Source: Hydra vulgaris (Eukaryota; Cnidaria; Hydrozoa; Anthoathecata; Hydridae). Taken from it: a stretch of 64,000 nucleotides of DNA. The notes under the pieces were generated by a model, which saw only the letters and a program-made list of their open reading frames with translations, ran no database searches and was not told the DNA's origin. Location of the stretch: NCBI RefSeq assembly GCF_038396675.1, contig NC_088931.1, positions 60,642,501-60,706,500 on the forward strand, read 5' to 3'. Of the stretch, positions 1-64,000 are shown piece by piece; the stretch's first letter is position 1; every line of letters begins with the position of its first letter. Both the position numbers and the translations under genes were made by a program.

Positions 1-814
1 AACAACACGCTTTTAGCAATCATTGTCAAATAAAAGGATTTTCTGCGTTCATTTTCAAATTAAAGATATACTATTTTAAAGTTTAAATTAAGATTAGAAT
101 TGAGATGATAATTTCGGTGGCCTACAGTCAATACAAATTTGTGTTGGTCAAAGAGAATTGTAGTAGTTGAAAAACTGAAACAAACGGGTATTTTTATAGC
201 CAAAAATTTTAAAAATATTTTTTTTTTAAAACATATCTGCACTTAGAACTTTAAACAAATACATTGTAATATATTTTATTCTTTTATGTAATAAAGTTAA
301 ACATTTATAGACCTTCAAATAAAAATTGATTTCTTTCTTGTCTTGTTTAATTAATGAGTTTCTTAGTTGCTGCCTTGATTTAATTGATGGTTCTCTTAGC
401 ACTTTAGTATATTTCTAGGCATATTTAAACATCAGAATTCTGAAATATTATTCACCTATCTTTCTATCAAATTGGCTTCATTTATTTTCAACAAACATTT
501 TGTGGCAATAAAATTCGATAGTTTTCTTGAAAGTCATTTTCAAATTTCAAACCTTCAAATTCTTGAAACTTGAACTAAAGTTTAACTTCATTCAATATAG
601 TGGTCGTCACAATCAATAAAAACACAAAAATCATTTTTTAATTGGTACTTGTATCATCAAATGTAACACTTTTGATACCAAGTTATTTCGAAGCTAAATT
701 CAAAATGTTTTTAATAAAGCATGTTAAATTACTTGCTTTAATTTTATTTAGTTAAGAATAACCAATGAGTATTTTCCAATGAGCTTGCAAAACAGCTAAT
801 ATAAAAACTAAAGT
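1..814. other. AT-rich region, no gene seen
   Basis: I see only AT-rich sequence with homopolymer runs and short chance ORFs. No gag- or protease-like reading frame is visible here, although a retrotransposon pol relic starts at about 1276 on the + strand. Confidence 0.6.
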
Positions 815-1034
815 CTCTGTAAAGACTTAAAATAAAATGAGGGGAGTGAATTCTTTAAAAGTAGCAACTGGTTCCTTAAAAAAAAAAAAAATCTGGTGAA
901 TTTTAATCCTAAAAACTGAAATTGATCCAATTAAGTTTTGTCAATTACCCGACTACATTCCTCAAAGAACCAACTATAATTTGAGAGGATGGGGGGGGGG
1001 GTAGACACCCTACACACCTAAAATCGCCTCTGAA
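815..1034 (+). repeat. MITE-like interspersed repeat, copy A
   Basis: This stretch aligns with 55449-55680. Both contain a CCCGACTA block followed by ATTCCTCAAA and then AAC.-ACTA, and both begin near CTnAnAATAAnATGA. The right end, CGCCTCTGA, resembles the inverted complement of the partner's left end (TCAGGGACGATTCTAAG), which suggests hAT-type terminal inverted repeats. A run of ten or more G lies at about 991-1001. The left boundary is approximate. Confidence 0.55.
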
Positions 1035-1275
1035 TACTACCAGTAGTATTTTCTGGCTTATAATATGATAAATTATTTTCTTTGCTAGGTTTATTTATAG
1101 CAGAAGAAACATCAAATTTTTGTTTTGTTTGACAATGGATTAAATCTAAGTAGTAGATTCATTGGTGTTCGTATTATTGGAAGTTTTTTTTTTGTCTTTT
1201 GTATATTTGCAGAAAATACAAAAACTTAACTTTATATGTGTTTATTTACACAGTATTTAATTTTAAAATGGTTTC

Positions 1276-3611
1276 ATGATAGTGATCAACACATCAATGC
1301 TTTCATCTGGGATACAGTTATTGTCAGAGACGGATTTACGGGGGGTCATACCAAAATATGCAAGAGCAAAATATGAAAACGAACTACGGGATGGGATCAA
1401 TTGTAAATGGTTAGGTGAATATGAAGAAAATAAGATGGGACTACCTAAAGGGCAAATTCCCGTAATGGCTTTTATCCAATCAAATAAAGATAATAAAGTC
1501 AGACCCGTTTTGAACTGGAAAGAAGCTAACAATTTTATCGAGACTTATACTAATAAGAGATGCAGGAGTGCATGTTGAGAAGCTGAGGGAATGGAGAATA
1601 CTGTGAAACAAACCAGCCATTATTGATTTACGCAAGGTTTATCTCCAGGTTAAACTGAGGAATCTCTTTTGCAATTCCAAACAGTGGTTTTTTGAAACAT
1701 AAGATATTGTTTGACACGGCTTGGTTTTGGATTTAAATGTTGCTCCAATGATCATGAAAGCTGTTGTGAGTTGCCATTATTAATCAAGACCAATTGTTGA
1801 AGAGGGTAGCATCCGCTTATGTGAACAACATTTTTGTCAAAGAGGAAGTAGTAAGTTTTAATTATATGAAAAGATATTTCGAAAAATATGGTTTGGAAAG
1901 TAAGGAAGGTGAACAGGTTGGATGTAATGGGGTTCGTATATTGGGATTACACGTGTACAAGGTTGGTGGCAAGTTGATGCGGTCTAGAGAGAATCGAGTT
2001 GATGCGATTCCGACAAAATTAAACAGAAGAATTGTGTTTTCCGTTTGTGGGCAGTTGCTAGGTCACTTGCTAGTCTGTGGTTGGTTACGTGTAGTTTGCC
2101 GCCTTTTGAAAAGAAGAGTGGTTAGTTTGACGAAGGGTTGGGACGATGAAATTTGCAATGAAAATATAACGTGTGTACTTCAAGAAGTTTAAGATGAGGT
2201 ATAAACGTGCAATCCAGCATATGGTTATTGGGTTGTACATGGTGACGAGGGTGATGTGTGGGTTGACGTTAGTTCTTTGGCAATTAGTGCTCTTATTCAA
2301 GTTGGTAAAATTACTGTAAATGGTGCAACATGGATATGATAAGAAATGTCTGATGATCACATAAACATGGCGGAGCTGGATGCTGTAATGTGAGGAATGA
2401 ATATGGCTTTGACATGGAAACTAAAAAAAATGACTATTTTCACAGATTCTATGAGAGTGTTTCACTAGGTCTCTGACGCTCTCACTAGTAAGTCAATATT
2501 GAAATCATAAGCAATGGGCGAAATGTCGATTTAAAGAAGACTAAGCGTTCTGTAACAATTTATTGAAGAATATGGTCTTAATATTATTGTAAAACTTGTT
2601 CCTTCAAAAGATAACTTAGCTGACGCATTGAGAAGAGTTTGAAGTAGATGGTAAATATATTGACAGAGGCTGAGCATTCGAGTAATTTGTTGGAGTATTT
2701 CTGAATGAATTCTGTTGAAGGGAAACTTGAGCGCTGACGAAAATTAGGAAAGAGTGGCCATGGATATCACGCTCAGAAAATTTCTAACTCCAATTGATTG
2801 CGGACCTTCAAGATAGACACTGTGGCGACAACTTTGGAGTTCATACAGAAGTATTGTCATCACTCGAATACTGCAATTTATCTTTTGTGAGCAAAGAGCG
2901 CTATCTGAAATTTATACAGACAACAAAGCAATTTTTAAAACTGATGAGTCGAGAAGTTTTCTTGATGGTTGGGGAGTGCGCATTAGGTTTCGAACTGATT
3001 ATTATTCCGAAGGAAATGGAATTGTGGAAAGAAACCATCGTACAATTAAGAGAATTGCAGAAAAGTCAAAAATGTCAATACCGGAAGCATGATTAATACA
3101 ATGTCTCAGCCGACAAAAACAATGCAAGCTCGATGGAGAAAATATACAGATAATGAATTGACGTGAAAGGACTGAGAAAAGATAATCTTCCAGCAAAAGC
3201 TGACATAAACGAAATGTTTAATAATGATGATAACGTATGGTTGAAACCACTAAATGTAAAGTGCCATATTAAGTGGCAGCCAGCAAAACTAACTAGAAAT
3301 ATTTCAAAACAAAGTTGTAGAAGTTAATGGCGTTCCACGTCACGTAAAACATATCCGATATTAAAACTCGAACATGCGATATTCCTAAAGTCGAAGAAGA
3401 AATGAATCCAGACTGTGGTCGTGATTACGCGGAAAACCATGTAGAGCAAATTAAAAGTGTGTTGAGGACGTCAAGGAGACGTGTTACCATAAAACGGTGA
3501 AACCAAAAATGGACTCCAAGAAACAGAAGTGCTGTTGCCACGAAGTACTCGAGAACGACGCATACTCAAAAATACGACAATTATTGTTTGCATGATCCTT
3601 AATGACCAAGG
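1276..3611 (+). pseudogene. Degraded LTR-retrotransposon pol (RT, RNase H, integrase)
   Basis: Pieces of a Pol polyprotein run along the + strand, broken by many stops and frameshifts. The RT start is seen at 1276-1578 (KVRPVLNWKEAN, a KVRPVLDxRE-type motif). RT continues at 1580-2190 with LRKVYLQVKLR, GLDLNVAPMI, SAYVNNIFV (at the YxDD site, with both D replaced by N) and RILGLHV. RNase H-like pieces follow at 2240-2640 (NMAELDAVM, IFTDSMRVF, KDNLADAL). Integrase pieces are at 2750-3200 (LIDCGPSR, YTDN, ERNHRTIKRIA), giving a D...D...E arrangement. A chromo/tail-like segment lies at 3235-3350 (VNGVPRHVKHIRY). The RT-RNaseH-integrase order fits Ty3/gypsy or BEL/Pao; I cannot decide which. The copy is inactive: the RT catalytic DD is lost and stops are frequent. 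Confidence 0.85.
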
Positions 3612-3640
3612 AGGAGTGTAAATTTGATGCAGAAGTTCAA
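3607..3640 (+). other. Candidate polypurine tract and start of a 3' LTR
   Basis: Just after the end of the pol relic (last residues ...CLHDP then stop) comes CAAGGAGGAG followed by TGTAAATTTG. A purine run directly followed by TG is the usual PPT/LTR boundary. No matching 5' LTR was found upstream of pol in the window, so the LTR length is unknown. Confidence 0.35.
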
Positions 3641-5158
3641 GAACATTTTATGGCAACTTCGTGGTTTCTTTTTAATAATAATTCTTAATTAATTTAATAT
3701 AGAATTATGTATAAAGTGGTTTTTGTTATGTTGATTTTTGTGGGTAACTATTTGATACAAATTGATGTAAAACTTTTGTTTATTGTTAAATTACAATTTG
3801 CAATTTTCTCTCTCAAAACAAAACTTCTTTTCTTTTCAAAAAAATTTTATAAACCTGAATTCAACTCATCTTTATTATCAATTGATTTGTGATTAATTTT
3901 TATAACTTTAGGAAAGCTTGGTTTGTTAATTTTTGGTTTACCAATTATTTCATTCAATAATTACAATGTTTTTCTGAAATCTGTGTTTGACACTTTTTAA
4001 GAAATTTATTATAATAACTAGCTTTAGCTTAATCTTGTCATAAACTAGTTGATTAGACTACTTTTCGAACTTAACTGGTACTAACATTATATATTAACTG
4101 GTACGAAAATATTTTGAATTTGGTTATAGAACCTCAGACTTGATAGATTTATAAAAAGCTGGCAAAAAGCGCTGTTGGTGAATCTAAAATAAAAATTCTT
4201 CTTGCTGTGAACTTCTAACAGCTATTTTTAAAGTTTAGATACTGGCTTCTTTAAAAGTAAAAGAAAACAACAAGGACAAAATTTGGCGAAACTTTCACTG
4301 AAAAAGTTGCCTTAACTTGGAGAAGAGAAACGATTTCAAAAGTTAAAACAAAAATACTTGTTTTGAGAAAAACAAAATAAAAGTAAAAAAAAGTTGCTTT
4401 GAAAAAAAGACGAATTAAAAGAAAGCAATGCGAAAAGATGCAACATTTTATAACAGCATCGTACTGATAAAAATAATTATTGGAATTGCGGTCGGCATTC
4501 TAAGAACTATTTTTATCATTATAATGCTTTAATTATTTATTTATGATCACTTTAAATATTTAAAGTGATTTTACTGCCAAAAGCATTTGCGGGGCAAAAA
4601 GACAACGAAAAGTATAGTAAATTATATTTTTAAAGATACAAAAATGTCAAAGGCATAGATAATTCATAGATAGTTGAAGTGCGTAACAAAAAAAAACATA
4701 CTTTGTATTATTCTATGATTGCATGTGTTTGCAAATACGCCCATTATTCATCGATTGATATTAGAAAAATCTTGTTAAATTGTATGATTAAAAAAATGTT
4801 CGCGTTTTTTACGCACAATAATTTATGTTTGGATTAGCATGGGGCTTAATGAATATGATATATTTTTGTATCAGGCTTTGCAAATTATTATAGTTTTTTA
4901 AAAAAATGCTTGAAACAATAAGCAGACGCATACAGTGTAATAAAAAGTTTTATTTAAATTAGCCCTGGTCAACCCTACACTTTTTCTTGAAAACGTGTTA
5001 TTTGCCATTTTAGATGATACAAAACAATGTTTACTTATTTCCTTGGCTGAAACAGCCATCTAAACAAATATTTTTTGCTCAATTGAAGAATGCACCATAT
5101 ATTTTACATTTTCTTGACAAATTTTATTATTATCTGTGTATGGATTTCAAAATTAAAG
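3641..5158. other. AT-rich region, no gene seen
   Basis: Low-complexity AT-rich DNA. The ORF at 3707-3892 is hydrophobic and compositionally biased with no recognisable domain, and I do not call it a gene. The first part may belong to the LTR of the preceding retrotransposon. Confidence 0.5.
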
Positions 5159-5340
5159 TATAGAGTAAACTGGAGTTAGAGTAAGCGGTTTAGCTTTAAA
5201 TTCAAATATTTTTTTAAAGAAAAAATATCTTCTTTTTTTTTTTTTTAAAGAGAATTTTTTATATTATATAAATTTATAAAAATTAAGAAAAAATACTTTG
5301 AAAATCTTAAAAAAAATTGATTTTTATGAAGAAAAAAAAC

Positions 5341-5376
5341 GTTTACTTTTCCCCTTATAATTGGGGAAAAGTAAAC
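5341..5376. repeat. Perfect inverted repeat, 14-bp arms
   Basis: GTTTACTTTTCCCC (5341-5354) and its exact complement (5363-5376) flank an 8-nt loop. The arm resembles the terminal and subterminal motif of the surrounding pogo-like element, so it may be a transposase-binding or fold-back structure, or two ends of an inserted MITE. Confidence 0.85.
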
Positions 5377-5589
5377 TAGTTAATTTTTAATAACAATTTT
5401 TTAAGATATTAAGGAAATCAAAACTAAATAAGGATATTAAGAAAATCAAGCAAAATTAATTAAAAGCTAATCTTATTAGAAGTTAAGCTTACAAAAAATT
5501 ATTTTAATTAAATATACGAAAAAAACTATTTATTAATAAAAAATAGAGTTGTTTCATAGGCAGAAGTAGGTTCGCGGTATTTTTTCATG

Positions 5590-6430
5590 CAAAAAATACT
5601 CAACTAATTTTGTATTTTTTGGGTAAACACGATCGACAAACCCAAGACTTGCAACTAAAAGCTTCACATTGGTACCACATTTTGTTTTGAGATGGCAATG
5701 CTTCTTCCCAAACTCGGCGACAGATGTTGTGAATACGGTGTTTGGTGGTCCTCCTACACACCAGTCTTTTTACAGAAGCGATATTGATTTGTAAACTACA
5801 AATGGTGGCAGAATGGTACCGGTAGCGTTGACACAATAACCAACTGTGTAATTAATTTTTTCGTTGTTACCAACCAATTTTAAAGGGAGTTTAGCACCGA
5901 GTCTGAAAATTATATGCTGTTTACCTTGATCGCCTGAAAATCCAATTTCGTCAAAATTTCACAAATTGCACACAGTGTTATTGTTGTTATTTTCTTCAAG
6001 AAATTGTTTTTGAAGTGTACTGAAATAAGTTGTTATTTTGTCTTTGGTACAAGAGGAAGTTCTGAGAGACGAAATATTGCTTTCTACTATGACGCTTAAT
6101 TTATGACTCCATCGTTTCGTGAAACCTTGATACCATTCTCGTGCCCCAACTATTGCGATGACATCTGCAAAAGTTCTGCCGAATTCCCAATCGGCTAAAC
6201 TGATAAGTACTGAAACAAGAACAAGATGCTGTACTTAGCACGGTAGTTGTACCTCTACCATGTGATTGGACTTTGTTGTGCACACGCTTGTGAAGAGTTG
6301 CCTTTGGTATATTGTATGCCTCTGAAGCTTTACTGAGTGATATTTCGCCTTTTTTGATTTGTTCTACTGCAAGTTACAATTGCTCTTCATTGTAAGTTGC
6401 TTGCGTTTTACGAATGTAAGTATGAGTCAT
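5590..6430 (-). pseudogene. Pogo/jerky-like transposase (psq HTH + DDE_1), broken
   Basis: The reading starts at ATG 6430-6428 with a pipsqueak-type helix-turn-helix: QIKKGEISLSKASEAYNIPK then ATLHKRVHNKVQS. The family would continue into a CENP-B-like linker (LADWEFGRTFADV). The DDE_1 core is visible as FDEIGFSGDQGKQ (first catalytic D), LKLVGNNEKINYTVGYC and KDWCVGGPPNTVF. In-frame stops interrupt it, for example just after EEQL, before NFDEIGF and before KDWCVGG. At least one frameshift occurs in the linker near 6240. The reading fades near 5590 before the remaining catalytic acidic residues, so the 3' end of the gene is missing. It sits wholly inside the TIRs at 5161-6959. The family assignment is confident; the copy is certainly inactive. 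Confidence 0.85.
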
Positions 6431-7061
6431 TTTGTTTTTAATTTTTCTAGATTAATTGCAAAGGCTGTCATATTTATTTACGTTTTAAATAATTAATAAC
6501 TATTAATTAGTTTAACCGCGCTCATCTTAATGCATAAGTTAGAGCAATTAGCATATTTACTCTTCCCCGAAAAACATTTATATTGGTTTTTTGCTCATAA
6601 CTTTTTTCCGAAACTAGCAAATTCAATTTTGAAAAGAGAATCTTGATCGTCATAAAATTTTCTACAAAACAGCCTCTTTTGTTTAGTAAAATTTCGTTTT
6701 AGTTTTGGGAGTTTTGAAGTTAATTTTTGGAAAAAAAACTTTTTTTTTACGAGGGTTAGAATTTTAAGGTTTGCTAAGGCAAAATTAAATTTTTTCAAAA
6801 TAATTTTTACACCTTTAGGTAGAGCACAAAATTCTCTAAGAAACGGTGCCTCGCATTTTTAAAGATTTTTTGTTTTAGCTGCAAAAGAAATTTTAAATGC
6901 AAAAGAAACAAAAACCGTTCACTTATTTTTTTCATTTACTCTTACCCCAGTTTACTCTATACAATTTTTAATTTTAATTTAATACAATTTAATACTTAAT
7001 TTTAAACAATTTTCATAAAGTTTTGGAGTTACATTTATATAGATTATCAATTCACTTTGTT

Positions 7062-7466
7062 TTAATAGTTTCTTTTAACTTTAAAATAAAATCTCACAAC
7101 TTTATAGAATACAAAAATATAACTGCAGGGTATCATTATTATTAAAAGAACGCGGGAAACTTGCAGAAGACCAGATGGTCTTGTCATCAAGAAACCGCTT
7201 GTACTAGTAATATTTTTTGTATTTTTGTTTTTACATGTTTCTAGTTTCACAAAATATAATGGTAGTTCATTTTATATTGGATTCACATATAATAAAATGT
7301 AAGATAAAAAATAATTGATAAATGCTAGATTTTGCACACATAAATATATGATTAGGCATAAATAAAATTATTTTTGATTTATATATTTTTTATATTAATA
7401 TTTGTTATTGAAGTTTTTTGGGATTTTCGTTTCAACGTTAATTTTGGCTCTAGTTTCAGTATTAGT
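7062..7466 (-). other. Probable 3' untranslated region of the adjacent LINE fragment
   Basis: This lies directly downstream (on the minus strand) of a LINE RT C-terminus. It has no domain-bearing frame, and the ORF at 7062-7250 is read as a chance frame within the LINE 3' UTR. The assignment rests on position only. Confidence 0.4.
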
Positions 7467-7915
7467 TTAGTGTAAGTTCATATAATTGTTTATATTTAAA
7501 ACGAATTTTTTTAGTAAGATTTTCAAACAATTTAGGTTATCTAATTTTGTAATTATGGCATTTCTGGATATCAGTTTATTATAGAGATAGGGACCGCGAT
7601 ATGAAATTGTGAAATGCGATAGTTTTGTTTTTCTAAACGGTATATTAAAGTTTCCTACTTCTCGAGTGTCATACCTATTTTTATTGCTTTTAAAGAAATC
7701 ATTTGAGAAATGAGATGGGACAAGCTCGAGTTTATATTTCAGCATAAACAATAAGTTTTGATAAATGTTTATTCTATAGACGTTTAGTGCATTAAGGAGT
7801 TTTAACAAAGGTTCAGCATGAGTGAATTTGTCGTTTTTATAGACAATTCTAACGGCATGTTTTTGACGTCGATAAAGTGATTTCAAATTGGATTTATTGG
7901 TACTTGCCCATGCTA
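7467..7915 (-). pseudogene. LINE reverse transcriptase C-terminal fragment
   Basis: The minus-strand frame begins at about 7915 with AWASTNKSNLKSLYRRQKH and continues AVRIVYKNDKFTHAEPLLK, LFMLKYKLELVPSHFSNDFF, and then FTISYRGPYLYNKL. This matches the conserved region after the RT domain of jockey/CR1-like non-LTR elements (QK+RIV, HxxPLxxxLN, MFKYxxxLLPxxF, TRxxxxxxxP, SIxYxGPxLWN). It is 5'-truncated: nothing of the RT palm is found at higher coordinates. About 140 codons remain open, so this insertion may be fairly young. Confidence 0.8.
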
Positions 7916-8079
7916 TTTACTGCTATTTATCAAATTTTTGCTAGTGCGTTTTTTAATCACTCATCCCACTTGAACCTGAAAACAATTTAACATTTTAGTA
8001 ATCTGTTTTTGTCTTATTTCTAGTATGCAATAAAGTATTCTAAACGACTTAATTTTAAACGATTGTAAAAATGCTTTCT

Positions 8080-8231
8080 CAGGGCCGACGACACGGGTTT
8101 CGAAGTAAGGGAGGGGGTGGGGCAAAATCGTCAATTCTTAAAAAAAGTCTTAATAATAATTAAAAAAGTCCGTAAGAAAAAAATGGGGGGGGGGCAACGT
8201 CTTAAGTCCACCCCCGGTGTCATCGGACCTG
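8080..8231. mobile_element. 152-bp MITE (CAGGGCCGACGACAC family), copy A
   Basis: The left end CAGGGCCGACGACAC and the right end GGTGTCATCGGACCTG are inverted complements with few mismatches. The inside is G-rich then C-rich. A second copy in the opposite orientation lies at 15925-16086 and shares the CGGGTTTCGAAGT block. CAGGG termini suggest the hAT group, but I could not find a clean 8-bp target duplication. Confidence 0.75.
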
Positions 8232-8299
8232 TTTCTATAACGATTATTTTTATAGGACGCGTTTAAGCATACATAAAGTAATCAACTTCAAAAACGTGT

Positions 8300-8425
8300 T
8301 AAGTCCTTGCACACATCAAGAAATCAACTCTAAGGCACACGTCAAGAAATCAACTCAAAAAACACATCAAAAAATCAACTCAAAAAACACGTCAAATCCA
8401 AGCACACACCAAGAAAATCTTTTGC
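8300..8425. repeat. Degenerate tandem repeat of about 25 bp
   Basis: Four to five imperfect units of the form ACACRTCAAGAAATCAACTC follow one another. The 77-residue ORF covering them is explained by the repeat and is not called a gene. Confidence 0.7.
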
Positions 8426-8861
8426 AATATAATTTTTGTTCTTATGGGAGAAGAAACTTTATTGCTAAAGTTTTCACTTCAAAATTTTACAAAGCGATTT
8501 TTGAATGTTTAATAATTATTCAAGTTTAAAATTTTTTTAAATAGTTTTTTTTAATAATTATTCAAGTTTTTTTTAATAATTTATTTTAAAATTTTAAATT
8601 TAAATAAAGTTATTTTTAATAAATTTTTTTTAATAATTATTCAAGTTTAAAATATAAACTAATTAAAATATAATAAATAAATAAAAGAAAAATATATTTT
8701 ATCAATATAGTATAGAAATAAGAAATTTAATACAGCTTTTATTTGCACACATTAAAGAAATTTTCAGCTCAAAAGTTATACGAACACTGCAATTTCCTTA
8801 ATCATTGTTTCAACTATTCAGTATATATATAAGTTTTAAATTATGTATATATATAAGTTTT

Positions 8862-9623
<762 letters not shown>

Positions 9624-9980
9624 TAACTAGAGCTAGTTACTGTAGCTAGTAACTAACTACCCAGCAAACATTGTTTTAGTGGATTTGCAGTGGGCCTATA
9701 TAGGCATTTTTTAGCGGTTCATTGGAGTTTTGCTCATCGGTTACTTAGTGTACCATTAGTGGCAGCCGCCAAAAGTGGCTAGGCGATGACTAGCTACTAT
9801 TAACATGACGAAAAGTTATTGACTTGCCATTTACAGTGGCTGCCACTAATGATTCACTAAGAAACCGAAGAGCCAAACTCCAATGAACCACTAAAAAAAT
9901 GCCAATATAGGCCCACTACAAATCCACTAGAGCAATGTTTGTTGGGTAGTTAGTTACTAGCTTGTAGTTACTCTAGTTTA
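9624..9980. mobile_element. Foldback MITE, imperfect inverted repeat with about 150-bp arms
   Basis: The left arm starts AACTAGAG at 9624, runs through AGCTAGTAACTAACTACCCA (from 9644) to TAGTGGCAGCC at about 9770. It reappears inverted from about 9836 to 9980. Matching blocks include GTGGGCCTATAT-GGCATTTT, TTCATTGGAGTTT and TCATTAGTGGCAGCC. The spacer is only about 60 bp, so almost the whole 357-bp unit can form one hairpin. No ORF. Confidence 0.85.
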
Positions 9981-10188
9981 ATTTTTTTTTTTTTTGTAAA
10001 GGCAATAAATAAATGTTTATTCATCTATGTTAGCCAAATGCACCAAGCACCAAACCAAATACTTAAAAGGTTTTTAGTCATAAATTAATATTTATTGTTT
10101 TTAATATGTGATTAGCAAATTTAAGGGGTCTTTATTTCAATTTTTGATTTTAAGTTTTTGATTAGAAAAAATCCAATTATTTATTTAT

Positions 10189-10348
10189 ATCTTAGTAAGA
10201 CATAGTTTCAAGCTAATTGACTAGGCATATCTTAGTAAGACATAGTTTCAAGCTAATTGTCTAGGCATATCTTAGTAAGACATAGTTTCAAGCTAATTGT
10301 CTAGGCATATCTTAGTAAGAAATAGTTTCAAGCTAATTGTCTAGGCAT
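10189..10348. repeat. 40-bp minisatellite, 4 copies
   Basis: Four head-to-tail copies of a 40-bp unit beginning ATCTTAGTAAGACATAGTTT. The copies differ by only one or two bases (GACTAGG or GTCTAGG, GACATAG or GAAATAG), so the array is recent. Confidence 0.97.
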
Positions 10349-10458
10349 ATAACGCCATTTTTTAAAATTCAGGTTATTTAGGTGCTGCATGATAAACAAA
10401 CAGTCACAAAGCAACGTGGAAAAGCACGCTGCCTTCCTAAACGGTATTCAATATATGG

Positions 10459-10526
10459 TTAGAGCAGTTATCAAACCTCTTAACTCTGAAGCCAGTGTTT
10501 TAACCAATCTGCTTTATTACCTAGTG
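10459..10526 (-). other. tRNA-like sequence, probable SINE head
   Basis: The minus strand reads AGCAGATTGGTTAAAACACT followed by GGCTTCAGAG and TTAAGAGGTTTGATAAC. This resembles a tRNA D-arm/A-box, anticodon arm and B-box (GGTTTGATAAC against GGTTCGANNCC, at 10467-10477). Spacing between the boxes suits an internal RNA polymerase III promoter. The acceptor stem does not pair, so this is not a functional tRNA. It more likely marks a tRNA-derived SINE extending toward lower coordinates (about 10380). Confidence 0.45.
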
Positions 10527-10748
10527 GTTTGAATGATATTTAAAAAGATTTTTACCTCGGGTTTTTAGAGAAAGTACTTCTAATGCTTAAAAATATTTTT
10601 TGTGTTACGTATAGTAATCCATCGTGAATAAATATTTGGAACGTTAAAAATATTTTTAAGATATAAAATAATACCAATTTCTCCTATAGTGCTCATTCTC
10701 CAATCGACTTTACAGACGTAAAACGAAGGATTTTCAATAATACTTTGA

Positions 10749-10793
10749 TGTTTTAAGGTTTTTGGTTTGTCTCAAACCAAAAATCTTAAAACA
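10749..10793. repeat. Hairpin, 20-bp arms
   Basis: TGTTTTAAGGTTTTTGGTTT (10749-10768) pairs with 10774-10793 with one mismatch across a 5-nt loop. Function unknown; it could be a small foldback remnant. Confidence 0.8.
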
Positions 10794-12144
10794 TAAAAAA
10801 TGTTTGAAAAATACCCTAGAAGATACCCGCCTCAATCACCAAAAAGATTTATATATGAATACACATAAATAACTAGTGATAGCTATACAACTTAAAAATT
10901 AGGAAACTACAGGGCATCTTCCTAGTTTCTTGAGATATCACGCAGTTTTTATTCTTTGAAATTGCGCGTCTTAAAAGTTTACGCTAACTTCTTTGAAGAT
11001 ATTGATTTTATCATTTCGTTTTATGTTTTTCGCACTATTTAGGAAATGTTGATTTTAAAATTAAAAAAAACTTTCTAAAGTTTGTTTGCTTTGCAACCAA
11101 CATAAGTATATTTGTTTTTGTACGAATAAGTTTTATTTTTATTAAGTCAATAAATAAGTTTCATTTTCATTAAGTCAATAAACTCAAAGTTATTTTTAAT
11201 TTTCCTCTTGAGATTTTTAAAGAAAATATGACAATACATTTCGACTTAGTGCTGCGTTAGATTATTAACGGTTTTTTTTTTTCAGGCGTCAAGCTATTCG
11301 AAGATTAGAAAGTTCAACAGCTTTAAATTGACACTAAAAGAATTAAATTTTGTGTTAAAAGAGTTTTAGGACTGTTTGTATAAAGCTTATTGTTATAATT
11401 TAATGAAAAATGGTTTTTATAAATTTAAAGAGGATACAAAAGTTGTGAGTTTATTTCTTTTTTTAGTAAATATGTTTAAAACCTGTTGCTTATAGTTTTT
11501 TTAACTTTTATTGTTTAACTTTTTTATAAATTTGTTTAAATCTATTATTCTTGTTATGTCTTCTTTTTTTTATAATCTTTTTTTGTTAGTATAGAGGTGC
11601 ATAAGTTTTATGGGAAAGAGGGTAAGAAGTTTTGATGCTATTAATTTGCAGAGACCAATTAAAGCTCTCGATTGTAAGGATCCACATATTTAGAATTTTT
11701 TTAAGAAATACTAAAAAGTGCTATTAAATCTTCATATGGTCAAGTTAATATTAAAACAATTGCCAGGAAATCTTTAAAGTGTGCCGCAAATTGGTTCCTG
11801 CGCTTCAAAAGTACGCCGATAAAAAGTTGATTTTATCGTAAAATTATAAAGTATTAATTATAATTTAACAATATGTTTAATAAAATTTACTAATTTAAGT
11901 AGAATTAAAAATTATAAATGATTAAATATATCATTGCTTTTAAATATTGATTAAATATAATAAAATAAAATAAATAACACTGATTAAATATTATATTGAT
12001 AAACAATAAAAAATAGTTACTAATTTATATTAGTACTAAATAACTGAAAAATAAATACTTTGCATTATAATCAAAAGTGATAAAATATGTGTTAGACATT
12101 TTCTATTAGATAAAAAACAAAAAACAAAATTATCAGTTTAAATA
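10794..12144. other. Intergenic, no supported gene
   Basis: AT-rich. A short tandem duplication (TTATTAAGTCAATAAA-type unit) occurs near 11128-11190. A frame near 11740-11830 reads IARKSLKCAANWFLRFKST, loosely like a Tc1 helix-turn-helix, but it is too short and isolated to annotate. Confidence 0.45.
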
Positions 12145-12146
12145 TA

Positions 12147-12687
12147 GGGGAAAACGGGACAATAGGCGAATGTTTTGAAAGCTACTGAGTTATTGTGAAA
12201 CTATCAGTCATGAAGCCATAATACTTTGTCATTATGTCTTTTTTATCAAATGATTCATTGCCTACATAAATTTTCAGTTTACAAGTAGAAAAATTTACGA
12301 CAAAAATTAAAAAAAAAGTTTATAAATTTGTCATCTGGTCACGTGACCGGGAAAGATAACATGCGATTACTGCCTCTAACTTTATAAAATTTTAAAAAAC
12401 TAACAATTACTCTAACTAAAGTAACACAAAATAAACATGCGTCGCAAAAAAATATTCATAAAAAAGTTACTACCGAAGGACACCATTCATTATGAATAAC
12501 TGAAATCGAGGTATTTTTTTTAAGGCGCAAAAAATAAACTTAGGTGTAAAAAGTTGCGTCAATAATATTTAAAAAAAAAACATTTGTCGTTTTAAAATAT
12601 AATATGTAAATAGAGTTTCGTTTTCTCCACTTTTTAAGTTTTTTTGTTGAGTTTTTATATGAAAAGCCGTCTTGCCCCGTTTTCCCC
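12147..12687. mobile_element. 541-bp MITE with GGGGAAAACGGG ends and TA duplication
   Basis: The left end GGGGAAAACGGGACAA (12147) and right end TTGCCCCGTTTTCCCC (ending 12687) are inverted repeats. They are flanked by TA at 12145-12146 and 12688-12689. TA duplication and G-rich ends point to the Tc1/mariner/pogo superfamily. No transposase frame is seen inside, so it is non-autonomous. The right end abuts a (TA)n array. Confidence 0.85.
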
Positions 12688-12691
12688 TATT

Positions 12692-12823
<132 letters not shown>

Positions 12824-13291
12824 CAAGGAACGCCAATAGCAACTGTAATTAGCAGCATTTTTTTTATTAATTTCTTTATTTGAATTCTATTTATTAATGA
12901 CTATTTTATTGAAAACTCGAAAACCTTAATTGAAATTCAAAACTTAAAGCGTTCGAAAATTAAAAATTTTTGCGTCAAATATAGTTTAGCAAGCTAAACA
13001 TTTTCACTGAACCTTCGATTCGGTTAATCTTCTATTAAATTTTTATTATTAAAAATGTCGAAGGTTGCTAAAGGAAAGCTAACGAGTAGAACTATAAAAA
13101 TGTGTTGCAAGTCACTAAAATAAACATCAATTTTGGACTTTTTTTTGTTTATAATATATATTATATATATAAAAATATATATTTCACTTAAGATTATTTA
13201 GTTTTATATATATGCACGAATTATTGATATTAATATAATAATAGTATTACATAATAGTTCTATAAGTATATAAGTCTTAATACCTCAATAA

Positions 13292-13316
13292 GTCGGACAT
13301 TTTCAAAAAGTCCGAC
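13292..13316. repeat. Short hairpin GTCGGAC/GTCCGAC
   Basis: GTCGGACATTTT and AAAAAGTCCGAC form a stem of about 11 bp with a minimal loop in otherwise AT-rich DNA. It resembles G+C-rich transposon-end motifs, but no matching second end was located. Confidence 0.6.
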
Positions 13317-13404
13317 ATAACGAGAGTTTCGTTAAATTCAGACATTCGTTAAGTTACACAAAATATATATAGCCCTTCAGCGTCCGAATTAAAGGAATTC
13401 TACT

Positions 13405-13587
<183 letters not shown>

Positions 13588-13862
13588 CAGTGGTGTAGGA
13601 AAGTTTTTAAATGTTTGAAATAACTAACTTTTAAACGAAAAGAATATTCCAAATTTTTTTACGTTCATATGTATAACGAAAAGGCTCTTGACAAAAAAAA
13701 ATTACTGTGATAGGAGAATGGGAACAAGAAACCCTAAAATCCAAACCCCATTTAAATTTTACAAACCGCTTATAAATTTTACAAACCCCTCAAATTGAGG
13801 GGGTTTAAACTTTATATGGTCATAATTTTTGAACACTAACATATTTTACAAAGAAATTTAAA

Positions 13863-13865
<3 letters not shown>

Positions 13866-13937
<72 letters not shown>

Positions 13938-14054
13938 TATATACATACATACATACATGCATACATGCATACATACATACATACATACATACATACATAC
14001 ATACATACATACATACATACATACATACATACATACATACATACATACATACAA
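13866..14054. repeat. Compound (TA)n(CATA)n microsatellite
   Basis: TA dinucleotides (13866-13931) change into more than 25 units of the tetranucleotide ATAC, with two ATGC variants near 13958-13968. The M/Y/V/C-rich ORFs across it are artefacts. Confidence 0.97.
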
Positions 14055-14468
14055 ACATGATTCTTGTAACTAATTATTATTGACTTTATTTAACTAACTG
14101 CTGTTGACTTTCGTCAAAAGAGGACAATGATTTAAATACGTTCTTAATACGTTGCTATCTGTAATCAATAAACAACTTTAATTTCAATAAACGTTTTCTT
14201 TGTTAATCAACATATTGTTTTAACTTGGAATAGTTGTAATCGGAGAACGATAACTTTTTTAATTCGCTTAGACATAATAATAATCTTGGTCAATCTGCCC
14301 AGACACTTTTTTTGTTAGAATCGGATGTTGTGAAAAAATGAATTACCCTATTCTTTAGGTATTGGATAAATTTTATAAAATTATAAACTAACAGATAACT
14401 TTTATTTGATTTAAAATATTTAAAATAAAGTAAAAATATATATATATATTTTTATTGCGTTGAATGGC

Positions 14469-14661
14469 ATTGATGTTGGAACATCAAACACATTGACGTT
14501 GAAACGTTAAATGAAATTGACGTTAAAGCGTTAAATGACATTGACGGTGAAACGTTAAATGACATCAACGTTAAATTTTTAAGTGACATTAAAGTCAAAA
14601 CGTTTAACGACATTGACGTTACGACGTTAAATGAGATTGACGTTAAAACGCTGAATCGACA
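14469..14661. repeat. 24-bp degenerate minisatellite, 8 copies
   Basis: Eight units of the 24-bp type TTGACGTTAAAACGTTAAAT+GACA follow one another. Because 24 is a multiple of three, both strands carry an 8-residue repeat (IDVKTLND on +; the minus-strand frame at 14452-14682). A stop lies just before the array on +, and no domain is recognised, so I call it a repeat, not a gene. Confidence 0.9.
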
Positions 14662-15619
14662 ATAAAAGGTATAAAAAATCAAATAAATTAAACAATTTAA
14701 AAAATAACGCTATTCATAATCTACCAGTAACAGATTTTTGGAAAAGTGGTATATGAGTCAAAAAATTTATTGGAGTATTTAAACTTAGATAAATTTAAAG
14801 TCTAAACAAATACCATTATACCTTTAAAAGTAAAAATTTAAATTGTTTTTTGTTTGACGCAGTTCAACTTGATTTAAATACCAGCAACTAAAAGTCAAAA
14901 ATTAAGAAATGTAAACATGCCAATATAAATAATGCTAGCAAATTATTCATATCCGCGATTTCGTTCGATAATAATTTACCATAGTAACAATAAAATTGTT
15001 TTTAAAAACCGTGCTAAACTTATTATTCAATGCTTATACTAATTTGAAAAGCTCAGCCTTCTTAATGCATCTAACATATTTTCATTCATAAGATCACTTA
15101 TAACGTTAGAAATAAGGAGTTTTATAATAAAATTACAAATTTTATTATTTAAAACATCATGCTGAAGAATCGACCGAAAACTTGTTATGTGGGGTATGCG
15201 ACCTATTTTTTATGCGTGTTATAAAATGTCTTGCATTTCTTAAAATGTGATTTAAAGATTCTAATTAATAAAAACCGTTACATGATTTTTTTCTTAAATT
15301 GATCATTTTCGATATGTCGTTTCTGTATATCTTTGTTATAGAAAAACATACTGTCCTATAGTATACATTTAATATAAAAAGTATGATTGTAATATAAAAA
15401 AAATATCGTTCGTTATTGTTAAATGTTTTAGTCGTGGTGTTAAACTGCACCTTGTGTAGATAACTTCAAGTCAGCAGTTGAGAATTTTTATGTATCAATC
15501 AATGCTATATTATTGCAACATAAAGTTATATAAAAAGTTTATAAATATATAAAAATATATATGTATGTGTGTAAGTGTGTGCATGTATTCGAGTACCATT
15601 TCTTCAAGTATAAAATGCA
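14662..15619. other. Intergenic, no gene seen
   Basis: AT-rich sequence without a credible coding frame. The minus-strand ORF at 15265-15450 has no recognisable features. Confidence 0.5.
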
Positions 15620-15714
15620 ATGTATAACTTGTGCGTGTTTTTAACAGTATGTATAACCTTTTTTGCAATAAATCCGCTCATTAGGGCATATATAAACTGC
15701 GTGCATTCAAAAAA
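15620..15714 (+). CDS. Possible FGF exon 1 encoding a signal peptide
   Basis: ATG at 15620 opens MYNLCVFLTVCITFFAINPL, a short N-region followed by a hydrophobic core, as in a secretory signal peptide. If the exon ends after 15714 (donor GTTTTT at 15715), it leaves two bases that join in phase to the G at 17183 of the FGF exon and create a Lys codon before RPAHD. The donor is weak, and a stronger-looking GTATGT at 15647 would be in the wrong phase. The ORF also continues into AT-rich nonsense. The link to FGF is inferred from phase, position and the need of secreted FGFs for a leader; RNA evidence is required. Confidence 0.3.
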
Positions 15715-15924
15715 GTTTTTTAAATATTTTTATTTAGTATTGCGTTTATTCTTTATACAAAAAATCTTTTTATATTATTATATCTTTATGTTTTTTATTG
15801 GAGTAGTGTTATTGGGACGTATCAAAATTTATCTGGAGTCACCTTTCTCTAATGTTTTCATTAGCGTATTAGTCATTTCTCCAAATAACATAGCCTACGA
15901 CATATTAGCCATTTCTCTAAATAA

Positions 15925-16086
15925 CAGGGCACGTGCCTCCCCTCCCCACTCTTTTTTTAAAGGACTTTTTTTCTTCTTTTTTTATAGAAAATTCTAGATA
16001 TAGAGGACTTTTTTTAGAAATAGACGATTGTGCCCCCTGCCCCCCCCCTCATCCTTCCCACTTCGAAACCTGTGTCGTCGGCCCTG
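15925..16086. mobile_element. MITE (CAGGGCCGACGACAC family), copy B, opposite orientation
   Basis: The right end GTGTCGTCGGCCCTG (ending 16086) is the complement of the left end of the 8080 copy, and the block ACTTCGAAACC is shared. The left end CAGGGCACGTGCC has diverged. If the FGF first exon at 15620 is real, this element lies in FGF intron 1. Confidence 0.7.
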
Positions 16087-17182
16087 AATAAAAACAATCA
16101 AAAATAATATTTAATCTCTTTGCAAATATTATATACAGAATATATTATATTATATGCAAATATTATATACATAATATGGCAAAATATACGCATCATTTTG
16201 CATAATGAACATCACGTTATTTTCATGTAAATATAATTTTCATTTAAAATAGCATTTTAAAAACTGTTAGGAGAATTTCACTACTTGAAATTCCCCTGAC
16301 ATAAAATGTGCGTCGTTTTATTATATTACTAATCATTATTTTTATTACAACATTGTTTATATTAGCACTACAAAAATAAAAGTATAGTTGTTTTATAAAT
16401 GTCTATTTGGATCATTTTTTTGCTTAAGTTTGCATAAAAATTCACAAGGCGTATAACGTCATCAATTGTTTCATCCGCAAAAATGTAATGTTTTAATTGA
16501 ATTTGTTATAATTATATTTATTAAAGAAATTAGTAAAAAAAATGCTGTCTAGATGAAAGATAAAAGAAGAAAAAGAAAGTTGGTTTCGAGTTTTAAAATA
16601 GAAACCTAATAGATAAAAGTAGAAAACTGAAAATGTTTTGTTAGAATATGTGTTTAGAAAATTTTCACCATTTTTATTACCTTTCTTTAAGAAATTTTTC
16701 TTAGTTTTCCAATTTAATACTCGATCGTTTCGTTTTTAATGTTTTCGTTTTAATGTTCTAAAGTTTTATTATAAAAACTACCTTAATTTTTTTTAATTAT
16801 AAAAGCTATAAAAAATTTTTTTTACTTTTACTTCACTCGAAAAATAAGTTACGTCATCAATTTCAACGCAAAACAAAATGACTGCAAGAATAAATAAAAA
16901 GCAACTTCTACTAATATATGAAAACTTCCTAAAAACTATATGGTTAAATTTTGACATTTAGATAAATAAGTTGAAACTTTTTTTTTTTTTTTTTTTTTTT
17001 TGTTATGTATGTTGAAACACTTACGTTTTATTGCGTTATTTGTCTAAATAAAATAAACGTTAAATTACAAAATAGTTGACAGCGAAATCTCTTTAATGTT
17101 TACCCGATGTTAATAGACTTGATAAAACTAAATTTTTGTGTCTGTAAAAAAACAAAACACTTTTAAAAAGTTTTTTGTTTAG
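16087..17182. other. Non-coding DNA upstream of FGF exon
   Basis: AT-rich sequence with a run of 23 or so T at about 16978-17001. It ends in TTTTTTGTTTAG, a polypyrimidine tract plus AG serving as splice acceptor for the FGF exon at 17183. No other exon could be recognised. Confidence 0.55.
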
Positions 17183-17803
17183 GCGTCCAGCTCACGACAC
17201 AATGCATAACTTAATTGAACAATGTTATGATTGGAATCACTCAACTGGTACTGAAATAGCTCATATTGAGCAAGAATGTCATGAGAAGAATTGGAAAGTT
17301 TTCACATTAAATGACCAAAAGACATATTCAAAAAACAACCAAATCAAAGCAAAAGTTACAACGCCCATCGACTCTTGTGAATGTATGAAACACACAAAAA
17401 CTGCTCGTAGAAGGCGTTTAAAAAGTCAATCTGGTTATTATTTAGCAATAATGCCTAACGGACAAATTATAGGAAATAGAGATCCATCTAGTCCGCATAG
17501 TAAGTCTATATTATAATTAATGTATTGTAATCATTGTTGTCTACATTATTAATAATGTGTTGTAATCATAAATGGACAATATAATTACTAAGAAATGATA
17601 AGCATGATAATAATTTTATGATAATAACTTGTCAATTTCATATTTTTTGCCATATCCTGTAACCCGTATCCTGATGTCTTTTATTGACTATTTTGTAAAA
17701 AGTAATAAAAAAGCATAATATAATTTAAAATCTTATGGATAAAATATGAATACAAAAATAATTTTGAAGATGCTTTATACTTGATATTTTTTCTGTTAAA
17801 ACG

Positions 17804-17886
<83 letters not shown>

Positions 17887-18519
17887 CAACGTAATACATT
17901 TTAGTTGAGATTGATGTAATCCCAGTCGGAGCAGACCTTGTAAAATTATGGGCAGTTGAATCGGAATTGTTTCTTATGATAGATGATACAGGACAAATGC
18001 GAGGAACGGTATGTTTTGTTATAAAGAGTATATGTGTATTGGTAGAGGGGTAGGGGTAAAGAGATTAATGTAACCTTGATGATATGTTAGAAAACTGGCT
18101 TTTTCTGATATTTAAATCAAAGAGTATGACGTACTATATTATGCGCATATTAAATAAAAATACCTTTGCTTGCTTTTTATAAGATTTTATTATTTTGATA
18201 ATTTATTATAAATACTAAAAATAAGAAATTAAAGTTTTATAAAATGTAGCGTCAAATTATTCAAACTTTTATCATTTAGGATGTAGATAGTACAGAATGC
18301 ATATTTGAAGAAACGCTTACAGAAAACTTCTTTACAGTATATTATTCTGCAATGTATTTACACAAGCGTTGGTGCGTTGGGTTGCGTAATAAACCACAAA
18401 TCAAAAGTTTTTATAGAAAACCTAAACCAACCAAAGACGCTTCATTTTTTTTGGAAATTGTTCATCTACGCCAATCGAACTCATCTTTAAGTGATAGTGA
18501 AGATAGCAGATTAAGTTGA
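17183..18519 (+). CDS. Fibroblast growth factor (FGF) family protein, three exons
   Basis: FGFs are secreted ligands of receptor tyrosine kinases (FGFR), with a beta-trefoil fold. Exons are 17183-17499, 17905-18008 and 18280-18519 (stop TGA), giving 219 codons after the acceptor. Exon a has a Cys/Lys-rich pre-core, an RRRR stretch, then GYYLAIMPNGQIIGNRD (trefoil strands 1-2). Exon b has VIPVGADLVKLWAVESELFL and MIDDTGQMRGT (family: IxGVxSxxYLxMxxxGxL). Exon c has ECIFEETLTENFFTVYYSAM (family: ECxFxExxxENxxxTYxS), RWCVGLRNKPQIK and KPTKDASFFLEI. Donors GTAAGT and GTATGT and acceptors TTTTAG and ATTTAG are canonical. Introns are phase 1 after the GxRD block and phase 0 before the ECIFEE block, the two classic FGF intron sites. 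No start codon or signal peptide is in these exons, so a 5' exon must exist (candidate at 15620). I cannot say which Hydra FGF paralogue this is. Confidence 0.9.
17805..17882. repeat. (TA)n microsatellite inside an FGF intron
   Basis: About 78 bp of TA ending 22 bp before the exon acceptor at 17903-17904, so length changes here could affect splicing. Confidence 0.97.
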
Positions 18520-18796
18520 TTGTATAATATAGTAACTTTAAATCTTAGTGTTTTTTAGGATCAATCTGTTTAAAGCACTTTTTGGATAAAAATTTTTGGT
18601 TTTCTTCAAAAATTAAAAACTAATTTTACGATAAAATATTTATGCATTTTAAATTCTAAGAATACTATGCAATTTAGAGGTTTATTAAATTTTGATTTTT
18701 AAATATAGGTATCGTATTTGCCATTGGTTTTGCAATGTCTTTTTATTTAACTATTATTAAGAATCATCATTGTAACTATGGCGCTTGAATTATTTC

Positions 18797-20629
<1,833 letters not shown>

Positions 20630-20960
20630 GCCTCTAAACAGGCTGGATCTTGGGTAGAGATTGCGTTTAGCGATCCGCCTAATTAGCATATAACAGAGAC
20701 CCGTGACAGTGTAAATTAAAAAAATTATTTCCGATTTTAAAATCTTTTTCTTTATATTTAATTAACTTTTAATAAGGCTAACTTTTTTTTTCCTTTTTAC
20801 CGTTAAATAAACACATCCGCCATTTGCGATGTCGTTGCAAAGATGAAAGTCACAGCTGAAGCAGAGTTATCAGTCACAATAATTGGGAGTAATAATAGAT
20901 TATTACTCCCCGGATCCCGCCTTGTGTTATGTTCCAACACCGGCTACTACTCCAAGTTAG
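20630..20960. repeat. Unclassified repeat candidate with a 12-bp perfect hairpin
   Basis: Composition is again more balanced than the surroundings, in two blocks (20635-20710 and 20820-20960). GGGAGTAATAAT (20885-20896) is followed after AG by its exact complement (20899-20910), then CCCCGGATCCCGCC. No coding frame. It resembles the non-coding part of a transposon more than a gene. Confidence 0.45.
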
Positions 20961-22248
20961 GCATTTACAATTTTAAAAAAAGAAATATGTATTATCAATT
21001 GCCTCTTGAATAAATCTGCTGAATTTAACATATAAACAAAAGAGCAGGAATTAAACTTTATTTTGTCAACTTTGTTAACGTCAAAAAAAAAATTCAAAGT
21101 CAGATCAAATAATTAAAAATTTATAATATTTAAATGTTTAAATTTTCACTTTTTTGAAATTAAAAGAATAGGATATCCAAATAGATCTTATGATTCTCAT
21201 AGTAGTCGCTTAGTCACATTCTATGTTGTTTGCGGCATGTTTATCAAACTGCACAACTTATCATAGAAAATAAAAGTATAATAAAAGTGAAAAAAAAAAT
21301 TAATTTTTTCCCTTCATATCCCTCTCTTAATCTGGGCTTGATTTGCTTCAATTTATTTTTTATTTTAATTTATATTAAATTTATTTAACGGATGAGGGAT
21401 AAACCTAAACAGTTTTAAAGTAAATATTGTAGAAGGCCCTGGTCAGTTTACTTTTCTTTCATTTTTTAGAAGCAAAATAATGTTAATTACATTACAGGTA
21501 CATTACAGATGTAAAGGTTTAAATAATTATCAGACTTTCATCCTGAAGTCAAAGTTGACTTTAGGATATTTGTATTATGGGTTCATATGAGTTTATAGTG
21601 ATTTTCAAGTTTTGCTTTTTTATATTCGCAACTAATGGTAATATTTTCTTATTCACATAACAAATTAATTATAACTGCTTCAAAAAATACAAGGTTTTCT
21701 AAAGAAATAAAATTATTAATTTATTCAGGCACAAAATCTCATTCCATCTCCAGCGCCAACTTTAAAGGACACCTACCCTACGCTACGCTAGAGAAAAAGT
21801 CTTTTAATCTAATAAGCTTTACTCCTAAAAGAAGATGTAAATTGGTAACATCTCAAGGTAATCAAAATTTCTTGCAGCTTCTTACGTTTTCATTGTTTTA
21901 GAAAAAAACTTTGCATAATTTTAATTATTTTTGTTCCTCAAAGAAATATTTTATTAAGAGATCTTTATCCGCTGCTAGTTGACGCTGTTCTTCAACAGTG
22001 GATAAAAGTCAACGCTTTATTTAAATATTCATTAGTGCTGTGAAGTTATCTTACGTAATGAGTCTTCGAATAATTTTTCTTGGGTTGATTAAGTACATAT
22101 TCAGTATACTTTCATAAAAGAAAAAGAAAATTTTCAAGGTTGAACATTTTAGGCATAATGCATTACCCCATAAATGCAAGGTAAAAACAAGGATTTATTT
22201 TAAAGTATTGGATTTTTATTTTATTCTTTATTACAATATTTAAGATAA
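20961..22248. other. Intergenic, no gene seen
   Basis: AT-rich; the ORF at 21635-21901 lacks any recognisable domain. Confidence 0.5.
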
Positions 22249-22388
22249 GAAGATTCACTTCAAATAATTAATTTCAGAAGATTCACTTCAAATTAATAAT
22301 TTCAAAAGATTTACTTCAAATTATTAATTTTAGAAAATTAACTTCAAATTATTAATTTCAGAAGATTCACTTCAAATTAATAATTGGA
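22249..22388. repeat. 28-bp minisatellite, 5 copies
   Basis: Five consecutive 28-bp units of the form GAAGATTCACTTCAAATTAT+TAATTTCA, with several substitutions between copies. Confidence 0.93.
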
Positions 22389-22900
22389 CAAAAAAACTAA
22401 ACTAACATATCTAGTATGTCAATTAGAAACGGATGATTTAATGACGTTAGATATTTCGCCAATAATAAATTCAACAGCATATTTCATTATTACTTTTAGA
22501 CCTTATAGAACAAAGTATTTGACGTCTGAAGAAGAGCCAAATAAACAATAATAGCAATCTAAGAATAACTAAAAAAACTGCTTTATAATAAATTTTTGTT
22601 GAGGTATATACTGAACTAAATAGTTCAATTAGTTTAAAGAATTGTTTTACTGTATCTATTAGAAAGTCTATATCTAAGGTTAGTGACCTAACAAATGAAA
22701 ACCAATTTGTGGAGTAGTAAATGTAAATAAAATAAAAATATGCAAAACAAATTTCGTTCAAGTTATAAAAAACTACATTAAAAACCAACTTTTTTGGAAA
22801 ATCTTTTCTCTTGAAATTAAGTCTCAATCGCGACGAAGATTGAGAGCATGTTCATAATAAATTTTCGTGCAAAATTAAAATTAAAATTGGCCGAATAATC
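22389..22900. other. AT-rich region; hydrophobic minus-strand ORF not called
   Basis: The minus-strand ORF at 22471-22827 is F/Y/I/L-rich as expected by chance in AT-rich DNA and shows no domain. Confidence 0.5.
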
Positions 22901-22904
22901 CACT

Positions 22905-23030
22905 TTGTACATGAAGCATTTGACGAAATGGATGTTGGTACACTAAACAAAGTCCTTTTATTACTTCAAGATTATATGTCAGCATTAATGAAAGTTAACG
23001 AAGAAAATTGCTACAAAAAACCTTATTGAA
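22905..23030 (+). pseudogene. Short transposon-protein tail fragment (uncertain)
   Basis: The + strand reads HEAFDEMDVGTLNKVLLLLQ followed by DYMSALMKVNEENCYKKPY and a stop. The hydrophobic heptad-like pattern resembles C-terminal tails of Tc1-type transposases that I recall from Hydra (TLNxVFLTLQxxM...KVxGGNxYKIPH). This rests on memory of the pattern only. Confidence 0.3.
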
Positions 23031-23229
23031 AGAATTGACTGATCAACCAAGAATCTTGCTAATTTGTCTTTTTATTGAACAAATAGTACTGAGAAATCCA
23101 GTTTAATTTTTGAATCAATAAATAATCGGGATTTGATTTGCTAGAAAATTTTTTCATGTAGAAGTACGCGTAGTTAGAATGTTCTTATATTATTATAGAG
23201 TATGACTTTAAAACCTGTGTTTTCTAAAA

Positions 23230-23840
23230 TTTATTAGTAATTTATTAAAGAATGTATACTAAACTTTAAACAAACTTTTATACAAAAATCAGTTTGGTTT
23301 TCAAAAAAGTTGTTCGATTGAGCGTGCTATCATGGAACTCACTAACAAAATATTTCAATTTTTTGATAAAGGTGAGCAGGTGTACTTATTGATCTTTCAA
23401 AGGCGCTTGATACAATAGATCAAAGTATTTTTCTGTTAAAACAAAATAGTGTTATGTATAAATGAGTAAGAAATTACTTGAGTAATAGAAAGCAGTAATT
23501 ATTAAGGTGACATACTAAGAGTAGGTTACCTTAGGCATTAATAATATATATCATTGAAATGTATAGCGCGAAGACCAGAGTACCTTCAATAATATATTTG
23601 TGATATGTAATTTAAAATTGATTTTTGTATCGATTTGAAATTCTGAACTCTAAAACTTTAACTTATAATTCAGAGCAAACAAACTATCTTTAAACTGCGA
23701 AAAAACCAATTACATTTTTATTTTATAAAAGGTCAATCAATAAATTTTCCAGGAAAAGTTCCAGAGATGCATGAAACTCTTCATGACATGAAATCATGTC
23801 ATGAAGAAATTATATTAGAGACATTGATTCAAAAGTATCA
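23230..23840 (+). pseudogene. LINE reverse transcriptase fragment (jockey/CR1-like)
   Basis: The + strand frames carry LYKNQFGFQKSCSIERAIM (family: QYGFRxxxSTxxA), then, after a frameshift, LIDLSKALDTIDQSIFLLK (family: FIDLSKAFDTVDH, the RT catalytic block A with its D) and RNYLSNRKQY. After a gap, LNCEKTNYIFI near 23670-23730 matches the post-YxDD block. The YxDD block itself is missing, so this is a dead fragment with an internal deletion. Confidence 0.7.
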
Positions 23841-24047
23841 TTTGAAATAGACATTTTGTATTAATCTTGCTCATTTCTTGATCATAAAAAAAACTGTACA
23901 TTAGTCTAATCTAATCTTGTTCATAAAAAAAAACCATACGTTAGTCTAATTCATAGTTATCTCTCATAAGCTAATATTAAGTAGTTTACCGTATTTTAAT
24001 ATATTTATATTAATCAGGTTTGAAAAAATCTTATTATATATTTTTAA

Positions 24048-24048
<1 letters not shown>

Positions 24049-24121
<73 letters not shown>

Positions 24122-24128
24122 TATATAT
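24049..24128. repeat. (TA)n microsatellite
   Basis: A TA run with one AATAT interruption. Confidence 0.96.
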
Positions 24129-24189
24129 GTACACAAATACTTTCAAAATTAAGACAATTTTTTAAATTAAATTTAAAAACTTTGTTATT

Positions 24190-24520
24190 TTAATTCAAGG
24201 TACTATATACTGTCATCATCAGTTAGAATACATGTTAAAAACTTTAAAAAAATATTTTATATATTTGTAAAAACAAACATAATACAAAGCCATAAAATTG
24301 ATAACAAACATTTTATATATACAAAAAGAATTATTAATAATCATTTTAACAAATATAACAGAACAACAAATCATTTTAAATGGTTAACAAGTAAATCTTT
24401 TTAACATGATATACTTGTTTATACATATCGGGTTTTTTCCACCCTATATGAATACTTTTCTTTAATTTTTAATTCAATTTTATTATTGGCGCGATCCAAA
24501 GTCGAAAAAGATTTACCACA
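24190..24520 (-). pseudogene. Penelope-like element 3' fragment, copy 1
   Basis: The minus strand (24520 downwards) reads NCGKSFSTLDRANNKIELKI followed by KEKYSYRVEK. This parallels the GIY-YIG domain end of the second copy (FSVLDSASNKFELKLKE, EWLKPGMNKQ). Further along, CTGATGATGA near 24212 lies where copy 2 has its hammerhead-like core, but a matching GAAA is lacking. The copy is short and decayed. Confidence 0.6.
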
Positions 24521-24595
24521 ATTATTTAATTACTAAATAATTGTACAACGACAGACAAATGTGAAAAAAAAAAAAAAAGGTGTAATAATAACAAT

Positions 24596-24721
<126 letters not shown>

Positions 24722-24724
24722 CAA

Positions 24725-25440
24725 GACAAACTTTTTAATTAATAAAACCATTTTATTAATTCTAAACAAAACAATACATGTTTCGACTATCAATAGTCAT
24801 CTTCAGTTGAAGTTTAATTTTTTAAATTTGTTTAAATACCTATATAGGTGATTTTTTCAATACCAATACAAAATGTAATTATCTGTGTACAAACTATTAA
24901 TTTAATTACAAAAAAATACAACAAAAACTATTATAAGAATAACAAGTCATACTAAAAAACAAATAGGAAGTGACAAAAGAATAGGTTAATAAAAAAATAA
25001 AAAATTCATAGAAAGTAATAACAAAACAGAAAGTGTTAATTAGACATGGTTGACCTGTTTGTTCATACCAGGTTTTAACCATTCTATAAACATGCTTTCT
25101 TTAAGTTTTAATTCGAACTTATTAGATGCTGAATCTAAAACGGAAAAACACTTTTCATTTAATTGCATAAAACAATTTTCATTACCATGGAGATGTTTAT
25201 AGATATGTGATTTTTTATCTCTCTTATAATGTTCAGTTATCCGTGTCTTGAGATGGCGAGTAGTTTCGCCTATATAACAGGAGTTACATCATGCACAAAC
25301 GAATTTGTAGACCACGAACGATTTGAACTCTAGAGGAATAGGATCTTTAGAGGAGAAAAATTTTGAAACTTTTAGTGAGACAAAAACTGGTTAAAAATTT
25401 ACAGAACAGCAATATCTTTTAACAATTTCTTCCTATTTTT
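24725..25440 (-). mobile_element. Penelope-like retroelement, 3' part with GIY-YIG endonuclease
   Basis: The minus strand from about 25400 reads FSSKDPIPLEFKSFVVYKFV, then CNSCYIGETTRHLKTRITEH, KRDKKSHIYKHLHGNENC, SVLDSASNKFELKLKE and EWLKPGMNKQVNHV with a stop near 25045. This is the single-copy GIY-YIG endonuclease of Penelope-like elements (VVYxFxC..C...YIGET.R.L..R..EH). One stop interrupts it (before CNSC). A 3' UTR follows to about 24725 and includes a hammerhead-like core. The RT domain is absent, as is common for 5'-truncated copies. PLEs prime on DNA nicks made by this endonuclease (known for the family). Confidence 0.8.
24780..24806 (-). ncRNA. Hammerhead-ribozyme-like core in the PLE 3' UTR
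   Basis: The minus strand reads CTGAAGA, T, GACTA-TTGA-TAGTC, GAAAC. That is the hammerhead core CUGANGA, a five-pair stem II with a tetraloop (one unpaired U), and GAAA. Penelope-like elements are known to carry minimal hammerhead motifs. Stems I and III and the cleavage site are not evident to me, so activity is doubtful. Confidence 0.4.
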
Positions 25441-25479
25441 TTTTTAGTATGACTTGTTATTCTTATAATAGTTTTTGTT
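25437..25479 (+). repeat. Inverted copy of PLE 3' UTR sequence
   Basis: TTTTTAGTATGACTTGTTAT followed by TCTTATAATAGTTTTTGTTG repeats, in opposite orientation, the sequence at about 24918-24962 inside the 3' UTR of the minus-strand PLE. Two head-to-head PLE remnants or an inverted duplication would explain it. Confidence 0.7.
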
Positions 25480-25615
<136 letters not shown>

Positions 25616-26491
25616 CAAGGAAAAAAACATTACAATTAATCTAAAATGTTTCTATTTCTTAGAAGATTTATAAATTTGTATACAATACATTTTAATATTA
25701 GGCACTAGTGGCTGTTCATAGTTTTGTCTGTAGTGCTATTATATTAAACTTTTTCTATTATATAATTAAGTTTTTGTAAAATGTTAATTAGATTTCTGTT
25801 ACTAAGAGTAACCATTGTGTTTTTTGATCAGGAAGTGCTAGTTAAAGGTATCATTTTTTGTTTGAACAAATGATTTTCATAAGATAATAAATTCTTTTCA
25901 TTCTTAAGAAAGAAAAAAAGCTGAAAGAAAAGTTCCACAGTTTTGTTATTTGTTTTTTGGCAATCATATTCAAGATTGTCAAACCTGTCAGCTGTTAGCA
26001 CGTTCTGCAACTGGATATTTATTAGATTATTTGTATACGAGTATTTTTTAGATTGACCATAGCATGCTAAACACTTTAAATATGAATTTAAATTTATTTT
26101 TCATAGTAGTCAATAATTACAAAACCATTGATGAATAGAAGCAACACCAGGCTTCTCTTTTCTACCGAGTTTGCATTGCAAACGAAGCAGCAGCTAATCT
26201 AAATGTAATATTTATAAAGATTTAGATGATTGGGGGGAAAATTTCTATTAATAAGGTCCACGGTGTTGGATTGAATATGAATTTAACCTAATGTAAATTT
26301 TGGGATGACAAAGTTGTTATTTATTGTGTTGTAAAAGTTGTAAAGCATTATGCGAAGTTTTTCTTAAAGCCAAAATGTTAAAATTAAAACGTTGATAGAT
26401 TTTTTGACCGTTAAGAAATTCAACCATCAACAATTAAAGACCTCAGTGCAAAAACAATGTAACTTCATTTTTACAAATTTTTCAGGAGAAT
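25616..26491. other. Intergenic, no gene seen
   Basis: AT-rich; a minus-strand ORF of 60 codons at 25828-26010 has no recognisable features. Confidence 0.5.
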
Positions 26492-26499
26492 GAAAAAAC

Positions 26500-26952
26500 G
26501 GGACGGCTGAATGAATAAGCGCAAGTTTCATAAGTGCAAATGGGGTAAGTGTGAACTAACATAAGTGCAAACATGTATAAGTGCAAACTGTCATAAGTGC
26601 GCCAAAAGAATTTGCAAACATTGGCATAAATGTTTTGCAAATATTAACATAATTTGCAATTATGTCAATATTTGCAATTTTATTAGGCGCAATTATGCAA
26701 GTTCGCACTTATGTCAGTTCTCACTTATGGCAGTTTTTTTACCTGCTTTGCACTTATTCTAATTCGCACTTATGTCAGTTTTTGTAAATACTTTGCATAT
26801 ATGCCAGTTTGCACTTATGCCAATTTCCACTTATGCCAATGTTTGCAAATTCTTTTGGTGCACATATGCCAGTTCGCATTAATGTCAGTTTTCAAAACGC
26901 ATTGCACTTATGCCAGTTCGCTCTTACAAAATTCCCACTTATTTAGCCTCCC
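26500..26952. mobile_element. Palindromic MITE built from GCACTTATGYCAGTT repeats
   Basis: The ends GGGACGGCTGAATGAATAAG (from 26500) and, inverted, GGGAGGCTAAATAAGTGGGA (from 26952) are imperfect TIRs. The flanks are GAAAAAAC on the left and GGAAAAAA on the right, a possible 7-8-bp target duplication. The inside consists of about fifteen degenerate copies of ATAAGTGCAAACTGnCATAAGT. They are in one orientation on the left and inverted on the right, meeting near 26660. The two ORFs at 26565-26986 are produced by these repeats. Confidence 0.75.
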
Positions 26953-28105
26953 GGAAAAAAATATTATTTTTAAATGTCAGGAATAAAAGTATCATTTCCC
27001 GATAAGAAAGGTATATATGGCCCACATGTGGCCATAGTGCTTATAAGTGGAATAAAAATGTAAAACTATATTCTAGATAATTATCGATATGTAAACTGAT
27101 GATTGGTGTGGCCGACATGCGGAACACATAATGCGGTCCACATAACCATTCCACCTAATGTGGTATACTCTTTAAATAAATACGTGCACAAATAGATGTG
27201 GTTATCATATGGGCTATTTATATAAAACAAATTATCTTGCTGCATAAGACTACATTTTAAATTTTAAAGTATTTCTCTTTTATTTTATTATGAAAATCGC
27301 TAGATTATCTCATGACGTCACACCCTTTTTAATTTAAGTGCTTTTTTAGTGAAAATTTAAGTTGTTGATATAGAATATAAATTTATAATTTAAATTTAAT
27401 TTCTTATTTTGAAGAACTTTAAGTTTATTTTTTTATCATATAAATAACTTATATATCATTATGTTAATATTTAAATAAAATAAAAAAAATTAATTTGTTT
27501 GCACTTAATATAGATATTTTTAACAAAGAAAATATCTTTCATTTTGAGTGAAAAAATAAAAAAACTTTTAAACATATCATTTAAAACCAGCGGATCAACC
27601 TGTATCAACCGCCAAAAGTTATATATCATCAAACACCACTATGTTATTGATCTCATGGTTCAAAAACTGCCTGCCTTTAGCTGCCTAAACGAATACACTT
27701 CTAAATTCAAATAACGACGTCCACGTTTCTCGTTATAGCGTTTTTTATCAATTATTATCGATAATAATAAATTTAAAAGGAATTATAACAAAATAACTGC
27801 AGTTTGACTTCATAATAATTTTTTTAATAGACTTAAGTTTTAAAAAAAAACTTTTTTTATTGTTTTGGTTGCTAATTACTGCATAGTATTCACTCAATAA
27901 ACAATTAGATTGCATTGATACCATTATTTGCCATTTTTTATGTTATCATTTTAAAGTAATGAAAACTAAATAAGATACGAAATTATGAACTTGCATTTTG
28001 TACAAGTTTGAGAGATTACCAATATTATTTATTTATTATTTATTTTAAAATTTCTGAAAACAATAAAATTAAACGTATTCGATAAAAAACGTGACAACAA
28101 TCATT
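26953..28105. other. Intergenic, no gene seen
   Basis: AT-rich. A short palindrome GGCCCACATGTGGCC lies at about 27020 and a block with repeated TGTGG/CCACA motifs at 27100-27170, possibly the remains of a small transposon. No coding frame. Confidence 0.45.
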
Positions 28106-29590
28106 AGCGTTAGTCTTCGCGTTAGTCTTAGATGCTAATTTATCTAAAGAAACTTATCAGCATTTAAGAAATAATGCTCTTCAATTTAACTCTCTATACC
28201 CATCATACCATATAGAAAAAAAGGCTAAAAATAAATGCTACCCTGAAAACATTCAGGTCAGTGACTACTCTGCAGAGGTACAATTACAAAATCTTCTTTT
28301 TCATACTGTATCAAGATTATGTTCAGTTTATAGTGTTGTGTTAAATTCGTCATTGCTTAAAAATTGTACTACACTAATTCTAATATACAAAGCTGGCATT
28401 AATGGTGCAACAGGGCAATCTGTTTATAAACAATAGTCAGATGATACAAGTGAACTTAATACTGACGAATTGCTTTTTATAACTTGCTTTGTTCCTCTAG
28501 AATTATATTGTTTCAAAGATGAGAAGAACAGGTTGTTTAGAGATATCCGACACCATTGTCAACTAGTTACTGTAGGCCTCTCAGATTTAGATGTAGAAAA
28601 AAATAAAAGAGGTAGTTCTTGCAGAATATGAGTCAACTATGGCTTCTATTAATAATATAACATTATCCAATGTATCTGTTTTTTTGGAGGACTGTACAAT
28701 GAAGGAAGTTGTAGAACAACTTTTGCCGTCATTTAAAACTTCATTCAATTGTAAATATAACAATGATAGATGGAAAAATTCAAGCTACTATTTCCACAGT
28801 TACCAACTCTTACTAATGCCGCTCAGTGTGTGGTGCATCTCCAATCGAAATGAAAAATGTATCTTTAATAGTTCAAAAAAAAACTTGAGAAGGCAATATC
28901 AGACATGGTGTTTCAACTTTAAATGCTTGGATAAGGTTTTAAGAATATATGCTCCATATCACTTACAAGATGCCAATTATGAAGTGGCAGGCTAGGACTG
29001 AAGAAGAAAAAAGTATTGTTAAACTGAGAAAGATTAAAGTTCAAGCTGAATTTCAAAAAAAGGTGAGTCTTGTCATAGAACAACCAAGAATAGGTGGGGC
29101 AGGTACATCAAACGATGATAACACAGCAAGGCGATTTTTTCAGCAATACGATGTCTCAGCTAATAGAATGAACATAGATGCAAATCTTATAAAAAGACTT
29201 CATATTATTCTGGCCACGATGTCATATGATTATGACGTTAGCTCATCAAAATTTAAAACATTCTGTTGGGAAACTTCTTTGCTATATGTAGACCTGAACT
29301 CTCGGTATCCTATGAACCAAACACTTCATAAGGTTTTGATTCATACCTATGAAGTCATTGAATTATTTACTCTTCCATTAGGTATGTTTTCTGAAGAGAC
29401 TCAAGAGGCTACCAATAAGGTTTTTAAGATCTTTTGTGAAAATTTAACAAGAAAATTCGATCGAAAAAAAAACAATTTAAATCTTTTTCACTGTCATTTT
29501 ATCTGCATCTGATCCTTTAATTTGCACATTTAGAAGGAAGATGTATAACAAAAAAAAAGTCTACCGCCTGGTGTCATTTAACTATTGCAT
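28106..29590 (+). pseudogene. RAG1/Transib-like transposase relic
   Basis: A long protein is visible across shifting + frames. Blocks in order: LVLDANLSKETYQHLRNNAL (28120-), NKCYPENIQVSDYSAEV, NGATGQSVYKQ then a stop, FITCFVPLELY, IDGKIQATIS (28765-), CRSVCGASPIEMKNV, HGVSTLNAWIRF, KMPIMKWQAR, DDNTARRFFQQYDVSA, LHKVLIHTYEVIELF and SEETQEATNKVFKIF (29390-). DDNTARRFF and the HK..IH...VIE...SEE.xEA.NKxF.xF block parallel the RAG1 C-terminal core (NGNFARKLM; HKTLAHVPEIIE...ASEGNESGNKLFRRFR), where the E is catalytic. From memory the family has D in a GxDGxSG motif; here it reads GINGATG (AAT for GAT). Several stops and frameshifts, with no intron needed. Inactive. The 29000-29512 part is open for 187 codons. 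Family placement is moderately sure; no TIRs found. Confidence 0.65.
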
Positions 29591-30403
29591 GAGCCAACAA
29601 CAGAATACTCTAAATAAAGTATAAATTTAGATAATATCCTTGTTGTTAATTTGTAGGGTGATTAACGGAATTTTTTATAAAATGGAAAAAATTGAAGTTT
29701 TTAAATAACTTGCGTAATTATGTATGCATTTCGCCATAAAGAATTTTTTAACAAAATTAGACTTTTACAAATTGTATATACACGGCTGGGGTAAGAAGAA
29801 GACAAATTCAGTCTTATCGCCAAGCCAAATTATGTGATAAAATTTAAAGTTTTTTCTAAACAAATGTTATTTTTCTGCAGATTGTGTTTTACAATGTAAT
29901 AAACTATTGCTAATAAAAAAAGTTAATAAAATTTTTGTTTTGGGGGTTTTTTCGAAAATGTCACTTTTGACTCACTGTACAATGTTAGTAAATTATTAAT
30001 GTTATTAATATTTTTTCTCCGACCTTGTTTATATTATTGATTGCTTCCGATTATGAGGGTGACTCATGTCGTATTAAAATAGCATTTAAATGATTATCAC
30101 CTTCATTATTTGCCTCCCAAAATTATTGCAATATGCCTAGTGATTATGATTCTGATTTCAGTATGCCTCTATCTCTTAAGCCAGCTGCCATTTCTGTAAA
30201 CTTTTAAAGTTACTTTTTTAAAAAACCAACTAGAAACAATTTAATGAAAGAAATTGAAAATATTTATTTTAAATGAGGAAATGTAAAATATATATTTAAA
30301 TATGGGCTTTTTTGAATTACATGTCAACAAGTACGTTTTCTTACATTTCTTGAATTAGATGAAAGTTTTACTACATTTTTATAACGAAAAATTATTTTAA
30401 ACA
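29591..30403. other. Intergenic; possible 5' exon of the next gene
   Basis: Mostly AT-rich non-coding. At 30133-30195 an ATG frame reads MPSDYDSDFSMPLSLKPAAI-S and ends at a plausible donor (GTAAAC) in phase 0, which would be compatible with the exons at 30540 onward. I could not connect it to the exon ending at 30448 without a stop. Confidence 0.35.
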
Positions 30404-31057
30404 TCATTACCAAGGAGCAAACCATTATTGTCAATACCACGCCATGCCGTAAGTATTAAACATGTTTCTTGATAAAAAATAATTTAAGTTAAAATATGTT
30501 AATATTAATATTAGATATAAAAAAATAAAAAATGACTAGAATTTTTTGAGAAAGATACAGCAACAAGGAAACTCTAATGAAAGCTTTATGTCATTACTAA
30601 ATGATCCCGAAGAAATAAGTTTACCTTCAGTAAGCTTTATTTGTTTGTTGTTAAGTAGTATAACTAGTATAATTAAAGATAATTAAATTATAAATATTTT
30701 TATAAATGTAATAAACTAGAAAACAATATGTTTTCTAAAACTTTTTGTGTTTTTGTTGTAGTCATCTCTGAAGTTTTTGACACCCCCTCACAATACTCAC
30801 ACCAAAAATTCTACTCATACCCTCGCACAAATCACACAGTCAATTGAATATAGATTGGCCTCCATTGAAAACCTACTTAAAGGTGAAAAATCTGTTTAAA
30901 TACATATATCCGTTTATCTCTCTTTTTAACACATAGAATTATTTATATTTGATTAGATTTAGTAAAATCTGTAACTTCTACAAGAAAAGAAATAAAGCAT
31001 CTGACAGAACGTATGCCAATCGGTCATACTGATGAAAGTTTGTTTAAGAAAGAGTAA
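30404..31057 (+). CDS. Putative spliced gene of unknown function
   Basis: Four exon-like blocks join in frame. A, about 30404-30448, encodes LPRSKPLLSIPRHA (donor GTAAGT). B, 30540-30629, encodes FLRKIQQQGNSNESFMSLLN then DPEEISLPS (acceptor GACTAG, donor GTAAGC, phase 0). C, 30762-30882, encodes FLTPPHNTHTKNSTHTLAQI then EYRLASIENLLK (acceptor TTGTAG, donor GTGAAA, phase 1). D, 30957-31057, encodes DLVKSVTSTRKEIKHLTERM and ends FKKE-stop. All three junctions keep phase and no exon contains a stop. The C-terminus is a predicted coiled coil (IENLLKDLVK...IKHLTERM). I do not recognise the family. A cellular gene or an accessory gene of a transposon are both possible, since it sits between a transposase relic and a SWIM-YqaJ relic on the same strand. 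The 5' end is unresolved. Confidence 0.45.
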
Positions 31058-31329
31058 CATAAAAGAGTTAGATGTCATGTTGTTGCAAAGTTATTCAAAT
31101 GCAACTTAATAACTTTATTAACGTTTAACATATTCTTAGCTATAGAAAAAAAATGTTATACTTAAAAAACATTTAAATATAGTTTTATATTAAAAAATGA
31201 ATGTGATTATGAAGTTTTTAAGTTACTTATTTAAAAGTAATTTATTTCATAAAAAACATACTGTATAAAAATTGTTATTAATAAATTATTCTAAATATTT
31301 CTATAAAATCATTTCAATTGGCGGATTTA

Positions 31330-31360
31330 AACCCCGTCAAGTGCTGCAAGAGACGGGGTA
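31330..31360. repeat. Hairpin ACCCCGTC...GACGGGGT
   Basis: Eight perfectly paired bases around a 13-nt loop, C/G-rich in AT-rich DNA, just upstream of the SWIM-YqaJ relic. It may mark a transposon end or a structured RNA element; nothing further can be said. Confidence 0.6.
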
Positions 31361-31489
31361 AAAAAATAATTGTATATATTGGTATGATGATGTTTAACAC
31401 TCGCTTAATACCAGTTGCCGGTCTTTACATTTTTGTTATATTTTGTTGGAAATATAATTACAAATAACTTTACAGTAAAAACTATGCTT

Positions 31490-33245
31490 TGCAGACGTTG
31501 CGAAAATGGTTTTATAAAAATTGCTAATGTAAACTATACTTTGCTGGATATGAGAAAATTGGATAAGGTAATAGACGCATCCCGCATTCCAATGACGTTA
31601 TGATGTAATGACATGAAGCAATGATAAAACGTAAATATCGAAATAATTAAATTCTCAAGTAGAAGATGTTATGGTAGATTTAAAAAATTATTCCACTGAA
31701 ATACCAATTGTTTAAAAAACAAATAGAAATTCAAATAGCTCACCTAATTTGAAATCTGCAGATGAAACTTTAACATGGTGTAAAAGTTTAAAATACTTTC
31801 CACTGTTCACTATTAAGGAAATAAAAAATCATAGAAAAAAAAAATGCTAAAAACAAAAGTATTGCAATAAAAAAAACATTTGAAAGAGGTAAAAGATTTA
31901 AATCTGAACGATATATACCATTGGGTAGTATTTATATATAACCTAACGTGCATCATTGTAAAAGCAAAATGCAAAGCAAGCATGAAAAATGAAGTTCGTG
32001 ATTTAAAAGTTTATATTAGCAGATTGACTTGCTCTGTTAGAAAAGCATATTACTTGTGCCATGCTTGAAATAGTGGTTATTGTATTCACGTGATGGCTTT
32101 ATTATTTGAACTTGCAGAATATTCTTTAAATTTACTTAGTATGTACCTGAAGAGATTGCTTGTACAAGTAGATCATGGCAATGAGGCATTTCAGGTCATA
32201 AAACTGAAACAAATGAAAATCCTATTATATTTACAAATGTTTAAAAATTTGAATTTAAGCATGGCATTAAGCCTACTTTATATGATCTGAGGCGAATAAA
32301 ATATAAAGAAGAAACTTTAAAAAGAAATATTTACAATCAAAAATCATATGTTGCTTTTTTAAATAAAGATATTGGTATTGTTCATTGCGTACCTGACATT
32401 TTTAGTTTTACTGAAAAATCATTTGGAAATTTTCCAATTGGTTCTCCTTTATCTTATCATTTCTAGATAAATGAGAGCTTTGAACTTACCACTAATATCG
32501 AAAAACTTCAAGTAATTTCCTACAATATGTCTAATATCCTACCTCCTTTACCTCTTGGCTTTTACCTCCCAACTGGGAGTATTGAGAAACAAAAAGATCT
32601 TTTGTTGTCAGTAAAAGTATCTTCTGAACAAAGCAGAAAGTATGAAAGTACAGATACAGTTACACAAAACTTTGGTTAAATCTGAGAAAACATCGCTTAA
32701 CCTCAAGTAGTTCTCACAAAATTTATATACGCAAAAGACAATTTGAAACTCTTTTTCATCAGTTAATTAATAACACACAAATTGTTGATTTGCCTAACAT
32801 ACAAGAGTCTTTAGACCACGGGCGTGCTCATGAGCCACATGCACGAGAGAAATATATTAAAGTTTTAAAAAACAGATTAAATTGTAATATTTCAGTTAGG
32901 ACAACTGGAATTTGCTTATCTGCGAGTCCGGGTGGTCTTGTATATGATAAAGAAGCTAAATATTAATTTGGTTTAATTGAAATTTAAATGTCTTAGAATG
33001 AAAAAGCACTTTTCAATTTCCAAATGTTTGAATGACAATGATTATTATATCAGATCATCACACTGGTTATTATACACAAATACAAATGGCAATGGGATTA
33101 AGCAATTCATAGGCTTGTGACTTTGTCGTGTATACATTTTTAATAGAATCGCTTTTATAAAAACACCTTTCGACAATCACTTCTTTTTTAAATTAATTAC
33201 TAAGTTAAATGATTTTTACATTGACTAGTTTTTACGACAAATTTG
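31490..33245 (+). pseudogene. SWIM zinc finger + YqaJ-type exonuclease relic
   Basis: YqaJ domains are lambda-exonuclease-fold nucleases that can act in recombination. The + strand shows, with stops and shifts, IIVKAKCKASMKNEVRDLKV, SRLTCSVRKAYYLCHA, then SGYCIHVMALLFELAEYSL (SWIM-like C...C.H), PEEIACTSRSWQ (CTSxxxxW block), KPTLYDLR, NIYNQKSYVAFL and LPLGFYLPTGSIEKQ. The exonuclease follows: IYIRKRQFETLFHQLIN, HGRAHEPHAREKYIKVL (GxxxExxAxxxY) and ICLSASPGGLVYDKEAKY (family: LGASPDGLV; the catalytic D is G here), then FGLIEI and, after a shift, CDFVVYTFNRIAFIKTPFDN and LNDFYID. The loss of D plus stops means it is inactive. Such genes are multi-copy in cnidarians and behave like transposon cargo (my recollection). 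It ends directly against the LINE that starts at about 33255. Confidence 0.7.
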
Positions 33246-34236
33246 AGACAATTATGTCTAGGAGAAGTCAACTCCAACTTTAAACACTCCCTGGCTTGCT
33301 TTTCTAGTCTGTCAACAGACTAGGAGAAGCCAACTTCGACTCTCCTAGTCTGACTCTCCTTGTCTGCCGACAAACAAAGAGAGACTCTCCTAGTCTTTTG
33401 TCTATTAGAGACTCTCCTAGTCTTCCGACACACTAGCAGAAGCAAACTCCAATTTAAAACACCCCCTGCCTTGGGTTTCTTGGTCGAGTAAAGGCTAGAG
33501 ATGGTGTCTCGGTAAAAAAACTCATTTTAGGTAAATGCATCCAGCTACTGTCTTGTAAAAAGCCTCCTAGGCAAAGACTTAAGAGGTAAACAGATTCTCT
33601 CTGTTGACCAGCCTCGCCCCCCCCCCTTCTTTGTCTATTAGACTGACGCAGATGTATTTATAATACATTGTTTCCAGTTTAGGATGTTAAATGCTGGATC
33701 TTCTTGACTCAATGCATAGGTTTTGCTTGTGTCTCTGTTTTAATGACAGAGCAACTCATTCTATAATCTCCTAATGAGGGTACAGCTCTAAAACTCAGTT
33801 TTATGGTTCTGAGGCCGGCTGGTAGTCAGGTTTTCCGAACTCTGTGGTAGCTCACAGAGAGGCTGATTCCAACAGCTGTAAAATATCAGAGTACTAACAG
33901 TGCCATGTTGCGCATGAATGGTGTACCTGTTTGTACTTTTTGTATGCATTTTTGAGGTCACATTTGGAGCCCTTTCTTACTTTTTTTTTGCTTATTTTTT
34001 TTTTTTTAATTTATTTTGTAATTAAAAAAAAGAATACAATGCCGTTTTATATAAATAAAATTTACATGACTGGGGCTAAAAGAAGGCAAAATTTGCTTTA
34101 TCACTACGCCCCGAAATTTGCCTTATCGCTACGCCGCTTAGGGTTCATTAATAGCAATGAGGCAATTGCTTGGACTATTAAATAGTGTACTGAGTTTTAT
34201 CTATGCTTTGAGTCGAGTTCTTTAACAAATTTAAAA

Positions 34237-36545
34237 ATGACTAAAGTGCCAAAAACTATAAAACACAAAAAACCATCATTATCACCAAGTTCTCTAAATC
34301 TATCATTCACTATTATTCGTGGTCTTCGAAGTAACTTTTCTTCTGTTGAGTCTTATGTATTGCAAAAATCAGCACACCTACTTGCCATTTGCGAGACTAA
34401 TTTGAGTTCGACAATCTCATCTTACAATCTTAGTGTTGATGTTTATCTTCCTTTAATTTTTAAAGACTGAAATAATCACATGTTTGGCATGGGTATTTAC
34501 ATTTGTGAGAATTCACCCATCTGCCTGAAAACCAGATTTGAACTCACCAACTATTCTTTTATGCGCTTTCGTTTAGCATCACTTCACACTATTGCCTTTC
34601 TCATTGTTCAATATCGCTCTCCTTCATCTCAAGCTGCACTCTTTTCGATGTTATTTTTGATCAAATTAACAAAGCCTTATCTCTTTATCTTTCAGCCAAA
34701 ATCTTTGTTGTTTGTGACTTTAAGGCTCAACACACGGAATGGCTTGGCCCTAGTGTCACTGACTTTGCAGGCGCTAAGGCCCACAACTTTTGCCTTTCTC
34801 AATCTGTTACTCAAATAGTCAACTTTCCAACTCGCTTTCGAGACAATTCTAATCATATACCTTATCAACTTAACTTATGTTTTGTTTCTGATCCTAGTTA
34901 GTGCTCAGTTTTCAACATACACCCTTAGGGCAAATCTGTTATTCCATCTCTCTTGTACGGTTCAGATTTTGTCACCTCACCTAAAGACAAAGCTGAATTG
35001 TTTGTTAAAAACTTTTCATCAATATCATCTCTTAAATGCATCAGCTGAGTTCAACCTAATATAGCCGACAAACAGGATGATCCATTGCTTGACATTCGTA
35101 TTACTCCAACTTCTGTATCTAAAGAAATTTCCTGCTTATACTCTTCTACAGCTTGTGGTCCTGACAGTCCTGTTATAGTCTTGCAGAAGTATTCTCCGGA
35201 GCTGTAGTCTATACTTTCAAAATAATTTAACAAGTGGAAAGCAGCATCTGTTAACCCTAATATCAAAAACTTTGGAGAGCAATCTGACTCGTCTAACTAC
35301 CGTCCCATTAGTCTTCTCTTTTATTATAAGCAAGGTTTTTGAATCTGTATTTAACAAACATTTCATTTCTTATATTGAATCAAATAACTTACTTTCTAAT
35401 CATCAATATGGATTTGAATCTTCTCATTCTACAGCTGATTTGCATAAAGTAATAACCGATAGGTTCTATTGTGCATTAGATAGATTAAAGATAACGTTTA
35501 GCATGCTGGTCTTTTCCATAAGTTTTCTTCTTATGGCTTATCAGGTAACATCTCTAAGATTATTAAATCCTTCCATACGAATTGTTGTATAAAAATTGTC
35601 CTCAATGGACAGCACTCTTCTTCATATCCTGTAACTTCAGGGCTTCCTCAAGGTTCTATTCTTGACCCTATACTCTTTTTAATTTACATTAAATATCTTC
35701 AGAATATTCTCACACCTAAGGTGGCATTGTTGATGATACTACCATTTATTCTTGTTTTGAAAAAAAGCCAACACACTGATGATACTACCATTGTTGATGA
35801 TACTGCCATTTATTCTTGTTTTGAAAAGAAGCCAACTCACTCATATTGCTTAGAGGGGGCATTTGAGCTTGAAAAATATCTCACTTCTGCTACAGCATGG
35901 GCTCTCAGTGTCTGGCGAAATTTAATTCAGATAAAACTTAATTTTTTTCAGCCAATTGTTATCGCAATAATCCAGATCTTTCTATATTTATGAATGGTAA
36001 TGTACTCGATGAGTCATCTACCCCTCATCTTTTAGAATTAAGTCTTACCTCTGATTTTTCTTAAAAACTATATATCAAATTGACTACAAAATTAGCATCT
36101 GCTAAGGTTGTATTTCTTTATCGTACTCACAACTTTCTTACTCCAGATTCTATTCTTTATCTCTTTAAATCTCAAATCCTTCCTTGTATGGAATACTGTT
36201 GCCATATTTGGGGTGAATCTTCTAATGATGCCCTTTTCTCTTTTAGACAAGGTGCAAAAACGCATAGTAAATATAGTTGGACCTGCTCTTGCAGCTAACC
36301 CCTAACTATTATCACCTTTTCTATAAATACTATAATAGGCACTGCTCTGAAGAACTTGTTTTTCTTGTCCCATCTACTAAAATTAATTATTGTGTTACTC
36401 GTCATTCAGTTAAGTCTCATACTTTTACTGCTCCAAAATTTCTTATTCGTCCATTTTTTTCCTCGTACATCAGTTCTTTGGAATTCGTTTCCTTTATCTT
36501 ACTTTCCTAATTATTTAATTTGCAATCTTTTAAGTCGTCTGGCAA
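34237..36545 (+). pseudogene. LINE ORF2 (endonuclease + reverse transcriptase), broken
   Basis: The endonuclease side is visible from 34300: RGLRSNFSSVESYVLQKSAH, LLAICETNLSS (family: ETNL, catalytic E), FRLASLHTIAFLIVQYRSPS, then shifted pieces of the DFN block (FVTLRLNT). RT pieces: PDSPVIVLQKYSPEL, SNYRPISLL..IISKVFE, LLSNHQYGFESSHSTADL, VITDRFYCALD, GLPQGSILDPILFLIYI, DDTTI and DDTAIYSCFEKK. C-terminal: LASAKVVFLYRTHNFLTPDS, ILPCMEYCCHIWGESSNDAL and IVNIVGPALAANP. Compared with full-length relatives there is a large deletion between endonuclease and RT (near 34900) and a shorter one in the FDKVWH region (near 35490), besides many frameshifts. Clearly inactive. Confidence 0.8.
35727..35846 (+). 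repeat. Tandem duplication in the RT active-site region of the LINE
   Basis: GATGATACTACCATTTATTC (35735-) recurs as GATGATACTGCCATTTATTC (35797-), each followed by TTGTTTTGAAAA and GCCAACWCAC. One unit of about 60 bp coding DDTTIYSCFEKKPTH is thus duplicated, and a short extra GATGATACTACCATTGTT lies between. Confidence 0.85.
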
Positions 36546-36890
36546 TTGTTATCTTACTCTATATTGTTATAGAGAAAGACTATAATTTTAAATTAACATA
36601 GATGTTTTTTCAGAAACTAGACTAATTAAACTTTATTAATCTGTATCTATAGATTACAACGAAGATTATTTTAAGTGAATTTAATAGTAACAAATTTTTT
36701 GTTGTACTTTGTGTATTCAGTAAATGTTAAAGAAATGCTCAATTTTTTTCTGATCTTTCACCGAGTTAAGTTTACACATTTTCTTTGCATCTGTCAAATT
36801 TCATCGATTTATTTTTAATAGCAGATACCCTAATTTGTGGAGCACTTTTGATACCTAAAATTCATCTTTCCTCAAATTGGGTGAAAGAGC

Positions 36891-36939
36891 GGGGGGGGGG
36901 GGGGGGGGGGGGGGGGGGTTGGGGGGGTGGGGGGGGGGG
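36891..36939 (+). repeat. Poly-G tract, 46 G in 49 bases
   Basis: 28 consecutive G (36891-36918), TT, 7 G, T, 11 G. It is an extreme base skew in this AT-rich window and can form stacked G-quadruplexes on + or triplex/slipped structures. Exact length should be treated as uncertain because such tracts are error-prone in sequencing. Confidence 0.95.
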
Positions 36940-37680
36940 TGATAAGGATTTAATTTGCAAATAATATATGGTATATAAATATGATAATTTAGTCAAATTT
37001 AGAATAGGAAAATGAGCCAGAAAAAAGTGGTAAAAAAAGAAGGGAAACGGTAATTCAGTTATAAAGTTTATTTATTTCAACCTTTTTATCAAGCCTTTTT
37101 AAAAATTTTAAATAAAACCTTTTTAAAAGTTTTTATCAAGTGATTTTTTATTAAGTGTTCTGATTAGATCTAATTGTTAGATCGTCTAATAAGGAGATCA
37201 GGCAGGAAAAGATTAAATGGGACATAGAGGGATAAAAGTTTAAGAAAGTGAAAAGCACTTTTTTTCTTGTTTAGATGGATAAATTAATGAAAGGAGTTAT
37301 TGTTCTTATGTTTAGTAATTTTTAAAAGTATCTGAGTAATTAGTTATTTTAAAAAACATTTATTTAATTATAACATGGTTTAGTCACATTTATGTGATTC
37401 TTTTATACATTTTCATTATCTAATATTTCTTTTTTAATTTTCTACTTATTATAAGTAAAAAGCTAAAAAATATAATATAAAAAGGAAATATTAAATAAAG
37501 AAAATATTAAGGAAACGTTAGGATGTTTAGAAATATTATATAATGAAAATAAGTCTTGCTCTAACCTTATTCAATAAGAGTTTTGATATTGACTTTTAAA
37601 TAATATAAATAATAGTAAATTCTAATAGAAATTTTAAAGTTTTTTAATTATTGTTGTTGGTTTTATTTATATAATTATTA
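36940..37680. other. Intergenic, no gene seen
   Basis: AT-rich sequence up to the start of the next LINE. No coding frame recognised. Confidence 0.5.
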
Positions 37681-37683
37681 TTA

Positions 37684-39798
37684 GCATGTTAAGCAGATTA
37701 ACCACCTTGAGCATGTTAAGCAGATTAACCACCTGTACAATATTCTGAATGAATGTCTTACTCAATCTTCATCTCAGTGTTTTAATTATTCTAAATCAAG
37801 TTTAAATAGAAAACAACCTATGACAGGTTGAACAGATTATGTTAAAGATGCTCATAAGGCTGCTAAAGATGCGTTCTGCTTATGGCGTAGCTATAATAAA
37901 CCAAAAGTTGGCCCAATCTTCAATCTTTTTAAAAATTCAAGAGCCTAATATAAATATGCCATTCGTTTCTGCAAAAAAAACGAAGATACTATAAAAGCAG
38001 AAAAGCTGGCTAACAGTTTAGCGAATAAGAACTATACCAGTTTCTGGTCTATCGTGACTTCTATTCGCAGCGATAAATGTAGTCTTCCACCTTCTATTAA
38101 CTCTGCCTCAGGTCCTGATAATGTATGCCACATGTGGTATAATAACTATTCCACCCTGTTCAACTCAGTCAAGCCAGCATGCAATATAAATGACAACTTT
38201 ATAGATAAACACTGTAATCTTCTTAAAGATGATGCCTTTCTTGTCACTCCTGATGAAGTCCAATCTATCATAAATCGTATGTCCTGTGGAAAAGCAGCTG
38301 ACCATTTTGGACTTCAGTTGGAGCATTATCTCTATGCTAGCACAAATTACTTTAATATTTTATCTTTATGTTTTTCCTCCATGCTTTGCCATGGATACAT
38401 GCCTATTGGTGCTTCACACTCAGTTATTTCTCCTGTGGTTAAAGATAAGAATGGTGACATCTCCGATTCTGCTAATTATCGTCCAATTGCTTTGGTGACA
38501 ATTTTCTCCAAGGTTTTGGAACATATTTTTGTCTCACGCATTAATGAAAGTTTCACTGGGACTCCAAACCAATTTGGATTTAAGAAAAACCATAGCACTT
38601 TTATGCCAGTTCTTATTTTAAAAGATATTTTAAATTTTTACCTATCACATGGCTCAAATATGCATGTGTCATTTATTGACATTAGTAAAGCCTTTGATAG
38701 AGTTCGCTTTGATTCACTATTTACGAAACTATCTAAAATTATCTCTGGTGTAACTTTACGCTTACTTATTGTCTGGTATGTTGGTCAAACAGCTCAGATC
38801 CTTTGGGGTGGAATATTTTCCAAAACATTTAATATCAGTAATGGAGTGCGACAAGGAGGTGTACTGTCTCCTCTTCTTTTTAATATATATATTAACGATC
38901 TTAGTGTTTTACTCAATAAAACTACCGTAGGCTGTTGGTTGGGTCCTTCTCTTGTTAACCATCTTCTTTATGCTGATGATATTGTCCTATGTGCACCCTC
39001 AGCCAAAGGTCTCCAGATCTTACTTGATTTATGCTCCAGTTATGCTGTGAAACATGACATAGTTTATAACAATATTAGGTCTCAAATAATGTTTTTTGAA
39101 ATTTATAAACCTCTTATAAATAGCCCTAGTTTCACATTATCTGGCATGGTTCTCACATACACTAGTCATTATAAATATCTGGGTCACTTGATCTCAAACG
39201 ATATGCAGGATGACAAAGATATTTTAAAACACGTGCGTTCTATCTATGCTAAAGCTAACCTCATCCGTAGAAAGTTCAGCTCTACACAGATACAAACAAA
39301 GATTATGTTATTTAATGCCTTTTGCAGCCCAATCTATGGATGTCAGCTGTGGTATCTTTGGAGAAAAGACTCATTCCATCGCCTATGTGTTGCATATAAT
39401 AATGCACTTCGCTTGATATTAAAGAGGCCACCATGGAACAGTGCAAGTGAATTATTTGTGAAACATGGTTCCCATTCGCTTAATGTTGTAATTCGCAAGC
39501 AACAATACTCCTCACTGTTACTGCTGCAGAATAGTGAGAACCTCGTCATAAAAGCTTTTGTTAACTCTGACAGGTTCTTGCTGTCTCCACTGATGTTTAA
39601 ATGGAGAGCTGAGTTATATTTACAACACTTTAGTTTCTTATCTTTATTTTATTTATTTATTATTATTTCTTTTTTCTTGGGTTTTGTTTATATTTAAGTG
39701 CGATAGTCTTTGTTTTATTATAATCCACTTTATTTTACCCATTGAATATTTATTATATTGGGCCTTGAGCCTGTCAATAAATTTTGATTGATTGATTA
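37684..39798 (+). mobile_element. 5'-truncated CR1/jockey-like LINE with intact-looking RT
   Basis: The coding trace begins near 37730 (INHLYNILNECL), preceded by a 24-bp direct duplication GCATGTTAAGCAGATTAACC-ACCT at 37684-37707 and 37711-37734. The 3' end has AATAAATTTTGATTGATTGATT at about 39776-39798. A short 3' tandem repeat (TGAT)n, not poly(A), is typical of CR1/L2-type LINEs. The endonuclease domain is missing. Confidence 0.8.
38054..39697 (+). CDS. LINE reverse transcriptase, 547-codon open frame
   Basis: Non-LTR retrotransposon RT, which copies its RNA into DNA at the insertion site. Domain order by residue: N-terminal linker 1-100 (MSCGKAADHFGLQLEHY), RT fingers 120-190 (SANYRPIALVTIFSKVLEHI, PNQFGFKKNHSTFMPVLIL), catalytic block A near 210 (FIDISKAFDRVRFD), QGGVLSPLLFNIYINDL near 275, catalytic YADDIVLCAPS near 310, HYKYLGHLISND near 375, and the C-terminal region (IYGCQLWYLWRKD, RLILKRPPWNSA). 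All three RT aspartates are present. Upstream, the same frame extends to about 37720 with at least two stops (a TGA near 37829 and a TAA near 37947), so the M at 38054 is simply the first ATG after the breaks and not the true start. The copy lacks an endonuclease and is unlikely to move itself, but RT activity cannot be excluded. Confidence 0.85.
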   Translation: MTSIRSDKCSLPPSINSASGPDNVCHMWYNNYSTLFNSVKPACNINDNFIDKHCNLLKDDAFLVTPDEVQSIINRMSCGKAADHFGLQLEHYLYASTNYFNILSLCFSSMLCHGYMPIGASHSVISPVVKDKNGDISDSANYRPIALVTIFSKVLEHIFVSRINESFTGTPNQFGFKKNHSTFMPVLILKDILNFYLSHGSNMHVSFIDISKAFDRVRFDSLFTKLSKIISGVTLRLLIVWYVGQTAQILWGGIFSKTFNISNGVRQGGVLSPLLFNIYINDLSVLLNKTTVGCWLGPSLVNHLLYADDIVLCAPSAKGLQILLDLCSSYAVKHDIVYNNIRSQIMFFEIYKPLINSPSFTLSGMVLTYTSHYKYLGHLISNDMQDDKDILKHVRSIYAKANLIRRKFSSTQIQTKIMLFNAFCSPIYGCQLWYLWRKDSFHRLCVAYNNALRLILKRPPWNSASELFVKHGSHSLNVVIRKQQYSSLLLLQNSENLVIKAFVNSDRFLLSPLMFKWRAELYLQHFSFLSLFYLFIIISFFLGFVYI

Positions 39799-40137
39799 GA
39801 TTTTTATATAGATCAATTAGAGAAGAGTGTAAGGAAAGTTTAATTTTAATTATTCCATTAATTCGACACACAAAAAAGAGTTCAGCGTAGTGTTGCAATA
39901 TTATTGACAATAATAATATTATCTTTTCTATAAATATTATTAGTTATTTGCATGGCAAGTGTTTCATTTTATAGCATTTTACTTTTTCAAATGAGTTTAG
40001 TTTCTTTTTTCTTTATATGATTTTATGCAATGCAGTAAAATAAACTTTTATAGTTAAAATTAATTAGCATAAGGCTATACAAAGTTTAATTATGCTATAC
40101 CTTTTGAAATTTGTATAATTTTTGAATATAATAACTA
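39799..40137. other. Intergenic, no gene seen
   Basis: AT-rich; the minus-strand ORF at 39653-39910 overlaps the LINE 3' end and is not credible. Confidence 0.5.
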
Positions 40138-40280
40138 TATCAACATTTATGAACAATTTTTATCAACAAATGAGTAACATTTGACAATTTTTATCAACAA
40201 ATAACATTTAACAATTTTTATCAACAAATGAGTAACATGATAACAACATTTATCAACAAATGAGTAAAACTTGCAAACAA
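40138..40280. repeat. Degenerate tandem repeat, unit about 30-40 bp
   Basis: Four units containing TTTATCAACAAATGAGTAAC or TTTATCAACAAATAACATTT with variable spacers. Confidence 0.8.
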
Positions 40281-40489
40281 ATTTTAAAATATCATTTTCG
40301 TGAATTCTTTTTTCTTCAGTGTTTAGTGCTTAGTGTCTAGATGTGACCATGCATCTGCTTCAACCCATACTCGAAAGTTTGTAAATTATAGTATTTAAAT
40401 GGAATAATTGATTTTTAAATTTTTTGTATGTATTCTTTAGTTGCATCTATTTCTACAACCACCGTCAAGTTTGTAAATTCTCGTAGTTT

Positions 40490-40639
40490 GGTACAACAAA
40501 TGGTGTTACATGCAAAAAAGGTACCGCATATGGTGTGACTTGCAGAATAGCACAGCAAGTAGTGTGTCTTGCAAGATAAGTACTGCTAGTGGTGTAACTT
40601 GCAAAAAAGGTACTGTAAATGGTGTGAGTTGCAAAGAAA
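40490..40639. repeat. 30-bp minisatellite, 5 copies
   Basis: Five consecutive 30-bp units of the form GGTACTGCAAATGGTGTGAC+TTGCAAAAAA. As 30 is a multiple of three, both strands have a 10-residue repeat in an open frame (STASGVTCKKG type on +). No domain and no start/promoter context, so it is listed as a repeat. Confidence 0.92.
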
Positions 40640-41939
40640 GGTATCACAAGTATTTTTATTTATTTATTTTTAAATTTATTTTTAACAATCTTAATCTCTA
40701 GGTTGGAGGGGGTTCAAACACTACCTTCACAGAAAGTGGGGCATGAATTGAAAAAAAGGATACACTTAGTTGTCTTGTAATGTGGTGCATATGTTTTCAA
40801 ATTACTTCGTATCATTTTAGATAATAGCAATTTTGAATTTCTCAATCTTTTTTCACGCCCCTTTTTGTCCTGTTTAGCCCCCTTGATACATCCAATGGTT
40901 AGAGGTCAAAAAAAATTTGTATTAAAAATTTATTGTATTAAAATTAAAATAACATTTTGTATACAGAAATGACTAGTTTCACAAAAGAGACGCTCAACTA
41001 TGGACGAAATATGTATTTTTGGCAGTGAGTATGGAAGTTCGATACCCCCTTTAGCCACCTGGATACGACCGGCAATTATAGTCTTGCGATGTGGTAAAAT
41101 ATGTTTAGATTATATCTAGAGTCTTTTAATTTGGTAAGATATATTTTTATGTAAATTTTTTATATTAATTTTATAATATTTTATACTTTTTTCTATAAAT
41201 AATCACATTTTGTGCCCTTTTTTTTTTTACTTAAGTTGGAGGGGGATGGCACGCACCCATTTTCCTAAACCAATGTATTCGCCACTAATATATATTATAA
41301 AGCAGTAAAATATGATTTTTATTTATATTTTATATTTTTTTATTTATAATAATAGATTTCCTTTTTCATTATAAAGATACAAATATTTATGAGAATGAAT
41401 TATTTTTGATAATAGGGTCTGTTAACTATCTCTTTCATATCTACACTAGCACAAAGATACAGCTCTTATATGTGGTGGTGGGGAAGGAGCAAATTATAAT
41501 AAAATTTATATATAGAAATGACTAATTTCACATAAAAAGACGCTCTACTATGAAAGAAATATACTTTTTTAGGTAGTATAGGTGGTGGTTTTGAACCCTC
41601 TCTAGTCTCCTGGATTTTCCCGGTGGGCAGAGGCCATAATAATTTTGTAGCCCACTGTTACATCTATCTTTTGATACCAAGTTATTGGCATTTTAATAAG
41701 AATTAACAAAGTTATAACAATTTAAGTAAAGAAAAACTAAATTTTGATCACAGTTTCTTCAACAAATCCACATATCAAACTTTTGGTACTAAAAACGAAA
41801 TAACTTTTTGTCTAATTGTTTGTTTTTTATAATTTTCACCTTTAAAATACCTTAAAATAATGTGTTTAGGGGTTTCTAATGATATATAACATTCTAGTAT
41901 TAATTTAAAATTTTCATGCTACGTACCTAGAGAAGTTTC
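40640..41939. other. Intergenic repeats: two diverged direct copies
   Basis: A block at about 40940-41080 (TACAGAAATGACTAGTTTCA, GACGCTCAACTATG.ACGAAATAT, CACCTGGAT) recurs at about 41500-41640 (TATAGAAATGACTAATTTCA, GACGCTCTACTATGAAAGAA, CTCCTGGAT). The two copies are about 555 bp apart and perhaps 75 per cent alike. Coding content none. Possibly fragments of one transposon family or a tandem duplication of about 0.55 kb. Confidence 0.6.
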
Positions 41940-42082
41940 CCAGCCAACATTGACAGGCGGATACCGTATGGTTTTTGTCTGAGCTTACGGGAACGGGATT
42001 TTGACGGGTAAGTGTTTTGGTTTCCGGACGGGCCCCATATGGTAAAAAAATCAAGCGAATTTGCTTGATTGGGTTTTATCTG
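41940..42082 (+). repeat. GC-rich palindromic repeat, left half interrupted by a transposon
   Basis: Contains GACGGGTAAG, GGTTTCCGGACGGGCCCCAT and ATATGGT, similar in wording to the GC-rich repeat at 53185-53410 (CCCATATGGGCCCC, TTTCCGATAGGTTTCCC). The continuing piece appears to be 45750-45830 (GACGAGTTTCCCACAAGGTT-CCC), on the other side of the long-TIR element. Confidence 0.5.
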
Positions 42083-43071
42083 GCACTGCTTGATTCTAAG
42101 GGTTTTAGGTTGAATTTCAAAAGATATGAGGTTTTTCTTTAGATTCTATTAATATGTAAATGAACAAGCGGAAATGTGTTAAAATAAAATCGAAAGTGTT
42201 CCTTCTTATAGGTACGTGTGCAAAATTTTTAAACTATTCAAATATTTAATTATTATACATCATTGTAAAGAGCTTTAAATCAATATCACAATGGTGAAAA
42301 TTTCTTAAAAAACGAATGATTCTACTAAAAGTTATGCCCATTTAAGTGTCAAAAATTCATTATAAGGAATGCTTAAGAAAACTGCAACCAACTTAAAAAA
42401 TTAGCGTTCGGCTTACGGTAGTTTTATAATAGAACTTCATTGCTTAGTTTTCAGGGCATTACTTTGCCTCGGTTATATTTTTATTCAACTTATAACAAAA
42501 AAAAAATAATTTTTATTAACGAATTAAAAAAAATTATAAATAACAATAAGATAAATCAATTTCTATATGATTAAAAATTTTATTCATAAATTTATTTATT
42601 TTATAACTTTTTTTTAAAGATAATACTTATTATATAATACTTTACATATATAGGCTTATGTATTAAAACGCGTAGTCCATTTGTTGCGTTATTATAAATG
42701 TACATAGCCTTCTAGAAGGTAAGTATTGAATAACTGCATAGTCTTATAAGGATATCCTGCATCTTGGTACAGATAGTAATCTGAACTAAAGGAGGAAAAA
42801 GTTCCTAAGTCACCTGATGAGCTTATTGTGCCAGTACAGTAACAACAACCATGTTTTCCACCATGACTCTATAATAAATTATTTTATTATTCTGAGATTT
42901 AATGTTTTAATAGCTACTTGTAAAAATTAATAAAATTAAGCAAAATCTCTTACTGATATGCTAAGAAGTCCGTTTATGAGCTTTAGGTCACAATCCACAA
43001 AAAATTTGAGCTGATTTAAATTAATTAATTTAGTAAGCATTCCAAGATTATGGTTATTTTCCTTGACGTTA

Positions 43072-44003
43072 CCGTCAACCGGGGTGACTTCGGACAGCGG
43101 GGTGTCTTCGGACAGAGCATTAATTATTATTCTGCTTCAGTTTCTCTTAGCGATGGCGCGAAGCTACAAACGTAAACTAAACTTTAAAGTGTTGTGTGGA
43201 ACAAGCTCTAAAGAAGATATAAAAAAAGCTATAGAAGATCACAGTAAAGGCATGAGTATTCGAAAAGCTGCTGGTAAGCATAAAGTCAAAAAATCAACAT
43301 TGCATGATCACATTAGAAAACCCACCTTAAAGAAGGTTGGAGGCCAGAAAATTATAAACAAAGCAGATGAGGTACTCATTGCTCAAATGCTAGAAGCTGT
43401 TGCTGATTAGGGTTTTCCTATCGAAAGATTAGAAGTCAAAATGATGGCTTTTGATCTCCTCAAAAATCATCGTGGGTAAAACAGTAGCAATTTGCAGATA
43501 CCTGGAAATGACTGGTTAAATTCATTTATGAAACAAAACAATATTTCTGGCAGAAATGCTTCTAACATTAAACGATCGAGATTAAAGTTAGGTGTAGAAA
43601 TAATGAATAATCATTGTAGTTTTATCATTAATTATATGTGTATTTGAAATAGTTTACCAGTAGTTTTTTTTTTTTGTTTTTTTGTTATTTGAAATAAAAA
43701 AATTTTAATCAAGTAGCTTTTTTACATAGTTATACATTCATTTTAAAATCCTTGATGTTGAAATTTCAACTTTAAAAATCACTTCAAGTGTCCGGAGTCA
43801 CCCCATTTCCTGATTTTGATTTTTTGATTTTCAGACCGTTTATTTATGCTAATATCATATTGGGAAGCTGAAAGCCAAAATTTCTTTATATTCTTTATAA
43901 TTACAGTGGTACGATCCACAAAAATATTTCCATTTTGTATTAATTTTAATGAAACAGTTTAATAATTTTTTCGAAAATCGTCCGAAGTCACCCCGGTTGA
44001 CGG
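43072..44003 (+). mobile_element. 932-bp pogo-like element nested in another transposon
   Basis: Perfect 24-bp TIRs CCGTCAACCGGGGTGACTTC+GGAC lie at 43072-43095 and inverted at 43980-44003. They are flanked by TA at 43070-43071 and 44004-44005. The left TIR is followed by a near-copy (CGGGGTGTCTTCGGACAG, 43097-43114), and an inverted TGTCCGGAGTCACCCC lies near 43789. These are probable transposase-binding sites. It carries the 5' part of a transposase gene only. It inserted in exon 5 of the minus-strand gene; removing it and one TA rejoins the frame (LALAR...VKENNHNLG). Confidence 0.93.
43153..43640 (+). pseudogene. Pogo/CENP-B-like transposase, N-terminal HTH domains only
   Basis: ATG at 43153 opens MARSYKRKLNFKVL. 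A psq-type HTH follows (AIEDHSKGMSIRKAAGKHKV, KKSTLHDHIRKP), then the linker (KADEVLIAQMLEAVADxGFP, with TAG where the family has Trp) and the second, CENP-B-type HTH (PGNDWLNSFMKQNNISGRNA then SNIKRSRLK). The same frame runs through with two stops (43408-43410 and one near 43477). The DDE domain is entirely missing: the element goes from the HTHs to its right TIR. Such a remnant could bind TIRs without cutting, but the stops argue against any product beyond the first 85 residues. Confidence 0.85.
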
Positions 44004-45749
44004 TACGTGCCAAAGCCAGAATTGTCACCTTGTTCACTCCTGAGTGTTTCTTGTTTCTATTTTGCTCCTCTAACTTTGTTTCATCAAAAATATTCATTAT
44101 AATCTGAAAATAAATCACAATTGAATAATTATTCTAATTTTATTTCTTTTATTTGAGTAATATAAAGTAGGTTAAGTTACTAAACCTTCAGTGAACCCTG
44201 TCCTCCGTCAATTCCAACTCTAACAATGGCTTTCATAGGATCTAATCCACATAGAGAACAGATTTTTTGAACAAGTCTGGTGAGATCTTCAATGTATACA
44301 ACATCTTTCAACATTGAGTTTTTAAGTTCATTTTCCTTTCCATATAAAAAAAAAAGCAATTTTTTTGTAACTATAAAACTTGTCTAGAGCATGAGACCGT
44401 AGCAATTGAATTCTTTTCAACACCTTATTGTGAAATACTTTATTGTAAACAGTGTGATATATTAAATATTATATATTTTTTGAAAAAAAAAATTAATGTA
44501 CTGCTGCTTAAATTATGTTATAAAATATTTAGACACCTAAATGACCAAGATCTTTTCATAAATCTCTAAGAATATCACGAACAACATTTTTAAGCAGATC
44601 ATGATTTTTCTTGATATCAAATATTGTATCAGTAGAGACTACTATTTTTTTGGAACTTTGGTTTTAGTACTACAGGCAGGGGTTAATATAAAAAATTAGA
44701 ATAAAATATTGCAGAAAGTCATAAGTAAATAAGAAAATAAATAAAAATCTACCAGTGGATAGTTGTAAGGAATTTTCATTCTTAACTAGAAACTTTAAAA
44801 TATTTGAGGTTATTTGCTGTGACATGTTTTCATCCTTGGAAAGAATAAGATTCTTAGCATTTTGAACAGCTGATGTTCTCGTGCATGGGTGCCTAATGCC
44901 TTTTCCAACTAGTTGAAAACGATCTGTGCAGAATGAGTTTAATCAGTGCAGAGATTTTCATTTGACTCAATGATACAATCTCTTAAGTTAAAAATCTTGT
45001 GGCTGCGCTTGTTTGATACCATACAACAAATTGGACATAAGCATTGATCCTCAGTTGAAGCAATCCTTTCTACCTTTATAAGTCACTCTCTTCCACTTTT
45101 CCAAACCTCTTCTATCATTTTTACAGGCTTTCCTTGCTGTGAACAAGATTGTTTGTATTTTTAGTGAAATATTTTAGAAAAAATTTAATATATATAAAAA
45201 AATATTTATAAAATATAATAACCTTTTTGGCATAGAGAGCATTTTTGCAATGGCAACAAAGTCCAGTGGAAAATGCATTTATATAAAAACTGATACCTTT
45301 GTGTACATTGTTATTTAAAATAAATGTTTGTTAATTAAAAATGTTATAAAAAGTAGTTAAAACTTTTACAAAATAAAATTAAAAAAGTTGTAAAGTTTTT
45401 TACAATATTTCTAAACAAGTCATCAACCGCTTTAAGAGCTATATTAGTGAATTTATTTAAGGTATTATTATATATTAAGTTAACCACATTTTGAAGACAA
45501 AAAAAATAAAATGTCACGTGGCTTTCTATGATTTTTGCAATAAAAGTAAGCTTAAATAATAAAATTAATATTGTTTTTTAAACGCTAATTTCTGGATTTC
45601 AAAAAATACCAATTTTGGGCTAAGAAGGAACGCTTTCGATTTTATTTTAAACACATTCCAGCTCGCACATATACATATTAATAGAATCTGAAGAAAAATC
45701 TCATGTCTTTTGAAATTCAACCTAAAACCCCTAGAATCATGCAGTGCTG

Positions 45750-45830
45750 GTTTTTATCAGTGCCAAAGGATCTGGGGAATTGACGAGTTTCCCACAAGGT
45801 TCCCAAAAGGTTTAACCTGATAATTAAAAA
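45750..45830 (+). repeat. GC-rich palindromic repeat, right half
   Basis: GACGAGTTTCCCACAAGGTT then CCCAAAAGG resembles the TTTCCC/GGTTTCCC wording of the repeats at 41940-42082 and 53185-53410. It is interpreted as the other half of the copy split by the long-TIR element. Confidence 0.4.
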
Positions 45831-48290
45831 AATCATTACAAAACTTACTCGATGGTTGCCATTTATAATTCGTATTGTGCGTGAAATAAATTTAAAAACT
45901 TAACTTTTATGCATTATATTTTTTGTATATATTATATTTACATTGTAATTAAAGAGAAATTTTTTTTTCGGTGTATTTTTTCACTGCGAAACTCCATTAA
46001 AAAGACGTTATTTTAGAATTTCATTTATTTTTTATTATTATAAAAGAATTTTTTTATTTTTTTAAAATAAATTTACAAAGTTTAACATATATGTTTAATT
46101 TATGTTCCAATAACTATTAAACATGCAGTAATTATTCCATTGAGACACTGTTTGCATTGATCAAAATATAAAGTTTTGTTTCTGCTAGTGATGGTAATAA
46201 CTGCTTTGAGGTTAATCAAAATATTGTCAGAAACATTTAAAAAGAGCAAACTGGCAAATGTTGTAATGAATAGGTTATATTTAGGGAATTTAAAGCTTTT
46301 AAATTGTTTTTACAGGTCCACTTTTTTCCATTGAAATTTCTATATTTTATGCAAGCAAAATGACTGATGTTAACGAAGTTTACCCACCGTCAGGTATAAA
46401 TATTAAGTGATAACATATAAATGCAAAAAATGGCTTTATTGTTATGCATCAACTGCATTTTTTATTCATTGATATTTTTTGACTATGATTTAAAATTGTA
46501 CACTTGTAATATAAGCAATAATATCATAATATACATAATATTATTATGTATAAGTTATATATTATTTATATATAAGTTATTTATATATAATTATATTTTA
46601 TTATAGATAATATAATTAATATATTATATGTAATATATTATATATAATATAATTATTATATATAATATAATATATATAATTATGTATTAATTTATATATA
46701 AGTTATTATTATTAATAATAACTTATACTTACAATACTTATACTTGTAAATACTTATAATACTTAACTTATGTTTACAATACTGATAAAATCTTTATTGA
46801 TATGAACTTTTGCATTCAAACTTTAATTATAAAACTTTAATTTAACTTGATAACTTTAACATAAATAACGATAACTAAAAAAAGATAATAGTTATTATAT
46901 AGATCATGACCATATGTTTATTTATTATAACTGAGTTATAATAAGTTAAGCTCTGTTTTTACTTATCTTAATTTTAAAATGTTAGGATAAAAATATTAAA
47001 TTCCAGGTTAAAGGAACAAAAATAGGTCTTATATGATATTTATCTTATGTATATCTTGTATTTTGCAGCATGTGTAAGAATATTTCTGTTTGGTGCACTC
47101 TGACTGTTAACAATATTTGCATACTGAAATGAGTAAAAGTGACTTTAACAACCAGAATGTGTTTTTGATAAGTATTAGTAATGACAGGTTAGTAAATATA
47201 GTTATAATAATAATAGTAAAAACTTTTATTTATTGGAATTAGTGAAAGTCTTATATATGATAGACTTGCAAGAACTTTGGGGGACAAATATAGTAATTGG
47301 AGTAAATATTACCTTTGTTTATTACCACAATTAGAGTAAGAAAATATTGTTTTTATCTAAAGAATATTGGATAAAAGTCAATATTTTCTTAAGTATTAAA
47401 TATTATAAAAAACACGTATTAAAAAAAATTATGTATTATAAAAAAACTAAGTATTCAAGTATAAAAAGCACATGTATTATGATTAAGTATATACATCACA
47501 TTAAATATGTTGTCTATAAAGCAGGGGTTGCAATTGGTATTTCAGCTTCAGCTTTAAACTCATTAGCTTAAAAGCTGAAGTTGATCAAGTCAGTTTAATC
47601 AGCTTGATAGCTGGTAGTAAAAGAGAAAAATGCTCCATAAGTATTTCATATTAAAAAAACATGTAGGAAATTATTCAATAAAAATCTCAAATAATGACAA
47701 AGTTTAAACATACATGTAAAAAAATTTTAAATAAAATTTGCCAAAAGTTGTTGCTGTTTATAAATGTTGCTGTCAGAGCCTAGGCCTAGGCTTGCAATTT
47801 TGGGGGACCCAAATTAGCGTTTTTAGAGATTTGTTTAAAAAGTGGTGCCCAAAAACCTAATTCCATTTTTGATTATCTACATAATTTTTTGAGAGTTCAA
47901 AAGTTATTCCAAATTCATAGAATTCAAAGTTATTCCAAAAGATGGTTTTATCTATGAAAATATTGAGTATGAAATCAATCTTGCTGTTTTCATATGTAAT
48001 GCACCAGCTTGTTAAGTGTATTAAGGGACACAATGGTTATAATTGATGTGAGCATTGTGTTCAGAAAGGAGAGTGGTGTGGCAAGATACTACTCCCACAT
48101 ATTTCATCAATTTTAAGCACTAATTCAGATTTTTGTCATCAAAAGCATTCTGAACATCTTAGTGGTGTTTTAAATTGAATTAAATTTTGACATGGTCTCA
48201 AAGTTTCCTTTTGACTTTTTGCATCTAGTATGCTTAGGGGTATGCGAAGACTTATCAACTTATAGTAAAATGACCCAATTGGTAAATGTT
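45831..48290. other. Long AT-rich region, no gene seen
   Basis: Contains an ATA/TATA-rich low-complexity zone (46500-46720). ORFs at 46421-46606 and 47347-47571 have no domains. A patch near 47770-47830 (AGAGCCTAGGCCTAGGCTTG, with a CCTAGG palindrome, then GGGGGACCC) is more GC-rich and could be a small repeat. No gene is supported. Confidence 0.5.
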
Positions 48291-48975
48291 GCGGGTAATC
48301 GACTGATCGATTTGTCCTATTTAGTTCTTTGAGCGTTCACCTGACATACCAGGATCATGATCTGCATGATTAGAATTTTACTAACTTATACGAATGGCAT
48401 TAGATAATACTAGTTACATTGATACATATGTAAAAGTTTGTGTGTTTCTTTTACTGTTGTTGTGTATATTCAATACTCGTTTTGCTGTACTCTTTAATGC
48501 TGTCCCTTCTCTCTGATGTGTGGGATGTGAGCAGGAAGAACTTCTCACCAACAGGTCAACAAATTGGAGATGTTCCGGGTAATCCAACTGAACAATTTGT
48601 TTTAAGTGGTTTTTACTGCTGTCGCCTACAATACCTAGATCACAAACTGCATGCGTAGTACTAGATTGACCTATACTCATTTTCTCACAATTATAATAGA
48701 TGCATGAACACATCTGTAAAATGTTGTGTGTCCTTTTTAATGTTGCTGTGTATATTCATTCAGGTGTACTCTTAAATGCTATTCCTTCGATCTCTTGGTT
48801 GTGTGAGATGTTAGCAATAAGAACCTTTCCCCTACAGGTCATTGAATTGAAGATACTCCGGGTAATCCGACTGAACAATTTGTTTTGAGTGGTTTTTACA
48901 GCTATCACCTACTATACCTGGATTATGAACATCATGAGTAGAACTGGATTGACTTATACTAGTTGTCTCATAATT
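48291..48975. repeat. 283-bp tandem repeat, about 2.4 copies
   Basis: The landmark CGGGTAATCC occurs at about 48292, 48576 and 48859, a period of 283-284 bp. Each is followed by GACTGA..AATTTGT, TAGACTGGATTGACTTATAC-type text, GTGTGT..TTTTTA.TGTTG and TGTGTATATTCA. Copies are roughly 80 per cent alike. ORFs on both strands here (48414-48713 minus, 48440-48658 plus) do not share a frame between copies and are not called. Confidence 0.88.
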
Positions 48976-49110
48976 TTGTTTCTGCTAATGAAGGTGATAA
49001 TTGTTTTGAAATTACAAAAAAAAATGGTTTAGTTACAGAGGTTTTAAAAAGCAAACAAACCCTGTGAAGAATAGGTTATGGTTGAGGAATTTGCAGCTTT
49101 TTAGTCATTT

Positions 49111-49294
<184 letters not shown>

Positions 49295-49297
49295 TTA

Positions 49298-49346
49298 TTC
49301 CGTGCTTCCCAAATGCAACAAGTTTGTTGCATTTGGATGCACGGAA
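49298..49346. repeat. Imperfect hairpin, about 23-bp arms
   Basis: TTCCGTGCTTCCCAAATGCA+ACAA pairs with TTGTTGCATTTGGATGCACG+GAA with one or two mismatches around a minimal loop. Confidence 0.85.
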
Positions 49347-49392
49347 GGAAAAAAGTGATTCTTACGCCAACACATATGTCACATTTAATTAC

Positions 49393-49436
49393 TTTTGACT
49401 TTCGTCCAACATTTGTGTGTTGGACGAAAGTCAAAA
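49393..49436. repeat. Perfect 19-bp inverted repeat
   Basis: TTTTGACTTTCGTCCAACA (49393-49411) and its exact complement (49418-49436) flank the 6-nt loop TTTGTG. Flanking AATTTAATTAC-like words also repeat. With the hairpin at 49298 this forms a two-hairpin cluster right after a TA array, suggestive of a small non-autonomous element. Confidence 0.92.
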
Positions 49437-49677
49437 CCATTAATTTAATTACAAATTATTCGTTTTTTAAAAAACCACAAAAACGCAAATTTAATTGACC
49501 AGAATGTTTTTAAAAACATTCTGAATGTTTTTAAAACATTCTGAATGTTTTTAACAATATAAACAATGTTTTTATTTTTTTAACAAAATGTTTTTATTTT
49601 TTTAACAAAATGTTTTTATTTTTAATTTTTTTAATAAAATGTTTTTAGTTTTATTTTTTTTACTGTAAATCATGCGT

Positions 49678-50139
49678 GGAGTGTTGCTACATCGATTATC
49701 TTATAGCCTGACTCAGAATGGAGTGCTGCTACATCGACTGACAAATAGCCTGACCCGCAAGGGAGTGCTGCTATATCGACTGACAAATAGCCTGACTCGC
49801 AATGGAGTGCTGCTACATTGACTGACAAATAGCCTGACCCGCAAGGGAGTGCTGCTACATCGACTGAGGGTTTGGTTGGGGCAGGCAGTCAATTAATTAA
49901 AAAAAAAATTCCGGTCTTGCATTTTAATTTTTACTTTTTGTCAACTAAATATGGAAAAAACTTTCAGACAACATATAAGAGTTCTATATCTATAGATCCA
50001 GGTTTGAAACAAGCTTTGGACATATTTTCGCGTCACAGTAAGGAAGGAGGCGTGAACTTCCTGGTTAAATGCACTTCGGCGGTGCTCTGTGACAAAACCA
50101 TTAGGACTTCTTGGGACACCTAAAAATATATATATATAT
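49678..50139 (+). mobile_element. SINE-like Hydra-type repeat: 42-bp tandem head plus conserved tail
   Basis: The head is 4.5 copies of a 42-bp unit starting GGAGTGCTGCTACATCGACT (49678, 49720, 49762, 49804, 49846). The body (49868-50125) runs GCAGGCAGTCAATTAATTA, GATCCAGGTTTGAAACAAGC, GGAGGCGTGAACTTCCTGGT, CTCTGTGACAAAACCATTAG to TTCTTGGGACACC. A short TA tail (50128-50139) ends it. I recall this body as a common ending in Hydra gene models, where it creates spurious C-termini. The 83-codon ORF at 49872-50123 is therefore not called a gene. Confidence 0.65.
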
Positions 50140-51157
50140 TAGTGATGTACGGATTAATCAGCATCGGCTTAATCTGCAACTTTTTGCACAAACAGTATTA
50201 GCATTGGCCTCAATTTCCAATTTTCCAACCGATGGTATTTTAATATTTTCATCCTGCATTGTGATAATAATTAAATAATAAACTAAATTTTATACATTAC
50301 CTAGAATTTTGACTTTGTTTACAGGCAATATTATTTATTCTTAAGATGAGTTTATAAGCTTTAATTTAACAGCTGAATGTACTCATACTTTTACTACCAT
50401 TGTGTTGTTTTTAGAATAATTTTATTTTGTGTTGTGTTATTGTTATACTAAAAAGTAACCTATTTAAGCATTGTTATCTATATGTGTTCAAGTATAGCCT
50501 ACTATACTTCTATAATTTTATTTGTTATTTTTGTATTATTTCAATTCACCTCCCCAAGGCAACTGCAATCGAGGAGGCTACTTAAGATATGGTTACAACC
50601 CTCTCTCAACTTTATAACACCGAAACATAATCCTTTACAAACAAGGTCGCTGCGCCAAGAAACAAGTTTAGTGTGGTACTACCAGAGACATGGTGGGGAT
50701 AGAACATCACAAAATAAAATAATTATAAAAACAACTTAATTATTTAAAAATATTTTAAATATCTAAACAACATATGATTGTTGTTATGATATCTTAGTTA
50801 CTATTAAATTAATATAGAATTCTAAGTAAACTGCTTATGATAGTACCATTTTCTTTTTAAAATTGAAATAAAAAGCTTTCTTCGTAAATTGTATTTTTTT
50901 TTTGAAAGTTTTCTTTTCATAGTAAAAAAAACTAAAAAATGTATATTTTTTCAACTGAATTTTTCTAATATCTTTTAAAATAATGGTTTGACTCTAATTT
51001 GAGTCCAAGTATTTGTTTAAAAAGATTACAAGATTTAAAGTTGTATGGTTTTATATTTTCAAAATTTTAATAATTAGTTAGTTAATCGGTATTGGCATCG
51101 GTATCGGCCTTTTCCCATCCATCGGTATCGGCCAAAAAAACGCTACGGTACATCACA
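50140..51157. mobile_element. hAT-like non-autonomous element nested in a TA tail
   Basis: The left end TAGTGATGTACGG (50140) and, inverted, the right end TTTGTGATGTACCG (ending about 51157) are TIRs. The right end has repeated ATCGGTATCGGCC words (51085-51134) and the left has GCATCGGCTTAATCTGC. TA repeats stand on both outer sides (50128-50139; 51157-51176), as if the element inserted in the TA tail of the SINE-like repeat. A less AT-rich internal block (50555-50710, ATTTCAATTCACCTCCCCAA to GAGACATGGTGGGGATAG) has no clear transposase domain and may be a further insertion. Confidence 0.7.
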
Positions 51158-51189
51158 AATATATATATATATATATTTGTATTGATGTA

Positions 51190-51315
<126 letters not shown>

Positions 51316-51589
51316 AGAGGATAACAAAAGTGTTTTTACAGTGAAGTATTTTATACTTATCATCTTATTTAAAACACTTAAATGAATTTATTAGTAAAAA
51401 TTCTTGTTGAAATTGCTTTTACTATCCTTATTTAATATATAAAAAAAGAAATAATACTTAATTTAAAGAAAATTATGTTAAAAATTAATAAATATGAAAA
51501 ATCAGTTTTTTACATTGTAAAATGTTACAAAAGTCTGATTTTTGTAGCATGTAAAATGTTACAAAAATCAAACTTTTGTAATATTTTAC

Positions 51590-52597
51590 ATGTTACAAAA
51601 GTCTTTGTGCGACCCCTTTATCTGTTGTTTATGTTTACATTAGATTTATATAGTTAATGTTTTTATTTTCAGCGTTAATAAAATTGTCATTTTTAAACCC
51701 AATTGGACATTTTGTGCAATAAAAAATTGGTAATTTTGAAAATGAAGCCTACTAGAAAAGAGTTGCCAGAAGTGATGAAGAATCTTGTTGTTTCTCACTA
51801 TCAAAATGGGAAATCACTGTCACAGATAAAAGCTTTATATGCCAAAATTCACAGTTTAGCCTATCATAAAAAAATTTTCTACTGAGGGTTCTGTTCAAAA
51901 TAAACCAAGAACTGGCCGCCCAAAAGTTCTTTCGGAATGAACTGAGAATTGGTTGGTACAAAAAATCAAGATGCAGCCAAAGCTGAGCGCTCCTAAATTG
52001 ACTAAGGATTTAGAACTTGATCTTGGACAAACTGTAAGCGTGCAAACAGTGAGACGATGTTAAAAGAAACAAACTTTTCATGAAAGAGTAGCGAGAAAGA
52101 AGCCCTTCATTTCTAAGAAGAATCGAAAAGCATGTTTAGAATTTGCTAAAAAGTATGTTTTGATGCCTAAAGAGTTCTGGGAGACTGTAATTTTTGCTGA
52201 TGAGAGCAAATTTAATTTGTTTGGATCGGATGGAGGTGTGATTGTTTATAGAAGAGCGAAATATGGTAGCAACAGTCAAACATGGCGAAAGCAACACGTT
52301 ATTGAAATTTGGTTTTCTGATACCTTTCTTAACACTTTTTTCTGTTTTTCTGAAAGATTTTTATATTGTATGAAGACTTTTGTAATATTTTAAACAAGAC
52401 CTTTTTCATGTATCTAAGTTTTTCGAAGGAATTTTCTAAAAATATAATTTTTCTTTTCCAGATCAAAACTAATGTTGCATTAATTTTGATCAATAATAAG
52501 AATTTTATGCATAATTTCACCGAAAAAACCTGAAAAAATATATTATAAATGACCAAATTTGTTAAATAATTCACTGTGCGATGACTTTTGTAACTCT
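51590..52597 (+). mobile_element. Tc1/mariner-like element, decayed
   Basis: The left end TGTTACAAAAGTCTTTGTGC (51590-) and, inverted, the right end GAGTTACAAAAGTCATCGCA (ending about 52597) are TIRs of Tc1 type. Extra copies of GTTACAAAA[AG]TC in both orientations lie at 51525-51600 and form hairpins at the left end. It holds a truncated transposase gene. Confidence 0.75.
51742..52335 (+). pseudogene. Tc1-like transposase, broken and truncated
   Basis: ATG at 51742 gives MKPTRKELPEVMKNLVVSHY then QNGKSLSQI, the first HTH of the paired-like DNA-binding domain. After a deletion comes the second HTH with IHSLAYHKKIF, NKPRTGRPKVLSE (the GRPR hook region), LTKDLELDLGQTVSVQTVRR, ARKKPFISKKNRKACLEFAK (family: RKKPxLSxxxRxxRLxFAK) and ETVIFADESKFNLFGSDGG with the first catalytic D. 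The frame then runs into unrelated sequence after QTWRKQHVIEIWF. The second D and the E/D are missing, and frameshifts and stops (near 51884, 51939, 52062) are present. Inactive. Confidence 0.85.
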
Positions 52598-53184
52598 CTG
52601 TGTGTATGTATAAAGTTATATACAATATATATATAGTTATAAACAATATATGTCAAATTATATTCAATATAAATATAAAATTTTATTTATATAATAGTTT
52701 TATATAGTTTTTTTATCAGTAACTAAAGGAACGTTATCAATTTATTATATGAATCACAAGCATGTGCTTATTTATTACAAGTGCATTTTAAAACGTTGAA
52801 ATAAATGTCGGTTTTAAAATTAAAGGTTGTATTTTTCTACCTTCGATAATGAAAATTACATTTTTATCTGAAGAGTGTTAGAAGAAATCGTAAGAGTTTT
52901 TTGACATATTAAAAATAATGTATGTGTTACCTATAAAATTTAAGACTAACAGTTAACATTAATTTTTTTACAGATTATATTGAAACGAGATATTGTGTAA
53001 AGAGGTTTTCAAAGAAGTCGTTTTAACAACACACAGTCGTTTTAATACACGATTAAAAATCTTTTAAAAGTTTGCTTATTTTCGACAGTGTAATTTTAAT
53101 TATTTTGTTTGAAATAAACCAATCAAGTTATATATAAATTTGCTTTTTCTGTAAATTTAAACATTTAAACGTAGTTTTGCAAGA
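52598..53184. other. Intergenic, no gene seen
   Basis: AT-rich with TATA-rich stretches near 52620-52680. Nothing recognisable. Confidence 0.5.
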
Positions 53185-53410
53185 TTTGCAATGGGTAAAC
53201 CTCGTGGGACCCTTACGGGATACTCGGTGGGCATACCCATATGGGCCCCAGAGAAAACCGCGGCCAAGATCCGGCGGGTTTCCGATAGGTTTCCCATATG
53301 TGTCCCAGTTGCAAACCCAAATGAGCCCTTTAATCTTCCCATACGGTCTTCCCATACGGGACCCAGTTGACAACCCGTATGGGCCCCGTACAGTACCCAT
53401 TTCCAAAAAG
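53185..53410. repeat. GC-rich palindromic repeat (CCCATATGGGCCCC family)
   Basis: The block stands out by composition. It contains CCCATATGGGCCCC, TTACGGGATA, CCATACGGTC, CCCGTATGGGCCCCGTA and GGTTTCCC words in both orientations. The ends ATGGGTA (53190) and TACCCAT (53400) are complementary. Three ORFs cross it, on both strands, because it lacks stops; none shows a protein family. A related fragment flanks the transposon at 42083-45749. Confidence 0.7.
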
Positions 53411-53449
53411 ATTTCCATTAAATTTTTCCAAAAGATTCTGGTCATCAGT

Positions 53450-54290
53450 TTAGATACCTTTGGTTGAAAGATTTTTCTTGGCTGAGGTATTCTAAAAGTA
53501 CTGATGGGGCATTTTGTTTATCTTGTGTATTATTTGCCAATAAATTCAAATTAAGATCACGTAAGTTAACAGATTTGTATTTAAACCCTTTCAATAAATG
53601 GTGTGATGCTATTTGATCATTTTCAAAGCATGAGTCAACAAAAAATAGTTTACATGCATTTACTATGCTTGTCTTTAATATTTTTTTGAGTCATTCCTCA
53701 GGTATAAGTCAACAATAAATGTCATCATTGATGCTAAACGTCAAAGAAAAAATCATAAAAAATCGCAAATACTTCGTCCTGTTGCTGACGCTATAATTTT
53801 TTGCGGTCAAACCAATACACCTTTGAGAGGCCTCAGAGATGATGATACACCTTTGAGAGGCCTCAAAGATGATGATACACCTTTGAGAGGCCTCAGAGAT
53901 GATGATACACCATTGAGAGGCCTCAGAGATGATGATACACCTTTGAGAGGCCTTAGAGATGATGATACACCTTTGAGAGGCCTCGGAGATGATGATACAC
54001 CTTTGAGAGGCCTCAGAGATGATGATACACCTTTGAGAGGCCTCGGAGATGATGATACACCTTTTAGAGGCCTCAGAGATGATTCCCAATATCTTCTAGA
54101 GGCTGGAGAGCATTCGAAATGTGGAACTGGTTGTTTTAATAAACTTTAAATTTTGCTGTGCGCAATGGAAATGATGTTTTGGGCTCTCATCTTAATAGTT
54201 GTTCAAAGAATGTCTCCAACATTTCGAAGACTTTACAAAATGCAATTATTAAATGCTTTGTAAACTTGTTAACAAAAAAGCATGTCATTA
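53450..54290 (+). pseudogene. hAT transposase relic, TTF zinc finger / ZMYM type, with repeat expansion
   Basis: The + strand reads WLKDFSWLRYSKSTDGAFCL then SCVLFANKFKL, the TTF-type zinc finger found before hAT transposases of the ZMYM/DUF4371 type (WxxxFPWLxYSxxxDGAFCxxC). Then come PFNKWCDAI, FSKHEST and, after shifts, KNRKYF/ILRPVADAIIFCGQTNTPLR (family: IxxTIIFCGRxxxPLRGHRDD). Next is the segment LRGLRDDDTP repeated nine times (see 53821), then SQYLLEAGEHSKCGTGCFN and LLNFAVRNGNDVLGSHLNSC and NVSNISKTLQNAII. Stops and frameshifts lie between blocks. The catalytic core beyond is absent. The array keeps the frame, so the repeat region itself is open for 109 codons. Confidence 0.75.
53821..54083 (+). 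repeat. In-frame 30-bp tandem expansion, 9 copies
   Basis: Nine head-to-tail 30-bp units (CTTTGAGAGGCCTCAGAGAT+GATGATACAC) differ by at most two bases. Each codes PLRGLRDDDT, a segment that relatives have once (PLRGHRDD). Near identity shows recent expansion after or around the time the gene decayed. The reverse strand is open too (IISEASQRCI repeats at 53709-54089), which is an artefact. Confidence 0.97.
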
Positions 54291-54350
54291 ACTTCATTTA
54301 AGTTTCTAATTAAAATTTTTAGTTAGAAGTTTAAATGAAGTTAACGACAT
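54282..54350. repeat. Imperfect inverted repeat, 30-bp arms
   Basis: ATGTCATTAACTTCATTTAA+GTTTCTAATT and its complement at 54321-54350 agree at about 26 of 30 positions, with a 9-nt loop. Located at the end of the hAT relic. Confidence 0.85.
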
Positions 54351-54440
54351 ACCTTAATATCCCTTTTGATAGGTAATCCATATTTTTTGGCCTCAATGTG
54401 CAATGCTATATTCCGTGTATTTTTAAATTTCTAAAATAAA

Positions 54441-54454
54441 AGCGTACGTACGCT
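54441..54454. repeat. 14-bp perfect palindrome AGCGTACGTACGCT
   Basis: Directly read; followed at 54466 by a second TACGTACGTA word. Possibly a transposon-end motif or a chance palindrome. Confidence 0.8.
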
Positions 54455-55448
54455 ATGGACTTTTTACGTACGTATGAACTTTTTTAGTAAAAAATAATTT
54501 TTTAAAACCTTAGAAACGTTTTTGCTAAGATAACTTATCTGAGGTCATTTTATTTGTTTCTTTATTTGGTTTGCTTATCAGCGCAGTACTTTTATAATTA
54601 TTTGTGTTTTTAATCATTTATAATTTAATTATACACAAATAATATTAGTGTTTTTAATTGTTTTTAAATTTTTTTAAATTTTATACGGAGCTCTATAAAA
54701 AGATTAATGTCGTATTGTCATCTTCATCTTTTTTGAGCCTTAGTTTATTTTTTTATTTAAAAAAGACCATTGTAAAAAAAGTTTATACTTTATATACAAC
54801 GACGATGCTATGTGACAAGTTTATACTGTTTTTTTTTTCTACGGACATATATATACATTTTTTTCTTTATTGTATATGTATCTTAATTTTTTTACTTAAT
54901 AAACAGCGAAATAATTGTAATAAAAAAAAAAAAAATCTTTTTTTGTTTGTCTCAATTATGTGGAATAAATTTTACATTTTTTTAATTAAAAACATCAATT
55001 TCAAAAAACGCTTTACAAATTAAAAAGATGTAATTAGGAGAAAAGGAGAAAGTTACAAATGGATAATGAAAAATAAAACAACATGATTACGTAACTGTGT
55101 TATTTTTCACACTGAACTATTTTTTAAACTTGATTTTAAAAAATGATTTTATAAAATCGTCAACATATTGTTCAAGTCAACAGCTTTATTTATCAAACAG
55201 TTGTTTATATTACTTTGTCGTTAATTACACTTGAAATAGTACATCTAATATAAGTTTGTATGAAGGAACATTTTCTATTTTCCAACTCTAACTTTTCTCG
55301 ATAGCTCTCTATTAAGGAAATGTGGTACGGTATGAGTTATTCTCATAATTCATTTAATATTTATCAAATCTGTGGTCTATCATCAGGGTATCACCATCCC
55401 GGGCAACGAACATTTTTACATTTTTTTTTGGTAAAAGTTGTGCTTCCT
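54455..55448. other. Intergenic, no gene seen
   Basis: Strongly AT-rich with many homopolymers. The ORF at 54658-55023 is F/L/K/I-rich by composition and not called. Confidence 0.5.
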
Positions 55449-55680
55449 ATCAGGGACGATTCTAAGAATAATATGACGGGTTGGTGAAAATCATTAAAAA
55501 GTACTGACTGCTTTCTAAAAAAAAGTCCATAAAACTAAAAATCACCCGACTAAAATGTGTCAAATGCCTGACTAACCGACTATATTCCTCAAAAAACAGA
55601 CTATATCATGAAAATATCATGCCTTCTCTGAGTGAGAAAAGGAGGGGAAGGTGACACAGGGTATCACCTATACAAGCATC
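55449..55680 (+). repeat. MITE-like interspersed repeat, copy B
   Basis: Starts TCAGGGACGATTCTAAGA and shares the CCGACTATATTCCTCAAA block with 815-1034. The right end near ACACAGGGTATCACC is unclear. Confidence 0.6.
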
Positions 55681-55914
55681 CTCTGTAGAATTGTGGGTTA
55701 TTATAAACAAGCTGAAAAAGCATATTTAAACGGGTATTACTCATCTTATCTTAAGAAACAATACTCCAGGTATTGCTACTTAAAATAAGACTTGAAACAA
55801 AACAAGCATCTGTCTGGTTCTAACAGAAAATAACTCGTAAATCTTTACTTTTAAAATAATATTTTGTATTATAAAAATCGAATTTTTTTTGAGTTGTAAA
55901 ATTGAAAAAAAAAG

Positions 55915-56045
55915 CGGTATTGGTCCAGTGGTATTGGTCCAGCGGTCCAAGCGTCAAGTGGTATTGGTCCAGCGGTCCAAGCGGTCAAGCGGACCAATAC
56001 CACTGGACCAGTCCAGGTCCAGTGGTATTGGTCCAGCGGCCTAAA
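55915..56045. repeat. Repeat of GGTATTGGTCCAGYGGTCCA in direct and inverted copies
   Basis: GGTATTGGTCCAG occurs four times on + and once inverted (CTGGACCAATACC-type, near 55985-56005), with AAGCGGTCAAGCGGACC between. The whole 130 bp is built from one word of about 20 bp and can fold on itself. Both strands lack stops, hence the W/P/T-rich minus ORF at 55869-56099. Confidence 0.85.
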
Positions 56046-56589
56046 TAATTTAATTTTTATTCTCTCAAAAAACAATGGAGAGTATAGAAAGCATTTCAAT
56101 TAAATAAAAAAAAAACTATAAACGATAACAATAAATAATATTAAGAATACTTTTTATATTTATTCTTCTTTTTCATGTAAACAATAACTTTTACATTTAT
56201 TCTATTATAATTGATTATTATTTACAAAAATAAGTAATACAATTTTTTTTTTAACAAGAAACAAAGCAAACGAGTTAGAACAAGAAATTTTTTTATTTTA
56301 ATATTACTTCTTTCTAAATATAGTACTAAAAGTTTCTTAGAATTTTCTTAAAATTCAGATTAAAATCGAAAAAGTGAACAAAATACAATTTAATAAACAT
56401 TGTTTTTTTTATAAGAAACAAAGAAAATTTGAATACATGTTATTAAGTAAGATAAAATGCTTTTTATTGGATCAACTAAAATTAGTTGAATGCCGTCAGT
56501 ATCATTCAAAGTAATATAATCTTCAGATTTGTCCTTAAACAGAACACAATGTTCTTCTAATTTTGTGTTATACCACGTAATTCTACCAA
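56046..56589. other. Intergenic, no gene seen
   Basis: AT-rich. It lies just beyond the 3' end of the minus-strand transposase relic, so part may be its trailer. Confidence 0.5.
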
Positions 56590-58140
56590 TTTATCACCGT
56601 TCGTAATATCCACGAGTAACCAAACAATTTTCAATAACCCGCTTTTTAGGGTCATCCACTCGTTCCGATAAATCTAAATAAACCTTTCTAGAGTCCAGCC
56701 CTTCTTCTGGTAGCATGTCTTCGAGCTCTTTTGCAGGTATTGGCGAAGCACATTGCATGAGTTTTTGACCAGTTTTTATCGGCAATGGGGGTCGTGCAAC
56801 ATAATTCGCAATGCCTTCTGGATTTATTTTATAGCCTTCCATTCCATCTGTAGTAATCAAGCACACAGTTTTTTCAAAACTTCCCCACTGAGTTTGTGCA
56901 TATTCATCACCAATTATTTGGTAATAAGCGTTTCCTACTCAGTCTAAAATCTTTCGCACATTAATATCCAGTTTTCTTTCGGTGTTTCCTATCCAAACTT
57001 AAAGGTTGTCATCGTCGCCTAACTACTCTTCTTAAAATTTGCTAAAGCTTGTTTGATCATCTAACCTATACTACAATCTACTAGTTGTTATAAACCCATA
57101 GCATCTGATACACCATTCCAAACTAATCCATTTATTGACTTTACCTTTTAGCGAAATACTTCACTAGTTTGTGCAGTTAGGATATCACAAAATAGTACAA
57201 ACTTGTCATTGTTATGTGTTTTAACAGCTGGTTTTCAAAGTTTTTCTTACCCCTTCAATACTAAACTCCGTATCTGCCCATGCGTTTGGTTGCCAATATT
57301 TTGTGGCAAGATTCCTTCTCGTCGGGGATAATTCACTTTTCTTTTCCGCCCAAAATCACCGCCAACCGAAATTTGCTCTCAGGCAAAATACAAACTTGAA
57401 GAGTACTTTGTTTTTTGCATAGACCTGATCCTGGTTGGCTTACCCAAATTCTTTAACCTCTGCGTACAGTTTGTGGTATGCTTATATTATAAGTTTTCTT
57501 TTTATCTACTATGAACGGCATAGGTACTTGATCAATGTTGATTCGACGGCTAGGTGTAAATCTGCCCCGTTTTGAACCGTATGATGATTTTTTGTTACCT
57601 GATTTTATAACGCCTTTGCAAAGATATGTATGAAAGTTTATCGACCTGGTTATTTCGCTGTATGCGTCTTAACTTGATTTTGTAAAGTTCAACCGTTTCA
57701 TTCGTGCACCAACAAACTTTTCATTCATCTTTTTGAAAACATGTTTAAATCTAGTACTGGGTCTGTTCTTCTTATTAATCTTTTATGTACTAAAACGCAA
57801 CATCAATTATAAAACGGCAGTTTTTTTTTCCATTTCGTGATTAAAGATTTGTCAAGACCATATTTAAACACTGCATCGTTATCAAACTTTGAGTGATCAC
57901 ACTCCGTGATTCGCTCAAAGATATCTTTTTAAAAGCACTTTGCATTTAACATGATTAGCGTACAATCGCTGTCTGTCTGCACCACAGCAACCCTTTCTTT
58001 TTGTTCTTCTCGTCATCATTTTTTTTAGGTTTGTATATTTGTAAAGAGTTTAAAATTTTTTCGTTTGCAAAATTCACTTCAGTCTCCGAGTCATTCACAC
58101 TATTGAGTCGGAAAAAGTTAGTATTACTTTTTGAATCAAT
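56590..58140 (-). pseudogene. Pogo/CENP-B-like DDE transposase relic
   Basis: Minus strand, N to C: NSVNDSETEVNFANEKIL (about 58100), FDNDAVFKYGLDKSLITKWK (57890-57830), RFTPSRRINIDQVPMPFIVD then KKKTYNIS (57570-57490; family: NVDQxPMPFxxDxxxTY, first catalytic D), RIWVSQPGSGLCKKQSTLQV (57450-57400), CILPESKFRLAVI.GGKEK, IIPDEKESCHKILAT, then scattered pieces. The C-terminal block is FEKTVCLITTDGMEGYKINP then EGIANY (56870-56800; family: FxKTGxLxTxDGSxDxxIxPEG). The last 90 codons (56866-56594) stay open. Middle catalytic acidic blocks could not be read. Many stops; inactive. TIRs were not found; the MITE-like array at 58201 lies beyond its 5' end. Confidence 0.75.
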
Positions 58141-58200
58141 TCTAGTGTTGTGACCAAAACTAAAAATCGTAACTAACTAAACTAAAAAAAACGTAACTAA

Positions 58201-58411
58201 AACTAGTCGACTAACTTTATAGTTAATTAAAATTAGTCGACTAATTTTTTAGTTAACTAAAATTAGTCGACTAACTTTTTAGTTAATTAAAATTAGTCGA
58301 CTAACTTTTTAGTCAACTAAAATTAGTCGACTAACTTTTTAGTCTAACTAAAAATAGTTGACTAACTTTTTAGTTAGTTCAAATAAGTCGACTAAATTTT
58401 TAGTCTCAATA
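58201..58411. repeat. 30-bp minisatellite centred on TTAGTCGACTAA, 7 copies
   Basis: Seven units AATTAGTCGACTAACTTTTT+AGTTAACTAA. Each contains the palindrome TTAGTCGACTAA and a smaller TTAACTAA/TTAGTTAA pair, so the array is self-complementary at several registers. It begins right after AGTGTTGTGACCAAAACTAA (58144-), a hAT-like terminus, suggesting a satellite inside a MITE. Confidence 0.93.
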
Positions 58412-58419
58412 ATAATAGC

Positions 58420-58872
58420 ATGGGTGCCAATAGCCTTTACGCCGCCTGGGACAATAAACCAGGTCGGCGCCCCTATTTCTCAAAATTTCTCTATATTTTC
58501 AGTGAAAGACTTTTTTATTTTTTATTTTTAGATACCTACTTTTTCTTTGGCTCCCCTTGGACATTTGCTGCCTTGGACAAATTGTCCTATTCGCCAAACT
58601 TGTCCCTTTAATAATTTATTTTATATATTAATAATATATAAAATATATTAATAATATAATAATAAATATAAAATATAATTGATTTATATAATATGGTTAT
58701 TAATAACTATGTTATATAAATTAATTACATTATATATACAATTATTATATTATTAATATATTTTTAGATAAATAAAAAGTCGACTAGTATTTAGGGCCGC
58801 CGAGAGGAGGGGAGGGAGAGAAAGACACAGTTTGTCACAGGAGGCAGATGTCCAAGGGGCGCCAAAGAAAAA
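58420..58872. mobile_element. MITE-like unit with inverted ends
   Basis: TTTCTTTGGCTCCCCTTGGA+CATTTGCTGCC (58541-58571) is repeated inverted at about 58840-58872 (rc: TTTCTTTGGCGCCCCTTGGA+CATCTGCCTCC). GC-rich words GCCGCCTGGGACAATAAACC and GGTCGGCGCCCC (58440-58474) and GGGCCGCCGAGAGGAGGGGA (58794-) flank or nest with it. The centre is TATA-rich (58600-58760). Boundaries are uncertain. Confidence 0.6.
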
Positions 58873-59582
58873 TAATTTTTGAAAAAATTCTGATAGAAAC
58901 AACATCATGAACTTTAATTAGAATTATATCAGAATTTTCGAAAAAAGCTGTGTGAGCTACAGAGGTGGTTACAACCATTTTAAAAATTAAATATCTTAAA
59001 AAATGCAATTTATTAAAAAACAAATTTTTTAAGTTGACTTAAAAATTATATTAACTCCTAATTATGACTATTATACAAAAATATTTTTTATAAATCTTTT
59101 AATGCGTTAGTTGCGAAGAGGTTAGATCTCCAAGTATTTATTCGTTCGTCTTTGCGAGTTGCTGTAAGTTACAATTTAAAGTTGTAATTTATTAGTAATT
59201 CTAATTTATTAGTAATAAGTAATTTACTAAAGCGCATGAATTTAAAGATTTTCTTTTCAGAGTTTTTAAAGTTTTTCAAATTATACTTAAGCTATATGTG
59301 AAACAAGTTTATAAATAAAAGATGGTGCAATATTTTCAAAAGTTGTGTTTTGTGCCGGAACTATATTTGGATTTTCATTATATAACACCTCTAATCATTT
59401 TTTGATGTAAGAACTCGTAAATTAGTTAGTTCTACATTCTTAAAACGCTAATATATTAGTAAAATTTAGACAAATAAAATTTTTTATTAAATTTATATTG
59501 TTTAATTAAATATCATGTTAAACTATTTACTTTTATTTATATTTTAAAAATTGAAAAAAATTAACTTATTATGTATTCGGTA
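58873..59582. other. Intergenic, no gene seen
   Basis: AT-rich with a short TTTATTAGTAAT duplication near 59180-59220. No coding frame. Confidence 0.5.
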
Positions 59583-60013
59583 TAGTGGCGGATTACTTAT
59601 TAGGTAAACAAAGCAGTTGCCTAAGGCCTGCTTAAAAAAGAGGCTCGTAATTTTAATCTGAAACAAATATATAAAATATACAAATATATACTGTATTAAA
59701 CTAAAAAGAAAAAAATAAATTAAATAGCATATATTAGTTAAATATTTTTGTTACTAATATTGTTTAATTTAAGTAATTTTATGATTTAATTTAAACAGAA
59801 AAAATAATTTATCAATCTAAAACTTACAAAATAAATTTGGTAGTGATATGCCTAAATTTATGGGCCGTAACATGACATTTTCGTGGAGAAGGGGGCAAAA
59901 CTACCAAAAAAAGCAAATAATAAAAAAAGTCCTTTGAAAAGACCCTCAGTTGTCATCAAATGAGGCCCTCGAAGTGTATCTGCCTAGGGCTTGAAATGCT
60001 TTAATTCGCCATT
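59583..60013. mobile_element. 431-bp MITE with AGTGGCGGATTA ends
   Basis: The left end TAGTGGCGGATTAC...GTTGCCTAAGGCC and, inverted, the right end CAATGGCGAATTAA...GCCCTAGGCAGA are imperfect TIRs of about 45 bp (ending 60013). The interior holds GGGCCGTAACATGACATTTT and GTCCTTTGAAAAGACC words. No ORF. Confidence 0.75.
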
Positions 60014-60381
60014 GATTTTGTATGAAATTATTTTTTATTAAAATATCAGCTGTTTTAACCAAGTTATTCTGCTAAAAAACCGATTGTTATTTAATTCAGT
60101 AAAAGAACATTTTGGGCAATAAATGTACAGACAAAACATTTTAATTGCCTATTGTTCACAAATTATATAAGGTTTTTGGTATTTCTAAAATTTAAAGGAA
60201 TTTCAATGAATGTCTTTAAATTGATTTGATTGTGATAACTTCATTAAATTTCTCAACGCAACAAGTTTTATGGAATGTCCTTAATGAAACCTCACTGTCA
60301 TGGTTTCCTGCTTTATACTAGATAAATAGTTCTTCTAAACAATATCTATAGATTTATTTTAAGAAATTAAATTATTAAATT

Positions 60382-61785
60382 ATGTCAAACAATAATACGT
60401 TTACTCCAAATCATAACGGTGGCGAAACCAGTTTAAGTTTTTCAGTCAGTCAAAAAGAAATTAAAATTGATACACAGTCCATTGAGGAAACTGCTAAAAT
60501 GACATACAAATATTACTCAATTGAGGAGGAAACATCAAAATGGGTTTGCAACGAATGTAATAATAGCAGATCTAAAAAGTACTTAAGTAAAACATCAAAA
60601 AGTATACTAGATTACCATCTTGAACATGATCACGAAATTATAACGCTGAAAAAGAAACGAAACGGTTTATCAAAAGAAAATAGCGATAAGATTGATAGAA
60701 GTCTTTTGATATTCATTATTGCCAGTTGTCTTCCATTTATGTTCGTAGAAAGTAATGCCTTTAAAGAGTTTGTTTTTTGCTAAAATCCAAAGTACAAAGA
60801 GCCTTGCCGAAAAAAGTTAAGATCTCTTTTAAAAGATTTATATCGAGAAAAAGTTGATCTTTTGAAGTCTAAATTATGTTCAATTAGAGTTTTATCTATT
60901 GCTACTGATGGGTGGACGTCCTTTCAAAACTATAGTTACATATCTGCAACCGCACATTTCATTTCTGACATAACCACTTTCATCAGCTTTTGTTTGGGAT
61001 TTGCATACCTTAATGGGCGACATGAAGCAGATAATTTTAAAGACGCTTTACTGAAAATTGTAGAAAAATTCAAGGTTGATGATAAAATAATGAGCGTAAT
61101 ATCCGACAACGCCAGTAATGTACGCAACTGTTTAAGTTCTTTAAAATTTAGTTTAAACATTCAACCAATAAGATGCATGGGGCATGCTTTGCAATTAGTA
61201 GTAAAAAATGTCATAATTTAGTTGAAGAAGGTGAAAACGATAGTTCATCTAAATTCTTTTTTATTGCAAAAACATTAACTAAGTGCAGAAAAATTGTTAC
61301 AACTTTCAATCATTCATCCCAACTTAATGATTTATTAGAAGAAAGCCAAATGCGACATGGTGTTGAAAAAAATACGCACTTCATTTGATTCAAGATGTGA
61401 CTCGTTAATGAACTCGTTGGCACTCCACGTTTCTCATGGCAGAAAGAATGCTTAAACTTCACTCCTCATAAAAGATATCTTTAATTCTAAAAAATAATAC
61501 AAAGATATAAGTAAAAATTTGCTCGACGTAGATGAAATAGTTAACTTAAAAGAAACGATAAAAGTATTAGCAAGCTTTAATCAAGTAAGTGTTTTACTTT
61601 CAGGCGATACTTATGCAACATGTTCTTTAATTATTTCAAATATAAAGTACCTTGAGAAGCAACTAAATAAGAAAAAAAGTAAAACCCCTCCTTTAACTAT
61701 GCTTTTAAAATTACATTTATTAGAATCTTTAAAAACTTACAAAGACTCATATAATTTAGAGAACAATTCGTTTTCATTTAAGTGA
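60382..61785 (+). pseudogene. hAT transposase relic with BED zinc finger
   Basis: ATG at 60382 opens a 133-codon frame with a BED-type finger: WVCNECNNSRSKKYLSKTSK then LDYHLEHDHE (C-x2-C...H-x3/4-H). After a stop at 60781, RSLLKDLYREKVDLLKSKLC leads to the RNase H-like core: IATDGWTSFQNYSYISATAH (first catalytic D), FAYLNGRHEADNFKDALLKI, then VISDNASNVRNCLSSL (second D) and IRCMGHALQLVVKNV. A stop and frameshifts follow, with KIRTSFDSRCDSLMNSL and YKDISKNLLDVDEIVNLKET. The frame ends near 61785 at a position before the family's alpha-helical domain end, catalytic E and dimerisation region. Closest in style to ZBED/Hermes-Activator hAT proteins. Only five or six disruptions, so decay is fairly recent, but no TIR pair was found. 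Confidence 0.85.
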
Positions 61786-63320
61786 AGGCTTAAATGAGCG
61801 CCAAAGAAACAAGTCCAAAAGCAAAAAAAAACAAATCTATTTTACATGAAAATATTTTTTTTAAATTATTGTAAAAAAGTTTTTTATTTATTTTCAGCCT
61901 GTGCGCAAAAATCCTCGCTACGCCAATGCATCTTTATATTATATTAAACAAAGTATAGGGCGAGTTTACTTGATCAACTTTTAGTAAATCTAAGACATCT
62001 CATGAGCGGTGCGTCAGATTTACAGAATCCTTTTACTATTAGAAAGATAATTTAACCTAAGACTGACGCTATAAACAATGCAACGAATTTGTCGAAAAAA
62101 TTTTTTCTTTGTTTTTTTAATTTATTCGTTTTTTAATTTAAAAGTTAAATATTTTAACGTAAATACGTAATTTTCTCGCTGTTTGAATAATAATTTGGTC
62201 TATGCTACGTAATAAAGTTAAAACAATAAGGATTGCTTTTATAGGCTACAAGTAAAAGAGCCTTTCATCAGAAATACCAGAAATTACGTGGATTATCTTA
62301 ATTTACCATTTAATCTTTTACAGCAGCTTTGTAGAGTTTTGTGCATGCGCATAAGAGATATTGCGTTTTTATGTATTTTTTGGACTCGAAAAAAATTGTT
62401 AACGCATTAACTTATGCATTCCAAAGTACTTTGTTCGTCGTAGAACTTTTTTCAAAGTTCGTAAAACGCTTTGTTATTTATTTGTTTACTGGTTTTAAAA
62501 AGATAAAAAATGGTGTAGTTTGTGTAAAAAATGGCCGGAATAGTCAGAGTATTTAAAAGAAAAGTAAAAAATAACGAAAAAAGTTATTCGATCGGGGCTA
62601 AAAGTTGTGATCATTCAAGTGAAAACGACTTTGATAAAAACATAAATGCTATCATATTTTAACGGAAACTAACGTGACATTGTTGTTAAACTTGCTCATA
62701 GAGGTGTGGTATTGAAAATAATAGTTTCAATTTTAAAAAAGAAGTTTTTTTTTATAGATATTTATTCCAAAAAATAAATAGTAATTTTTTGACATTAATG
62801 AATATATAAATAAAACTTATGATAATTTTTTTTCTAACAAAAAAACAAGTACTTAAAAATGATAGAACTTTTTTTTTAATTACTTGAAAAATAAAATGAA
62901 GCATTGCATTTTTCAAGTAATTAAAATGTAATAAACAATTTTCTGGTTTAATAAAAAAGTTAATAGAGGAATAGGACTTATTGATTACTCATTTATTATT
63001 TTTAAGTGTGCAGAAAAAGTAGTAATTAAAAACTAGTAAAAAGTAGTAGAATGCTAAATGTTTTTACTGCATTGTTTCTGTATTTCATGTTTTAGAATAT
63101 TTTTTACCATACTATATTTTGCTTTATTTTTTCGGTTATCATTCCTTTTTTTTTATGCGTGTATTTTTGGATTTTGGGGTGGTTATAAATTGTTAGGAGG
63201 GGTCGGTGTTTGAGGGAAAAAAGCGTAGATTGAATGGAAAGTAATTAATTGAAATCAAAGAGATTTCTGGTAAAAATTGGAGATTTACTCCACCCTTGCA
63301 ATAAGCCAGGGAAGAGTACT
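61786..63320. other. Intergenic, no gene seen
   Basis: AT-rich. ORF 62341-62556 has no domain. A minor inverted word (ATTACTTGAAAAATAAAATG ... GCATTTTTCAAGTAATTAAA, 62879-62927) forms a hairpin. Confidence 0.5.
62879..62927. repeat. Hairpin, about 14-bp arms
   Basis: AATTACTTGAAAAAT and ATTTTTCAAGTAATT are perfect complements separated by about 19 nt. Confidence 0.8.
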
Positions 63321-63324
63321 CATG

Positions 63325-63930
63325 ATGTGCGATTACACAGGTCAACAAGGTTTTCTGGTGCTGAGCAAACAATTTTTTTTTTGGATTGCATTTCACATTT
63401 TGATTTCAAATATGCAACTCATTTTTTACCATCACGTCAAGTTGTAAAGATATTTGGGTTCAGATCTTTAATATTTGGGGTAAAGTCAACCTGGTCTCAA
63501 AAAAAGCGTATTTTCATAGAGATTTTAGAAAACATAAAAAATTTTTGACAAAACAATTATTTGAAAAAATGCTAAAGACTCTTAAAAAAATGTTAACAAA
63601 ATGTTTTTCAGCAATAATACAAAAAATACTTGTTTTTATTACAAACAAATAACATCTTTAAAATCTCTATGAAAGTACGCTTCTTTTGAGACCCAGGTTG
63701 ACATACTTTTGAACAACTTTTTTTCCGACAATATTAGGGACTTTACCCCAAATTCTAAAGATTTGAACCCAAATATCTTTACAACTTGACGTGATGGTAA
63801 AAAATAAATTGCATATTTGAAATCAAAATAAGAAATTCTACATAAAAAAGAAATTGTTTTCTTGGCACCAGATAAAAATTCTGTTTTTGTTGACCTGTGT
63901 TATTATTGCACACTACCTATAGAACGCGGC
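63325..63930. repeat. Large imperfect inverted repeat, arms of about 210 and 270 bp
   Basis: The left arm (63325-63535) and right arm (63655-63930, inverted) share long blocks: CACAGGTCAACAA, TTGATTTCAAATATGCAA, TTTTTTACCATCACGTCAAG, TTGTAAAGATATTTGGGTTC, TTTGGGGTAAAGTC and TTTTCATAGAGATTTTA. The right arm has an extra piece of about 38 bp (near 63704-63742) just beyond GGGGTAAAGTC, absent on the left. The centre is about 120 bp. The ORF at 63249-63548 lies in the left arm and is not a gene by its content. Two inverted copies of one repeat or a foldback element would both fit. Confidence 0.88.
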
Positions 63931-64000
63931 ATATAAAAAAATAAAAATAAATTAGAAGGTAAATAAACGTACCAAATTTAATTTAATTGTCAAAATAGCG

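Follow-up and report, generated by a model that had tools for sequence, protein, structure and literature searches.

The window, a 64,000-nt stretch of the Hydra vulgaris genome, contains a DNA transposon with long terminal inverted repeats (TIRs) that encloses the remains of a multi-exon gene and is itself interrupted by a second, nested element (Table 1). The limits of the outer element were set by the termini of its family. Its inverted arms run over 107 nt (42083-42189 and 45641-45747, 87%) and over a further 30 nt (42179-42208 and 45621-45650, 97%), which together give inverted ends of ~126 bp, close to the ~130 bp of the original prediction, and an exact 4-bp duplication borders them. 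In other copies, the end-to-end similarity reaches up to ~290 bp (77.9-85.7%). The three motifs by which the gene had been singled out, GIDGGQGSLK, DLKL and HGGKHGCCYC, all lie in open frames on the minus strand. Elsewhere in the window are a MITE-like 137-nt inverted repeat with 88% complementary arms and 251 nt between them (63351-63875), 30-bp tandem arrays (53755-54144 and 58185-58405), 42-bp repeats (49678-49887) and 24-bp repeats (14490-14657).

Table 1. Features of the transposon copy and its nested element, in window positions.
Feature	Position	Strand	Basis or remark
Whole transposon copy	42084..45746	- (gene strand)	5'-CACTG...CAGTG-3' termini common to family; 20 other copies listed
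Target-site duplication CTGG, left	42080..42083	.	
TIR, gene-3' side	42084..42208	.	90% match to opposite arm
Filler where the exon 6 end, intron 6 and exon 7 should lie, with loss of the putative catalytic E	42209..42723	.	
Exon 6, first part (HGGKHGCCYC = C(2)C motif)	42724..42868	-	
Exon 5 (putative second catalytic D; DLKL), split by nested element	42954..44103	-	
Nested non-autonomous element, 932 bp, inside exon 5	43072..44003	+	Perfect inverted ends, Psq-type HTH fragment
Exon 4, ending GIDGGQGSLK (putative first catalytic D); upper limit approximate	44186..44442	-	
Exon 3, upper limit approximate	44535..44679	-	Gene model fitted manually
Exon 2, coding for the N-terminal region rich in Cys and His; interrupted by in-frame stops	44753..45136	-	Open frames; gene model fitted by hand
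Partial exon 1, lacking the region of the start codon; approximate upper limit	45223..45303	-	Consensus gene model fitted manually
TIR, gene-5' side	45621..45746	.	
Target-site duplication CTGG, right	45747..45750	.	

The window copy is an ordinary fossil, unable to make a working enzyme, since the start, the last exon and the putative catalytic glutamate are gone, stops interrupt the frame and the nested element splits exon 5. Consensus positions 439-593 are missing, the acceptor AG of exon 4 is mutated, and the open frame of exon 6 continues to 42692, where it is no longer homologous; for the replacing stretch of ~500 bp, the 20 other copies contained no counterpart at E 1e-5. Against the consensus, 10 in-frame stops and 10 frameshifts (9 deletions and 1 insertion) were counted over the 79% of the coding sequence that aligned, approximate figures, since the non-homologous filler was drawn into the alignment as well.

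The nested element was recognised as a second transposon because at least 20 other places in the genome matched positions 988-1924 of the query only (89-98% by DNA search). TA duplications flank it (43070-43071 and 44004-44005), and it is called non-autonomous because a Psq-type helix-turn-helix fragment (HTH_psq, E 4e-7) is its only coding remnant; as a Psq-HTH element with a TA duplication, it is called pogo-like. It is absent from 15 of the 20 other outer copies, where the matches flanking the insertion point are adjacent, and that point is deleted or uncovered in the remaining five (L016, L019, L021, L026 and L028).

When the genome (911.5 Mb, 15 contigs) was searched in full at the DNA level, parts of the outer element turned up in at least 20 other places. 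Both ends were present, together with the gene, in 11 of these 20 copies, and one end or part of one in the other nine, so TIRs and gene do co-occur at other loci. In the 3,582-bp consensus of the 20 copies and the window, the ends start 5'-CACTGCTTGATTCTAGGGGTTTTAGGTTGAATTTC and the termini read CACTG...CAGTG, with a changed base at some ends of L009, L010, L012 and L018. Eleven two-ended copies were scored for target-site duplications (10 fetched copies and the window; L027, in which 20 terminal bases at one end fail to align, was left out, as were eight one-ended copies and the partial copy L016). An exact 4-bp duplication was found in nine of them (TTCA, TATG, CAAT, TTGG, TTGG, AGTG, ATAC, GCAG and CTGG), a duplication of 2, 3 or 5-9 bp in none, and no matching duplication in L019 and L025. 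Transib elements duplicate 5 bp, CACTA elements 2 bp, and Kolobok and piggyBac elements TTAA, a sequence not found among the nine duplications read.

Two empty sites agree with this length. With the flanks of L015 joined over a single TTGG, the full 136 bases align without a change of length at 37 of the 40 places scored, and at the remaining three the match begins at base 4-5. For L010, with its flanks joined over one TATG, the match keeps the same length in the five best of 41 rows. Both insertions lie within repeats, and the empty sites are paralogous. Since nine of the 11 scored copies and both empty sites coincide, the duplication is 4 bp. The 11 two-ended copies diverge from the consensus by 3.4-5.7%, near equally across the three codon positions (4.8, 4.0 and 4.4%) and the introns (3.8%), as expected of neutral decay. 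No intact copy was present among the 21 examined, and the family has further copies listed beyond these; L018 has no stop and four frameshifts, and L015 has two stops and one frameshift.

The gene predicted from the consensus has seven exons with the frame open across all of them, GT...AG introns of 66-224 bp in phases 0,1,0,0,0,1, a weak donor at intron 3 (GTCTAA), and a 671-aa product. Against the six exons originally proposed, the family consensus has seven, and the window copy retains pieces of six. Among the relatives described below, L029, L047, L060 and L061 have no intron-sized insertion at the positions of introns 2-6, a break at intron 1 measures ~70 bp in L030 and 97 bp in L029, and breaks of 70 bp at intron 5 and 73 bp at intron 6 occur in L037 and L038, respectively. 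These introns were judged from tblastn blocks, with those of L035 and L059, far longer in DNA than in protein, distrusted; exon structure appears from them to differ among families through gain or loss. Exons inside a transposon had been regarded as unusual, a view that does not hold for such transposases, as CACTA transposases are reported to have one to eleven exons (PMC4158355). Because intron content varies between families here as it is described to vary in CACTA (PMC4158355), the multi-exon structure is no sign of novelty.

A protein search of the genome returned 199 matches, including relatives at 35-53% identity. Twelve residues are invariant in six aligned sequences: D335, D403, H416, C422, C425, H488, D527, H608, H613, E630, E634 and H637 (numbered by a 672-aa query, one residue longer than the 671-aa model). 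The consensus reads D-68-D-19-C(2)C-66-H-120-H(4)H-26-E. Across 13 rows, counted wherever the motif was found (it was in part missing in L029, L030, L034, L037 and L071), the D-D interval is 65-68, C(2)C to H is 66-70 and H to H(4)H is 120-130, the second D stands 19 residues from C(2)C in 11 of 11 readable rows, and H(4)H stands 26 from E in eight of 10, with 28 in L060 and 32 in L037. The corresponding intervals in three Hydra Transib sequences and HzTransib, in order along the protein, are 99-114, 16-17, 33-34, 134-135 and 26-27; the Hydra protein L064 was identified as a bona fide Transib from its similarity to PDB 6pqn (E 3e-96). The glutamate presumed to be catalytic was chosen with reference to the catalytic E of RAG1.

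In several related families (L047, L059, L060, L061, L062 and L072), long frames have stayed open at numerous loci; these families are probably young and possibly active. Among the 85 matches listed for the intronless L047, 51 are stop-free, some of them fragments. No Pfam match below E 0.05 was obtained for L047, L059, L060, L061 or L062. By eye, the sister L060 has CAC termini and a 4-bp TGTG duplication, read from one copy in low-complexity sequence, and the closer sister L038 has one end starting CACTG and the other altered, with CAC not kept. At the L047 locus, an open Tc1/mariner-type (DDE_3) gene at 3548-4345 adjoins the transposase relative, and tandem subterminal repeats at both ends bracket the two genes.

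Plain similarity searches did not place the protein: Pfam gave no match below E 0.05 and PDB no credible one. A TAL-effector match in PDB was rejected as a sum over repeats, in which no single stretch passed alone in any row. Phage, viral, bacterial and archaeal collections contained no relatives, a result that says little about animals. When profiles were compared by hhalign, 13 family sequences against four Transib sequences scored 32.7 (P 0.0044, probability 7.8%), a match that is weak but stands above all 200 column-shuffled controls (maximum 27.6) and above the reversed profile (15.3). The match strengthens with profile depth, from six relatives against one Transib (P 0.22, probability 0.3%) through 13 against three (P 0.029), each comparison aligning H(4)H and E with their Transib counterparts, and a GxGxxxDGN motif is aligned between the family and Transib. 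The family scored 17.3 against Hydra CACTA and 15.7 against Tc1; the CACTA control says little, because the known pair Transib-CACTA (15.4) also went undetected by the same method.

In our view the window element is, with a probability of about 0.78, the fossil of a Chapaev-like cut-and-paste DNA transposon belonging to the CMC group. Because the Transib profile match is weak and Pfam and PDB lack a credible match, this placement draws mainly on anatomy and motifs. Chapaev elements are described with 3-4-bp duplications and CAC/GTG termini, and the Chapaev3 subgroup with 3-bp TWA duplications (PMC4079192); the consensus ends CACTG...CAGTG and the exact 4-bp duplications, seen in copies and at both empty sites, agree with the former, and the varied 4-bp sequences do not agree with TWA. 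The CMC signature is a DDE triad in which C(2)C and H(3-4)H follow the second D and precede the E (PMC12730594), and as a residue pattern this is what the family has. The same source gives 3 bp as the CACTA/EnSpm duplication (PMC12730594), and 2-3-bp duplications occur in none of the 11 scored copies. The filing under Chapaev is made by published hallmarks (CAC termini, a 4-bp duplication and D-D-C(2)C-H-H(4)H-E). The original prediction of a multi-exon transposase gene belonging to the element itself is borne out by the repeated co-occurrence of TIRs and gene, the duplications and the empty sites. Its failure to place the protein in a known superfamily holds for plain Pfam and PDB searches, and not for termini, duplication and signature, which match CMC hallmarks. 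An undescribed superfamily is not supported, as the published CMC/CMCT and Chapaev hallmarks are present (PMC4079192, PMC12730594).

On the CMC reading, a transposase of 671 aa with a Cys/His-rich and possibly zinc-binding N-terminal region would have carried an RNase H-type DDE domain with an inserted C(2)C...H(4)H module, predicted to bind zinc. The enzyme would have bound the CACTG-starting inverted ends, excised the element through its putative catalytic acidic residues and joined it into cuts staggered by four bases, which gap repair would then have converted into 4-bp direct repeats.

It is unlikely, though worth weighing, that the family forms a lineage distinct from Chapaev. The lack of a Pfam match and of a credible PDB match would suit such a lineage, as would the weak similarity of the Transib profile and residue spacing that departs from Transib; no trait was found at odds with Chapaev, however, and termini and duplication length coincide with its published hallmarks (PMC4079192). 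We would likewise regard as rather doubtful a broader version, in which the element, together with its numerous relatives whose frames are open, makes up a separate, still expanding RAG1/Transib-type lineage between Chapaev and Transib, outside the Pfam models and with introns independently gained or lost. That the element is a Transib, of the group directly ancestral to RAG1, is very improbable: the motif order is identical and the H(4)H-26-E spacing is that of Hydra Transib, but the duplication is 4 bp, none of the 11 copies shares the 5 bp of Transib, and the bona fide Transib L064 resembles the family profile weakly. Equally remote is a host gene or fragment caught between the TIRs of a non-autonomous element mobilised from elsewhere, for instance by the Tc1-like gene that adjoins the L047 relative, as gene and TIRs occur together in copy after copy and the DDE-type residues are invariant. 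That Tc1-like gene was rejected as the true transposase; among the places listed, it coincides with L047 relatives, by eye, at L047 only.

With the CMC placement, a transposon group unseen by Pfam and plentiful in the Hydra genome joins the clade from which RAG1 arose. Intact, probably young transposases of the L047 type may be testable, given the share of stop-free matches among those listed.

Among known systems, CACTA/EnSpm elements resemble the family in their CACT-starting ends, multi-exon transposase and published CMC signature, and differ in a duplication of 2-3 rather than 4 bp and in ends that read CACTA rather than CACTG; the Hydra PF02992 elements gave no profile match to the family, by a test that is insensitive. 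Transib and RAG1 (L064; HzTransib, 6pqn) share the order D-D-C(2)C-H-H(4)H-E and, in most rows, H(4)H-26-E, whereas the Hydra family has a shorter D-D interval, a longer C(2)C-H interval and a 4-bp duplication. Chapaev3 is set apart by its 3-bp TWA duplications, against 4 bp of varied sequence in Hydra. Chapaev within CMC has in common with the family, by description, its CAC...GTG termini, a 4-bp duplication within the published 3-4 bp, and a DDE triad accompanied by the CMC residues.
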